A stretch of DNA of 48,044 nucleotides. It comes from Mycobacterium sp. DL440 (GTDB lineage Bacteria; Actinomycetota; Actinomycetes; Mycobacteriales; Mycobacteriaceae). The translations under genes and the position numbers were made by a program. Numbering within the stretch: position 1 is the stretch's first letter; each line of letters opens with the position of its first letter. The notes below the pieces were generated by a model. The model was not told where the DNA came from. It saw only the letters and a program-made list of their open reading frames with translations, and did not search any database. Below are positions 1-48,044 of the stretch, in pieces. The DNA is taken from the NCBI RefSeq assembly GCF_011745145.1, contig NZ_CP050191.1, positions 5,138,003 through 5,186,046 on the forward strand, given 5' to 3'.

Positions 1-1617
1 GTGTAGCGGGTCTGTGTCCCAGAGGTGGTCGAGGTGGGGTGGGGCAGTTCGGTCGAAGGTGCTGTCCCAGTATGCGTTCCAGTCGAAGTCCCACTCTGAA
101 TCCGGCTCGAACTCCAGGCCTGTCTCGACCACCGGCACGTCCCAGTCCGGGTCTGGGTCAAGCACCGGCACGGGCCAGAGCTCTGGGTCTGTCTCAAGCT
201 CCCACTCCCGTTCGGGGTCGGTGTTCAGCTCCCGCACCGGCTGATCCTCGGGTGGGGCCAGGAGCAGTTCGGGGCGGTGGTGGTAGTTGATGCGGTTCTG
301 GCCGTGGTCCAGCCCCGGCGGCGGCTGCCATTCGACCTCCCCGCGGTCGTTGATGGTGGTGGTGTAACCGCCATCGGCGTCGACCAGCCGATTGTCGGGC
401 CCACACGCCAGGGCCATCTCATCGACGTTGGTATGCCCGCCGGCAGCCCAGTCGGCCTCTCCGTGGTGGGCTTGACAGCCGTAGGCGCCCACCGTGCAGC
501 CGGGTTTGGTGCACCCCCCGTCACGGGCGATGAGCATGATGCGTTGGGCCGGGCTGGCGACACGGCGGGCCCGGAAATAGTTCAGGGCCGCACCGGTGGC
601 CTGATCGAAGACCGCCAAGTAGTGACTGGCGTGGGCGCCCATGCGGATGACGTCGCGGATCGGGATCTTGGTGCCCCCGCCGCTCACCCCGATCCCGGCG
701 CGCGATTCGAGGTCTTGCAAGGTCGTGCGGACGATCACCGCCACCGGTAATCCGTTGAGCTGACCCAGATCACCGCTCATCAACGCGATCCGCCCGATCA
801 CGAGCAGCGCGTCGTGCTGGCGTTGGGCCAGGGTGCGCTGATCGTTGTCGATCTGGGCTTGGGTGGGAGTGCCGGAGGTGCAGGGTTGCTCGTCATCCGG
901 GTTGCACATGCCCGGGGCGGCGAACTTGGCGAACAACACCTCCCACACCGCAGCAGCTTCGGGGGTCAGATTCGCCGTCAGCTGCGTCATCGCATCCCGG
1001 CCCTGCTTGCCGACACGGACCCCGCGTTTGCGGGCACGTTCGGTGTCGTCGGGTTCGGGGCCGTCCTGGTCGAGCAGGAACAGGCGCAACTCGGCGGTGT
1101 CCTTGAGTTCTTTGGGGCCTACCCCGACCGCGACCCGGACCAGGTCGGCTTCGAACTGCTCGCGGGTCACCTGGTCGACGAATCCCGGTAGCCGGTGCAC
1201 CGCATCGCGCAGCACCCGCACGTGATCGGCGTTGATCAACCCCGCCGCCTCAGCGGCAGCGACCACCGGCAACACCGCAGGCAAGGGTTCCCCGGTCAAA
1301 GCGCGCCGCGGCCCCAACTCGGCAGCCTCACCCAACCGCCGGCCGGCTTCAGCGGTAGACAACCGCCAGCGGATCCGCAGGACCTCGTTCCAGGTTTTGG
1401 CGCCCAGCTCCTGCGAGGTGGCCTCGGCCTGCAACTGCGCCAACATCCGATGCCCCACAGAGGGCATCTGACAGATCAGCGTTTCGTACTCGTCGAGCAC
1501 CGCGACCAGCTCAGCGCGGGTCAACGAGGCAAAGTCACACGCAGCGAACGCGTCGAAAGCAGCGCGTAACCCCGCTACCGCCTGGACCGCACCCGCCTGC
1601 ATGATTCGAACATACAT
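1..1617 (-). CDS. 13E12/DUF222 family HNH endonuclease-like protein, C-terminus cut by window edge
   Basis: The minus-strand frame is open from the ATG at 1617 to the window edge (at least 539 codons, no stop), so the C-terminus is missing. The N-terminal two thirds is DUF222-like (helical, with segments such as LSTAEAGRRLGEAAELG). An HNH nuclease-like core follows, with paired Cys (CTKPGC), a His-His (QAHHGEADW) and GGHTNVDEMALACGPDNRLV, encoded around 410-520. The visible C-tail is acidic and Trp/Asp-rich (repeats of DPDPDWD type). This is the 13E12 repeat family, abundant in mycobacteria and often called a selfish or nuclease-like element; its physiological role is unclear. A second in-frame ATG lies at 1602. 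The LexA-like box at 1606-1621 overlaps the first ATG, so 1602 may be the real start. It is transcribed in the same direction as the MTHFR gene upstream of it. Confidence 0.85.
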   Translation of the reverse strand, partial: MYVRIMQAGAVQAVAGLRAAFDAFAACDFASLTRAELVAVLDEYETLICQMPSVGHRMLAQLQAEATSQELGAKTWNEVLRIRWRLSTAEAGRRLGEAAELGPRRALTGEPLPAVLPVVAAAEAAGLINADHVRVLRDAVHRLPGFVDQVTREQFEADLVRVAVGVGPKELKDTAELRLFLLDQDGPEPDDTERARKRGVRVGKQGRDAMTQLTANLTPEAAAVWEVLFAKFAAPGMCNPDDEQPCTSGTPTQAQIDNDQRTLAQRQHDALLVIGRIALMSGDLGQLNGLPVAVIVRTTLQDLESRAGIGVSGGGTKIPIRDVIRMGAHASHYLAVFDQATGAALNYFRARRVASPAQRIMLIARDGGCTKPGCTVGAYGCQAHHGEADWAAGGHTNVDEMALACGPDNRLVDADGGYTTTINDRGEVEWQPPPGLDHGQNRINYHHRPELLLAPPEDQPVRELNTDPEREWELETDPELWPVPVLDPDPDWDVPVVETGLEFEPDSEWDFDWNAYWDSTFDRTAPPHLDHLWDTDPLH

Positions 1618-1621
1618 TCGA
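1606..1621. promoter_or_regulatory. LexA/SOS box
   Basis: The sequence TCGAACATACATTCGA differs at one position from the mycobacterial SOS consensus TCGAAC-N4-GTTCGA. It overlaps the possible ATG at 1617 and lies 4 nt upstream of the in-frame ATG at 1602 of the 13E12-family gene. As I recall, several M. tuberculosis 13E12 genes carry LexA sites at this position, which supports a functional site. Confidence 0.7.
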
Positions 1622-1647
1622 TCACCGACAAGTGCGGCCGCCGCACA

Positions 1648-2541
1648 CTAGACCCGGTCCGGCGCCCAGTACTCCAGCATCTCGGCGAAGGTCTCGAACG
1701 CCGGCTTCGACACCCCGTAGGCCGCCTCGAGGTGGATGCTCAGCGGGAAGCCCAGGTCGGCCACCCCGTCGATCACCCGTTTGTAGAGGTCGACCATCGA
1801 CTTACGCTTCTCAGCCGGGTCGAGTTCGGCCAACCGGCTGACGAACTCCTGCTCGGCGGCCACGGCCTCGTTGCCCGGGTCCTGGATGAGCCAGTTGATC
1901 AGCCCGACCTTGGTCTCCATCTTCGGCACGAAGCCGAAGGACAGCAGGATCTCGGGCCGGTGTTCGGTGGTCTTGGCGAACTCGGTCAGGAAACCGACGA
2001 TGGCGTCGGAGTACAGCAGCTGCGTCATGCCGTAGGTCGCGCCCTGGCCGCACTTGAAGTTGAACCGGCCCTGCTCGCCGTCGCGGGTAGGGATCAGGAT
2101 GGCGCCGCGGTTGGGCACCAGCTCCTCATAGGTCGACAGGGCATCGGTCGGGGCCACACCCTCGCCCTCGCCGTCCTTCATCGTCCGGGGCACGCCGACG
2201 AAGGCAATGCCCTCGAAACCCGCCGCACTCAGGTCGGTCAGGCGCTTGCCCAGCGCCTCGGAGTCCAGGAACGAGGTGACCTGTGTGCACAGACCGCGCA
2301 TGCCGGGCAGCTCGGGCCGGAGAATGTTCCAGTAGTCCAGGACATCCATCCGTGGCTTCATCTCGATCGGACGGTCGTCGTCCTCATCGATCATCCCGGG
2401 GATCATCACGTGGCGGATCCGGCCTTCGATACCGGTCTCAGATGCCAAGGCGAGCACTTTTCGCGCCTCGTCAACCGGGTACTGCACACCGCGATCAAGG
2501 GTGGGCGGGACGAGTTCCAGCGCGATGGTGTTCAGAGGCAC
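1648..2541 (-). CDS. noncanonical methylenetetrahydrofolate reductase (Rv2172c-type)
   Basis: 297 aa. The protein matches the mycobacterial Rv2172c-type family as I remember it (N-terminus PLNTIALELVPPTLDRG, RIRHVMIPGMIDEDDDRP, GLCTQVTSF, GVAPTDALSTYEELV, FNFKCGQGATYGMTQLLYSDAIVGFL, C-terminal FETFAEMLEYW). This family is described as an unusual MTHFR that supplies 5-methyl-tetrahydrofolate for methionine synthesis and diverges from classical MetF. I chose the GTG at 2541 because a GGAG lies 7 nt upstream and the product then begins like Rv2172c. An ATG at 2592 would add 17 residues that do not look conserved. The gene is divergent from the alpha/beta hydrolase at 2715. Function rests on family recall, with no folate-binding residues verified. 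Confidence 0.8.
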   Translation of the reverse strand: MPLNTIALELVPPTLDRGVQYPVDEARKVLALASETGIEGRIRHVMIPGMIDEDDDRPIEMKPRMDVLDYWNILRPELPGMRGLCTQVTSFLDSEALGKRLTDLSAAGFEGIAFVGVPRTMKDGEGEGVAPTDALSTYEELVPNRGAILIPTRDGEQGRFNFKCGQGATYGMTQLLYSDAIVGFLTEFAKTTEHRPEILLSFGFVPKMETKVGLINWLIQDPGNEAVAAEQEFVSRLAELDPAEKRKSMVDLYKRVIDGVADLGFPLSIHLEAAYGVSKPAFETFAEMLEYWAPDRV

Positions 2542-2714
2542 CTGATTGCTCCACACTCTCATTACATTCAGACACGGCGTCACGGGCGGCATTGACCATG
2601 ACCGGCCGGTCCACCCACCCTACGGAGCCAGACCGGCGACCACACAGGTACCTCCGCTAACCCGGCAGCGCGGCATCGTTCGCCGCATTGCCCGCCGCGT
2701 GGTAGACCACCTGC

Positions 2715-3476
2715 ATGGCTGAGCGCGTCACATTCCCCAGTTCGACGGGCCCGATGCTGGCCGGGGTGATCGATCGGCCCGATGGACCGGTGCGCGGCTG
2801 GGGCGTGTTCTCGCACGGCTTCACCCTCGGCAAGGACTCTCCGGCCGCCTCGCGCATCTGCAAACAGCTGGCTGCCGACGGCATAGGAATGCTGCGCTAC
2901 GACGCACTCGGCCTGGGCGGATCCGAGGGCGACTGGGGTGACGGCTCGTTCACCCACAAGGCCCAGGACATCATCGAGGCCTGCAAGTTCATGGCCGAGC
3001 GCGGCACCCCGGCCGACATCCTGATCGGACATTCGTGGGGCGGTTCGGCCGTCATTGCCGCGGCCCGACGATCACCGGGTGTCCGGGCCGTGGTGACCGT
3101 GGGCGCACCGTTCGATCCCACACACGTCGAGCGCCAGTACGACGCGGTGATCGAGCAGGTCTGCGCCGAGGGCAGCGGGCAGTGGATGGTGGGCGGGAAG
3201 ACCCTGACCCTCAAACGCGCCTTCGTCGAGGATGTCCGGGCCGCCGAGCTGCGCGACAAGATCACGGCCCTCAAGATGCCGCTGCTGATCCTGCACTCCC
3301 CGACCGACAACACCGTCGGCATCAAGAACGCCAGCGACATCTTCTGGGCCGCCCGCCATCCGCGCAGCTTCGTCTCCCTGGAAGGTTCCGAACATCTGCT
3401 GACCGGGCCCGGGCAAGCCAAACGCGCCGGCAGAATCATCGGCTCCTGGGCCGACGCGTACCTCGGCGACGCGTGA
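2715..3476 (+). CDS. alpha/beta hydrolase (OsmC-associated hydrolase family, stand-alone)
   Basis: 253 aa. It has an alpha/beta-hydrolase fold: oxyanion region FSHGFTLGKDS near residues 33-43, nucleophile elbow GHSWGGSA near 106 (Ser as nucleophile), an acid in HSPTDNTVG near 197 and the catalytic His in GSEHLLTG near 227. The sequence resembles the hydrolase half of bifunctional hydrolase/OsmC proteins (cytoplasmic, no signal peptide), but here the OsmC half is absent. Substrate is unknown. It is followed by ribH after 32 nt on the same strand, so the two may be co-transcribed, although no functional link is evident. ATG 2715 is the natural start. Confidence 0.8.
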   Translation: MAERVTFPSSTGPMLAGVIDRPDGPVRGWGVFSHGFTLGKDSPAASRICKQLAADGIGMLRYDALGLGGSEGDWGDGSFTHKAQDIIEACKFMAERGTPADILIGHSWGGSAVIAAARRSPGVRAVVTVGAPFDPTHVERQYDAVIEQVCAEGSGQWMVGGKTLTLKRAFVEDVRAAELRDKITALKMPLLILHSPTDNTVGIKNASDIFWAARHPRSFVSLEGSEHLLTGPGQAKRAGRIIGSWADAYLGDA

Positions 3477-3508
3477 TCGGATCGCTCGGCGTGCGATAGC
3501 GTCACTAC

Positions 3509-3961
3509 ATGTCTGACGCAGCCACTCAGATCGCGTTCGTGCAAGCCACCTGGCATCGCAGCATCGTCGACAAGGCCCGCGAGGGGTTCACCGAACAGAT
3601 CGGCACCCATGGCATCGCCGTCGATGCCCTGGCGTTCTTCGAGGTCCCCGGCGCGTTCGAAATCCCGCTCACCGCAAAGCGTCTGGCCCTCACCGGGCGG
3701 TACCGGGCGATCGTCGCGGCCGGACTCGTCGTCGACGGCGGCATCTACCGCCACGACTTCGTGGCCACCGCGGTGATCGACGGGCTGATGCGCGTGCAAC
3801 TCGACACCGACGTGCCGGTGTTCTCCGTCGTGCTCACCCCGCACCATTTCCACGAACACGACGAGCACATCGACTACTTCACCAAGCACTTCGTCAAGAA
3901 GGGCGCGGAGGCTGCCAACGCCGTCGCGGCCACCTTGGCGCTGCACAGCTCGCTGGATTAG
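3509..3961 (+). CDS. ribH: 6,7-dimethyl-8-ribityllumazine synthase, RibH2-like
   Basis: 150 aa, the normal length for lumazine synthase, which joins 5-amino-6-ribitylaminouracil and dihydroxybutanone phosphate in the penultimate step of riboflavin synthesis. Visible signatures are VPGAFEIPL (substrate loop), AAGLVVDGGIYRHDFVATAVIDGLMRVQ and SVVLTPHHFHEH. The GLVVDGGIYRHEF-type motif and the His-rich PHHFHEH loop are typical of the RibH2 (Brucella/Rhizobium type, decameric) group rather than the icosahedral RibH of the usual rib operon. No ribA, ribC or ribD gene is nearby, so this is probably a second, dispersed copy. Its 3' end overlaps the convergent fprA gene by 4 nt. Confidence 0.88.
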   Translation: MSDAATQIAFVQATWHRSIVDKAREGFTEQIGTHGIAVDALAFFEVPGAFEIPLTAKRLALTGRYRAIVAAGLVVDGGIYRHDFVATAVIDGLMRVQLDTDVPVFSVVLTPHHFHEHDEHIDYFTKHFVKKGAEAANAVAATLALHSSLD

Positions 3962-5319
3962 TCGCGCACCAGGGCGTCGCGGCCGGCTCGGATCATGTCC
4001 TCGCGTGCCACCACCTTGACGCGTTCGCGCGCCTGCACCTCGCCCAGCGACATCTCGTGAGCATCAAGACGTTCCCACTCCGCCCACGTGGTGTAGTCGA
4101 CATCGTTGGCCGCCAGATGCGCGAGTATCGCGTCAGGATCGGTGGTTTCGGGGGCCCGCAGGCCGGGCAGGTCGTTGAGCAGGCTCGCGACGGTTTCGGC
4201 CGCGTCGGATTTGGTGTGTCCGATCAACCCGATCGGTCCGCGTTTGATCCAGCCCGTCACGTAGGCGGCGTCGATCAATGCCCCATCGATATCGAGCACC
4301 CGTCCCGCGTCATTGGGCACCACGCCGGCGTGGTGGTCGAACGGCAGATCCGCCAGATGGGTAGATAGATAGCCGACCGCGCGGTACACGGCTTCGACCG
4401 GCCAATCGGTGAATTCTCCGGTCCCCCGGACATTCCCGTCCCCGCGAAGTTCGGTGCGCTCGGTCCGCAGTCCCTCGACCCGGTCCGTACCCAGCACCGC
4501 CACAGGCGACTGGCACAGATGCAGATGAATGCGGTGCGGTGCGCCCGTCGGCTCACGCTGCAGATACTTCATCATCGTGTCGACTACGAGTCTGGTCGAC
4601 TTGCTCGTGTTGATGGCCTGCTGGCTGGCTTCATCGATCTCGAAACCCTCGGGATGGACGACGACGTCGATGCTCGGCGAGTGCGACAGTTCACGAAACT
4701 CCATGGGGCTGAACTTGATCTGGGCCGGCCCGCGACGGGCGAACACGTGGACGTCGGTGGCCTGATTGGCGGCAAGGCCCTGGTAGACGTTGCCGGGAAT
4801 CTCGGTGCCGAGCTGCTCATCGGCCGGCTTGGCGAGCACCCGGGCGATGTCGAGTGCCACGTTGCCGGCTCCGAGTACCGCGACGTGCTTCGCCGTCAGC
4901 GGCCAGGTGCGGGGCACGTCGGGATGTCCGTCATACCAGGACACGAAGTCGGCGGCGCCGTAGCTTCCCGGCAGACCGATGCCGGGGATCTCGAGCGCCC
5001 GGTCAGCGCGCGCACCGGTGGAGAAGATCACGGCGTCGTAGTGGCAGCGAAGATCGGCCAGTCGGAGATCCGTGCCGTAGTGGACGTTGCCGATGAATCG
5101 CACGCTGTTCTCGTCCCGGGACAGCACCCGGCGCAGGGCCTTGATGATTTCCTTGATCCGCGGATGGTCCGGGGCGACGCCGTAGCGCACCAGTCCGTAC
5201 GGCGCAGGCAACCGGTCGAATACATCGACCCGCGCATCCTCGTACTCCTTGGTCAGGATGTCGGCGGCATAGATGCCCGCGGGACCCGCGCCGATGACTG
5301 CTACCTGGATCTTCCTCAT
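3958..5319 (-). CDS. fprA: NADPH-ferredoxin reductase, FprA type
   Basis: 453 aa. FAD- and NADPH-binding reductase of the adrenodoxin-reductase/FprA family, which passes electrons from NADPH to ferredoxins. It shows the FAD GxGxxG at the N-terminus (AVIGAGPAGIYAA), LPAPYGLVRYGVAPDHP, the NADP site AVLGAGNVALDIARVL, FARRGPAQIKFSPMEFREL and the C-terminal FAD contact TGWIKRGPIGLIGHTKSDA. M. tuberculosis FprA is 456 aa, so this is full length. I chose ATG 5319 (MRKIQVAVIGAG) over 5364 because the longer form would read through the IdeR box at 5336-5354. That box predicts induction under iron limitation. It could be an FprA paralogue rather than the housekeeping copy, since the usual prfB neighbourhood is absent. 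Confidence 0.9.
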   Translation of the reverse strand: MRKIQVAVIGAGPAGIYAADILTKEYEDARVDVFDRLPAPYGLVRYGVAPDHPRIKEIIKALRRVLSRDENSVRFIGNVHYGTDLRLADLRCHYDAVIFSTGARADRALEIPGIGLPGSYGAADFVSWYDGHPDVPRTWPLTAKHVAVLGAGNVALDIARVLAKPADEQLGTEIPGNVYQGLAANQATDVHVFARRGPAQIKFSPMEFRELSHSPSIDVVVHPEGFEIDEASQQAINTSKSTRLVVDTMMKYLQREPTGAPHRIHLHLCQSPVAVLGTDRVEGLRTERTELRGDGNVRGTGEFTDWPVEAVYRAVGYLSTHLADLPFDHHAGVVPNDAGRVLDIDGALIDAAYVTGWIKRGPIGLIGHTKSDAAETVASLLNDLPGLRAPETTDPDAILAHLAANDVDYTTWAEWERLDAHEMSLGEVQARERVKVVAREDMIRAGRDALVRD

Positions 5320-5335
5320 GACCACCCTTACGTAT

Positions 5336-5354
5336 TTAGGTAAGGCAAGCCTAA
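5336..5354 (-). promoter_or_regulatory. IdeR/DtxR iron box upstream of fprA
   Basis: TTAGGTAAGGCAAGCCTAA matches 16 of 19 positions of the mycobacterial iron box TTAGGTTAGGCTAACCTAA, with both outer half-sites TTAGG and CCTAA perfect. It ends 17 nt upstream of the fprA ATG at 5319, the position expected for a box overlying the promoter, and the only gene leading away from it is fprA. Confidence 0.8.
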
Positions 5355-5397
5355 GTAGATGCACGGTTCCCGCAAGTCCTCCCCTACGAGATCCCTG

Positions 5398-6303
5398 TCA
5401 CGGTGCGGTGGCGCGCCGGACGTGTCCGGCGATGTGCTCGTAGGCCTTCCGGGTGACGTCGACGTTGTCGCTCATGATGTTGTAGCCGTGGTCGACGTCG
5501 GGCACTTCGTAGTACTCGGCCAAGGCGCCGACCGCGTCGAGTTTCTGCGCGTAGCGCCACGCTTCGTCGCGCAGCCTGTCGTACTCGGCGGTGACGATCA
5601 ACGCCGGGGCGATGCCGTCGATTCCGTCGGCGTTGGCACCCCAGGCCGGGGACGCCAGGCGGTCGCTGCGTTGGGCACGATCGGGGATGTAGGCGGTGTC
5701 GAACACCTCCCCCATCCACGGCTTCAACACCGCCTTGGTGCCGACCGGGGAATGCTTGTCCTTGGTGGCGGTGACCAGATCCAGCGGTGGATAGTGCAAG
5801 ACCTGTAGCGCGATCCGCGGCCCGCCGTTCTCGAAGGACAGCCGCGCGGCCGCCGCGGACAAGCTGCCGCCCGCGCTCTGCCCGCCGACGCACAACCTGC
5901 TGCCGTCCCAGTCCCGCTCGGGCGCCGCGGCCCAACTCAGCACGTCATAGATCTGTTCGGCCGGGGCCGGAAACCGGTGACGTGGTGCGAGCACGTAATC
6001 GACGTTGACCACAACGACATTCGCGTGTTCGGCGAGGAAACGGCACCACGGGTCGTCCTGCTCTCGGTGCCCGACGACGAAACCACCGCCGTGCACGTTC
6101 ACGTACACCGCGGGCTTGTCCTCACCGGCCGCCGGGCGATAGACCGTGGCGGCAACGTCGCCGTGACGGGTCGGGATCTCGATGAGCGTTGTGCGGCCCG
6201 GTATTTCGGGGAACCGAACGTCACGCATGGGCCCCGGTCTCACCCCTACGGAGAACAACCGGGCAAGGGCATCTGCCAGCATCGGCGTGGACAGTATCGA
6301 CAC
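5398..6303 (-). CDS. HSL-family alpha/beta hydrolase / carboxylesterase (LipH/LipN-like)
   Basis: About 301 aa. Hormone-sensitive-lipase family esterase: oxyanion motif VHGGGFVVGH, nucleophile elbow GGQSAGGS, Asp in VTAEYDRLRDEA and catalytic His in VPDVDHGYNI. Members hydrolyse short to medium acyl esters; the substrate here is unknown. No signal peptide is evident, so it is probably cytosolic. The start is uncertain. GTG 6303 follows a purine-rich GGAAAACC and leaves a normal N-terminus. The frame continues to an ATG at 6417, and ATG 6282 is also possible. It is in line with fprA and 78 nt upstream of it, so read-through is possible, but fprA has its own iron box. Confidence 0.82.
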   Translation of the reverse strand: MSILSTPMLADALARLFSVGVRPGPMRDVRFPEIPGRTTLIEIPTRHGDVAATVYRPAAGEDKPAVYVNVHGGGFVVGHREQDDPWCRFLAEHANVVVVNVDYVLAPRHRFPAPAEQIYDVLSWAAAPERDWDGSRLCVGGQSAGGSLSAAAARLSFENGGPRIALQVLHYPPLDLVTATKDKHSPVGTKAVLKPWMGEVFDTAYIPDRAQRSDRLASPAWGANADGIDGIAPALIVTAEYDRLRDEAWRYAQKLDAVGALAEYYEVPDVDHGYNIMSDNVDVTRKAYEHIAGHVRRATAP

Positions 6304-6726
6304 GGTTTTCCACGCTACCAATAGCGAGTGAGCGAAGCGGGTCGCTCTTTGGCGTCGCCAGTTCCCGGCGTCGCCAGCACCGGCACTGTGCCGAGTACCG
6401 GCGAATCCCCCTGTCACCCCCTGCTTTCCGGAGCCATGGTCGGATGCGTCAACCGCCGCGCACGCTCTGTGAGTTCAACCACGCGAGGTACGGACCGTGT
6501 GCCGCGGCATAGCGATCGGCGATCGGCCCCTCCCGCGAGCCCGCCCGCCGCCCGCGGGTACTCGATCGCCTGGTCGTGCCACGCACCCCTTGCGACCAGC
6601 ACCGATGCTGGGCTGGGCGACTGGGCAGCAGCGCAGAGTGCACTTCGGGAGGCGTCGCGAAGCCGCCATCCGACCAATTCCGGATCACTCAGGCGATCAT
6701 TAACATGAATTGGGTTCACATTATCC
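6304..6726. other. 423-nt stretch without a confident gene
   Basis: This stretch separates the divergent esterase and TetR genes. On the minus strand two overlapping frames, 6414-6725 (starting MDNVNPIHVND) and 6449-6688 (ending IADRYAAAHGPYLAWLNSQ), look individually incomplete. Spliced near 6530, inside a C/G run, they would give one plausible protein of about 85-90 aa. This may be a decayed or frameshifted small gene; I do not recognise it. The imperfect palindrome TGAATTGGGTTCA near 6706-6718 could be an operator for the TetR gene. Confidence 0.3.
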
Positions 6727-7365
6727 ATGTGCGACGATTTGCGGGTGGTCACCCACAAGCCCCTAAGGCGCCGCCAACCAGTACAGGAGCGCAGCAGACG
6801 ACGCGTCGAGCGAATCCGTGCCGCAGCGCTCGAGCTGCTCGAGACCCAGGGCGTCGACGCCGTCACCACCCGCGCCATCGCCCATCGCGCCGATGTCCCG
6901 GTCGCGACGGTGTATCAGTTCTTCCCCAATCGCGACGCGATCCTGCAGGAGATCGTCACCGACCACCTCGACCGGCGCGACGCCGAAGGCGCAGCGGTCC
7001 TGGCCGCACTGGCGCCGACCAGCCTGTCCGAGGTGGCCCACGGCATCTTCGAGTTCCATTACGAACACCTGCGCAACCACCCGCACCTGGTCAACCTGCA
7101 CTACACCAGCCTGGCCAGCGGACAGCTCGCCGATCCGCGCCTGCGCCGGGCCGAGTTCGCCAACGCGCTGCATGCCGGCCTGCTGCATTGGGGGCTGCTG
7201 CGCGAAGGCACCGATCCACTCGTGACCATGGTCGCCGTCGAAATGGGTGATCGCTTGCTGGAGATGGCTTTTCACGCCGGCCCCGAGAAGGACCGGGCGA
7301 TCCTCACCGAGGGACAACAGGCGCTGACGCAGTACCTGCAGTCCTACGCCGCACCCGCCGCCTGA
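6727..7365 (+). CDS. TetR/AcrR family transcriptional regulator
   Basis: 212 aa. The N-terminal helix-turn-helix is clear: RRVERIRAAALELLETQGVDAVTTRAIAHRADVPVATVYQFFPNRDAILQEIV, residues about 22-77, with the TetR signature VATVYQFFPNR. The helical ligand-binding domain that follows is not assignable. ATG 6727 is used; GTG 6745 (VVTHKPLRRR) is an alternative. It is divergent from the esterase, which is the most obvious target, but no strong operator is visible between them. Its last 22 nt overlap the end of the convergent gene at 7344. Confidence 0.87.
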   Translation: MCDDLRVVTHKPLRRRQPVQERSRRRVERIRAAALELLETQGVDAVTTRAIAHRADVPVATVYQFFPNRDAILQEIVTDHLDRRDAEGAAVLAALAPTSLSEVAHGIFEFHYEHLRNHPHLVNLHYTSLASGQLADPRLRRAEFANALHAGLLHWGLLREGTDPLVTMVAVEMGDRLLEMAFHAGPEKDRAILTEGQQALTQYLQSYAAPAA

Positions 7366-7787
7366 TCAAAGCCGCCGTCACGGAACTGCTTGGCCAGTGC
7401 GAACCGGGTGAGCGTGCCGACGAACCGATCGAGGTCGGCGCGTCGGACAGCACGCAGGCCGGCGCCGGCGCCCCATCGTCTGTCGCAGCGTTCGAGGATC
7501 ACCACGCCCACCGGCTCGTCGAAAACCGGGATCGCCACCCCTGGCGCGCTCACATCGGACCAGCCCTCGACGATGTGCACCTGCAGACGCCTGCCGTCGA
7601 CCCGCCGGACCCGCAGCGATGTCGCCGTGACGGTGACCGCGACCGTGGTGGTATCGAAGTCGCCGCCGATGCCGACCTGAACGACTTCGTCGACGAGCGG
7701 AACGGTGAGGCGGGTTGTTCCCGGCCTGAGTTGGTCCAGCAGCCGGTCCAGATCAGACGGTGGCAGGGACGACGAACACGCACGCAT
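7344..7787 (-). CDS. conserved-looking hypothetical protein behind a Fur/Zur-type box
   Basis: 147 aa, not recognised. It is soluble, with no signal or membrane segment and few Cys or His, so there is no obvious zinc site. A beta-rich centre (TTRLTVPLVDEVVQVGIGGDFDTTTVAVTVTATSLRVRR) is followed by VAIPVFDEPVGVVILERCDRRWG and a basic C-terminal helix. I chose ATG 7787 (MRACSSSLPPSD). Starting at 7814 would place coding sequence across the AT-rich palindrome at 7791-7809, whose centre lies 13 nt upstream of this ATG. That box suggests control by a Fur-family repressor, in mycobacteria most likely Zur (FurB), so a zinc-starvation role is inferred from the promoter only. The 3' end overlaps the TetR gene. 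Confidence 0.65.
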   Translation of the reverse strand: MRACSSSLPPSDLDRLLDQLRPGTTRLTVPLVDEVVQVGIGGDFDTTTVAVTVTATSLRVRRVDGRRLQVHIVEGWSDVSAPGVAIPVFDEPVGVVILERCDRRWGAGAGLRAVRRADLDRFVGTLTRFALAKQFRDGGFDQAAGAA

Positions 7788-7790
7788 ACC

Positions 7791-7809
7791 GTTAATGATT
7801 ATCATTTTC
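7791..7809 (-). promoter_or_regulatory. Fur/Zur-family box
   Basis: GTTAATGATTATCATTTTC matches 16 of 19 bases of the classical Fur box GATAATGATAATCATTATC and contains the perfect 13-bp palindrome AATGATTATCATT at 7794-7806. It is strikingly AT-rich for this genome and sits just upstream of the ATG at 7787. Among mycobacterial Fur-family proteins, Zur (FurB) uses AT-rich palindromes of this kind, so Zur is the likely regulator. Confidence 0.65.
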
Positions 7810-7854
7810 ATCAATTGCCCTCAACTTCGCGGGCAAGTGCGCTGCTCAGCGGGG

Positions 7855-8394
7855 TCAGCGACGGGCGCTGCCGCCTCCGACTTCGGCGGCCAGTGGCGGC
7901 GGCAACGGCGTCGTTGGCGTGGGCGACGCCGCGGCCGGAGCGGGAGCCGCACCGGGAGACTTCACCGAATCCTGTGCCGCGGGCGCACCCGGGCGGTGGA
8001 AGTCGACCATCGCCTCCTCGCGGATCACCTTCTCCCCCACGCTCAGCACCAGCGACTTCGCCGTCACCAGGTATTCGATCCCGGCATTCTCCACCCGGAA
8101 CGCGCCGTCGTCGTTGCGGGTCGCAGGCACGATCAGTTTGGCGCCGTCGCGCAGGCGGACACCGCGGTACTCATACTTGCCGCCCGACCCGGAACAGATC
8201 GCCACCCTGGAGGCGTCGGTGCTGCCGAACAACACAGTCGCCTCCGCACTGGCACACCGCGCCGTGGAGTCGACGTACCCGCGCGCATCATTGGCCGGCG
8301 CGGCCGAAGCCGAGGGTATTCCCACCGCGAGCAACGTGACACCCGCCGTCACCGCAGCGGTGAGACAGCGACGCGGGGACCAGGTACCAGACAT
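7855..8394 (-). CDS. secreted hypothetical protein with proline/alanine-rich tail
   Basis: 179 aa. Starting at ATG 8394 (MSGTWSPRRCLTAAVTAGVTLLAVGIPSASAAPAND), it has a Sec signal peptide with a predicted cleavage after ASA, near residue 31. The mature part has two Cys (TARCASAE and VAICSGSGG) that could form a disulphide, a beta-rich core (KYEYRGVRLRDGAKLIVPATRNDDGAFRVENAGIEYLV) and a low-complexity Pro/Ala tail (APAPAAASPTPTTPLPPPLA). No family is recognised. It lies 39 nt downstream of the P450 stop on the same strand and could be the last gene of that transcript. Confidence 0.72.
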   Translation of the reverse strand: MSGTWSPRRCLTAAVTAGVTLLAVGIPSASAAPANDARGYVDSTARCASAEATVLFGSTDASRVAICSGSGGKYEYRGVRLRDGAKLIVPATRNDDGAFRVENAGIEYLVTAKSLVLSVGEKVIREEAMVDFHRPGAPAAQDSVKSPGAAPAPAAASPTPTTPLPPPLAAEVGGGSARR

Positions 8395-8433
8395 CGGTAC
8401 CACTGAACCACGGCTTTGCTGCTTACGGTGGCG

Positions 8434-9681
8434 TCAACCCCGAGACAGCGCCGAATCGTTAGGTCCCCGCAATACAACCGGATCTGCCGGGGAGAACACG
8501 ACAGGGATCCGGCGGTAGCCCCGCGTCACGGAATTGCCATGGAACACCGGGGTGCCGCCGGGGTCCACGGTGACATCGGGCATCCGGGTCAACACCTGCT
8601 CAAGTCCGATGGCGAATTCCAGACGGGCGAGGTTGGAACCGAGGCACCGGTGTACTCCGGCGCCGAAACCGAGGTGGCGGTTGGCCGAGCGGTCCAGCAC
8701 GCAGCGGTCCGGATCGGGGAACTGGGTGGCATCCCGGTTGGCCGCGGCGTAGTTGAGCACAACGGCCTCGCCCGGGCAGAGCCGCTGTCCGCTCAATTCG
8801 ACGTCCTTCGCCACGGTGCGGGGCAGGCTGTGGATCGATCCGGCGAACCTGACGAACTCCTCGACAGCCCTCGGCAGGATCTCCGGCTCGGAGATCAGCC
8901 GGTCGCGTTCGCCAGGGTGGGTAGCCAGGTAGTGAAATGCGAAAGACATTGCGCTGGCGGTGGTTTCGAGACCCGCCTGGACCAGCAGGATGGCATTGGC
9001 GACGATGTCGTTGAACGGCAACGGTTCACCGTCGATCTCGGCGCGCAGCAGCACGTCGATCATGTCATCGCGCGGAGGTTCGCCGGTGCGGGCCGACACC
9101 GCATCGTGCAGATGCTGATAAAGCCGGCCCCAGGCCAGCATGCGGTCCTGCTCGACGGCGCCGTTGAGGGCGGTGTCGACCAACTCGAGGCACAACGGGA
9201 CGTCGCCGACGGGCATGCCGAGCAGATATTTGAAGAACACGATGCCGGGTTGCTGCCAGGCGACCCGGGCAAGATCCCCTTGCCCCTGTTCGATGAACGC
9301 GTCGATCAGCAGGTCGGTCTCGGCCCGGATCTGCGGTGTCAGAGCCTTCATCCGCGCCGGGGAGAAGTACGGGTTGAGCACTTTGCGGAACTTCTGCTGC
9401 CGCGGCGGGTCGAGGGTGATCACCAGGTCACCGCCGGCCTGCCGGGCGCCCTCGGGGGTCGGGTTGCTGGAGAAGTGCTCCCAATCCTGCGCAATCCGAT
9501 AGCACTCGTCATAGCCCAGTGCGACCCACGCACCGTCGGTGGGGAAGAACGGCGCCTCGGTGTGTGTGATCGGCGTCTGTTGGCGCATCACCGAATACAC
9601 CTCGTACAACAGGTCGTGATCGTTGAAGTCCTCGTGGCGCAGGTCCCAGTTACGCGCGTGCTCGTCGGGCGACTTGGGCAT
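8434..9681 (-). CDS. cytochrome P450
   Basis: 415 aa, a full-length bacterial class I P450. It shows the I-helix oxygen-activation motif AGLETTA near residue 235, where Glu replaces the usual Asp/Glu-Thr partner pattern as AG-x-ETT, the K-helix ExxR in EEFVRFAGS/EPEILPRAVEEF, and the heme-binding loop FGAGVHRCLGSNLAR with the thiolate Cys near residue 346. Substrate is unknown, and no ferredoxin or reductase gene is adjacent. Its ATG directly abuts the stop of the 139-aa membrane protein (stop 9682-9684, ATG 9681), so translation is coupled and it belongs to the NorQ/NorD cluster. It may oxidise the same substrate as, or a product of, the membrane components; that is inference. Confidence 0.9.
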   Translation of the reverse strand: MPKSPDEHARNWDLRHEDFNDHDLLYEVYSVMRQQTPITHTEAPFFPTDGAWVALGYDECYRIAQDWEHFSSNPTPEGARQAGGDLVITLDPPRQQKFRKVLNPYFSPARMKALTPQIRAETDLLIDAFIEQGQGDLARVAWQQPGIVFFKYLLGMPVGDVPLCLELVDTALNGAVEQDRMLAWGRLYQHLHDAVSARTGEPPRDDMIDVLLRAEIDGEPLPFNDIVANAILLVQAGLETTASAMSFAFHYLATHPGERDRLISEPEILPRAVEEFVRFAGSIHSLPRTVAKDVELSGQRLCPGEAVVLNYAAANRDATQFPDPDRCVLDRSANRHLGFGAGVHRCLGSNLARLEFAIGLEQVLTRMPDVTVDPGGTPVFHGNSVTRGYRRIPVVFSPADPVVLRGPNDSALSRG

Positions 9682-10101
9682 CTACTTGCCCTGTTCCTGG
9701 GTCTGGCGGGCCACGCGTTCCTCGTGACGGCGCACCAGCTCGCGGAAGCCCAACCGGTCATACTTCGGCGTGGGCTGGATACCCCACTCATCGCGGGCGG
9801 TGTCCTTACCCTCGGCACCTTCGGGAGGTCCGAACATCGGGTAGGGGTGCTTGCATTCGAGCGTGTCGTCGGAGTAGCGGACCTTCAGCAGCTCGCTGCA
9901 GATCTGGGTCATGCTCAGCGTCGGATAGCCGTAGTAGACAGCCATGAAGGGCAACGTGAACGCGCCTTCGACGACGAGGGCGACCAGGCACACCAACACG
10001 GCCCGCTTGATCCATTTGTGCATGTTCGCGTAGTACGGGGTGGTGCCCGGCGGTAGATCCTGGGCCGGGTCTGTTTCAGTGCTCTCTACGGGGCTCGACA
10101 C
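9682..10101 (-). CDS. single-span membrane protein of the P450/NorQD cluster
   Basis: 139 aa, GTG start at 10101 with AAGGAG about 8 nt upstream. After a short cytosolic N-terminus there is one long hydrophobic segment ([26 protein letters not shown], residues about 34-59), then a soluble C-terminal domain of about 80 residues with two Cys ([24 protein letters not shown]) and a charged tail. It has no recognised family and no heme c motif, so it is not NorC. Position between the multi-span paralogue and the P450 suggests a subunit of the same membrane assembly. Confidence 0.75.
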
Positions 10102-10122
10102 AATGCGCTCCTTGGAAGATAT

Positions 10123-10818
10123 TCAGTCGGAGAAGATTTCGCGGTTGACCGTGTGCAGGTAAGGGATCGCCAGGAACGGCGTGATGTAGAAGATGTCGTA
10201 GAGCCACCAGCCGATCACGGGGAAGATCACCCCGGCGTAGCGGACGTCGGCGAACATCGTCATGTTGAAGACATAGACGCACCAGATCACCACGCCCATC
10301 CAGCAGGTGACGATCATCCACTGGTGGCCCCAGCGCTTCATCTGCAGGAAGCCGATGGCGGCGGCGCAACGCATCGCGAAGACCGTGATGATCATGCCGA
10401 ACACCATCGACTTCTCACCCGGCCCAGCCGAGCCGCCGACCCACAGTTCGTTGTAGTGCCAGAAGTAGCCGGCGTCGAACATGTTGCCCCAACCGACCAT
10501 CAGCACCCGGTTGATCAGAGTGTGGTTGGCCACCAGGTCCAATGCCCACCCCAGGCTGTTGAGCGCACCGTCGATCAGCACCAGGTAACCGATCAGCGTG
10601 ACGATCATCGGCCGCACCGACAATCCCGCGCGCTGGGCCTGGCGCTGCAGCCAGACCCCGCGCATGAAGATCGGGAACCCGATCAGGCCCGGAATCCACA
10701 TGCCCATCAACAGCGCCCCGACGATCATCCACTTGTCGGCCCGGCGCTGGGCGAGCCGGGACTCCTCGTGGTGATCTTCGAGGGACACCGAAGCTTCCTG
10801 GGACAGTGGGAGACTCAC
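10123..10818 (-). CDS. multi-span membrane protein, paralogue A
   Basis: 231 aa from GTG 10818, which overlaps the preceding microprotein stop as GTGA; TTG 10830 and GTG 10827 are alternatives. About six hydrophobic segments are visible. Polar residues conserved with paralogue B (13477-14205) include GNMFDAGYFWHYNELWVGG in mid-protein, MKRWGHQWMIV and the C-terminal PYLHTVNREIF. Asp, His and Glu placed beside membrane segments could bind a metal. I do not recognise the family. The adjacent NorQ/NorD pair, of a type that loads or activates metalloenzymes in other systems, makes a membrane metalloprotein plausible but unproven. The last 230 nt of the gene are 97% identical to paralogue B, unlike the rest. 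Confidence 0.8.
   Translation of the reverse strand: MSLPLSQEASVSLEDHHEESRLAQRRADKWMIVGALLMGMWIPGLIGFPIFMRGVWLQRQAQRAGLSVRPMIVTLIGYLVLIDGALNSLGWALDLVANHTLINRVLMVGWGNMFDAGYFWHYNELWVGGSAGPGEKSMVFGMIITVFAMRCAAAIGFLQMKRWGHQWMIVTCWMGVVIWCVYVFNMTMFADVRYAGVIFPVIGWWLYDIFYITPFLAIPYLHTVNREIFSD
10124..10357. repeat. direct repeat copy 1: 234-bp near-identical segment of paralogue A
   Basis: This segment, the 3' third of the membrane gene at 10123-10818, aligns without gaps to 13478-13711 with about 6 mismatches in 234 positions (near 97% identity). The remaining parts of the two genes have diverged far more. The pattern suggests recent gene conversion or strong constraint on this domain. Confidence 0.85.
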
Positions 10819-10943
10819 AGCTCCCACCAACCTCGGGCGAACGACATGTACATCTGGATGCAGAACATCGCGAACAGGTAGCCGTAGATGACCACCTGCA
10901 GAACGATCAATGCCCGCTTGCGCTTTCGCTCTTGTTCGTTCAT
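10815..10943 (-). CDS. 42-aa single-span membrane microprotein
   Basis: 42 aa: a basic N-terminus (MNEQERKRKRALI) followed by one hydrophobic helix (VLQVVIYGYLFAMFCIQMYMSF) and ARGWWEL. The start ATG (10943-10941) shares a base with the stop codon of the NorQ-like gene. Its own stop overlaps the GTG of paralogue A (GTGA), so it is inserted into a chain of coupled genes, strong evidence that it is translated. It has the look of a small accessory subunit of a membrane enzyme. No homologue is known to me. Confidence 0.72.
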   Translation of the reverse strand: MNEQERKRKRALIVLQVVIYGYLFAMFCIQMYMSFARGWWEL

Positions 10944-11782
10944 CAGAATCCCTTTCCTGGAGGTTGCGTCGAGCCGTCGAGCAGACCGGCCGCCGCGACT
11001 TCGCGCAGCCCGTCGTTGATGGCCCCGTCCGTGCTCAGCGGTGCCAGCACGCAGGCCTCGGCGGCCTCCAATTCGGAGGCGCCTTCCGCGACCAGCTGCG
11101 CGGCAGTGACCAGCACGCGGGTCGAGGGCGGCTCGAAGTGGAACGCGGCGTCGGCGCTGCGAATCGCGGTGGCGCAGGCCACCAGGCGCGCTGCGGTATC
11201 ACGGCCCACACCGGTTTCCGCGACAATCACCGCAGCCTCGCGCTCGGGCGGCAGATAGGCCATCGGCAGGGTGACAAACCGTTGCCGGAATGAGGGTTTG
11301 AGTTCCTTGAGCGAGCTGCGGTAGGCCGGGTTGTACGAGCACACCAGCATGAAGGTCTCCGGGGCAGCCACCACCTCGCCGGCCCGATCGAGGTACAGCG
11401 CACGACGATGATCGGTGAGCGAATGCAGGATGGCCAGTGAATCGTGGCGGGCTTCGACAACCTCATCGAGGTAGCAGATGGCGCCGGCCTTGACCGCACG
11501 GGTCAGCGGCCCGTTGGTCCACACCACGTCGCCTCCGGTGACCATGAACCGGCCGACCAGATCCGAGCTGGTGAGGTCGTCATGGCAGCTGATCGTCACC
11601 ACCGGGCGCTGCAGCAACGCGCCCATGTGCTCAACGAGGCGAGTCTTGCCGCAACCGGTAGGCCCGGTCAGCATCACCGGGATCCGGCGGGCGTAGGACT
11701 GCTCGAACAGCTGAATCTCGTTGCCGTTGGCGAAGTATGTGGTTGGACCCGCTCCGGCGGCGACCATGTGCCCAGTACTCAT
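10943..11782 (-). CDS. MoxR-class AAA+ ATPase, CbbQ/NirQ/NorQ family
   Basis: 279 aa. AAA+ ATPase with Walker A GPTGCGKT (residues 40-47), Walker B AICYLDEV (101-108), sensor 1 CSYNP (148-152) and an arginine-finger region SFRQRF near 164. Family members (NorQ, CbbQ) act with a VWA partner to insert a metal into, or reactivate, a target enzyme (NO reductase, Rubisco). The NorD-like partner is directly upstream in the transcript, 16 nt away. No NO reductase or Rubisco gene is present, so the client is probably the membrane protein set encoded beside it. Confidence 0.88.
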   Translation of the reverse strand: MSTGHMVAAGAGPTTYFANGNEIQLFEQSYARRIPVMLTGPTGCGKTRLVEHMGALLQRPVVTISCHDDLTSSDLVGRFMVTGGDVVWTNGPLTRAVKAGAICYLDEVVEARHDSLAILHSLTDHRRALYLDRAGEVVAAPETFMLVCSYNPAYRSSLKELKPSFRQRFVTLPMAYLPPEREAAVIVAETGVGRDTAARLVACATAIRSADAAFHFEPPSTRVLVTAAQLVAEGASELEAAEACVLAPLSTDGAINDGLREVAAAGLLDGSTQPPGKGF

Positions 11783-11798
11783 TCAGTTCCTTCCGTCC

Positions 11799-13322
11799 TC
11801 ACGCCGCGACCAACTCGCGATGAACATGCGCCAGCACGCGCGGTAGCTCCTCGACGCGGCGGATCCGTTGGGACCGCCGGGGTCCGAACACCTCGGGCAA
11901 CGGGTCGACGCGGGCCGGCCCGACGCCCACGTAGTACACGGCGACACCGGCGTCGTTGGCCTCCTCGACCGCGTGCGCGGTATCCGCCCAGGCGTAGCGG
12001 CCCTCGTAACCCTCGTCGGAGATGAGCCCGTCGCCGATGACGATGAGCAGACGCCGCTCCGACGGTTGGGCCAGCAGCCGACTGGTCAGGTGTCGCACCG
12101 GCGCGCCCAGGCGGGTGTATCCGCCGGTGACCAGTCCGGCCGCACTCGGCGGGACGAACCGTCGATCCTCGAAGTCCTTGAGACACTGCACTTCCACTCG
12201 GTGACGGGTGTTGCCGGTGAACACGAAGATGCCGTGACGCTCCCGGGCGTGGGTCATCGCCTGGGACAACGCATCCGCACAGGCCAATTCCAGCCGGAAG
12301 ATCCGCCCACCGTGCACGCCCAGCGACGAACTGCCGTCGAGGAGCAGCGCGGTGGACACGTCCCGGCTGGTGGGCAACAACTCCCGGAACACCCGGGGCT
12401 CTCCGGCTTCGCCGGTGGCCAGGTCGATGTGGTGGCGGACATAAGAATCCACGTCCAGGTCCGAGCCATCCTCCAGACGACCGGTCATCGCCCGGTGGGT
12501 GTGTTCGGAGAACCAGGCCCGCAGATCGGCCGGCACCGGCGCAGACTGGCGGCCGCGCGGGGGCTTGGCGTGCTCGACGACGGCCACGTGATCGCGCAGG
12601 AAACTGTCGGTCCACGCGTTCCACTCCGGATACGGAATTCCCGGCCGGTGCTGCGGGGTGACGTCGAGATCGTTGTCCTGCGGCCGGCTGGGCGGCGGGA
12701 GGTTGGGATTGCGCACTCCGCCGTCCCCGCCGACCGGCACGGAATAGGGTCTGGGCAGGCGCTTTTGGGTGCTGGTCCACGGCATCCGGCCGAACCTGCG
12801 GCGCAACCCGTCCGTCAGTCCGGCCGGCGCGGTGTGGGCCACGGGCAGCCGGCCCAGCAGCGCGTCGACGTCGAGCGGTCCGCCGCCGCGGGCCAGCTCC
12901 ACCGCCCGTCGCAGCATTTCGGCGGCCGGCAGGTCGGCATCGGAGGATTCCAATTCCGGTAACAGTCTTCGGATTTCGGTGACCAGGCCGGGCCACCGGA
13001 CGGCGATCCAGGCCAGCGCCACCTCGGCCTCGACCAGGGTCAGGGCCTGCAACTCCCGGCCGGACAGCTCGCCCAGCCGATAGTGCACCAGCCGGTCCTT
13101 CGACGGCGCGCACTGCAGTGCCACACCGCAGGTCAGCGATCGCCTGGTCCACGTGGTGACGCCAGGCGGGTACGGCACGTGCACAAAGTCGAGTGCCGCG
13201 TTCAGCCCGAAAGCGCGGTGCTCACCGGTGACCAGCCGCACCCCGGCACGGCGGCCGCCGCTGAGCGCAACGGCGGTCAGCGCGCAGCTGCGCTCGACGG
13301 TGATCGCGTCGTTGTCGGCCAT
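11799..13322 (-). CDS. NorD-like von Willebrand factor A protein
   Basis: 507 aa. The C-terminal VWA domain has an intact MIDAS: ALLLDGSSSLG (DxSxS, near residue 327), the Thr in GGYTRLGAP and the Asp in VIGDGLISDEGYEG. The N-terminal 300 residues are helical and variable with a Pro-rich linker (NLPPPSRPQDND), as in NorD/CbbO. No signal peptide or membrane segment is visible, so it is cytosolic. With the NorQ-like ATPase it should form an AAA+/VWA activator complex. ATG 13322 follows the stop of the 32-aa microprotein by 4 nt. Confidence 0.86.
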   Translation of the reverse strand: MADNDAITVERSCALTAVALSGGRRAGVRLVTGEHRAFGLNAALDFVHVPYPPGVTTWTRRSLTCGVALQCAPSKDRLVHYRLGELSGRELQALTLVEAEVALAWIAVRWPGLVTEIRRLLPELESSDADLPAAEMLRRAVELARGGGPLDVDALLGRLPVAHTAPAGLTDGLRRRFGRMPWTSTQKRLPRPYSVPVGGDGGVRNPNLPPPSRPQDNDLDVTPQHRPGIPYPEWNAWTDSFLRDHVAVVEHAKPPRGRQSAPVPADLRAWFSEHTHRAMTGRLEDGSDLDVDSYVRHHIDLATGEAGEPRVFRELLPTSRDVSTALLLDGSSSLGVHGGRIFRLELACADALSQAMTHARERHGIFVFTGNTRHRVEVQCLKDFEDRRFVPPSAAGLVTGGYTRLGAPVRHLTSRLLAQPSERRLLIVIGDGLISDEGYEGRYAWADTAHAVEEANDAGVAVYYVGVGPARVDPLPEVFGPRRSQRIRRVEELPRVLAHVHRELVAA

Positions 13323-13326
13323 CGGC

Positions 13327-13425
13327 TCAGAACGTGCCGATGTTCGAGAACATCCAGTACCAGAACCAGATGATCAGGGCGGTGCCGCCCCAAGCGCCGA
13401 TGTAGCGGCAGATCTCCCAGAGCAT
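13327..13425 (-). CDS. 32-aa single-span membrane microprotein
   Basis: 32 aa, one hydrophobic helix rich in Trp and aromatic residues (MLWEICRYIGAWGGTALIIW then FWYWMFSNIGTF). A strong Shine-Dalgarno AGGAGG sits 5 nt before the ATG, and the stop lies 4 nt before the NorD ATG, so expression and coupling are likely. Like the 42-aa protein downstream, it may be a small subunit of the membrane complex. No family is recognised. Confidence 0.7.
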   Translation of the reverse strand: MLWEICRYIGAWGGTALIIWFWYWMFSNIGTF

Positions 13426-13452
13426 GTGCCCTCCTCGTCGGGTAGAAATCTC

Positions 13453-13464
13453 TGACTTCAGTCA
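13453..13464. promoter_or_regulatory. operator-like palindrome TGACTNNAGTCA, site 2
   Basis: TGACTTCAGTCA is an inverted repeat of TGACT around 2 nt, located 28 nt upstream of the 32-aa gene. The same motif occurs at 14240-14251 ahead of paralogue B. Two occurrences at promoter positions of one cluster suggest a shared regulator, most simply the TetR protein at 14290-14889. Confidence 0.55.
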
Positions 13465-13476
13465 ATATTTGTGCAC

Positions 13477-14205
13477 TCAGTCGGTGAAGATCTCGCGGTT
13501 GACCGTGTGCAGGTAAGGGATCGCCAGGAACGGCGTGATGTAGAAGATGTCGTAGAGCCACCAGCCGATCACGGGGAAGATCACCCCGGCGTAGCGGACG
13601 TCGGCGAACATCGTCATGTTGAACACATAGCCGCACCAGATCACCACGCCCATCCAGCAGGTGACGATCATCCACTGCTGCCCCCAGCGCTTCATCTGCA
13701 GGAAGCCGATGCCCGCAGCAATCCGCATGGTGAAGACAGTGAGGATGAGGGCGACCTCCCAGGCCTTCTCCCCCGGCCCGCCGGCGCCGCCCACCCACAG
13801 CTCGTTGAAGTGCCAGAAGTAGCCGGCGTCAAACATGTTGCCCCAGCCAGTCAAAAGCACTCTCGCCAGCAGGGAGTGGTTCCCGATCAGGTCCAGCGAC
13901 CAACCCATCGCGTTGATCGCGGCGTCGATGATGACCAGGTAGCCGAGCAGGGTGACCATCATCGGCCGCACCGACAGTCCGTCACGCTGCGCACGACGGA
14001 GCAACCACACACCGCGCAGGAAAATGGGCAGCCCGAAGATGCCGAGGACGGCGCTGCCGATCAGTAGCGATCCGACGATCAGCCACTTGTCGGCCTGTCG
14101 TTGTGCAGTCCGGGACTGCTCGTCATGGTCGGCAGAGGCTTGGCCGCGCAGGCCGTCGCCGCCCGCGATGGCGGTGCGACGAAGCCTGAGAGTCGGCAGA
14201 TTCAA
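13477..14205 (-). CDS. multi-span membrane protein, paralogue B
   Basis: 242 aa from a TTG at 14205 with AGGAGG 4-5 nt upstream. It aligns along its full length with paralogue A: QADKWLIVGSLLIG, GLSVRPMMVTLLGYLVIIDAAINAMGW, GNMFDAGYFWHFNELWVGG, MKRWGQQWMIVTCWMGVVIWCGYVFNMTMFADVRYAGVIFPVIGWW and PYLHTVNREIF are shared. The His after MKRWG in A is Gln here. About six membrane segments are visible. It is the first gene of the cluster, with the TGACTATAGTCA palindrome in its leader. Family and activity are unknown; a heteromeric pair with paralogue A is likely. Confidence 0.8.
   Translation of the reverse strand: MNLPTLRLRRTAIAGGDGLRGQASADHDEQSRTAQRQADKWLIVGSLLIGSAVLGIFGLPIFLRGVWLLRRAQRDGLSVRPMMVTLLGYLVIIDAAINAMGWSLDLIGNHSLLARVLLTGWGNMFDAGYFWHFNELWVGGAGGPGEKAWEVALILTVFTMRIAAGIGFLQMKRWGQQWMIVTCWMGVVIWCGYVFNMTMFADVRYAGVIFPVIGWWLYDIFYITPFLAIPYLHTVNREIFTD
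13478..13711. repeat. direct repeat copy 2: 234-bp near-identical segment of paralogue B
   Basis: Partner of the repeat at 10124-10357, same orientation, 3354 bp away. It encodes the C-terminal 77 or so residues of the membrane protein. Direct repeats of this length could support recombination deleting the norQ/norD segment between them. Confidence 0.85.
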
Positions 14206-14239
14206 GGGTCCTCCTGTAAGCCGGTCCCGAACTGTTGAC

Positions 14240-14251
14240 TGACTATAGTCA
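14240..14251. promoter_or_regulatory. operator-like palindrome TGACTNNAGTCA, site 1
   Basis: TGACTATAGTCA is a perfect 12-bp palindrome inside a larger inverted repeat (GTTGACT at 14234-14240, AGTCAAC at 14247-14253). It lies 35 nt upstream of the paralogue B start and 39 nt downstream of the TetR stop, where it could block transcription of the cluster. Confidence 0.6.
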
Positions 14252-14289
14252 ACGATTCGCCGGCTCGACAGGGGCCCCGCGAGGTAGGC

Positions 14290-14889
14290 CTACGGCGTCA
14301 GGCTGCGCATGGTCCTGACCACGTAGTCGTCCAGCAGGGCGTCGCGGGTCGGCCAATCGTTGGTGGTGATCAGCAGGGCGTAGAAGCCGAGCAGGAAGAA
14401 GACCGCACTGTTCCAAGGGTTGACGTCGGCGGCGACCTCGCCCTGCTGCTGGCCCGCCTCGATCTCGCGCGCCACCCCGGAGATCACCGGGTGCTCCTGA
14501 CTGTCCGACGCAGGGGGACGAGTCTGCGAGAAGTGCAGGGCGAGAAAATCTTTGAACAGGATGCCGCCGAGCCGGCGTTCCAGGCCGACAACCAGCCGCA
14601 TCGACTCGCGCAGCCCATCCTCCAGGCTGTGCGGTTTCTTGAGGAATTGGGCGTACTGCTTGGCGATGCGCACTTCTTCGCGCTGCTCGAGTTCCAGCAG
14701 CACATGCTCCTTGGTGGGGAAGTGGAAGAAGAACGTGCCGTGCGCGACACCCGCCGCAGTCACGATCGTGCCCACGTCCGCTTCCGCCATCCCGGCACGC
14801 TTGAACTCGGCGATCGCCGCACCCATCAACCGCTCACGCGTCTGCAGGCGCTTCGCCTCGCGCGCAGACAGCCCGTCTGCCACAGCCAT
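14290..14889 (-). CDS. TetR/AcrR family regulator, probable controller of the NorQD/P450 cluster
   Basis: 199 aa. N-terminal HTH is clear (RLMGAAIAEFKRAGMAEADVGTIVTAAGVAHGTFFFHFPTKEHVLLELEQ, residues about 21-70, with GTFFFHFPTKEHVL as the TetR signature). The C-terminal ligand domain is unassigned. It is encoded immediately upstream of, and in line with, paralogue B, with an 84-nt gap holding palindrome site 1, and 48 nt downstream of the MoxR operon. Regulation of the P450/NorQD cluster through TGACTNNAGTCA sites is inferred from position and the duplicated motif. Confidence 0.88.
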   Translation of the reverse strand: MAVADGLSAREAKRLQTRERLMGAAIAEFKRAGMAEADVGTIVTAAGVAHGTFFFHFPTKEHVLLELEQREEVRIAKQYAQFLKKPHSLEDGLRESMRLVVGLERRLGGILFKDFLALHFSQTRPPASDSQEHPVISGVAREIEAGQQQGEVAADVNPWNSAVFFLLGFYALLITTNDWPTRDALLDDYVVRTMRSLTP

Positions 14890-14937
14890 TCCATTCCTTC
14901 GTGTCGACCGGACTCAACGAGCCCGACTCACCCGAAT

Positions 14938-15624
14938 CTATCCCGTGGCCGCATCGCGCAGGATCTGTTGCAGCCGGTCCAACGGATCACCGACGGTCGG
15001 GTCGAGCCGATTCCGCGGCTGTGTGGTGGGCGTACCCGCCGTTGCCGGAGGCGGTGGCTGGGCGACCGGAGGAGGGGTGGACACCGGTGGCGGCGAGATC
15101 GCCGAGGCGGCGTCGATCTTGCTGTTCAACCTTCCCAGCGCGTCGTTGCGGATGGCTCGCCGATCCGGGTCCGGGTCATTGTTGCCCGCGAAGCATCCGC
15201 CGGCGGCCCTTTCCACCACATCCCGGGCGGCCAGGTAACGGGCCACTGCCAGTTCAGGCTCGGCCGCCGCAATCGCCCGGTCGCCGAGGGTCTCACGGAC
15301 AAGCTCCAGATCCACCCTGGCCGAACATGACTCATCGGCGCCGAGTCGGGCCACTGCCGCCCTGAAATGTCGGTCGGCGTCGTCGAGCCGGTTCTCCAGA
15401 ACAGCCAGAGCGCCTGCGGCATGTTCCGCCTTGCCCGGCTGGACGATATCGAGCACCCGAAGCCTGGCCACGTCGCCTGCCATCGCCTCGGTATCGCGGT
15501 CGGCGAAACTGTTAGCCGCTGAGTGGCCGATCACCACCACCGACAGCAGCTTGACGACGGCGATCAGCACTACCAGCACCACCGGTGCCGAGTAAAGCAG
15601 CAGCCTGCGCCGCACCCGGTTCAT
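14938..15624 (-). CDS. membrane-anchored hypothetical protein ending the MoxR operon
   Basis: 228 aa. One N-terminal hydrophobic anchor (LLLYSAPVVLVVLIAVVKLLSVVVIG, residues about 8-33), then a helical domain resembling a tetratricopeptide-like region (AEHAAGALAVLENRLDDADRHFRAAVARLG, LAVARYLAARDVVERAAGG) and a Pro-rich tail (PPPVSTPPPVAQPPPP). Two Cys (ESCSAR, GGCFAG) may pair outside the membrane. TPR proteins often close bacterial MoxR/BatABCD operons. ATG 15624 overlaps the stop of the preceding VWA gene as ATGA. Confidence 0.78.
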   Translation of the reverse strand: MNRVRRRLLLYSAPVVLVVLIAVVKLLSVVVIGHSAANSFADRDTEAMAGDVARLRVLDIVQPGKAEHAAGALAVLENRLDDADRHFRAAVARLGADESCSARVDLELVRETLGDRAIAAAEPELAVARYLAARDVVERAAGGCFAGNNDPDPDRRAIRNDALGRLNSKIDAASAISPPPVSTPPPVAQPPPPATAGTPTTQPRNRLDPTVGDPLDRLQQILRDAATG

Positions 15625-16538
15625 GTTCCCGGCTCCAGATCGATCGACTGCATGCGACGGAATCCCCGCAGCACCAGATAGAGCTCGATCAGGATGAGCA
15701 GCGCGGCGACCCCGGCGAAAACCCAGTACAACTCGACGGCGGCGCGGTCCGGAACAGCGACGGGGCTCTGGCTCGGACTCTTGTCGGCGGGTAACGCAAC
15801 CTCCAACGGTGTCACGCCGGCCCGCGGCACGAACGGCACGCCGATCTGCTCGGCGACTCCCCGCAGCGCCTGGGTGCCGGCATTTCCGTAGCCCAGCACC
15901 GCGCCGCCGTCCACGGCATCCTCGGGCAGCTCGAACTCCCGTTGCGGCGCTTGTGAATCGGGCGCGCCGGCGCCGAGATAGAACACCAGGTTCTGCGCCC
16001 TGGGGAACTGCTGTACCGCGCTGATCAGCTGGTAGCGCAGCACGCTGGCGGCCGCGCCGACATTGGCGCCCGGCGTCGCCGCGTACGCGTCCGTCGCGGC
16101 CAGCACCGGCCGCAGACTCCAGGTATCGGCCGACAGCGGCCACACCACCGACGGGCGATCGGCGAAACCGATCAGGGCGAACCGGGCGTCGGGATACCGT
16201 TCGATCAGTGACGCGACATCGTCGCGGGCCGCCGCCATCCGGGACCGGCCATCGGCGCCACGCTGCGACATCTCCGGCGAACGGTCCAGGAGCACAAAGA
16301 TGTTGGGGTCCCGGTCGCCGGCCGGCCGGGGCACGGCATCGTGGCTCCCGCCTACGGTGGGGCCGAGCGCTGCCACCAGTAGGAGTACGCCGGCCGCGGT
16401 CAGCGATGACCAGCGCCACACCGAGGCCCAGCCACCACCCTGCGCCCTGACCCGCCCGAACGTGAGCACCCGCGCCGCGACGAGCACCACCGTGAGCACC
16501 GCGAGTAGCAGTGGCGGCAGGACCGGTTCCAGGCTCAT
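15621..16538 (-). CDS. BatA/BatB-like membrane VWA protein (degenerate MIDAS)
   Basis: 305 aa. Two N-terminal membrane segments (PPLLLAVLTVVLVAARV and LTAAGVLLLVAALGPTV), a VWA domain beginning NIFVLLDRSPEMSQRG near residue 80, and a C-terminal membrane segment (YWVFAGVAALLILIELYLVL). The MIDAS DxSxS is altered to DRSPE, so metal binding may be weak or lost. The layout matches Bat proteins that accompany MoxR ATPases. ATG 16538 overlaps the preceding stop as ATGA. Confidence 0.8.
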   Translation of the reverse strand: MSLEPVLPPLLLAVLTVVLVAARVLTFGRVRAQGGGWASVWRWSSLTAAGVLLLVAALGPTVGGSHDAVPRPAGDRDPNIFVLLDRSPEMSQRGADGRSRMAAARDDVASLIERYPDARFALIGFADRPSVVWPLSADTWSLRPVLAATDAYAATPGANVGAAASVLRYQLISAVQQFPRAQNLVFYLGAGAPDSQAPQREFELPEDAVDGGAVLGYGNAGTQALRGVAEQIGVPFVPRAGVTPLEVALPADKSPSQSPVAVPDRAAVELYWVFAGVAALLILIELYLVLRGFRRMQSIDLEPGT

Positions 16539-17494
16539 TGCCGCATCACCACCGGCCACCACCACAGCACTGCCAACGCCAGCAACGCCAGTACCACGGG
16601 CACCGCCGGGGTTTCGGCGGAGACGACGTCCGCGGTATCGCCGGTCGTTCCGGCCTGCGGCGGATGGTCCCGGATCTGCGTCAGATGTTCGGCTGTATCG
16701 CCCGATCCGAACCATCTCCCTCCGGTGCTGCGCGCCAGGTCCGCGACGGCCCCCTCACCGGATCCGAGCGTGATCGCATTGACCTGAACCCCTGCCGTCA
16801 CCGCCAGGTCCCGGAGGCGATCCTCGGTGAACAGCGGTACTGATTGCCCTGAGTCGGGCAGGGATTCGGGGCCGACGTAGATCAGCGAACGTCGCTGCGC
16901 GGATTTCTCCTCGAAGGACGGGAAGCCGGTCAGGCACATGGCCAGCACGTCCTGGACGCCGGCGGCGTAATCGACGTAGGACACCGGTGCCACCAACGGC
17001 CTGGCACCGTCCTGCCGGCCGACCGCGGCGAATTGTGCTGCGGCGTACTGATAATCCCGGGTCATCGGGATGACGCGGCGGTTTGCCGAGGTCAGCCCGA
17101 TCCGCTCGGTTCCGAAGGTGCCGGCCCGCTCGGCGAAATACTGCAGGGCGGCGCTGACTGCCGGGTCGGTCACCGGGGCGCCGGCGCACACCATGATGTC
17201 CTCCGGTGTCGCCACCTGGGTGGTGCGGGTCCACGACGGCAGCCCGGTGGGACGCGCGGCAGCCAGAACGGATCCCGCGAAGGCGGCCGTCAGCAGCACC
17301 ATGGCGACTACGGCGGCGATGGTCCGCAGCCGCGCGGTCCGCACGTACTCGGGCAGTCGGGTGAGCCGCCCGGTGTTGGCCAGTGGCCTGAGCCGCTCCG
17401 GGTCCATCGGTTGCCGCAACAGCAGGGCGAGGCCCACGCACCCGGCGAGTGCGAGGCACCCGGTGATCGCCACCACCCACCAGATCAGGTCCAT
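16535..17494 (-). CDS. membrane VWA-like protein of MoxR operon
   Basis: 319 aa. Membrane segments are at the N-terminus (IWWVVAITGCLALAGCVGLALLL), near residue 60 (IAAVVAMVLLTAAFAGSVLAAA) and at the C-terminus (VPVVLALLALAVLWWWPVVM). The domain between them follows a VWA pattern but begins EDIMVCAGAPV, without DxSxS, so it is a degenerate VWA. It pairs with the next VWA gene, a common arrangement in MoxR loci. It overlaps the upstream gene by 10 nt. Confidence 0.76.
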   Translation of the reverse strand: MDLIWWVVAITGCLALAGCVGLALLLRQPMDPERLRPLANTGRLTRLPEYVRTARLRTIAAVVAMVLLTAAFAGSVLAAARPTGLPSWTRTTQVATPEDIMVCAGAPVTDPAVSAALQYFAERAGTFGTERIGLTSANRRVIPMTRDYQYAAAQFAAVGRQDGARPLVAPVSYVDYAAGVQDVLAMCLTGFPSFEEKSAQRRSLIYVGPESLPDSGQSVPLFTEDRLRDLAVTAGVQVNAITLGSGEGAVADLARSTGGRWFGSGDTAEHLTQIRDHPPQAGTTGDTADVVSAETPAVPVVLALLALAVLWWWPVVMRQ

Positions 17495-17958
17495 CCGCGG
17501 ATCAACTCCTCGGCGGTGTCGCTGGCCGTGCCGGCATCGAGCGCCGAACGATGGTTGAACTGAATGTCGGTGAGCTCGGCCAGGATCGGCGCGGCTGGTG
17601 CAGCCGAGCTTTCCGCGATGGCGTCGACCTGCAGGTACTGGGCCTGCACCCCGGTGGCGGCGTGCAGGAAGGCGCGGAGTTCCCGGCTCAGCGCCGCCCC
17701 GGTGCCCGCTGCGCTCAGATTACCTGCGCGGTAACGGTTTCCGATGCGACGGACCGTGCGGGCCGATCGGCGCCGTAGGAGTTCCCCCCGTGCGGCACCG
17801 ACCATGGGCAGGTCGCGCACCGAACGGCGCCGCGATGTCAGCACGAAGACTGCCGCATACCATGCGCACAGCAGCAGGATCAGGCCGATCGCGGTCCACA
17901 GCCACACCGGCGAGTAGGGCGTCGGACCGATCACATGGCGCAGCAGGTCATCCGGCAC
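17485..17958 (-). CDS. small membrane protein of MoxR operon (DUF4381-like)
   Basis: 157 aa, GTG start. One membrane helix (VWLWTAIGLILLLCAWYAAVFVL, residues about 18-40) precedes a basic, helical cytosolic domain (SVRDLPMVGAARGELLRRRSARTVRRIGNRYRAG, then SRELRAFLHAATGVQAQYLQVDAI). Position between DUF58 and VWA genes and size fit the DUF4381-type proteins found there. It overlaps the DUF58 gene by 11 nt. Confidence 0.72.
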   Translation of the reverse strand: MPDDLLRHVIGPTPYSPVWLWTAIGLILLLCAWYAAVFVLTSRRRSVRDLPMVGAARGELLRRRSARTVRRIGNRYRAGNLSAAGTGAALSRELRAFLHAATGVQAQYLQVDAIAESSAAPAAPILAELTDIQFNHRSALDAGTASDTAEELIRGWT

Positions 17959-18814
17959 GGGCGTACACCCCGGTCATCGCTGTCAAGGCGGTCCGGATCC
18001 GCAGACTGCCGGGGATCCTGGCGTGTGGTATCCGCTGCAGGGTCAGAAACTCGGAAAGCTGTTCGCGCCGTCGCGCTTCGGCGCGCAGGTAGGCCTCGAC
18101 GACGTCACGGTCCAGGTCGGCCAGGATCGGGCGGCCGTCAGCGATCTCGTAGCTGCGGCCGGTGTCCCGGTGCCCGCTCAACGCGGGCATGTCGCCGATC
18201 AACGCCCACAGCACGTCGTGGCGGGCGGTCAGCGGGCGCAGCACCTCGGCCAACCGGTCGGTGACCTCCGGTTCGTCGGACACCACGAAGATCAACAGCC
18301 GGTGCCGGTAGTGGCGGGCCACCCATTCGAGCTGAGCCAGGATGTCGCTTGGGCCGGGGTGATCGGTGGCGTGGTGATGGAACCGGTGCAGCATGCTCTC
18401 GATATGGGTCTCGCCGCGGCGCAGCCGGATGTCCACGGTGCCGCGTTGGTCGCCGAGCACCATCGCGATTTCGTCGGACCGGGGCTGCGTCATCAATCCG
18501 ATCCCGCCGATGATGTTCAGCGCCACAGTTCTTTTCAGCTCGCCGGACGGCGCCAGTGCGCCACTGTTACGGCCGGCGTCGGCGACCACCAGCACCTTGT
18601 GGTGCTTTTCGGAGACGAACCGCTTGATCAGCGTGTGCCCGGAGCGCGCCGTGGCCTTCCAGTCGATGTCGCGGACATCGTCGCCGGGGACGTAGGGCCG
18701 CAGCTCGTCGAACTCCAGGCTGCGGGTATGTACCAGGGCGTAGCGGCCACCCTCGAGCAGACCGCCTGCGTCGCGGCCGACATACGCCTTGGCGGAGTCC
18801 AGATACCTGCCCAT
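17948..18814 (-). CDS. DUF58 domain protein
   Basis: 288 aa. It contains the DUF58 signature SLEFDELRPYVPGDDVRDIDWKATARSG (residues about 32-59), followed by a VWA-like Rossmann region (VLVVADAGRNSG). DUF58 proteins are near-universal partners of MoxR ATPases; their molecular role is not settled. ATG 18814 (MGRYLDSAKAYVGRDAGG) is chosen. An upstream extension to 18865 would run into the MoxR stop at 18822 and looks non-conserved. Confidence 0.88.
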   Translation of the reverse strand: MGRYLDSAKAYVGRDAGGLLEGGRYALVHTRSLEFDELRPYVPGDDVRDIDWKATARSGHTLIKRFVSEKHHKVLVVADAGRNSGALAPSGELKRTVALNIIGGIGLMTQPRSDEIAMVLGDQRGTVDIRLRRGETHIESMLHRFHHHATDHPGPSDILAQLEWVARHYRHRLLIFVVSDEPEVTDRLAEVLRPLTARHDVLWALIGDMPALSGHRDTGRSYEIADGRPILADLDRDVVEAYLRAEARRREQLSEFLTLQRIPHARIPGSLRIRTALTAMTGVYARAG

Positions 18815-18821
18815 CGCGGCC

Positions 18822-19823
18822 TCACGGGACCTGCACCGCACGCAACACCGCGTCGACGATGCCATCGGGGGTGACCCGGGCGGTGGCCGCCTCGAACCCG
18901 AGGATCAGCCGGTGCCGCAGCACGCGGTGCGCCAAGCGGGCGATGTCGTCGGGAACCACATGGTCGCGGCCGCGCAGCACTGCCAGCGCCCGGGAAGTCC
19001 GGCAGAAGGCCAGCGTGGCCCGCGGGCTGGCCCCGTACTCGATCAGCCGCGCCAGGTTCGCCGGCAGGTAATGCCCGGGTTCGCGGGTGACGGCGACCAG
19101 TCGGCCGGCGTACTCGACGAGCGCGCGATCCAGGTACACCGACCGAACGATGGATTGGGCGCGACGCACGTCGTCGATCGTGACGACCGGATCCGCGCGG
19201 TGATCCCGGTCGTAGAGACCGGCGTCCATCCGGGCGGCGATCTCTACCTCCTCGTCGATCGAGGGGTAGCCCACGATCTCCTTGAGCATGAACCGGTCGG
19301 TCTGGGCCTCCGACAGCGGATACGTGCCTTCCTGGTCGACAGGGTTCTGGGTGGCGATGACCAGAAACGGTTCGGGAATGGGATATTCGACGCCGGCGAT
19401 CGTGGTCTGGCGTTCCTGCATAGCCTCCAGCATGGCGCTCTGGGTCTTGGCGCTGGAGCGGTTGATCTCGTCGAGCAACACGATGTTGGCGTGCACGGGG
19501 CCCAGCTGCGTGGCGAACGAGTTGTGCGCGGCCTCGTAGATCTGGGTGCCGATGATGTCGCTCGGCAACAGATCGGGTGTGCACTGGATGCGCCGGAAAC
19601 TGGCGTCGATGGACTCGGCCATCACCCGGGCCGCGGTGGTCTTCGCCAACCCGGGGACGCTCTCGATCAGCAGGTGTCCTCCGGCGAGCAGCGCCACCAA
19701 CATCGATTCGCGAAGGTGATCCTGCCCGACCACCCGGGAGGAGAATGACGAGGTCACCGCGCCCGCGATGCGCTGGGCTTCGGCGGCGTCGCGCTGGTCA
19801 GCCTGTAATCGCGGTGCCGTCAT
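18822..19823 (-). CDS. MoxR family AAA+ ATPase
   Basis: 333 aa. Walker A ESVPGLAKTT (residues 54-63), Walker B NIVLLDEINRSS (113-124), sensor 1 VIATQNPVDQEGTYPL and Arg-rich AQTDRFM. MoxR ATPases are chaperone-like motors that mature or assemble complexes with VWA partners. The start overlaps the stop of the MmpL gene (ATGA at 19820-19823), so transporter and ATPase are translated as a unit, which is not the usual MoxR context. Confidence 0.92.
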   Translation of the reverse strand: MTAPRLQADQRDAAEAQRIAGAVTSSFSSRVVGQDHLRESMLVALLAGGHLLIESVPGLAKTTAARVMAESIDASFRRIQCTPDLLPSDIIGTQIYEAAHNSFATQLGPVHANIVLLDEINRSSAKTQSAMLEAMQERQTTIAGVEYPIPEPFLVIATQNPVDQEGTYPLSEAQTDRFMLKEIVGYPSIDEEVEIAARMDAGLYDRDHRADPVVTIDDVRRAQSIVRSVYLDRALVEYAGRLVAVTREPGHYLPANLARLIEYGASPRATLAFCRTSRALAVLRGRDHVVPDDIARLAHRVLRHRLILGFEAATARVTPDGIVDAVLRAVQVP

Positions 19824-22660
19824 GCGTCCTTCCTGTATTCGCCCTCCCCCGGCGTATGTACCCAGAGTTTGCCGAAGTCATGCCGGCGCGGCCACCAGAA
19901 CCAACGGCCCAGCAGCACCGCGATCGGCGGCACCACAAAGGTCCGCACCAGCAAGGTGTCGATCAGCAACCCGATGCCGATGGTCGATCCCACCTGGGCG
20001 ATCGTCACCACAGTGGTACCCAGCATCGCGAACATGGTCAACCCGAACACGATTCCGGCGATGGTGACGACACTGCCGGTTCCGGCGAAGGCCCGGATCG
20101 TCGCGATTCGGACGCCGGCCGCGGCCTCGTCACGCAACCGCATCGCCAGCAGCAGGTTGTAGTCCGCTCCGACGGCGACCAGGGCGATGAAGGCCAACGC
20201 GGGCACGGCCCAGTGCAGCGGCTGACCGAATAGGAACTGCCAGGCGGCGACGCTGGCCCCGAGCGCCGACGCGTAGGAGATCGTGACCGTGGCCAGCACG
20301 ACGATCCCGGCGACGGGGCTGCGCAACATGCCTGCCACGATGATGAAAATCAGCACCAGCGTGGCGATCACGAGCAGGGTGAAGTCGTGCTGCACGTAGT
20401 TGATGAGTTCTGCGGTCGCGGTTCCGACACCGGTGAGGTCGACGACACCGCTGGCCGCGAGCGGGGTGTCCTTGAGTGACTCGGCGGCGGCGATGCGGAT
20501 CTCGGTAGACCGGTCCGCACCGTCCCGCCCCCAGGACTCACCGTCGCCGTAGACCAGTAGCCGGGTCGCGTGGCCGTCCGGGGAGAACATCATATCCATC
20601 ACCCGCCGGTACTCCGGATCGTCGAACGTCCTTGGCGGAAGGTAGAACCCGCCCTCAGAACTGCCGTCGAAATCAGTGCTCAGCTGTGACAGGTAGCCGG
20701 TCATCTGCTGCATCTGCGGCCCGACGCTGCCCAGGCTGGAGCGCAAGGTGGCGGTGAGGCCGCGCAGTTGGGTCAGCACTGCGCGCATCGTCGCCACCCC
20801 CTTGGCCGCGCCGTCTAGTGAGTCGGTGGCGCTGGCGGCACCCTCTTGGAGCGCACCTGCGCCGCCGGCGAGGGTGCCTGTCGCACTGACCGCGTCGTCG
20901 AGCGGCGTCACGATCTTCTGCACGGCCGCACAGATCGGGTTGGCCGCACAGTCGGGGTTGCTGTTGACGAATTGGCGGAGCGGATCGGCATATCCGGATA
21001 CCGCCTGCAGGTTGCCCTGCAGCCCGGACATGCCCGCGCCGATGTCCTGTGAGCCGGCCCCGACCCGGTTCAAGCCGTCGACCGCACCGGTCAACCCGCG
21101 TTGCATGCCGTTGAGCGCGGCGTCGAGTTGTCCGATGGTAGCCGCGACGGTGTCCACGGAGTCCATCCCGTTGAGAGCGGATTGCGCTGTGCCGTCGAGT
21201 TGTTCGCCGATCTGGCCGGCCTGGTAGGTCAACGTGCCCTGGCGCACCGGGGTGCCGGCGGGCCGGCTGGCCGACTGCACGGTGCGGACCCCGCGCACCT
21301 CGAGGACCTTTCTGGTGACCCTCTCGACCGAGATCAACCCGGCCGGTGTCCGCAGGTCCCGGTCGGCCTGGATCGAGATGATCTCGGGCAACAGCCGGTT
21401 GTCCGGGAAGCGGCCGTGGACCGCCTGGTAGCCGCGACTGGATTCGGTGCCGGCCGGCTGTGCGGACAACTCCGAGAAGCTGACCTTGGCGCCGAGCAAC
21501 GGCACCGTGCAGACGGCCAGCGCGCCAACGGCAACCACCAGGATCGGCCCCGGCCAGCGGGCGACGGCGGTGCCGATCTTGCGCCACCGGCGGTTGACCC
21601 GCGCTGCGCGTGGGTCAACCCACCCGCGCCGGCTGAACAAGCCGATCAACGCCGGGGTCAGCGTCAGCGCACCCAGCATCGCCGCGAGAACACCTATGCC
21701 ACTGGGTATCCCGGCGCTGCGCAGGAAGTTCACCTTGGCGAAGGTCAGGCAGAACAGCGCGGTGGCGATCGTGGCGGACGACCCGGCGATCACCGGCGCC
21801 ACCCGGCGGTAGGCGTCGGCCAGCGCGTCCGGCGGCGGCACGCCCGCGCGCCGGTTCTCGTGGTAGCGGCCGAGCAGGAAGATGCCGTAGTCGGTCCCGG
21901 CACCCAGCACCATCGCAGACATCAATGCGACCGAGAAGACCGACACCTCGATCACACCGTGCTCGCCGAGCAACGCGACCACCGGACGCGCGACCGCCAG
22001 AGACAGTCCCACCGAGGCCAGCGGCACAGCCGCAGCGATCGGCGAGCGGTACACGAACAGCAGGAGCGCGGCGATCATCCCGACCGTCAGCACCGTGATT
22101 CGCGCCAATTGTGCATCCAGAGCGCCGAATTCATCAACCAGGCTGGGTCCCGGCCCGGTGACGTGAGTGCGCAATCCCTCCGGCGGATTGACCACATCGA
22201 CGGCGGCGCGCAGTGCAGCCACGGCGTCGGTGGCGGTGCTGCTACCCAATTGACCCGACAGCCTTGCCATCAGATAGGCCGCCTTGTGGTCCAGGCTTTC
22301 GAATACGGCTGCGGCAGCAGGGTCGTCCCACAGATCCATGACCGATTCGACGCCGGGCGTATCGGTGCGCAACCGGTCGGCCAGCACCCGGTAATAGGCG
22401 CGGTCGGGCTCCCCCAGTGTCCGGTCCGCATCGAGGACGACATAGGCGATGTTGTTGCTGTCGGAATCCCCGAACAGCGTGCCCATCCGCTGCGCTGCCT
22501 CCGTCGCGCCGGAATCCGTCGGGAAGAACGCCCGGGACTGCTCTTTCACAACGTGTTCGAGTTGGGGCACCGCGATGTTGCCGAGGCCGGCCAGCACCGC
22601 CCAGGCCGCGATTACCAACAGTGCGTACCTGCTCGCAGCTCGGGCAACAGTCTCCAGCAT
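19820..22660 (-). CDS. MmpL family RND transporter
   Basis: 946 aa from ATG 22660. MmpL-type RND pump, inner membrane, using proton flow to export lipids or siderophores. It has two repeats of one plus five membrane segments with large periplasmic loops. The Asp-Tyr proton-relay pairs are present in both halves: GAGTDYGIFLLGRYHENR near residue 256 and VGADYNLLLAMRLRDE near residue 832. Loop D2 has alanine/glycine-rich coiled regions (AGGAGALQEGAASATDSL). No mmpS partner is adjacent. It is first in the MoxR operon and divergent from a TetR gene across paired operators. Cargo is unknown; a MoxR/VWA role in assembling or tuning the pump is inference. Confidence 0.9.
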   Translation of the reverse strand: MLETVARAASRYALLVIAAWAVLAGLGNIAVPQLEHVVKEQSRAFFPTDSGATEAAQRMGTLFGDSDSNNIAYVVLDADRTLGEPDRAYYRVLADRLRTDTPGVESVMDLWDDPAAAAVFESLDHKAAYLMARLSGQLGSSTATDAVAALRAAVDVVNPPEGLRTHVTGPGPSLVDEFGALDAQLARITVLTVGMIAALLLFVYRSPIAAAVPLASVGLSLAVARPVVALLGEHGVIEVSVFSVALMSAMVLGAGTDYGIFLLGRYHENRRAGVPPPDALADAYRRVAPVIAGSSATIATALFCLTFAKVNFLRSAGIPSGIGVLAAMLGALTLTPALIGLFSRRGWVDPRAARVNRRWRKIGTAVARWPGPILVVAVGALAVCTVPLLGAKVSFSELSAQPAGTESSRGYQAVHGRFPDNRLLPEIISIQADRDLRTPAGLISVERVTRKVLEVRGVRTVQSASRPAGTPVRQGTLTYQAGQIGEQLDGTAQSALNGMDSVDTVAATIGQLDAALNGMQRGLTGAVDGLNRVGAGSQDIGAGMSGLQGNLQAVSGYADPLRQFVNSNPDCAANPICAAVQKIVTPLDDAVSATGTLAGGAGALQEGAASATDSLDGAAKGVATMRAVLTQLRGLTATLRSSLGSVGPQMQQMTGYLSQLSTDFDGSSEGGFYLPPRTFDDPEYRRVMDMMFSPDGHATRLLVYGDGESWGRDGADRSTEIRIAAAESLKDTPLAASGVVDLTGVGTATAELINYVQHDFTLLVIATLVLIFIIVAGMLRSPVAGIVVLATVTISYASALGASVAAWQFLFGQPLHWAVPALAFIALVAVGADYNLLLAMRLRDEAAAGVRIATIRAFAGTGSVVTIAGIVFGLTMFAMLGTTVVTIAQVGSTIGIGLLIDTLLVRTFVVPPIAVLLGRWFWWPRRHDFGKLWVHTPGEGEYRKDA

Positions 22661-22675
22661 GGCTCCCCCACCATC

Positions 22676-22690
22676 AATAACAATGTTATT
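22676..22690. promoter_or_regulatory. TetR operator copy 1
   Basis: AATAACAATGTTATT is a perfect 15-bp palindrome, centred 21 bp (two helical turns) from the second palindrome at 22698-22710. It lies 16 nt upstream of the mmpL ATG. Confidence 0.75.
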
Positions 22691-22697
22691 GGCAGGT

Positions 22698-22710
22698 ATA
22701 ACATTGTTAT
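22698..22710. promoter_or_regulatory. TetR operator copy 2
   Basis: ATAACATTGTTAT is a perfect 13-bp palindrome differing from copy 1 only at the central base. It lies 7 nt before the TetR ATG at 22717. The pair sits in the 56-bp divergent promoter, the expected arrangement for autoregulation and joint repression of mmpL. Confidence 0.75.
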
Positions 22711-22716
22711 GGCAAC

Positions 22717-23475
22717 ATGTCCACGACGATGGACACCATGGGAATTCGCGAGCGCCTGATCGAGGAGAGCCTGCAGGTCCTCGAGGAGAGCGGGCCGGAG
22801 GCACTCAGTGCGCGCATGCTGGCCACGCGGATCGGCGCGTCGACGATGGCGGTCTACACCCACTTCGACGGCATGCCCGGCTTGTATGAGGCGCTCGTGC
22901 GGGAGTCGTACACCCGGTTCGGCGAGCATCTGAGCCGACGCCCGGACACCGAGGATCCGGTAGCCGACCTGCTCGCCTCCGGACTGGCCTACCGCGAGTA
23001 CGCGCTCACCTATCCGCAGCGTTACCGACTGATGTTCGGAATCACCTCACCGTCCATCACGCTGCCGATCGGCCGTGACGTCACAGTCGACGGCCATCCG
23101 GCGGCCCTGTCCGAGATCAACTCGGTATACGCCCAGATCCCGGCGTTCGTGCGGCGCTGCATGGACGTCGGCGCCATCGACGAGGGCGATCCGGTGGCTG
23201 TGGCCGCCCAGATCTGGACCATGATGCACGGCTACGTCCTGGCCGAGATCATCGGAGTTTTCGGCACCGACGGCGGGGGCGTCGCCCGGGTACTCGCACC
23301 GCACATCACCAACCTCCTGGTCGGCCTCGGCGGCGATCGAGAACGTATCCAGGAGTCTTTTCAGCGCATGGAGGCACCCCCGGCACTGCCGCGCCCACCC
23401 GCTGCCGCGCCCACGACCGAAACCTCGAAGTCGGCCAGGCCGGGGCGCCGGGCCCGGCCTAGCCACCGGGCTTGA
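22717..23475 (+). CDS. TetR/AcrR family regulator divergent from mmpL
   Basis: 252 aa. HTH at residues about 8-58 (IRERLIEESLQVLEESGPEALSARMLATRIGASTMAVYTHFDGMPGLYEALVRE). The C-terminal domain resembles TetR_C-type helical domains (LLASGLAYREYALTYPQRYRLMFG). A basic, Pro-rich tail of about 45 residues follows (RMEAPPALPRPPAAAP to the end), unusual and possibly disordered. ATG 22717, 22729 or 22738 could be used. It should bind the two ATAACA-W-TGTTAT palindromes and repress both itself and the mmpL-moxR operon. The 3' end overlaps the convergent dehydrogenase by 17 nt. Confidence 0.88.
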   Translation: MSTTMDTMGIRERLIEESLQVLEESGPEALSARMLATRIGASTMAVYTHFDGMPGLYEALVRESYTRFGEHLSRRPDTEDPVADLLASGLAYREYALTYPQRYRLMFGITSPSITLPIGRDVTVDGHPAALSEINSVYAQIPAFVRRCMDVGAIDEGDPVAVAAQIWTMMHGYVLAEIIGVFGTDGGGVARVLAPHITNLLVGLGGDRERIQESFQRMEAPPALPRPPAAAPTTETSKSARPGRRARPSHRA

Positions 23476-24646
23476 GCATGACCTTGATGGCGCCGTCCTG
23501 CTTCTTCTGAAAGATGTCGTAGCCGTGCGGGGCCTCGTCGAGCGGCAGGATGTGGGTGGCGAAGCCGTCGACTCCCAACGGGTCGTCATCACCGAGCAAC
23601 GGCAGGATGTCACCGACCCACTTCTTCACATTGGCCTGCCCCATGCGCAGCTGGACCTGCTTGTCGAACAAAGTCAGCATCGGCAGTGGATCGGCCATGC
23701 CGCCATAGACACCGATCACGGAAATGGTGCCGCCACGCCGCACGATGTCGATCGCCGAGTAGAACGCATCGAGTCGGTCCACGCCGGCGCTCTGCATCAA
23801 CGGCTTGGCGATCGCGTCGGGCATCAGCGCGGTGATTTTCTGCAGGGTTGAGGCCACCGGCGAACCGTGCGCCTCCATGCCGACGGCATCGATCACCGAA
23901 TCCGTGCCGCGACCGTCGGTCATGGACCGCACCGCATCACCAACTGATCCATCGAGTGAGGTCAGATCGATGGTGGTGATGCCACGCATATCGGCACGGG
24001 CCAGTCGTTCCCGAATGCGGTCCACGGCGATCACCCGGTACCCGAGGTGCTGGGCCACCCTCGCCGCCATGTCACCGATCGGCCCGAGGCCGAGGACGGT
24101 CACCGAGCCGCCGTCAGGGATCCCGGCATACGCCACCGCCTGCCATGCGGTGGGCAGCACATCGGAGAGGTAGACGAACCGCGAATCCGGTGGCCCGTCG
24201 GGCACCTTGACGTGGGTGAACTGAGCCTGCGGCACCCGCAGGTACTCGGCCTGGCCGCCGGGGATGCGGCCGTACAGCTCCGAGTATCCGAACAATGCCG
24301 CACCCATGCCCTGGTCGCGGACCTGGGTGGTTTCACATTGCGTGTAGAGATGCTGATCGCACATGAAGCAATGGCCGCACGAGATCTGAAATGGGATGAC
24401 CACGCGCTCGCCCACCGACAAGTTCTGAACTTCCGGGCCCACTTCCCGCACGACGCCCATCGGTTCATGGCCCAGGATGTCGCCCGGATGCATGAAGGCG
24501 CCCAGCACCTCGTACAGATGTAGGTCCGAACCGCAGATATTGGTCGAGGTCACCTCGATGATCGCGTCCGTGGGCTCTTCGATCTCAGGATCCGGCACGG
24601 TGTCTACCCGCACATCCCGCCGGCCGTGCCAGGTAACGGCTTTCAC
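23459..24646 (-). CDS. zinc-dependent alcohol dehydrogenase, formaldehyde-dehydrogenase-like
   Basis: 395 aa, GTG start. Medium-chain dehydrogenase: catalytic zinc ligands C38 (NICGSDLH) and H60-E61 (GHEP), structural zinc Cys 90, 93, 96 and 104 (SCGHCFMC, YTQC), and NAD-binding GLGPIGDMA near residue 187. The length and the insertion around SVIDAVGMEAHG resemble glutathione-independent formaldehyde dehydrogenases and threonine-dehydrogenase-like enzymes. The substrate is not fixed by sequence. Cytosolic, single gene, convergent with the TetR gene. Confidence 0.88.
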   Translation of the reverse strand: MKAVTWHGRRDVRVDTVPDPEIEEPTDAIIEVTSTNICGSDLHLYEVLGAFMHPGDILGHEPMGVVREVGPEVQNLSVGERVVIPFQISCGHCFMCDQHLYTQCETTQVRDQGMGAALFGYSELYGRIPGGQAEYLRVPQAQFTHVKVPDGPPDSRFVYLSDVLPTAWQAVAYAGIPDGGSVTVLGLGPIGDMAARVAQHLGYRVIAVDRIRERLARADMRGITTIDLTSLDGSVGDAVRSMTDGRGTDSVIDAVGMEAHGSPVASTLQKITALMPDAIAKPLMQSAGVDRLDAFYSAIDIVRRGGTISVIGVYGGMADPLPMLTLFDKQVQLRMGQANVKKWVGDILPLLGDDDPLGVDGFATHILPLDEAPHGYDIFQKKQDGAIKVMLKPGG

Positions 24647-24734
24647 AGGTCCTCTCCCATCGCTAGATGTCGCAGGTGGGGGCTACCCCGCCGGCCTGAC
24701 GCCAAACCGGCGCGAGGTGACCGAGAATGGGTTG

Positions 24735-25229
24735 ATGACGCCGAACTGGGAGGGTTTCGACGGATTCGTCGGGCTGCTCGACTACCCGATGCTCGTCGTG
24801 ACGGCACAGGCCGACGACGGACCGGCCGGCTGCCTGGTCGGGTTCACCACGCAGGCGAGCATCGATCCACCCCGGTTCCTGGTGGGGGTGTCGAAGAAGA
24901 ACCACACCTTCGCGGCCGCGGAGGCGGCCACCCACCTCGGCGTGCACCTGCTGGCCCGTGACGACCTCGAATTGGCCCGCTGGTTCGGCGGTCAGACCGG
25001 GGATGAGATCGACAAGTTCGCCCAGTGCCGCTGGCACTCCGGACCCGCCGGGACGCCAATCCTTGATGCCGCACCGGCGTGGTTCGTCGGCGCCGTCCTT
25101 GAACGTGTCGACCTCGGAGACCACATGGGCTATCTGCTGAATCCGGTTGCCGGACAAGCCCCCGACGAACCCCAGCCGTGGATCAGGCTCAGCGACGTGG
25201 CCGATCTCAAGCCCGGCCACGAGGCCTGA
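24735..25229 (+). CDS. flavin reductase-like (FMN-binding split-barrel) protein
   Basis: 164 aa from ATG 24735. It follows the pattern of flavin reductase / DIM6-NTAB proteins: YPMLVVTAQADDGPAGCLVGFTTQASIDPPRFLVGVSKKNHTFAAAEAATHLGVHLL near the N-terminus, where FTTQASIDPPRFLVGVSKKN is the flavin-binding strand pair. Members reduce FMN with NAD(P)H for oxygenases or bind flavin for other uses; no partner oxygenase is adjacent. An earlier in-frame start would overlap the dehydrogenase promoter. Divergent from the dehydrogenase, and convergent with the Nudix gene 2 nt away. Confidence 0.82.
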   Translation: MTPNWEGFDGFVGLLDYPMLVVTAQADDGPAGCLVGFTTQASIDPPRFLVGVSKKNHTFAAAEAATHLGVHLLARDDLELARWFGGQTGDEIDKFAQCRWHSGPAGTPILDAAPAWFVGAVLERVDLGDHMGYLLNPVAGQAPDEPQPWIRLSDVADLKPGHEA

Positions 25230-25231
25230 GG

Positions 25232-25951
25232 CTACTTCCAGGCGAAGACCGGTTGTTCGAGTTCATCGACCGGATCGGTTCGGCCCTCCAGCGCCAGCCA
25301 CCGCAACTGCAACAGCACCGCGCCGGTCGGCGCATGGATCAGATCGTTGCCCAACGGAATCTGCACCACCGGGCGCGGGCTCTCCGGAATCGTGATGAAC
25401 CGCGGCGAATCCGCGCGCTGCAGCTGGTGCAAGCCCACCCGATACGCCGCCACCACCTCGTCGGGGGACGGACGCAGGTCGAGCCGTCCGCCGCCCCAGA
25501 CCACCACCGGGGTGATGACGTAACCGGAGCGGGTCGGGTAATCATCGAGCAGTCCCAGCACCGCCGTGTCGGGCAGGCTGACCCCGACCTCCTCGTCCAG
25601 CTCCCGCAGCGCGGCCTCGACCGCGGTCTCACCCGGGTCCAGCCGTCCGCCGGGCAGCGCCCACTGCGCAGCGTGCGACGAGAGCCGGGAAGTCCTGCGG
25701 CACAACAGAAATGCCGCTCCACCGGACACGTCGACCATGCGGCCGTCGAGCCCGGGCTCCGGCATCGGGCGGCCGTCGATCCATTCGTCGACCGGAGCCG
25801 GATCCACCCGGTCCTCACCGACCTCGGAATCGACCAGGACCACCGCCACGGCCGCGTGCCGCTTCGTCGGGTCGGTCACGGCGCGGCGTTCATGCCCCGC
25901 CAGATGCACCCCGATCCGGTCCCGCAGCGCTTCGTCATAGGCGATCGTCAC
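25232..25951 (-). CDS. Nudix hydrolase
   Basis: 239 aa. The Nudix box is complete: GRLDPGETAVEAALRELDEEVGV (GX5EX7REUXEEXGU) near residues 102-124, so it should hydrolyse a nucleoside diphosphate linked to another group, with Mg2+. The flanks resemble CoA-pyrophosphatase-like Nudix proteins (AVVLVDS, ALPGGRLDPGET, LLDDYPTRSGYVITPVVVWGG). The substrate is unproven. The start is a GTG (MTIAYDEALRDRIG). Confidence 0.88.
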   Translation of the reverse strand: MTIAYDEALRDRIGVHLAGHERRAVTDPTKRHAAVAVVLVDSEVGEDRVDPAPVDEWIDGRPMPEPGLDGRMVDVSGGAAFLLCRRTSRLSSHAAQWALPGGRLDPGETAVEAALRELDEEVGVSLPDTAVLGLLDDYPTRSGYVITPVVVWGGGRLDLRPSPDEVVAAYRVGLHQLQRADSPRFITIPESPRPVVQIPLGNDLIHAPTGAVLLQLRWLALEGRTDPVDELEQPVFAWK

Positions 25952-26002
25952 CGCTCGACCATATGCGGGACGCAGGCGATACGACCGGCGAGGTCACACC
26001 GC

Positions 26003-26380
26003 CTACTGGTCCGCCTTGCGGGTCTGCTGATACAGCGTGAGCTTCCACACCCCGTCAACCCGGTGGTAGACGCTGGACATGGCGCCGACGAACGCGGGCC
26101 CGTCCCCGTCGCGGTAGGCCGTGCCGGTGTAGACCAGGGCGGCATTGTCGTCATCGAGGACGATGAGGTGCACGCCACTGATCTCATAGGCGCGCCACGG
26201 CGGAGATTGCGCGAGCGCGCTGACGACGGTGTTGCGGTCCATCACCATGCCATTGGCGAGCACCATGACGGCGTCGGGCAGCATCACCTCGCCGTAGAAA
26301 TCCGCGCCGGTCGACTCGCACAGCGAATCCCACCCGGCACGTTCGATGTGCAGGAGTTCGCCGAGAACTGGACTGGTCAC
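26003..26380 (-). CDS. NTF2-like protein (DUF4440-type)
   Basis: 125 aa. SnoaL/DUF4440-like alpha+beta barrel: an N-terminal helix (LGELLHIERAGWDSLCESTGADFYGEVMLPDAVMVLANG) and beta strands AYEISGVHLIVLDDDNAALVYTGTAYRDG and SSVYHRVDGVWKLTLYQQTRKAD. Such proteins often bind small hydrophobic ligands or act as minor enzymes; function is unknown here. It is divergent from the cutinase and shares the upstream region holding the 20-bp palindrome at 26422-26441. Confidence 0.78.
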   Translation of the reverse strand: MTSPVLGELLHIERAGWDSLCESTGADFYGEVMLPDAVMVLANGMVMDRNTVVSALAQSPPWRAYEISGVHLIVLDDDNAALVYTGTAYRDGDGPAFVGAMSSVYHRVDGVWKLTLYQQTRKADQ

Positions 26381-26421
26381 CGCTACGTGATACCCGTTAC
26401 GCCGGCCTGGTATGCCTGGGC

Positions 26422-26441
26422 ACCACTGTTAAAACAGTGGT
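26422..26441. promoter_or_regulatory. perfect 20-bp palindrome, operator-like
   Basis: ACCACTGTTAAAACAGTGGT is a perfect inverted repeat of nine bases around AA, in the 72-nt divergent promoter. It lies 11 nt before the cutinase GTG and 41 nt before the NTF2-like gene. The symmetry suggests a dimeric repressor site; no regulator gene is adjacent. Confidence 0.6.
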
Positions 26442-26452
26442 AGAAGTGACGT

Positions 26453-27148
26453 GTGGGTGTCCGTAAGGTATCGGCCCTCGCGGGCATCGCAGCAGTGACT
26501 GCGGCCGCCGCGGTGGGCACGATCGCGACGCCCAAGGCGATGCCCTCAGCCTCAGCCGCTCCGGATTGTCCCGACATCGAAGTGGTCTTCGCTCGGGGTA
26601 CCGACGAACCCGCCGGCATCGGCAATGTCGGCAAGGCGTTCGTCGACACGCTGCGCCCCATGGTCAAAGGCTCAACAATCGGCACCTACGCGGTGCAGTA
26701 CCCCGCGTCGTGGGACTTCATGAAGGCCGCAGCCGGAGCCACCGATATGAGCAAGCGCGTCCAGGCCACAGCGGCGCGGTGCCCCAAGACCAAGATCGTG
26801 ATGGGCGGCTACTCGCAGGGCGCGGCCGTGGTCGACGTCGTGGCCACCTCACCCGTCGGCGGCCTCGGCTACAGCGCCCCACTGCCCGCCGCGGTGGTCC
26901 CGCGCGTCGCCTCGGTCGTCGTGTTCGGCAACCCGTCGGCGCGGCTCGGCCAGCCGCTGACCCGGATGAGTCCCGACTTCGGCGCGAGGACCGCGGACCT
27001 GTGCAACGCCAACGACCCCATCTGCTCGCTGGGCCGAGACTGGAATGCGCACGTCAGCTATCCGAAATCGGGCCTGATCAAACTCGCCGCGCAATGGGTC
27101 ACGCGTCACGTCCAGCCGCCGCCTCCAGCGCCCGCTGCTCGGCGCTGA
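26453..27148 (+). CDS. secreted cutinase-family esterase (CFP21/Culp-like)
   Basis: 231 aa. Sec signal peptide ([31 protein letters not shown], cleavage near residue 36), then a cutinase domain. Nucleophile Ser121 is in GGYSQGAA, Asp188 in NANDPICS and His200 in NAHVSYP, with disulphide-forming Cys in PDCPDIEV and the CNANDPIC region. Mycobacterial cutinase-like proteins hydrolyse lipid esters at or outside the envelope. A GTG start at 26453 is used, 11 nt after the palindrome. The last 50 nt overlap the convergent cyclase gene. Confidence 0.9.
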
Positions 27149-27956
27149 CGACCGGATAGAGCCGGTGGGATCCGGGAAGGCCCTTGAGTTCCACTTCGCG
27201 CGCCGCGCCAAGGGCGATGTCGTCCAGATCCCTGACCGCGTCCCCGACCGGTTCGCTGACCAGGATCTCTCCACCGTCGGCCTGACCGGCAACCCGCGCG
27301 GCCATCGCGACGTCGAGCCCGAACAGGTCGTCACCGCGGCGCACCGAGGTGCCCATGTGCACGCCGATCCGCACCCGGATTTCCTGCCACCGCTGCGGGT
27401 TTTCCGCGAGGGCACGCTGCACGTCGGTGGCGAACCGGACCGCGTTCTCCGGGTCGGCGAACGCGATCATGAATCCGTCGCCCTGGGTCTTGACCACATG
27501 ACCACCGTGCTTGTCGACACGCGCCTGAACGAGCTTGTCATGCTTCTCCAAGAGCTTCACCCAGGCCCGGTCACCCATCGCGGCGTTGTACCCGGTCGAA
27601 CCTTCGATGTCGGAGAACACGATGACGACCCGGCCGTCAGCGGTCAGCCGTGCCAGATCCGGGCGTTCCACCTGGGCCCATCCGGCCAGATCCTCGATGG
27701 AGTTGCGCACTGTTGCGCCCAGCCCCTTGTTGATCAGCATGTCCGCGGTCTGAAACACCGTCTTGATCGCAAACGGCGCAACGCCGCGACGGCGCCTCCG
27801 CCGGCGGTCTTCGTCCTCGAGCTTCATGCTCTCGATCTCACGCCGGGCCGTAATCAGCTGCCGCCGGCTCACGATGAACAACACCAGGAACGTGGCGAAC
27901 GCCGCGAACAGCACGACGACGATCACCAACAAGACGAACTCAAGGGTGGTCGGCAT
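27099..27956 (-). CDS. class III adenylate/guanylate cyclase with N-terminal membrane helix
   Basis: 285 aa from ATG 27956. One membrane helix ([25 protein letters not shown], residues about 6-30), then an arginine-rich linker (DRRRRRRRG) and a cyclase homology domain. Metal-binding Asp residues are in FSDIEGST and QGDGFMIAF, with a Lys in VVKTQGDG. The usual transition-state pair V-N-x-A-A-R reads V-A-M-A-A-R: the Asn is Ala, the Arg is kept. Activity and substrate preference are therefore uncertain. Membrane-anchored cyclases are numerous in mycobacteria. The 3' end overlaps the cutinase gene by 50 nt. Confidence 0.85.
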
Positions 27957-28070
27957 CGGCACCCGCTGATTATCCGGCACGCGCCGGTCGCCCACCCCAC
28001 CGGCACATGTCACATTCCATCGAGTTGAGGTGTCTCGAGGGTGTAGTCACCGACAACATAGGAGTGCGCC

Positions 28071-28544
28071 ATGGATGCTCGTTTGAACCTGTTCGAGAAC
28101 CCGACCGCCGTCAAGATGCTCAAGCACGTCACCTCGGCGGGCAAGGTGATCACGGACTCGACACTCCCCGACACAACGCAGCAACTGGTGGCGCTGCGCG
28201 CCAGCCAGATCAATGGCTGCGCATTCTGCACCGACATGCACACCAAGGACGCCGTGCTCGCCGGGGAGACCCCGCAGCGGCTGCACCTGGTCGCCGCGTG
28301 GCGGGAGGCAACGGTGTTCACCGAAGCCGAACGCGCGGCCCTGGAACTGACCGAGCAGGGCACCCGGATCGCCGACGCGGCGGGCGGGGTCAGCGACGAG
28401 GTGTGGGCGAACGCGGTCAAGCATTACGACGAAAATCAACTGACCGCGCTCGTGTGCCTGATCGCCTTCATGAACACCGTCAACCGCTTGAACGTGATCG
28501 TCCAACAGCCCGCCGGCGACTACCAGCCGGGGCAGTTCGGATAA
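28071..28544 (+). CDS. carboxymuconolactone decarboxylase / AhpD-like protein
   Basis: 157 aa. It contains the AhpD core motif INGCAFCTDMHTKDA with the CxxC pair and the His three residues after the second Cys's neighbour, characteristic of alkylhydroperoxidase-like proteins that use the thiol pair in peroxide reduction. LVALRASQ is upstream of it and ALVCLIAFMNTVNRLNV follows. AGGAG lies 7 nt before the ATG, supporting this start. It is a single gene with no ahpC nearby, so its redox partner is unknown. Confidence 0.87.
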   Translation: MDARLNLFENPTAVKMLKHVTSAGKVITDSTLPDTTQQLVALRASQINGCAFCTDMHTKDAVLAGETPQRLHLVAAWREATVFTEAERAALELTEQGTRIADAAGGVSDEVWANAVKHYDENQLTALVCLIAFMNTVNRLNVIVQQPAGDYQPGQFG

Positions 28545-28582
28545 CAGCGCGCCACCGCATCCCATTCGGCGTACGTGCCTGC

Positions 28583-28633
28583 CACTAGGCCGAGGATTAC
28601 GGCCACATGCTGGCTGTAATCCTCGGCTTAGTG
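28583..28633. repeat. 23-bp hairpin with 5-nt loop
   Basis: The left arm 28583-28605 (GCCGAGGATTAC in its middle) and right arm 28611-28633 (GTAATCCTCGGC) pair along 23 bp, the only two non-Watson-Crick pairs being G-U wobbles in RNA, around the loop CATGC. It lies between the AhpD-like and helicase genes and has no U-run, so it is not a classical terminator. It could be a dispersed palindromic repeat, an mRNA-stability element, or a Rho-independent stop lacking a tail. Confidence 0.6.
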
Positions 28634-28729
28634 TGTGGGTACCGGCGCGCCGAGACATCTGTGCCGGATGGGACCGTGGCCGACCGGGACGAACGGCGGT
28701 ACCGGCGAACTGGCACGCTGGTTACCAAC

Positions 28730-31264
28730 ATGACCACTCCCCTGCTCGACGACCCGAGCGACCTGTCGGCGCTGCACGCCAAGGGCAACGATGCCGACAC
28801 CCTGTTCACCGATTTCGCGGGCTGGGCCGAAGCCAACGGCACCACCCTGTACCCCGCGCAGGAGGAGGCGCTGATCGAAGTGGTCAGCGGGGCGAACGTG
28901 ATCCTCGCGACGCCGACCGGCTCAGGCAAGTCACTGGTGGCCACCGGAGCGCTGTACGCGGCACTGGCCGCCGGTCGCCGGAGCTACTACACCGCGCCCA
29001 TCAAGGCGCTGGTGAGCGAGAAATTCTTCGCGCTGTGCGACGTGTTCGGCGCGGCCAACGTCGGGATGCTCACCGGGGACGCGTCCGTGAACGCCGACGC
29101 CCCGATCATCGCCTGTACCGCCGAGATCCTGGCCAACCTGGCACTGCGGGAAGGTGCCGACGCAGACATCGGCTTCGTGGTGATGGACGAGTTCCACTTC
29201 TATGGAGACCCGGACCGCGGCTGGGCGTGGCAGGTGCCGCTGCTCGAACTTCCCAACACCCAGTTCCTACTCATGTCGGCGACGCTGGGTGACGTCGAAT
29301 TCCTGCGCAAGGACCTGACCCGGCGCACCGGGCGGGAGACGGCACTGGTGGCCGGTGCGCAACGGCCGGTGCCGCTGTTCTACTCGTACGCCACCACACC
29401 GATGCACGAGACCATCGCCGACCTGCTCGACACGTTGCAGGCGCCGATCTACGTCGTGCACTTCACCCAGGCCTCCGCACTCGAGCGGGCCCAGGCGCTG
29501 ATGAGCGTCAACGTCAGCACCAAAGAGGAGAAGGCCGCCATCGCCGAGATGATCGGTGGTTTCCGGTTTTCCACGACCTTCGGGACCACGCTGTCGCGGC
29601 TCGTGCGGCACGGCATCGGTGTCCACCACGCCGGGATGCTGCCGAAATATCGCCGGCTGGTGGAACAGCTGGCCCAGGCCGGGCTGCTCAAGGTGATCTG
29701 CGGTACCGACACCCTCGGCGTCGGCATCAACGTGCCGATCCGCACCGTCGTGTTCTCCGCCCTGTCCAAGTACGACGGCACCCGGACGCGGTTGCTCAAC
29801 GCCCGCGAGTTCCACCAGATCGCCGGACGGGCCGGGCGTGCCGGATACGACACCGCGGGCACCGTGGTGGTGCAGGCGCCCGACCACGAGGTGGAGAACC
29901 TCAAACAGTTCGCCAAAGTCGCCGACGATCCGAAGAAGCGTCGAAAGCTGGTGCGGCGCAAGGCCCCTGAGGGCATGGTGCCGTGGGGCGAGAACACCAT
30001 GACACGGCTGATCGACGCCGCCCCCGAGGCATTGACCAGCAACATGCGGGTGTCGACAGCGATGATTCTCGATGTCGTCGACCGCCCCGGTGACCCGTTC
30101 GCGGCGATGCGTCGCCTGCTCACCGACAATCACGAACCACGCAAACGTCAGCTGAGGCACATCCGGGAGACCGTCGGCATCGCCCGGTCCCTGCTTCAGG
30201 CCGGCGTGGTGGAACGGCTTGCCGAACCCGAGGCCGATGGCCGGCGCTACCGGCTGACGGTCGACCTCCCGCCCGATTTCGCGCTGAACCAACCGCTGTC
30301 CACGTTCGCGCTGGCCGCGGTCGATGTCCTCGACCAGGAAGCCGAAACCTTTGCGCTGGATGTGGTTTCGGTGATCGAAGCCACTTTGGAAGACCCCCGC
30401 CAGATCCTGGCCGCCCAGCTGAACAAGGCCAGGGGCGAGGCGGTAGCGGAGATGAAGGCCGAGGGCATCGAGTACGACGAACGCATCGAACTGCTCGACG
30501 AGGTCACCTATCCCAAGCCGCTGGCCGAATTGCTGCAGCACACCTACGAGGTGTACCGGCAGACCAATCCGTGGGCGGCCGACGGGCACCTGTCCCCCAA
30601 ATCGGTGGTGCGCGAGATGTGGGAGCGCGCCCTGACCTTCCGTGAGTACATCAGCGTCTACGGGCTGACCCGATCCGAAGGGGCGGTGCTGCGCTACCTG
30701 TCCGATGCGTTCAAGGCGCTGCGCTCAGGAGTACCGACGGCCGCGCGCACCGAAGCGCTGGCCGACATCGTCGAGTGGCTCGGCGAATTGGTGCGCCAGG
30801 TGGATTCCAGCCTGCTCGACGAGTGGGAGCAGCTGACCAGCCCGGATCAGCCTCACGATGTTCCGGTGGCGGTACCGGCCCGGCCGCGTCCACTGACAGG
30901 CAACGAGCGGGCGTTCACCGCGATGGTGCGCAATGCGCTGTTCCGGCGGGTGGAGTTGTTCGCGCGGGCCCGCTGGGACGAGCTCGGCGCACTGGACGCC
31001 TCATCCGGGTGGACGGCCGATCGCTGGGCCGAAGTCGGCGAGGAGTACTTCGACGAACACGCCGAGGTGGGCACCGGAGCCGACGCGCGGGGCCCGGCAT
31101 TGCTGATCTTCGACCGACAGCCGCAGGTGTGGCGGGTGCGACAGATCCTCGAAGATCCGGCCGGAGATCACGATTGGGGCTTCGACGTGGAAGTGGACCT
31201 GGCGGCCAGCGACGAAGAAGGTGCCGCGGTGCTGCGTATCGTGGATGCGGGCCGGATGGGGTGA
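28730..31264 (+). CDS. DEAD/DEAH helicase with DUF3516 domain
   Basis: 844 aa from ATG 28730 (MTTPLLDDPSDLSALH). Superfamily 2 helicase: motif I ATPTGSGKS (residues 61-68), motif II DEFH near 146, SATLGD (motif III), QIAGRAGRAG (motif VI) and the HelY/Ski2-like HHAGMLPKYRRLVEQ with GTDTLGVGINVP. The C-terminal half is the DUF3516 region seen in actinobacterial helicases. The role is probably RNA or DNA unwinding; substrate is not known. An in-frame extension to 28607 would cross the hairpin and is unlikely. Confidence 0.9.
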   Translation: MTTPLLDDPSDLSALHAKGNDADTLFTDFAGWAEANGTTLYPAQEEALIEVVSGANVILATPTGSGKSLVATGALYAALAAGRRSYYTAPIKALVSEKFFALCDVFGAANVGMLTGDASVNADAPIIACTAEILANLALREGADADIGFVVMDEFHFYGDPDRGWAWQVPLLELPNTQFLLMSATLGDVEFLRKDLTRRTGRETALVAGAQRPVPLFYSYATTPMHETIADLLDTLQAPIYVVHFTQASALERAQALMSVNVSTKEEKAAIAEMIGGFRFSTTFGTTLSRLVRHGIGVHHAGMLPKYRRLVEQLAQAGLLKVICGTDTLGVGINVPIRTVVFSALSKYDGTRTRLLNAREFHQIAGRAGRAGYDTAGTVVVQAPDHEVENLKQFAKVADDPKKRRKLVRRKAPEGMVPWGENTMTRLIDAAPEALTSNMRVSTAMILDVVDRPGDPFAAMRRLLTDNHEPRKRQLRHIRETVGIARSLLQAGVVERLAEPEADGRRYRLTVDLPPDFALNQPLSTFALAAVDVLDQEAETFALDVVSVIEATLEDPRQILAAQLNKARGEAVAEMKAEGIEYDERIELLDEVTYPKPLAELLQHTYEVYRQTNPWAADGHLSPKSVVREMWERALTFREYISVYGLTRSEGAVLRYLSDAFKALRSGVPTAARTEALADIVEWLGELVRQVDSSLLDEWEQLTSPDQPHDVPVAVPARPRPLTGNERAFTAMVRNALFRRVELFARARWDELGALDASSGWTADRWAEVGEEYFDEHAEVGTGADARGPALLIFDRQPQVWRVRQILEDPAGDHDWGFDVEVDLAASDEEGAAVLRIVDAGRMG

Positions 31265-31296
31265 GCGCTTGCTGAACCCAATTTTATCGCGTACCC

Positions 31297-31317
31297 GGGG
31301 CCTTGCGGCAAGGCCCC
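31297..31317 (+). promoter_or_regulatory. rifamycin-associated element (RAE)-like palindrome
   Basis: GGGGCCTTG-CGG-CAAGGCCCC is a perfect inverted repeat with the core of the actinobacterial RAE (GGGG-CTTGCGGCAAG-CCCC), the element found ahead of rifamycin-inactivating and helR genes. It ends 53 nt upstream of the helR GTG. It could also fold as a hairpin ending the helicase transcript, but has no U-tract. Confidence 0.78.
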
Positions 31318-31370
31318 GGTGATGGCGCACAATCGCTGGCCGACCCAAACCACGGATAAGCGAGGGAACT

Positions 31371-33545
31371 GTGGGGAACGTGCAAACTGACGGCCACGAC
31401 ATCGAAGTACAGACCGAACAGACCTATGTCGACGGGCTCTACACCCGCCTGGATGCCGAGCGCGTCCGGGTGCGTGGCCGCTACCGCACCGCACTGCGTG
31501 AGCACGGCGGCAGCGCGGTGGAACGTGACGCCGAGGTACTGGCGCTGGCCAAGGAAGGCAACCGGCTCGACGTGGCCGACAACGGCCTGTGCTTCGGTCG
31601 CCTGGAAACCATTGCCGGAGAACATCTTTACGTCGGGCGCCTGGGCATCTTCGATCGCGAGGACGATTACGAACCGTTGCTGCTGGACTGGCGGGCACCG
31701 TTGGCGCGGCCGTTCTACACCGCGACCGGGGCCAGTCCGGAGGGCATGCGCCGGCGCCGGCAGTTCCGCACTTTGGGCCGGCGGGTACTTGACCTCACCG
31801 ACGAGGTGCTGGGCCGGCCCACCGAGGGCGACGAAGGTGATGCCGCACTGCTGGCCGCGGTGAACGCCCCGCGCGGCGAGGGCATGCGCGACATCGTCGC
31901 GACGATCCAGGCCGAACAGGACGAGGTCATCCGCAGCGAGCACACCGGCGTACTCGTGGTCGAGGGTGGCCCGGGCACCGGCAAGACCGTGGTGGCGCTG
32001 CACCGGGTGGCCTATCTGCTCTACACCCACCGGGAGCGGATCGAACGTCACGGCGTGCTGGTGGTCGGGCCCAATGAGGCGTTCCTGCACCACATCGGCC
32101 GGGTGCTGCCCTCGTTGGGTGAATCCGATGCGGTATTCATGACGCCCGGCGACCTGGCGCCCGGCCTCCATGTCACCGCCGAGGACGCGCCCGAGGCCGC
32201 CGAGATCAAGGGTTCACTGAAGATCCTCGACGTGCTGGCCGCCGCCGTGGCCGACCGCCAGGAGGTTCCCGACGAGCCGATCCTGATCGAGCTGCCCGAC
32301 GTCACCGTGCGCATCGACGCCGAGACCGCCCAGTGGGCGATCGAGGAGGCCCGCGAAACCGGGCTGCCGCACAACGAGGCCCGGGCGACGTTCCGCGACA
32401 TCGTCACCTACGTCCTCACCGAACGTGCGGTCGCGCGGATCGGCAAGGGGTGGTTGAGCCGTCAGGACAAGGCGGCGTGGGAGGAACTGCGGGCCAGTGT
32501 GGTCAGCGAACTCGACGACAACGCCGCGTTCGCTGCGGCGCTCGACCGGCTGTGGCCGATCCTGACCCCGGAGACCCTGCTGGCCCCGCTGTATTCGTCG
32601 ACCGAAAGGTTGTCCGCGGCCGGAGCCGACCCTCGGTTGTTCCGCACTGACGGCAGCGCCTGGACCGTCTCGGACGTACCGCTGCTGGACGAGCTCGTCG
32701 ACTTGCTGGGCCGCGACAAGGCGGCCGACGAAGCCGCGGAACGCGAACGGCGCGAGGAGGCCGCCTACGCCGCGGGTGTGCTCGACCTGATGATCGCCCG
32801 CGAGGATCTGATGGACGACGAGGATCACCTGCTGGCCAGCGACTTGATCGACGCCGAGGACCTGGCGGACCGGTTCGTCGAGCGCGACACCCGGGAACTG
32901 GCCGAACGCGCTGCAGCCGACCGGGATTGGACCTACGGTCATGTAGTGGTCGACGAAGCCCAGGAGTTGTCCGAGATGGACTGGCGAGTGTTGATGCGTC
33001 GGTGTCCACGCCGGTCCTTCACGGTGGTCGGGGATCTGGCCCAGCGCCGCTCAGCTGCCGGGGCCCGGTCCTGGGACACGATGCTCGAGCCGTATGTGCC
33101 GGGCCGCTGGATCTACCGGACGCTGTCGGTCAACTACCGGACGCCGGCCGAGATCATGGCGGTGGCCGGGGCGCTGCTGGCCGAGTTCGCGACCGGGGTC
33201 CAAGCGCCGGAGTCGGTCCGGTCCTGCGGGGTACAGCCCTGGTCGCGTCAGCTTGCCGTCGACGAAATCCCCTCGGCTGTCGAGAAATTCGTCCGGGAAG
33301 AGGCCACCCGGGACGGCACCAGCGTGGTGATCGGTCCGCCCGAGGTACCCGGAGCAGTGGCACCGTCGGAAACCAAGGGCCTGGAGTTCGACGCCGTGCT
33401 CGTGGTGGAACCCGCACGCATCCTGGCCGCCGGCGACCGCGGCGCCGCCGAGTTGTACGTCGCCCTCACCCGCGCGACGCAGCGCCTCGGCGTGCTGCAC
33501 ACCGAACCGCTACCCGAAGCGTTGACCGGACTCGCACATGCCTGA
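31371..33545 (+). CDS. helR: HelR, RNA polymerase-recycling UvrD-like ATPase (rifamycin resistance)
   Basis: 724 aa. HelD/HelR family: N-terminal coiled-coil arm (DGLYTRLDAERVRVRGRYRTALREHGG), FDREDDYEPLLLDWRAPLARPFYTATG, Walker A EGGPGTGKTV (residues 198-207), Walker B VVVDEAQE near 535 and VNYRTPAEIM. HelR displaces rifamycin-stalled RNA polymerase. The upstream RAE and the family agree, so rifamycin induction is likely. GTG 31371 (MGNVQTDGHD) has GAGGGAA just upstream. It overlaps the following monooxygenase by 8 nt. Confidence 0.9.
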   Translation: MGNVQTDGHDIEVQTEQTYVDGLYTRLDAERVRVRGRYRTALREHGGSAVERDAEVLALAKEGNRLDVADNGLCFGRLETIAGEHLYVGRLGIFDREDDYEPLLLDWRAPLARPFYTATGASPEGMRRRRQFRTLGRRVLDLTDEVLGRPTEGDEGDAALLAAVNAPRGEGMRDIVATIQAEQDEVIRSEHTGVLVVEGGPGTGKTVVALHRVAYLLYTHRERIERHGVLVVGPNEAFLHHIGRVLPSLGESDAVFMTPGDLAPGLHVTAEDAPEAAEIKGSLKILDVLAAAVADRQEVPDEPILIELPDVTVRIDAETAQWAIEEARETGLPHNEARATFRDIVTYVLTERAVARIGKGWLSRQDKAAWEELRASVVSELDDNAAFAAALDRLWPILTPETLLAPLYSSTERLSAAGADPRLFRTDGSAWTVSDVPLLDELVDLLGRDKAADEAAERERREEAAYAAGVLDLMIAREDLMDDEDHLLASDLIDAEDLADRFVERDTRELAERAAADRDWTYGHVVVDEAQELSEMDWRVLMRRCPRRSFTVVGDLAQRRSAAGARSWDTMLEPYVPGRWIYRTLSVNYRTPAEIMAVAGALLAEFATGVQAPESVRSCGVQPWSRQLAVDEIPSAVEKFVREEATRDGTSVVIGPPEVPGAVAPSETKGLEFDAVLVVEPARILAAGDRGAAELYVALTRATQRLGVLHTEPLPEALTGLAHA

Positions 33546-34743
33546 CACCACGTGTGCGATCGTGGGCGGCGGGCCCGCCGGGATGATGCTCGGGCTGATC
33601 CTGGCCCGCTGCGGGGTGACAGTGACCGTCATGGAGAAGCACGCCGATTTCCTGCGCGATTTCCGCGGCGACACCGTGCATCCGAGCACCATGCGCATGC
33701 TCGACGAGCTCGGGCTGTTCGGCGAGTTCGACAAGATCGGCTACAGCAAGGTGGAGAAGGCCGAGTTCGGTGTCGACGGTGACGCGGTGACGCTCGTCGA
33801 TTTCCGTCGGCTGCGCCAGCCCCACCCGTACGTGGCGATGGTGCCGCAGTGGGACTTCCTCGACCTGCTGGCCGACGCCGGCCGCAGCGACCCCAACTTC
33901 ACCCTGCGCATGCGGACCGAGGTCACCGGGCTGCTGCGCGACGGTGAACGCATCAGCGGGGTGCGCTACACCGGCCCCGACGGCGACGGTGAACTGCGCG
34001 CCGATCTCACCGTCGCCTGCGACGGACGCACATCGCTGGTCAGGCGGGAGGCCGGGCTGAGTACCCGGGACTATCCGGTGCCGTTCGACGTGTGGTGGTT
34101 CCGCTTGCCGCGTACCGAGGATGGCCAGTACTCGCTGATCCCGCGTACGGCGCCGGGCCGGGCATTGATCATGATTCCCCGCTCCGGCTACTTCCAGGTG
34201 GCCTACCTGATCCCGAAGGGCAGCGACGCCGGGCTGCGGGCCCGGGGCCTCGATGCCTTCCGCGCCGAGCTCGCCGAGCTGATCCCCGAAGCCGATACGG
34301 ACAAGCTCACCTCCTGGGACGACGTCAAGCATCTCGATGTTCAACTCAACCGGCTGCAGCGGTGGCACCGCGACGGCCTGCTGTGTATCGGCGATGCCGC
34401 GCATGCCATGTCACCGGTGGGCGGGGTCGGAATCAACGTCGCGATCCAGGATGCCGCCGCGGCGGCCCGCCTGCTGTACCAGCCGCTTCGCGAACATCGG
34501 GCCAGCCGGTCCGACCTGGCCGCTGTCCAACGTCAACGCAGCCTCCCCACCACGATCACCCAGGGTTTCCAACGCATCCTGCATCGTCAGGTGTTGGCAC
34601 CGGTGATGGCAGGAGCCGAGATTGCCCCGCCGGGTGCGCTGCTGAGCATCGTCCGCAAGTTCCCCCAACTCACCGCGATTCCGGCGTACCTGGTCGGCAC
34701 CGGGGTACGCCCCGAGCACGTCGCCGCGCCGGCCCGCCGATAG
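33538..34743 (+). CDS. FAD-dependent monooxygenase (class A flavoprotein hydroxylase type)
   Basis: 401 aa. FAD-binding dinucleotide fold at the N-terminus (AIVGGGPAGMMLGLILARCGVTVTVMEK), the GD motif in CIGDAAHAMSPVGGVGINVAIQDA near residues 286-310, and DG in VACDGRTSLVR near 160. These mark a UbiH/PHBH-like aromatic hydroxylase family. It is shorter than the known rifampicin monooxygenase (Rox, about 470 aa), and identity to it is not established. Translation is coupled to helR by an 8-nt overlap, so it should be expressed with the RAE-controlled gene. Rifamycin modification is a hypothesis. Confidence 0.85.
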   Translation: MPDTTCAIVGGGPAGMMLGLILARCGVTVTVMEKHADFLRDFRGDTVHPSTMRMLDELGLFGEFDKIGYSKVEKAEFGVDGDAVTLVDFRRLRQPHPYVAMVPQWDFLDLLADAGRSDPNFTLRMRTEVTGLLRDGERISGVRYTGPDGDGELRADLTVACDGRTSLVRREAGLSTRDYPVPFDVWWFRLPRTEDGQYSLIPRTAPGRALIMIPRSGYFQVAYLIPKGSDAGLRARGLDAFRAELAELIPEADTDKLTSWDDVKHLDVQLNRLQRWHRDGLLCIGDAAHAMSPVGGVGINVAIQDAAAAARLLYQPLREHRASRSDLAAVQRQRSLPTTITQGFQRILHRQVLAPVMAGAEIAPPGALLSIVRKFPQLTAIPAYLVGTGVRPEHVAAPARR

Positions 34744-34750
34744 GTGCCGC

Positions 34751-35374
34751 GTGGGAGGCAAACAGAACCCCGAACAACGGCGACGCGAATTGTGCGACGC
34801 GGCAATCGGTCTGCTGGCCCGCGAGGGCATCAAGGGCGTTACCCACCTCAAGGTCGATCGCAAGGCCGGGGTTGCCGAGGGGACCACGTCGTTCTACTTC
34901 CGCACCAGCGCGGCGTTGGTACGGGCGGCGGCCGACCGCATCGCCGATCTCGACCTGGCCGATCTCACCGCGGCCACCGGCTCGGGTACCCATGGCGACG
35001 TGCGCGGTCTGGCCCGGCTGGTCATCCGGTCCGGTGCCGGGGCGCGGCTGGTCCGGAGCAAGGCCCGCTATGAGCTCGTTCTGCCGTCGAGTCGGGATGC
35101 CGGGCTGGCCGAGGCTTTCAGCCACAACGAGGAGCGATTCTTCGAATTGCACCGCAATGTCGTGGCTGGGCTCTGCCCGGCCGATACCGATCCGGCGCTG
35201 ATCGACGAAAAGTCTTATGTACTGATGACTTTCATCAGCGGGCTGATGCTCGCCCTGGCCCGTGGCGACCGCACGATCACCTCGGATGAGCAGCTCCACG
35301 GCATCATCACCGCGATCGTCGCGGCGGCGCCGGCAAGCTCACATCGCGAAGGAGTAGCCGCCGTTGACCGGTAA
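34751..35374 (+). CDS. TetR/AcrR family regulator
   Basis: 207 aa, GTG start 7 nt after the monooxygenase stop. HTH region ELCDAAIGLLAREGIKGVTHLKVDRKAGVAEGTTSFYFRTSAALVRAAADRI (residues about 13-64). GTTSFYFRTSAAL departs a little from the usual GSxYxHFxSKxxL. The ligand domain is unassigned. It is in the helR operon and may control it or the adjacent SDR, whose end it overlaps by 36 nt. Confidence 0.85.
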   Translation: MGGKQNPEQRRRELCDAAIGLLAREGIKGVTHLKVDRKAGVAEGTTSFYFRTSAALVRAAADRIADLDLADLTAATGSGTHGDVRGLARLVIRSGAGARLVRSKARYELVLPSSRDAGLAEAFSHNEERFFELHRNVVAGLCPADTDPALIDEKSYVLMTFISGLMLALARGDRTITSDEQLHGIITAIVAAAPASSHREGVAAVDR

Positions 35375-36118
35375 CGTCTGGCCGGTGATCCAGGAGCCGT
35401 GGTCGCTGGCCAGTAGCACCGCCAGATAGGCGACATCCTCGGGCAGGCCGGGCCGGCGGATCGGGTAACGCGACAGGATCGCCTTGGCCTGCGGGGAATC
35501 GGCCATCTCAGCCCACAGCGGTTCGGTGAGCGGGGTTCGCATGGTGCCCAACGCGATGTTGTTGGCGGTGATGCCGTGGCGGCCGTTCTCCAGCGCGATC
35601 GAACGCGTCAGGCCCGCGGCGCCGGCCTTGGCCGCCGCATAGACCGCGCCGCTGGCGTCCCCGGTTCGGCCGGCGTCCGAGACGATCGTGACGACCCGGC
35701 CCCAGTGCCGTTCCACCATCGTCGGCAGCACCGCACGCGTGCAATGAAGCACGCCATAGAGATTCACCTGCAGGAAGGGGTCCCAGTCGGCGGGCGTGGT
35801 GTCGGCGAACGGCATCCGCGCGGCGAATCCCTCGGCCCCGGCATTGCCCGCGTTGTTCACCAGAATGTCGACGGGTCCGGCCTTTTCGACCGCCTTGGTG
35901 ACGGCCCGATAGTCGGTGACATCGAATGGCACCGCCACCGCGTCACCGCCCGCTTCGCGCAGCTCTGTGGCGACGGTCTCGGCCCGCTCGCCTCGGAGGT
36001 CATTGATCAGCACCGTGGCCTCGGCGGCAACGAAGGCATCGGCCAGTCCGCGGCCGACGCCCTGCCCGGCACCGGTGATCAACACCCGCCGGTGCGACAG
36101 ATCGAATTGCAGCGTCAT
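35339..36118 (-). CDS. short-chain dehydrogenase/reductase
   Basis: 259 aa. Classical SDR: cofactor motif TGAGQGVGRG near residues 15-24, NNAG at LVNNAGNAGAEGF, catalytic Ser in IVSDAGRTG, YxxxK in YAAAKAGAAGL, and C-terminal PVNGGYSF. D-N-D after the strand (LINDLRGERAE) suggests NAD preference. Substrate unknown. It is divergent from the decayed F420 oxidoreductase at 36230, with the palindrome at 36175-36190 between them. Its end overlaps the TetR gene. Confidence 0.87.
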   Translation of the reverse strand: MTLQFDLSHRRVLITGAGQGVGRGLADAFVAAEATVLINDLRGERAETVATELREAGGDAVAVPFDVTDYRAVTKAVEKAGPVDILVNNAGNAGAEGFAARMPFADTTPADWDPFLQVNLYGVLHCTRAVLPTMVERHWGRVVTIVSDAGRTGDASGAVYAAAKAGAAGLTRSIALENGRHGITANNIALGTMRTPLTEPLWAEMADSPQAKAILSRYPIRRPGLPEDVAYLAVLLASDHGSWITGQTLPVNGGYSFAM

Positions 36119-36174
36119 CGTCAGCGAGCTCTCCCGTGGTTCGGCATGATTCCGGACAACCTACCCCACAAAGT

Positions 36175-36190
36175 CTCTATATATGTAGAG
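36175..36190. promoter_or_regulatory. AT-rich palindrome, operator-like
   Basis: CTCTATATATGTAGAG is a 16-bp palindrome with one non-symmetric pair (CTCTA six nt apart from TAGAG), in the 111-nt region between the divergent SDR and the F420-oxidoreductase remnant. Its AT content is unusual here. It could be a repressor site for the SDR; the gene it once served on the other side is decayed. Confidence 0.45.
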
Positions 36191-36229
36191 TCCTGCACGC
36201 CGCCCCACGCAAGACCGAACGGAGCCCGG

Positions 36230-36506
36230 GTGAAATTCATCTTCAACCTGCCTCACATGCTGCGGTCGTGACTTCGACGTCGTGCACGGGATCGCCACCA
36301 GGCGGGTGGGCGAGGGCCATGCCGTACGGGAGGATCCCGATGCTCGGTCCGGCATGAGCGCACAGGAGATCGTCGACCGGCTGTGTTGGCTGGGAGAGCA
36401 AGGTGTCACCGTCAGCGCCGTGCCGCTCCCCGCCGTCAGCGGGGTCGACGAATATCTCGACTACGCCCAATGGGTGATCGAGGAGATCAGACCCAGCGTG
36501 CCCTAA
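36230..36506 (+). pseudogene. remnant of an F420-dependent LLM-class oxidoreductase
   Basis: A GTG at 36230 begins MKFIFNLPHMLRS and stops at 36271; this is the typical N-terminus of luciferase-like, F420-dependent oxidoreductases. Immediately, in another frame (36264 onward), the sequence continues with a C-terminal portion: RDFDVVHGIATRRVGEGHAVREDPDARSG...IVDRLCWLGEQGVTVSAVPLPAVSGVDEYLDYAQWVIEEIRPSVP, ending at 36506. Intact members have about 300 residues, so roughly 600 nt of the middle is missing and the frame is broken. A short protein from GTG 36282 (74 aa) is possible but unlikely to be functional. Confidence 0.7.
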
Positions 36507-36536
36507 TCTAAAAAGCCCGGCCCTGAGGAGAACCCG

Positions 36537-36890
36537 ATGAGCGACCACGACGTCCGGATGATCATTCTGTCGACCGACGACCTGGATGAGTCGATCCGCT
36601 TCTACAGCGAAACCCTGGGCATGCCACTGAAGTTCCGCGACGGCGCCCACTTCGCCGCGCTCGACGGAGGCTCTCTCACCCTCGCGCTGGCCACGTCAGT
36701 GGATCACCCGATCCCCGGCCAGGTCGTGGTCGGGATCAAGACCGCCGACGTGGACGGTGCCGCCAAGGCCATCGAGGCCAGTGGCGGCGGAATCATCAAA
36801 CATCCCTACGACGACGCCCACGAGCGCCGCGCCGTGGTCTACGACAACAAGGGCAACGGCCTGGTGTTCTACAGTCCGCTGGCCCGCTAG
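36537..36890 (+). CDS. VOC superfamily (glyoxalase/bleomycin resistance-like) protein
   Basis: 117 aa, one glyoxalase-fold module: MIILSTDDLDESIRFYSETLGMPLKFRDGAHFAALDGGSLTLALAT followed by GQVVVGIKTADVDGAAKAIEASGGGIIKHPYDDAHERRAVVYDNKGNGLVFYSP, where the final Asp/Glu/His pattern of metal-binding VOC enzymes is partly altered (GNGLVFYSP). It could be metal dependent or a binding protein; ligand unknown. Stop overlaps the LysR stop by 4 nt. Confidence 0.85.
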   Translation: MSDHDVRMIILSTDDLDESIRFYSETLGMPLKFRDGAHFAALDGGSLTLALATSVDHPIPGQVVVGIKTADVDGAAKAIEASGGGIIKHPYDDAHERRAVVYDNKGNGLVFYSPLAR

Positions 36891-37780
36891 CCTGCCGAAG
36901 CCGCGGCGTCGAGCAGGGTTTCGGCCAGGCGTGCCGCGGCCGGCGTCATCCGCTCCACCGGCGGGGCCGCGAGGTAGACCTGCCACACCGCCGGGTCGCG
37001 CAGCGTGACGGTCCGCAGATCACCGAAACGCCTGGCCTCGGACGGTGGCATGAAGGCCGTGCCCAGACCGTTGCCGACGAGTTCGGCGATCGCGGCGAAC
37101 CCGGCCGGAACCTCGTACTGCGTCTGCGGTTGCACACCGGCGCGGTGGAACGCCTCGTCCATCAGGCGCCGCAGCCCGAATTCCGGCGGGAAGCCGACGA
37201 GGTCCTCGCCCGCCAGGTCCCCCAGCTCGAGGCGGCGACGACGTGCCAGAGCATGGTCGTCACGGCACACGAACACCATCGGCTCCTCGAACAGCAGCTT
37301 CATATCCAGCTGTGCCGGGAACCGGTTGGGCAGCGATACCAGGGCCAGATCCAGCGAGCCCTCCAGCAGAGCGGCCAGGTAGGCCGACGCGCCGGATTGG
37401 CTCAGCCGCAATCGCAGCCGCACGAACGGGTGGGCCCGGTGAAAATCGCCGAGCGCGCCGGCGACATCGACCGGCCCATAGGAGATCAGCGAACCGAATT
37501 CGACTGTGCCCATGAGAGCCCCGCGGAACTGGCCGGCAGATTCGGTGGCCGCACGGGCCGCGTGCAGCACCTCGTAGGCGTGGGGCCGGAAGGCCTCCCC
37601 CGCGGCGGTGAGGCTGATCCGTTGCCGCGACCGGTCGAACAATTCCACGCCGAGTTCGCGCTCGAGCTTCGCAACCGACGTCGACAACGCCGACTGCACG
37701 ACATGCGCGCGTTCGGCGGCCCGAGTGAAACTCAGCTCGCCGGCCACCGCGATGAAGTGTTCGATCTGTCGTAACTCCAC
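36887..37780 (-). CDS. LysR family transcriptional regulator
   Basis: 297 aa, standard length. N-terminal winged HTH (MELRQIEHFIAVAGELSFTRAAERAHVVQSALSTSVAKLERELGVELFDRSRQRISLTAAGEAF), then the periplasmic-binding-like effector domain with GTVEFGSLISYGPVDVAGALGDFHRAHP. It is divergent from the Tat-lipoprotein hydrolase at 37892, its most likely target, across a 111-nt region that holds the palindrome CGATTCAATCG. Effector unknown. Confidence 0.9.
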   Translation of the reverse strand: MELRQIEHFIAVAGELSFTRAAERAHVVQSALSTSVAKLERELGVELFDRSRQRISLTAAGEAFRPHAYEVLHAARAATESAGQFRGALMGTVEFGSLISYGPVDVAGALGDFHRAHPFVRLRLRLSQSGASAYLAALLEGSLDLALVSLPNRFPAQLDMKLLFEEPMVFVCRDDHALARRRRLELGDLAGEDLVGFPPEFGLRRLMDEAFHRAGVQPQTQYEVPAGFAAIAELVGNGLGTAFMPPSEARRFGDLRTVTLRDPAVWQVYLAAPPVERMTPAAARLAETLLDAAASAG

Positions 37781-37816
37781 CGTGTCACTTTATCTATGTT
37801 GTCGATGAGGCTCATC

Positions 37817-37827
37817 CGATTCAATCG
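37817..37827. promoter_or_regulatory. possible LysR-box palindrome
   Basis: CGATTCAATCG is a perfect 11-bp palindrome in the divergent lysR/hydrolase region. Its AT-N-AT core fits the loose T-N11-A class of LysR sites only approximately. Confidence 0.3.
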
Positions 37828-37891
37828 TTGGACTTGATGGCCAGGTGGCGGTGAAATGGACAACACGAGCCGGCGAGAAGGAGCAGCAGCG

Positions 37892-38929
37892 GTGAACGGT
37901 TTGAGCAGAAGGAATTTCGGCTTCCTCACGGCGGCCGCCGCCGGGGCGGCGACACTGGCTGCCTGTGGTACGTCCTCCACTCCGGCACCGTCGTCGGGGC
38001 CGGCTGCCCGGATCCCCTCGAAACCGTCGCACACCATGAACCCGGTCAGGCGGATCGACGCCGGCGATCTCAACGTCGGATACACCGAAGCCGGACCGGC
38101 CGACGGACGTCCGGTGATCCTGCTGCACGGCTGGCCCTACGACATCCACAGCTACGCCGACGCTTCGGCGCTGCTCGCCGAGAAGGGCTTCCGCGTCATC
38201 GTGCCCTATCTGCGCGGCTTCGGCTCGACCCGGTTCCGCTCCGCCGACACCGTGCGCAACGGCCAGCAGGCAGCGTTGGCTGCCGACGTCATCGCGCTGA
38301 TGGATGCGCTCAACATCCCCAACGCTGTACTCGGCGGATACGACTGGGGTGGGCGCACCGCCAACAACGTTGCCGCACTCTGGCCGCAGCGCTGCGCGGG
38401 ACTGGTCGCCGTCAGCGGTTACATCACCGTCAACCTGGCCGCCAACCTCAAGCCGCTGGCGCCGGAGGCCGAATTAGGTTGGTGGTACCAGTACTACTTC
38501 GCCACCCCGCGCGGTGAACTCGGCTACCGCCAGAACACCAGAGAGTTCAACCGGCTGATCTGGACCAAGGCCTCACCGCTGTGGCACTTCGACGACTCCA
38601 CCTACGACCTGTCCGCCGCGGCGTTCGACAATCCCGACCACGTCGACATCGTCGTGCACAACTACCGGTGGCGGCTCAGCCTGGCTCCCGGCGAAGCCCG
38701 CTACGACGCCGACGAAGCACGGCTGGCCGGTAAGCCGCCCGTCACCGTACCGACGATCACGATCGGCTCCGAGTTCGACGGTGCGGCCAAGGACGGAGCC
38801 GGCTACCGCGCGCTCTACACCGGGCCCTACGAACACCGCGCTCTGGACGGCATCGGGCACAACGTGCCCCAGGAAGCACCCGAACAGTTCGTCGCCGCCA
38901 TCGCCGATGTCAGCCGGATGGGCCGCTGA
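37892..38929 (+). CDS. alpha/beta hydrolase (epoxide hydrolase-like) with Tat/lipoprotein signal
   Basis: 345 aa from GTG 37892, chosen because AAGGAG lies 8 nt upstream and the product then begins MNGLSRRNFGFLTAAAAGAATLAACG. This gives a twin-arginine motif (SRRNFGF) and a lipobox (LAAC) near residue 25; ATG 37856 would add 12 residues. The hydrolase shows HGWPYDIHSYAD, GGYDWGGRTANNV with Asp as likely nucleophile (epoxide hydrolase/dehalogenase type) and His in GIGHNVPQE. The acid member may be GSEFDGAAKD. Predicted site is the outer face of the plasma membrane. It may be regulated by the divergent LysR. Confidence 0.85.
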   Translation: MNGLSRRNFGFLTAAAAGAATLAACGTSSTPAPSSGPAARIPSKPSHTMNPVRRIDAGDLNVGYTEAGPADGRPVILLHGWPYDIHSYADASALLAEKGFRVIVPYLRGFGSTRFRSADTVRNGQQAALAADVIALMDALNIPNAVLGGYDWGGRTANNVAALWPQRCAGLVAVSGYITVNLAANLKPLAPEAELGWWYQYYFATPRGELGYRQNTREFNRLIWTKASPLWHFDDSTYDLSAAAFDNPDHVDIVVHNYRWRLSLAPGEARYDADEARLAGKPPVTVPTITIGSEFDGAAKDGAGYRALYTGPYEHRALDGIGHNVPQEAPEQFVAAIADVSRMGR

Positions 38930-38959
38930 GACCATCGCTCAGGCGGTGCAGTCCCGTCG

Positions 38960-40138
38960 TCAGGGATACGGCCGTCCGGTCAGCTTTCGGATCGTGCGGA
39001 CCTCACCCTCCCGGTAAGGCCGACCGTCAGCATGGAACAAGTCATGGAACCATACCGGCGGCGGCGATCGGTACGGCCGGTCCCACGAATCCCAGGGCAG
39101 GTAGGTCTGCGTTTTACCCGCCACCAGGCCCCAGTTGTACGCACCGACGTTGAGTCGTTTGGCGATGGGCAGTACGCCCTCGATCGTGCTGCCCTCCCCG
39201 CGCGCCAAATATTCGGTGCACAAGATCGGGCGTCCCATGGGTGCCAGCTCACCGATCCGTGCCTCGAAGCCGGCCGGTTCGTCGTAGCTGTGGAAGGTCA
39301 GCACATCGGAGAGGTCGAGCTGGAGCGTTGCCATCCGACTACGCGCCTTCGGGTCCGCCCACGGACCGTCCCACACACCGCTGGTCAACGGTTGCACGGG
39401 ATTGACCGAGCGGGCCCAGCCGAAGACCTGCGGCAGCAACTCCTCGACCAGGGTGACCTTGTCCTGCCGCTCTACGTCGCGGTACGTGGCCGACGGATTG
39501 TCCGGCTCATTCCACAGGTCCCACCCCAGCACCCGCTCGTCACGACGGAACTGGCTGATCACGCCGATGACATACTCACGCAACGTTCGCCGGTACCGGC
39601 GATCGTCCAGGTTCGCCGCACCTGGGCCCTGCACCCACACCGAGTTGTGTATCCCCGGACGCGGCCGGCGCTGGCGCCCCAGCCTGGGAAACGGATCCCA
39701 GCAGGAATCGAACAGCACGAACAGCGGTTTGATGCCGTGACTGGCGGCCAGAGCAACGAATTGTGCCAGCCGACTCTGAAAGCCCACACGGTCCTGGGCC
39801 CACAGCTGGTCATGCAGGAAGACCCTTACCGTGTTGAACCCGGCCAACCGGGCGATGCGTAACTCGCTGTCGATCTGCTGCAGGTCATAGGTTTCCGGCT
39901 GGAACATCTCCAGCTGATTGCCCGCGTTCGACGGAATGAAATTGGCGCCGACCAGCCAACCCTGCTCGGCGTACCAGCGGTGCGCCCGCTCAGGTGACCA
40001 GCGGGCCCCGTGTCCGTCGATCTGCGCATCGGCCCGCGGCGCCCTCCCCAGGGCTGCGGCGACGGTCATGACCAGCGGGACCTTGAAGGCTGCCCGACGG
40101 GCTATCCGGCCATGTCCACCCTGCCTGATGTGCTGCAT
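38960..40138 (-). CDS. glycoside hydrolase, cellulase (GH5-like) fold, probably exported
   Basis: 392 aa from ATG 40138 (MQHIRQGGHGRIARRAAFKVPLVMTVAAALGRAPRADAQ), which reads as a basic export signal. TIM-barrel glycosidase: GANFIPSNAGNQLEMFQPETYD, FNTVRVFLHDQLW, the acid/base Glu in WDLWNEPDN and the nucleophile Glu in PILCTEYLARGEG, with FHSYDEP between. This arrangement matches clan A cellulase-type enzymes. The sugar substrate is unknown. The open frame extends to 40366, but that part is not conserved-looking. Intergenic 40139-40326 contains no clear site. Confidence 0.84.
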   Translation of the reverse strand: MQHIRQGGHGRIARRAAFKVPLVMTVAAALGRAPRADAQIDGHGARWSPERAHRWYAEQGWLVGANFIPSNAGNQLEMFQPETYDLQQIDSELRIARLAGFNTVRVFLHDQLWAQDRVGFQSRLAQFVALAASHGIKPLFVLFDSCWDPFPRLGRQRRPRPGIHNSVWVQGPGAANLDDRRYRRTLREYVIGVISQFRRDERVLGWDLWNEPDNPSATYRDVERQDKVTLVEELLPQVFGWARSVNPVQPLTSGVWDGPWADPKARSRMATLQLDLSDVLTFHSYDEPAGFEARIGELAPMGRPILCTEYLARGEGSTIEGVLPIAKRLNVGAYNWGLVAGKTQTYLPWDSWDRPYRSPPPVWFHDLFHADGRPYREGEVRTIRKLTGRPYP

Positions 40139-40326
40139 CGAAATACCAATCAACCTGGCTTCCTTAAGATTTCGTTTCCAACATCGGCACTGTCGGGTTT
40201 GCGCGTGGTCAATCTGACTACCACTCGAGGTGTACCCGACTGCGACCCAGGCTGCACACCACGGCGCTGTGGTTTGGGCTGACCGGCGGGGCACCTGTTC
40301 ACGGTGAGCGACCGCATCGCCGACCC

Positions 40327-41115
40327 ATGGGCCCCCACAGGACACCCTACGGGCGTGGGCAGGCATGGCCGGATCGTGACCTGCGGGCCATCGCCGATCC
40401 GCTGGCCATCAAGCTCGCTGATTCGATCGACTTCGACTTCGACAAGTTCGGCCGGCGCAAGGGTCAGGAGATGGCGTTACGCTCGCTGGCCTTCGACCAG
40501 GCCGCCCGGCACTACCTGAGCGAACACCCGTCCGCCACGGTGGTCGCGTTGGCCGAAGGCCTGCAAACCAGTTTCTGGCGACTCGACGCCGCGTTGCCAG
40601 ATGCCCGGTTCCGTTGGCTGACGGTCGATTTCCCGCCTGTCATCGAACTGCGCGAGCGGCTGCTGCCCGCATCCGACCGCATCACGGTGCGGGCGCAGTC
40701 GGCGCTGGACTACAGCTGGATGGACGCGGTGGATTCCACCGAAGGGGTGTTCGTCACGGCGGAAGGCTTGCTGATGTACCTGCAGCCCGAGGAAGCCCTT
40801 GGCCTGATCTCCGAGTGCGCCGGCCGGTTTCCGGGTGGACAGATGATCTTCGACCTGCCGCCGGTGCTGGTGAAGAAGTTCGCGCCCAAAGACATGCGGT
40901 CCTCGCGGCACTACCGCGTGCCACCGATGCCGTTCAGCCTGTCACCGGCCGAGTTGGCAGACCTGGCGCGTACCGTGCCCGGTATCAAGGCCGTGCACGA
41001 TCTGCCGATGCCCAGCGGTCGCGGGTGGTTCTTCCGCACCGCATCCCCGGCGCTCTGGCAGTTCCAGCCCACCAAGCAGTTTCGCGGCGCCTACACGCTG
41101 CTCGAGTTCGGCTGA
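40327..41115 (+). CDS. class I SAM-dependent methyltransferase, LCM (leucine carboxyl methyltransferase-like) family
   Basis: 262 aa. It carries the mycobacterial LCM-family pattern: ADPLAIKLADSIDFDFDKFG, SLAFDQAARHYLSEHPSATVVALAEGLQTSFWRLDAALPDARFRWLTVDFPPVIELRERLLP, SALDYSWMDAV and VFVTAEGLLMYLQPEEALGLI. SAM is bound around VVALAEGLQT. Targets of most family members are unknown. The start is unsettled: ATG 40327 is used, but a GTG at 40304 in another frame begins MSDRIADPWAPTGH, which reads like a natural N-terminus; a one-base change would join it. Its end abuts the convergent SDR. Confidence 0.83.
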   Translation: MGPHRTPYGRGQAWPDRDLRAIADPLAIKLADSIDFDFDKFGRRKGQEMALRSLAFDQAARHYLSEHPSATVVALAEGLQTSFWRLDAALPDARFRWLTVDFPPVIELRERLLPASDRITVRAQSALDYSWMDAVDSTEGVFVTAEGLLMYLQPEEALGLISECAGRFPGGQMIFDLPPVLVKKFAPKDMRSSRHYRVPPMPFSLSPAELADLARTVPGIKAVHDLPMPSGRGWFFRTASPALWQFQPTKQFRGAYTLLEFG

Positions 41116-41955
41116 CTAACCGCCTGCGGCGGCCAGCCGGGCCCGTTCCCGCATCGATGCGACGACGCCGCCATCGTTGAGGATGTCCGTGCCGGTCAGG
41201 TAACCCGCCCGCTCACTGGCGCAGTAGGCCAGCAGATCGGCCATCTCCTCGGGCTTGCCCCACCGCGGTACGGCGGCATCGGCCACCATCGCGCCCGCGC
41301 CGGCCTGTTCCTCCAACCGGCCCATCTCGGTGTCGATGGACCCCGGGGAAACTGAGACGATCCGGATGCCGCGAGCATTGAACCGCTCTGCCTGCGACGA
41401 GCTGTACCACTTCACGAAGGCCTTGCTGATCGCGTAGGAAAAACCTGATCGCATGTCTTCGGGAGCCACGCTGCACGCGGCGAGCATTTCGGTGAGGAAG
41501 CGGTCCTGGTCCTGCAGCGCCAGCGGAAACTGCTGCACCGGAACGATCTCCTCGGGCAGCAGGTGCGCCGCCATCGATGCCACGTTGACGATCGCCGCGC
41601 CCTCGGCCGCGGTGGCGAAAAACGCCTCGTTCACGTGCAGCGTGCCCAGGGCGTTGGTCCTCATCACGTACTCGGCGTCACCCATGCTGGGACTGACCCC
41701 GGCCGCATGAATGACCGCGCTGACCGTGCCGAGCCCGGCCGCGGTCTCCAACAACCGGTCGACCGCGGCCCGGTCGGTGACGTCGGCGTTGACGATCCTG
41801 GCGGTGATCCCAACGTCCCCCAGGGCGGTGGCTGCGGCGTCAAGGCGCTCCTGCCGGACATCGCACAACACCACTGTCTGTTCCCGGCCGACGACCTTGG
41901 CCGTGGCCAGTCCCATGCCGCCCGCGCCGCCTGTGATCACCGTCACCCGTGTCAT
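41116..41955 (-). CDS. short-chain dehydrogenase/reductase
   Basis: 279 aa from ATG 41955. Cofactor motif TGGAGGMGLA near the N-terminus, LCDVRQERLDAA (NAD-type acidic residue), catalytic Ser in NVASMAAHL, YxxxK in SYAISKAFVKWYS, and C-terminal LTGTDILNDGGVVAS. An insert of about 40 residues (LLPEEIVPVQQFPLALQDQDRFLTEMLAACSVAPEDMRSGF) separates the Ser and Tyr, longer than in most classical SDRs. Substrate unknown; isolated gene with divergent neighbour at 42163. Confidence 0.85.
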   Translation of the reverse strand: MTRVTVITGGAGGMGLATAKVVGREQTVVLCDVRQERLDAAATALGDVGITARIVNADVTDRAAVDRLLETAAGLGTVSAVIHAAGVSPSMGDAEYVMRTNALGTLHVNEAFFATAAEGAAIVNVASMAAHLLPEEIVPVQQFPLALQDQDRFLTEMLAACSVAPEDMRSGFSYAISKAFVKWYSSSQAERFNARGIRIVSVSPGSIDTEMGRLEEQAGAGAMVADAAVPRWGKPEEMADLLAYCASERAGYLTGTDILNDGGVVASMRERARLAAAGG

Positions 41956-42162
41956 GGCTAGCACGGTATACAGCCGGATCCGCGGCTCAGCCTGTGGGGC
42001 TCGTGCAGGTGCTCAGCAGCCTGACACGGCGATTTCCCGGCAACAATGTGAGCAGCCTTGCTGTGCGGACCCACCGACCGGCATATAACGGGTAGTGATG
42101 ACAGATGGCCCGACGATGACGCTGACGAACCGTTGTCGATTGCCGGTGGCGGATCGCCCGCA

Positions 42163-43029
42163 ATGACGTGCCCGTATTGCGGATCACCCCTCGATACCGC
42201 CGATACCTGCAGCCGCTGCGGGCAGCTCCACGGGTCCGCGCCGACCGGGTGGCGTCCGGACCCCACCGCGCGCCACGAAGGCCGCTACTTCATCACCGGG
42301 CATCCGACGAATCGCGTACGTGACGGCAGAAGCGCATCGACCGACCCGGATGGCGGGCGGATGCTGCCCGACTACCTCGAACTGAAGACGTCAGGCATCA
42401 GGGCAACCTGGCTGGGGACCACAGCCGCGGCGGCGATCATCGTGATGACCGCGGCCGTGGTCTGGGTATTGATGGTGGCCGGCCGTAGGCCACCGCCCGC
42501 GCCCGAAGCCGGATACCTCAACGCACTGAAGGATGCCGGGCTCAGCGATCAATTCAATTCAGATGCCAACGCCGTCGCGCACGGTCGGCAGGTCTGCCGC
42601 AAACTGGAAGACGGTGAACCCCAGCAGGGGCTGCTCGCCGACAAGATCGCGGTCGACACCTTCTGTCCGCATTTCTCGCAGGGCTTCCACATCCTCGAAA
42701 AGGCGGACGTTGCGGGAAGTTTCGTACTCACCGACAATTCCGGGGCTGAGGGTATCGTCTCCGACGGAACGAAATGCCAGGGCGCCAACGGATACGCGGA
42801 CGTCAATCCCGGCACTCCCGTCACCGTCAAGAACGGCAAAGGCGATGTCCTGGCCACCACCACCCTGGGGCCCGGCAAGAGCGGTAACGCCAACTGCACC
42901 TTCTTCTTCACCGTGCCGCTGACCGAAGGCCAGGATCGCTACGTCCTTTCGGTCGGACGCCGTGGCGAGTTCAGCTACAGCTTCGAACAGCTTGTGGCCA
43001 AAGGCATTCTGATGCAGCTCGGCCAGTGA
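42163..43029 (+). CDS. zinc-ribbon, DUF2510-like and DUF732 membrane protein
   Basis: 288 aa from ATG 42163. The N-terminal zinc ribbon has four Cys (MTCPYCGSPLDTADTCSRCGQ), followed by a DUF2510-like segment (APTGWRPDPTARHEGRYFITGHPT), a membrane helix near residue 95 (TAAAAIIVMTAAVVWVLMVAG) and an external DUF732 domain (YLNALKDAGLSDQFNSDANAVAHGRQVCRKLEDGEPQQGLLADKIAVDTFCP). A further beta-rich C-terminal domain has Cys residues (GTKCQGANGY, NANCTFFFTV). Function unknown; the architecture suggests sensing or envelope association. Confidence 0.8.
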   Translation: MTCPYCGSPLDTADTCSRCGQLHGSAPTGWRPDPTARHEGRYFITGHPTNRVRDGRSASTDPDGGRMLPDYLELKTSGIRATWLGTTAAAAIIVMTAAVVWVLMVAGRRPPPAPEAGYLNALKDAGLSDQFNSDANAVAHGRQVCRKLEDGEPQQGLLADKIAVDTFCPHFSQGFHILEKADVAGSFVLTDNSGAEGIVSDGTKCQGANGYADVNPGTPVTVKNGKGDVLATTTLGPGKSGNANCTFFFTVPLTEGQDRYVLSVGRRGEFSYSFEQLVAKGILMQLGQ

Positions 43030-43275
43030 TGTTTGCGCCGTGATGTTTGCGAGAATCACACCCTGACGCGGAGTTCGCGCCTTCGGCACCCTTCCATATC
43101 ACGGCGGGCAACGGCGTTTGGAAACGATGCGGTCACGAGTACGGCTCGCTCACGTGTCAACCCCGCAACCATCTGAGTACTTGTGTGGACACCGATTTCA
43201 GCCAGCTCTACGGTTGCGCTCGACACAATTTTCATCGATGTAATTTCCGCACGACAAAAAGGGAGTCGATCGGGG

Positions 43276-43764
43276 ATGACCACCTTTGCCCACATCACAG
43301 TCAAGGCCGCCATCAGCGCCGGATTCTGCCTGACCGCAGCGGCGGCCGCGGTGGCGCTGAGTCCGTACGCGGCTGCGCTGCCACTCAAGACCGGCGGATA
43401 CAAATGCGTGGACGCCGCTGCCGCAGCGCCCGGCGCACCGGTGTGCGCCGCTCCAGCGGTTGAAGCCGCGGGCATTGCTCCCGCAGCTGTTCCTCCGGTA
43501 CCCCTGGCGCCGCCACCGGTAGCCCCTCCGGTGCCGCTGGCACCACCCCCGGTAGGCGTTCCGCCGGTGCCCCTCGCACCGCCGCCGGTGCCGGTCGTAC
43601 CTGCCGCCGCTCCCGTCCCCGCGGCACCGGCACCCATCGCTGCTCCGGTAGTCATAGCGTCCGGTACCGCGACCGGCAAGGGTGTGCCGACCGTATCGCC
43701 CGGCGGCGGTCCGGTCGCCGGCGCGCCGACGCTGCCCGGTCCCGCGGACGGAGCCAGCGGCTAG
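43276..43764 (+). CDS. secreted proline/alanine/valine-rich protein
   Basis: 162 aa. Signal peptide (AAISAGFCLTAAAAAVALSPYAAA, cleavage near residue 34), then a mature start KTGGYKCVDAAAAAPGAPVCAAP with two Cys, then low-complexity repeats of VPLAPPPV type: four near copies between about residues 72 and 105 (VPPVPLAPPPVAPP, VPLAPPPVGV, VPPVPLAPPPVPV), and a Gly/Pro tail. No enzymatic motif. Such proteins are common in the mycobacterial envelope or medium; it may be structural. The 246-nt gap upstream (43030-43275) shows no clear gene. Transcription ends at the terminator 43785-43817. Confidence 0.78.
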   Translation: MTTFAHITVKAAISAGFCLTAAAAAVALSPYAAALPLKTGGYKCVDAAAAAPGAPVCAAPAVEAAGIAPAAVPPVPLAPPPVAPPVPLAPPPVGVPPVPLAPPPVPVVPAAAPVPAAPAPIAAPVVIASGTATGKGVPTVSPGGGPVAGAPTLPGPADGASG

Positions 43765-43784
43765 TCCGTCCCCCTGGAGTCACG

Positions 43785-43817
43785 AAAGGCGCCTGGCTCA
43801 CGAGCCAGGCGCCTTTT
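43785..43817. terminator. bidirectional Rho-independent terminator
   Basis: A 12-bp stem (GGCGCCTGGCTC at 43788-43799 with its complement at 43802-43813) is followed on the plus strand by TTTT and preceded by AAA, giving a U-run in both directions. It sits between the convergent proline-rich and L,D-transpeptidase genes. Confidence 0.88.
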
Positions 43818-43872
43818 CTGTGTCTTCGGGTGTAACGCTTGCCTGCTTTACCTTGCCTTGCAGCAGGATTCG

Positions 43873-44682
43873 CTATTCCTGGACGATCACCGGATCACCG
43901 ATGTGCACTGTGTTGAAGTACCACTCGGCGGCAGCCGGAATCAGGCTGATACAGCCGTGGCTCGTGTTGTCCAGGCCCATCGACGGCACGGCCCACGGCG
44001 CCGAATGCACGAACAGACCGCGCTGGGTGAAGCGGACCGCGTAGTCCACGTCGAGGAGGTACCCGTCAGGAGCATCGACGGGGATGCCGACGCTGCTCGA
44101 ATCCATCTTGACGGTGCGGTCCTTCCCCAGAACGGTGTACGTGCCGACCGGGGTCGGGTATTCCGGACGGCCCAGGGAGGCCAGCAGCACACCCGCTTCG
44201 CCGGCGTGCGGCAGGTGGTGCGGCGCCGGCAGATCGATCGGCGGCTCTTCACCGATTCCGTCGATGGTCACGGTGAAGGTGTGGTCGGAGATGTCCGCGA
44301 CACCGATGACGGCTGGGCCCGTTTGAAATTCGGTGCGCATACCGCCGACCGAGAGCATCACGGTGCTGTGCGCCGGCCAGAACTCGGCGGGTTTCCACGA
44401 CACGACATTGGCGTCGAGCCACTCGTAGGTGCCCGCCCGAGCCGGTGTCGACTTGAGCCCGAGGGCACGTTCGACAACCTGGTGATTGGTGACCGGGTTC
44501 TTGAACGTGACCACCACCGGATGCCCCACACCCACGACGGCACCCTCGGACGGCGCGATCGATTCGATGGTCGACGTCAGCGGAAGACTCACCGCCGCCG
44601 TGTCGACGCTGTTGGTACCCCCGGAGAAGTAGGTCATGGCGACAACGCCCAGCACGAGAACACCCTGAAAAACCGCGCGCAT
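43873..44682 (-). CDS. ldtA: L,D-transpeptidase, LdtA (LdtMt1)-like
   Basis: 269 aa from ATG 44682. An N-terminal signal or anchor (VFQGVLVLGVVAMTYFSGG) is followed by an Ig-like domain (SIAPSEGAVVGVGHPVVVTFKNPVT, FKNPVTNHQVVERALGL) and a YkuD catalytic domain with HSAPWAVPSMG and the active-site SHGCISL, Cys near residue 236. It forms 3-3 crosslinks in peptidoglycan and tolerates many beta-lactams, sensitive mainly to carbapenems. The closest memory match is M. tuberculosis Rv0116c/LdtA (251 aa). Exported and membrane-anchored. Single gene with its own terminator. Confidence 0.9.
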   Translation of the reverse strand: MRAVFQGVLVLGVVAMTYFSGGTNSVDTAAVSLPLTSTIESIAPSEGAVVGVGHPVVVTFKNPVTNHQVVERALGLKSTPARAGTYEWLDANVVSWKPAEFWPAHSTVMLSVGGMRTEFQTGPAVIGVADISDHTFTVTIDGIGEEPPIDLPAPHHLPHAGEAGVLLASLGRPEYPTPVGTYTVLGKDRTVKMDSSSVGIPVDAPDGYLLDVDYAVRFTQRGLFVHSAPWAVPSMGLDNTSHGCISLIPAAAEWYFNTVHIGDPVIVQE

Positions 44683-44854
44683 CAAACCGATCTTTCTGCG
44701 ATGCCCCCATTGATCTTGAACGATGTCATCGTATGGGCCCGCAGCTGTCCGAATGTGTAGTCACACGTAGACAATTCGGTCAAGCGTTCGTCACGTTTCG
44801 GCCACGGCGGCCGTCAAACAGCGAACATGTGACCGGACGCGGATCTTCCAGGCG

Positions 44855-45121
44855 TCAGTCCGCGACGACCTCGCCGCGGGCGGCATTCAAGCTGAGGACC
44901 CGAGCGCAGGCCAGGGGTGTCACCAAGGCGCTGGTCCGCAGCCCCGACTGGGACGGACGCTGGGGCTCCAGGTCCAGCGCGTCATCCTCGTCGTCAGGAC
45001 GATAGGACGACGGATGCCTGCGCTTGGCCGCGGCCAGCTCACGGGAGTAACGCTGCGACGAACACCACAGCGGGTGCGTCGCCAACTCGATTACCGTCGA
45101 GCCGGCAGCTTTTGTCGCCAT
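44855..45121 (-). CDS. 88-aa hypothetical protein
   Basis: 88 aa from ATG 45121, with GGAGG 9 nt upstream. It is soluble and unrecognised: MATKAAGSTVIELATHPLWCSSQRYSRELAAAK, a basic and acidic middle (RRHPSSYRPDDEDDALDLEPQRPSQSG) and a C-terminal helix (LRTSALVTPLACARVLSLNAARGEVV). Codon choice is consistent with a real gene. The long AT-rich leader (45122-45300) could hold its promoter. No neighbours suggest a job. Confidence 0.55.
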   Translation of the reverse strand: MATKAAGSTVIELATHPLWCSSQRYSRELAAAKRRHPSSYRPDDEDDALDLEPQRPSQSGLRTSALVTPLACARVLSLNAARGEVVAD

Positions 45122-45977
45122 GTTCAATGACCTCCAGCGGGAGCTTCACGGCACTTCTACTCAGTGCCAAGCGTGCTCGGCCAAGCTGAGACGGTGCATC
45201 GAGTTGGCCGTGGACTCCTTAAGGATCCCTCTTAAACCTCTTTTACACATCCAAAGAACCTGAACAGAGACGTAATTCACACTCCTGAATTTGACATTGT
45301 TTGCTGTGACTGCTTCGGCAAGTCGACGTGCGGCACGGTGAAGCGACGACCCCCGCGTCCCGGCCGGGTCGCAGGAACGCAACACGGCAACCCCGGAGGA
45401 CGCAAGGCTGTCCCAACGGCGGATCGGCGATGTTCCCCGAAGGGCTTTCATCACGAAACACCTTCTCACGCGGCAGAATCCGTCAATTATCGCAGTCTGT
45501 ATCCCGGCGAACGGGGCAAACTCGAACCGGGCCAGTCACTTCCGGGACTCAGCGAGCCGGCGCCGACCTTCCCGCAACTCCACCGAAGCTGCGCGCAGGC
45601 CGGCTGGTAACCGGCGTCTGGTTTGCCGTATATACAGCGCGTCGTCGAGCACCGATCACAACCCGCCTTACCGATCTGCCAGGCCGGGCCCCGAGAGCCC
45701 CCATCGATCGCCGACACCGTCGCCCCCGACGGTTCCAGCTACCGGATTCACTGCCTCGCCCCAGCTGTCCGTCACGGGGCCTCGACAAGAATCGGCCCAC
45801 TTTCTTACATTCGCAAGAAACCCGCATGTAGGTCGACTACATAAATTAAGGAAGCGCGCCAGCGAACGCGCCGCCGTTAGCCCCGTCGATGCAGAATCGT
45901 TACCTATCCCTTAACCTGTCCCGTGGCCGAGCTCCCCTGCTGGAACGTCAATTTGCTCGGTGAAGGGTGGTACGGCT
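45122..45977. other. 856-nt stretch without a confident gene
   Basis: The first 180 nt (to about 45300) are AT-rich and probably carry the promoter and leader of the 88-aa gene. From 45300 to 45440 there is a segment able to form several stems, for example GGAAC at 45374 with GTTCC at 45432 and GGAC/GTCC around GCAAGGCT, with ACGCAA twice; it could be a structured leader RNA. Open frames such as 45328-45831 on the plus strand have poor codon use and are not supported. From 45800 to 45850 two inverted repeats occur, TTTCTT-N8-AAGAAA and ATGTAG-N5-CTACAT, ahead of the sensor kinase. Confidence 0.5.
45826..45842. promoter_or_regulatory. palindrome ATGTAG-N5-CTACAT upstream of sensor kinase
   Basis: A 6-5-6 inverted repeat followed by an AT-rich stretch (ATAAATTAAGG), 135 nt upstream of the kinase GTG. 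Position fits a promoter with an operator, but no regulator is known. Confidence 0.35.
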
Positions 45978-48044
45978 GTGGATGCACATGATCCGAGCGT
46001 CGGAGAACATGCGCGTCCGACCGTGACTCGGGCGTCGCGCGCGTCGATCGAAAGCTGGCCGCTGCGGTGGAAAGTTGCGGCGACCCTGGTGTTGCCGATC
46101 CTGCTGGCGGCGACGTTCGGCGCCGTCCGTATCTACAACGAATTGTCGGCCGCATCGCAGCTCAACCTCGCGTCCGACAACGCCGTGATCGTGGTCCCCG
46201 CGGTGGGGCTGGTCGATCGGATCGACGGCCTGGCATATGCCGCCGCCTCGGGTGCACCGATCGACGAACCGCTCGCACAATTCGACGAGAGCGCCCAGGC
46301 CCTGGACTCCCTGATCAAGTCCGCCGAGTTCGACGCGACCGTCGCGACCGAGCTGACGACGGCATCCTCCACCGCCAAGACGTTGCGCGACGACATCAAA
46401 TCCGGGCCGATGCCCCAGCGGGTGATCGCCGAGCGGGCGCAGAACGTGGCCTCCGGCGTCGTCTCCGCGATCGCGGCAACCACCGCGACGGTGGACGACC
46501 GCACCGTGCGCCCGATCGCAGACCAGCTCGTTGACGCTCTCGCGGCGCAACGAGCATTGACGACGCAGCGGATCCTGATCGCCGCGCCAGATTTCGCCGA
46601 TTTGGAAGGGGTGCGCACCGAGGCGGCGGACGCGGCGGGCGCAGAAGCGGCCGCGATCGATCGACTCAACCGGCTGACGTCCACGGACGAGGGCACAGCG
46701 CTGTCCAGGGAATCCGACGTTCGTCGCGACACCTACACCCGGCCGGTCGACGACAGCGTGCGTGCGCCCGCGTTCACCGAGGCGATGCGGGCGAGCGTCG
46801 AGGGGTATCGCGCGATGACGCAGAGCCTGTCCTCCGACCTCGACGGCACGTTGCACCATCGCGCCAATACCCTGCGATCCGACGCCCTGCGTGACACCGC
46901 GATCATCCTGGGTGCGGTTCTGGCCGCCCTGGTCTTCGCGCTCGCCGTCGGCCGCTCGCTCATCCGGTCGATCGGACGTCTGCGCCAGGGCGCGCTGCAG
47001 GTGGCACAGGTCGCGCTGCCCGAGGAAATCGAACGGCTCAGCAAGGGCGGTGGCATACCGGAGATCCAGCCGCTGCCGTTCCGCACCGATGAAGAGGTCG
47101 GGCAGCTCGCGCGCGCGATCGACGACATCCACTCCCAGGCCGTCCGCCTGGCCGGCGAGCACGGCGTCCGCCTGCAGATCGGCGACATGTTCGAAACGCT
47201 GTCCCGCCGAAGCCGCTCACTCGTCGAAGAACAGCTGGCCCTCATCGAGACGCTGGAGCTCGATGAGGAGGATCCGGCCCGGCTGGATCACCTCTTCCGC
47301 CTCGATCACCTTGCGACGCGCATGCGCCGCAACGGCGACAACCTCCTCGTCCTCGCCGACACCGTGGAACGCCACCGAGCATCGGTACCCGTCGCGCTAC
47401 CCGACATGCTGCGCGCCGCGATGTCCGAGGTCGAGGAGTACCGCCGGGTGCAGGTCGGACACCTGGCCGACGTGTCGATCGCGGGCTCGGCCGCCGGCGA
47501 TATCGGCCACCTGATCGCCGAGCTGCTCGACAACGCGCTGCGCTACTCGCCGCCCGACGCGCCGGTATTGGTCACCGTGGGGCGCGCGGTCGACGCCGGC
47601 CTGCTGGTCGAGGTGGCCGACCGAGGACTCGGCATGTCCAAGGACGACTTGACCGCTGCAAACGAGCGCCTTGCGCTCGGTGGCGAGGTGACCTCCGAAA
47701 CCGCCAAGCGGATGGGGCTTTTCGTGGTCGGCCGGTTGGCCCGGCGTCATGAAGCAACGGTGCGCCTGCGTACCACCTCCGCATTGACCGATCGGCCCGG
47801 CGTGACGGCGAGTGTGCACCTGCCCGGCACACTGGTCGCGCCGATCGGAATGGGTGAGACGCTCGACGACCTACGCAACGGCTCGTTTGCAGAGTCGCGC
47901 CCGCGGACCGCCGAAAGCAGGGGGAATGCGGCCTCGAGCGCCGCCACCGGCGCGCTCACCGAGGCCGACGGCTCACCGGCACCGTCGCTGCCGTCGGAGC
48001 CCGGATCGGATACCCCCGCCAGAGCCACCGTCAACGGGCTGCCG
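45978..48044 (+). CDS. nitrate/nitrite-sensor (CvnA-like) histidine kinase, partial at right edge
   Basis: 689 codons visible from GTG 45978, open at the window edge. A short cytosolic N-terminus leads to a membrane segment (VAATLVLPILLAATFGAVRIYNEL), a large external helical region of the NIT (nitrate/nitrite sensing) type, a second membrane segment (AIILGAVLAALVFALAVGRSLI) with a HAMP-like linker, then a dimerisation helix LFRLDHLATRMRRNGDNLLVLADT. The ATPase domain follows: N box ELLDNALRYSPP, ADRGLGMS and RMGLFVVGRLARRH. This is the conservon-type sensor kinase (CvnA). In other actinomycetes the next genes encode a roadblock protein, DUF742 protein and a GTPase; these would lie outside the window. 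Confidence 0.85.
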   Translation, partial: MDAHDPSVGEHARPTVTRASRASIESWPLRWKVAATLVLPILLAATFGAVRIYNELSAASQLNLASDNAVIVVPAVGLVDRIDGLAYAAASGAPIDEPLAQFDESAQALDSLIKSAEFDATVATELTTASSTAKTLRDDIKSGPMPQRVIAERAQNVASGVVSAIAATTATVDDRTVRPIADQLVDALAAQRALTTQRILIAAPDFADLEGVRTEAADAAGAEAAAIDRLNRLTSTDEGTALSRESDVRRDTYTRPVDDSVRAPAFTEAMRASVEGYRAMTQSLSSDLDGTLHHRANTLRSDALRDTAIILGAVLAALVFALAVGRSLIRSIGRLRQGALQVAQVALPEEIERLSKGGGIPEIQPLPFRTDEEVGQLARAIDDIHSQAVRLAGEHGVRLQIGDMFETLSRRSRSLVEEQLALIETLELDEEDPARLDHLFRLDHLATRMRRNGDNLLVLADTVERHRASVPVALPDMLRAAMSEVEEYRRVQVGHLADVSIAGSAAGDIGHLIAELLDNALRYSPPDAPVLVTVGRAVDAGLLVEVADRGLGMSKDDLTAANERLALGGEVTSETAKRMGLFVVGRLARRHEATVRLRTTSALTDRPGVTASVHLPGTLVAPIGMGETLDDLRNGSFAESRPRTAESRGNAASSAATGALTEADGSPAPSLPSEPGSDTPARATVNGLP

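Follow-up and report, generated by a model that had tools for sequence, protein, structure and literature searches.

Positions 8434–14205 of the window, that is, of the whole 48,044-nucleotide stretch of the Mycobacterium sp. DL440 genome analyzed here, contain eight tightly packed genes on the minus strand (Table 1). All eight open reading frames (ORFs) that the original prediction had listed are present where it had placed them, and their positions were confirmed. The spacing is operon-like: from the gene for six-span membrane protein A to that for the cytochrome P450, the intergenic distances are 51, 4, 16, −1, −16, 21, and 0 nt. The TetR-family gene directly upstream is part of this neighborhood and probably encodes the regulator of the cluster. 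No description of the cluster was found among the literature matches listed, in which subscription journals are thinly covered.

Table 1. Genes of the cluster and the adjacent regulator gene, with positions in the window.
Feature	Position	Strand	Basis or remark
Six-span membrane protein A, 242 aa, TTG start	13477..14205	-	Paralogue of 10123-10830; clade A orthologue in tree
32-aa one-span microprotein	13327..13425	-	79/80 loci, stop shared
NorD-like VWA protein, 507 aa, DxSxS-T-D MIDAS pattern	11799..13322	-	Sequence, linkage, co-occurrence
NorQ-like MoxR-class AAA+ ATPase, 279 aa	10943..11782	-	AAA_5 and CbbQ_C
42-aa one-span microprotein	10815..10943	-	80/80 loci, 42 aa to stop every time
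Six-span membrane protein B, 235 aa	10123..10830	-	Family-invariant D87, N91, W95, D119, E139, R154
One-span protein, 139 aa; C-terminal part with two conserved Cys	9682..10101	-	Linkage in 80/80 loci
Cytochrome P450, 415 aa, optional member	8434..9681	-	PF00067; P450 of same type in 38/80 loci
TetR-family regulator, directly upstream of cluster	14290..14889	-	TetR match in 77/80 loci

The ATPase is a MoxR-class AAA+ protein of the CbbQ/NirQ/NorQ type, as had been predicted: it combines an AAA_5 domain with Walker A (GPTGCGKT) and Walker B motifs (127 bits; Pfam cut-off 22) and a CbbQ_C domain (74.7 bits; cut-off 20.6). Its neighbor, encoded 16 nt away, is a VWA partner of the NorD/CbbO/CoxE type with a C-terminal VWA domain. 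The intact MIDAS claimed for it was read by eye as DGSSS...T...D, and its VWA Pfam score of 22.3 bits lies just below the cut-off of 23.8 bits. The P450 scored 99 bits with PF00067 (cut-off 22.8) and carries the heme-binding Cys motif (FGAGVHRCLG, read by eye). Neither NorB nor NorC was found among the nine ORFs scanned with Pfam and NCBIfam, and a NorCB client encoded together with NorQ/NorD, which would mark a maturation system of the NO reductase cNOR, was not found at the cluster.

Six-span proteins A and B are 74% identical, and the AlphaFold2 model (mean pLDDT 68) consists of six long helices, including residues 75–100, 139–162, 168–192, and 196–228, and one short helix, in agreement with the predicted pair of six-span paralogues. 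The structure models (pLDDT 68 and 65) gave no clear fold match and no known transporter fold, and are too weak to exclude one. Throughout the family, D87, N91, W95, D119, E139, and R154 (B numbering, as below) are invariant. Both microproteins are encoded by real genes, since the stop codon is shared by all 79 ungapped homologues of the 32-mer and all 80 of the 42-mer, and substitutions in both are fewest at codon position 2. In many species, a start codon for the 32-mer is present two codons further upstream.

The distribution of the genes was analyzed in 218 genomes of the genus, with NorD counted at E ≤ 1e-60, and their linkage in 80 fetched mycobacterial loci. NorD was present in 116 genomes and the six-span gene in 119, and each of the 116 NorD genomes also carries a six-span gene. 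The original prediction depended on the membrane genes being accompanied by NorQ/NorD; six-span genes in genomes without NorD were confined to the remaining three, where G1041 has a divergent branderi-type copy and G989 and G1123 have fragments only. Among plasmid records, no match spanned 80% of NorD, and the best 20 of 253 matches covered only residues from about 196 onward. The constant co-occurrence expected of all eight genes held for NorQ, NorD, the 42-mer, and the one-span gene, which stand alongside the six-span gene at 80 of 80 loci, so that this grouping is not due to chance. It held equally for the 32-mer and six-span A, found at 79 loci, the exception (L063) being a contig end. It did not hold for the P450, which is present at only 38 of the 80 loci and is therefore not a fixed partner.

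Outside the genus (G050, G713, and G748), a single six-span gene is accompanied by NorD, NorQ, both microproteins, and the one-span gene. In addition, three orphan six-span copies (L160, L161, and L162) are accompanied by the genes for the 42-mer and the one-span protein, and no NorQ/NorD match was found within the 19 kb examined around them. Because the orphans keep these small proteins in the absence of NorQ/NorD, the 42-mer and the one-span protein look like subunits of the client. Given the complete co-occurrence in the 116 genomes and the constant linkage, the NorQ/NorD pair of the cluster very probably serves the six-span proteins, and the client relationship originally proposed is well supported. 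The six-span client is genetically dedicated, widely conserved, and made of small subunits, and it has no family name.

The neighborhoods of the six-span genes are oxidative catabolic clusters. Besides the P450, the 80 loci include a DapB-like dehydrogenase (65 loci), an SDR (45), and a second P450 family (44). At L204, a KshA-like Rieske oxygenase gene adjoins the six-span gene, and on an M. branderi plasmid a mycofactocin-coupled SDR, a GMC protein, and an aldehyde dehydrogenase are encoded close to it. Mce-like genes were read by eye near the orphan copy L203.

A relationship to the EXPERA superfamily was assessed with the Pfam EBP model PF05241 (113 positions, cut-off 25.7 bits). No window protein or relative scored above the cut-off, and the window's own six-span proteins had no match in the Pfam scan. 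PF05241 was matched below the cut-off by one of 14 members and then by one of six further six-span members: residues 139–227 of P0011 align with model positions 24–111 (E 0.0014), and residues 119–224 of L199 with positions 9–110 (E 0.0024), the best scores among relatives being 19.4 and 18.6 bits. A custom HMM built from EBP, TMEM97, and bacterial EXPERA proteins was controlled with 1000 class-preserving shuffles per member. P0011 reached 25.2 bits, a score attained by none of its shuffles; as many as 0 (L202, L160), 1 (L199, L161), or 4 (L205) shuffles per 1000 scored as high as the other high-ranking members. The remaining 10 of the 16 members lay inside the shuffle range (at least 23 per 1000), with 94 and 795 per 1000 for the window's own P0003 and P0008. 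In the reverse direction, a six-span HMM scored six EXPERA sequences no better than their shuffles (110–984 per 1000 as high), as did a smaller six-span HMM with four sequences (51–845 per 1000), and the profile-profile comparison was weak (P 0.034). The residues E80, D108, and Y111 of EBP, taken from PMC4263179, were mapped by eye: the spacing of 28 between N91 and D119 equals that between E80 and D108, D119-x2-Y122 corresponds to D108-x2-Y111, and the register of D87/N91, D119, and E139 is compatible with E80/D108 (and E122). On these sequence comparisons, the six-span proteins are probably related to EXPERA proteins.

The best explanation, to which we assign a probability of about one half, is that NorQ/NorD form a motor dedicated to a membrane enzyme that resembles EXPERA proteins and takes part in the catabolism of hydrophobic compounds. 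The predicted integral-membrane enzyme would be a complex of the six-span protein, the one-span protein, and the two one-span microproteins, with mycobacteria carrying the six-span protein as a duplicated pair, A and B. An EXPERA-like four-helix core (helices 3–6) with two additional N-terminal helices is the most likely architecture of the six-span protein. The invariant acids of this protein, D87, D119, and E139, may perform acid-base chemistry, e.g., the isomerization or dehydration of a hydrophobic substrate, predicted to be a sterol- or terpenoid-like compound of a catabolic pathway. This compound, or others close to it in the pathway, would also be acted on by P450s, SDRs, and related enzymes. 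NorQ would act as an AAA+ hexamer and NorD as a VWA adaptor that holds the client through its MIDAS; the energy of ATP would let the two put the membrane complex together, open it, or reactivate it, as is the case for cNOR. The clients studied so far are cNOR for NorQ/NorD and Rubisco for CbbQ/CbbO; therefore, an acid-base enzyme without a metal would be an uncommon client. The branderi-type relative in G1041, a genome without such a NorD, was counted against this explanation.

Alternatively, the six-span complex could be a membrane metalloenzyme, such as an oxygenase, into which NorQ/NorD insert the metal, a possible, rather unlikely reading. The NorQ/NorD pair that has been studied equips cNOR with FeB by inserting it (PMC9976466), the genomic setting is oxidative catabolism, and D87, D119, E139, and the amide N91 could bind a metal. 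The conserved motifs WHxNELW and PYLHTVNRE had been taken as possible metal-ligand motifs, and H103, H125, and H226 are invariant among close mycobacterial members. However, no histidine is invariant across the six-span family. In the most divergent NorQ/NorD-adjacent systems, G121 (L099) and G1167 (L199/L200), H125 and H226 are missing, G1167 also lacks H103, and the motif histidines are replaced by Asp in WHxNELW and by Tyr in PYLHTVNRE, so that the ligand assignment is not supported. Furthermore, the branderi-type relative retains the invariant Asp/Asn/Glu/Arg set in a genome without such a NorD, and no match to AmoC/PmoC or another metalloenzyme was obtained in Pfam scans, which also took in relatives, or in the NCBIfam scan of the window proteins.

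That the six-span proteins, remodeled by NorQ/NorD, instead transport a hydrophobic substrate or serve as its receptor, with no catalysis, appears improbable. Small multi-span proteins with one-span partners, the Mce-like genes near L203, and the EXPERA relatives, which include the sterol-binding TMEM97, are consistent with such a role; nevertheless, the invariant acids appear, by eye, to be positioned as in the isomerases, enzymes are the neighbors in many species, and the window ORFs had no above-cut-off match to a transporter family in Pfam or NCBIfam. NorQ/NorD might also act in trans on the quinol-type NO reductase of the genome, with the membrane genes as bystanders. The presence of a qNOR-like protein in DL440 (PF22085 and PF00115, at about 3.64 Mb) agrees with this reading, but it is very improbable, because that protein is encoded about 1.5 Mb from the cluster and NorQ/NorD show near-perfect co-occurrence and constant interleaving with the membrane genes.

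If the client is indeed an EXPERA-like enzyme, the animal sterol-isomerase superfamily would be linked to bacterial lipid breakdown and MoxR-type motors would be shown to tend non-metal enzymes; a metalloenzyme, in turn, would be a new one. Of the AAA+ proteins, MoxR-type motors belong to those that have been studied least (PMC9976466). Few of their clients are known, and the six-span complex may show a new job for NorQ/NorD motors. More tentatively, and with considerable doubt, NorQ/NorD may have radiated in actinobacteria into maturases or reactivators dedicated to metal-free acid-base membrane enzymes of sterol- or terpenoid-like catabolism, with the EXPERA-like complex as one case and AveC-like proteins at two other loci of the DL440 genome as another. 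This would establish a new class of NorQ/NorD clients and add to the EXPERA superfamily a branch that is bacterial, built of several subunits, and tended with ATP.

Among known systems, the copper membrane monooxygenases (AmoC/PmoC) share a small multi-span subunit, one-span partners, and an oxidative context; this identity was rejected for the six-span proteins, which have no AmoC/PmoC match in Pfam or NCBIfam, the cluster ORFs having none to AmoA/AmoB. The AveC-like spirocyclases (PF17198) resemble the present case in their gene setting: eight of the 25 AAA_5 matches of the DL440 genome were compared, and the two other NorQ/NorD pairs found adjoin AveC-like membrane proteins (L210, L211), again a multi-span protein with a NorQ/NorD pair in a catabolic cluster. 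The six-span proteins, however, have no significant sequence similarity to them; there was no PF17198 match, and at least 76 of 1000 shuffles scored as high with an AveC HMM for all 16 members, so that this identity was likewise rejected. With EXPERA proteins (EBP sterol isomerase, TMEM97, TM6SF; PMC4263179; PDB 6oht, 7m93) the six-span proteins appear to share the register of a four-helix core, acidic residues comparably placed by eye, and PF05241 matches in two divergent members, but these scores are below the cut-off, the window proteins have no match, the reverse HMM comparison fails, and the six-span proteins have two extra N-terminal helices and belong to a bacterial operon with an AAA+ motor. 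As in the cNOR maturation module of Paracoccus denitrificans (PMC9976466), a CbbQ/NirQ/NorQ-type AAA+ protein and its VWA/MIDAS partner are encoded beside an integral membrane client; whereas that client is NorCB, the cluster ORFs include no heme-copper subunit, and the client here would consist of the six-span protein, the one-span protein, and two microproteins.

The eight open reading frames predicted at 8434-14205 were all recovered on the minus strand, with intergenic gaps of -16 to 51 bases. The NorQ-like protein contains AAA_5 and CbbQ_C domains (Pfam). For the NorD-like protein, the proposed intact MIDAS is borne out by the pattern DxSxS...T...D, although the VWA score is slightly under the Pfam cut-off. 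No match above cut-off was obtained in Pfam or NCBIfam for the six-span and one-span proteins or for either microprotein. Both microproteins are genuine genes, because their stops are constant (80 of 80 loci for the 42-mer, 79 of 79 ungapped matches for the 32-mer) and substitutions are rarest at codon position 2 (0.043 per site vs 0.346 at position 3 for the 42-mer, and 0.090 vs 0.244 for the 32-mer).

A pattern scan of GTDB contigs for relatives of six-span protein B yielded 316 stretches, from which 80 loci, all from Mycobacteriaceae judging by record title, were kept. NorQ, NorD, the 42-mer and the one-span gene were present in every one of these loci, and six-span A and the 32-mer in 79 each, the locus lacking both (L063) lying at a contig end. 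The constant co-occurrence that the survey was to look for in the eight genes applies to all of them except the P450, whose window-type family was found in only 38 of the 80 loci. Six-span relatives occur in 119 of 218 genomes of the genus, 28 of 348 of the order and 6 of 296 in a phylum sample. For the outlier G121, a genome with a divergent system, the figures were 1 of 232 in its order and 3 of 199 in its class, two of the latter being weak matches that were regarded as chance hits (one of them was examined). No relatives were found in a viral collection.

NorD was detected in 116 of the 218 genus genomes, which are the 119 six-span genomes minus G989, G1123 and G1041. The first two contain six-span fragments (G989 being 84% complete), and G1041, which is 100% complete, has a single M. 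branderi-type six-span gene (85% to the divergent relative P0012) and gave no match to NorD at E<=1e-30. Therefore, in this sample, a complete main-clade six-span copy never occurs without NorD, whereas a divergent subfamily can. Membrane genes unaccompanied by NorQ/NorD, which the original prediction had named as evidence against itself, were accordingly seen in the divergent case of G1041 and as the fragments in G989 and G1123, and for none of the complete main-clade copies.

Six-span A and B go back to a duplication, and the tree separates them into two clades, with a support for the A+B node (86/85) that falls short of strong. Three genomes (G050, G713 and G748) have a single six-span gene together with NorD, NorQ, both microproteins and the one-span gene. 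Extra six-span copies at three loci (L160, L161 and L162) adjoin 42-mer and one-span genes, with no match to NorQ/NorD nearby. Because these orphan copies keep such partners without the motor, the results point to a client complex of six-span proteins, one-span protein and microproteins from which the motor is separable. On an M. branderi plasmid, an 82-aa protein seemingly combines a microprotein and the one-span segment (by eye).

The neighbors of the 80 loci were surveyed with our own script, using simple GC-based gene calls and clustering, and families were named via scanned members. DapB/DAP_DH_C-like dehydrogenases were found in 65 loci, SDRs in 45 and members of a second P450 family in 44; 27 loci encode a protein of ~140 aa that lacks a Pfam match and looks glyoxalase-like by eye. 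At individual loci, the six-span gene adjoins a KshA-like Rieske oxygenase (L204) or luciferase-like monooxygenase and amidohydrolase genes (L205), or lies beside a carboxyltransferase gene together with genes that look by eye like those of an acyl-CoA dehydrogenase and a ligase (L199), or near a mycofactocin-coupled SDR, GMC and aldehyde dehydrogenases (L104). The kinds of neighboring genes suggest that hydrophobic compounds are broken down oxidatively in this setting. The P450 of the window species is inside the operon; its nearest PDB relative is labelled CYP125MRCA, at only 184 bits, and an oxidoreductase in the window (see the table) is a possible redox partner. In genome G1167, the region of a CoA-ligase/carboxylase cluster whose six-span gene is divergent also encodes a second, divergent set of NorD (39-40%), NorQ (55%) and P450. 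In the G121 system, another multi-span protein, without a Pfam match above cut-off, adjoins the P450.

Features of the window, of the same genome (G000) and of fetched loci (L)
Feature	Location	Strand	Remark
Pyridine nucleotide-disulphide oxidoreductase	window 3958-5364	-	resembles ferredoxin-NADP reductase (by eye)
MoxR/VWA-type module	window 14938-19823	-	TPR-like 3' part (by eye)
VWA protein	window 15621-16715	-	domain scan
Membrane protein of the module	window 16535-17494	-	by eye
DUF58-like protein	window 17948-18865	-	by eye
MoxR-like AAA	window 18822-19823	-	AAA_5 match
AveC-like membrane gene overlapping NorQ gene, then NorD	L210 8457-12222 = G000:C1 ~5532456-5536221		Rieske ring hydroxylase in cluster
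AveC-like, periplasmic binding protein, NorQ, NorD in a row	L211 7491-12595 = G000:C1 ~3297490-3302594
Quinol-type NO reductase-like protein	L209, G000:C1 3643387-3644718		PF22085 + PF00115
Second NorD/NorQ/P450 (G1167)	L199 6750-7677; L200 6665-10636
Multi-span protein (G121)	L099 6865-7719
Bacterial EXPERA proteins	L137 1468-1992; L138 1336-2070; L157 1300-1842

Conservation was read from a 16-row alignment (35-42% identity to the first row; numbering of P0003, one of the window's two six-span proteins). The charged or amide residues kept in every row are R73, D87, N91, D119, E139, R154 and R197; W95 and Y215 are likewise kept, as are a number of G, P and W positions. No histidine is invariant in the 16 rows, and those of the motifs WH-x-NELWVGG and PYLHTVNRE, previously regarded as conserved, are replaced by Asp at position 125 and Tyr at position 226 in G121 and G1167, both with NorQ/NorD nearby. 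A less likely alternative is that NorQ/NorD load metal into the six-span complex, for which the invariant acids would be potential ligands.

The six-span proteins were also compared with the EXPERA family (PF05241). Two divergent members match PF05241 in a common C-terminal register (E 0.0014 and 0.0024), and no match was found in 13 of 14 members of one set and 5 of 6 of another. An HMM was built from human EBP and TMEM97 (sequences checked), TMEM97 of PDB-7m93 and three bacterial EXPERA proteins. For 6 of the 16 six-span members, only 0-4 of 1000 class-preserving shuffles scored as high; the remaining 10, both window proteins included, were indistinct from shuffles (at least 23 of 1000). The reverse test with a six-span HMM failed, 110 to 984 of 1000 shuffles scoring as high, and the profile-profile comparison gave P 0.034, the divergent members in these comparisons being few. 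Structure models of the six-span proteins were weak (pLDDT 68 and 65), and fold searches with both were uninformative. EXPERA proteins are described as having conserved acids E80 and D108 and a four-helix core (PMC4263179), and the spacing agrees with that of the corresponding residues in the six-span proteins (mapping by eye). Taken together, we consider a relationship to EXPERA probable rather than established, and the family is not filed there because it scores below the curated Pfam cut-off. Bacterial EXPERA proteins above that cut-off occur in other actinobacteria, one of them (L138) adjoining an epimerase/3-beta-HSD-like gene (by eye).

Among the best 8 of the 25 AAA_5 matches of the same genome, two further NorQ-like proteins were found (46-48% identity). 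Both genes have a VWA (NorD-like) neighbor and an AveC-like membrane protein (PF17198, E 1.3e-93 and 1.3e-64); therefore, a multi-span membrane protein accompanies all three NorQ/NorD pairs found within these 8 matches. The neighbors at L211 include genes that resemble, by eye, those of a P450, an SDR, an aldehyde dehydrogenase and an acyl-CoA dehydrogenase. AveC, described as a catalyst of spiroketalisation and dehydration (PMC13303154), had no detectable relationship to the six-span proteins. A different MoxR/VWA-type module abuts the cluster's TetR gene, and an NO reductase-like gene lies about 1.5 Mb from the window.

From the observed linkage and conservation, we infer that the six-span proteins and their small partners form the client of a dedicated motor and may catalyse an acid-base reaction of a molecule resembling a sterol or terpenoid. 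For cNOR, NorD is proposed to bind the membrane client via its MIDAS while NorQ drives remodelling (PMC9976466); by analogy, NorQ and NorD would assemble or reactivate the six-span complex.
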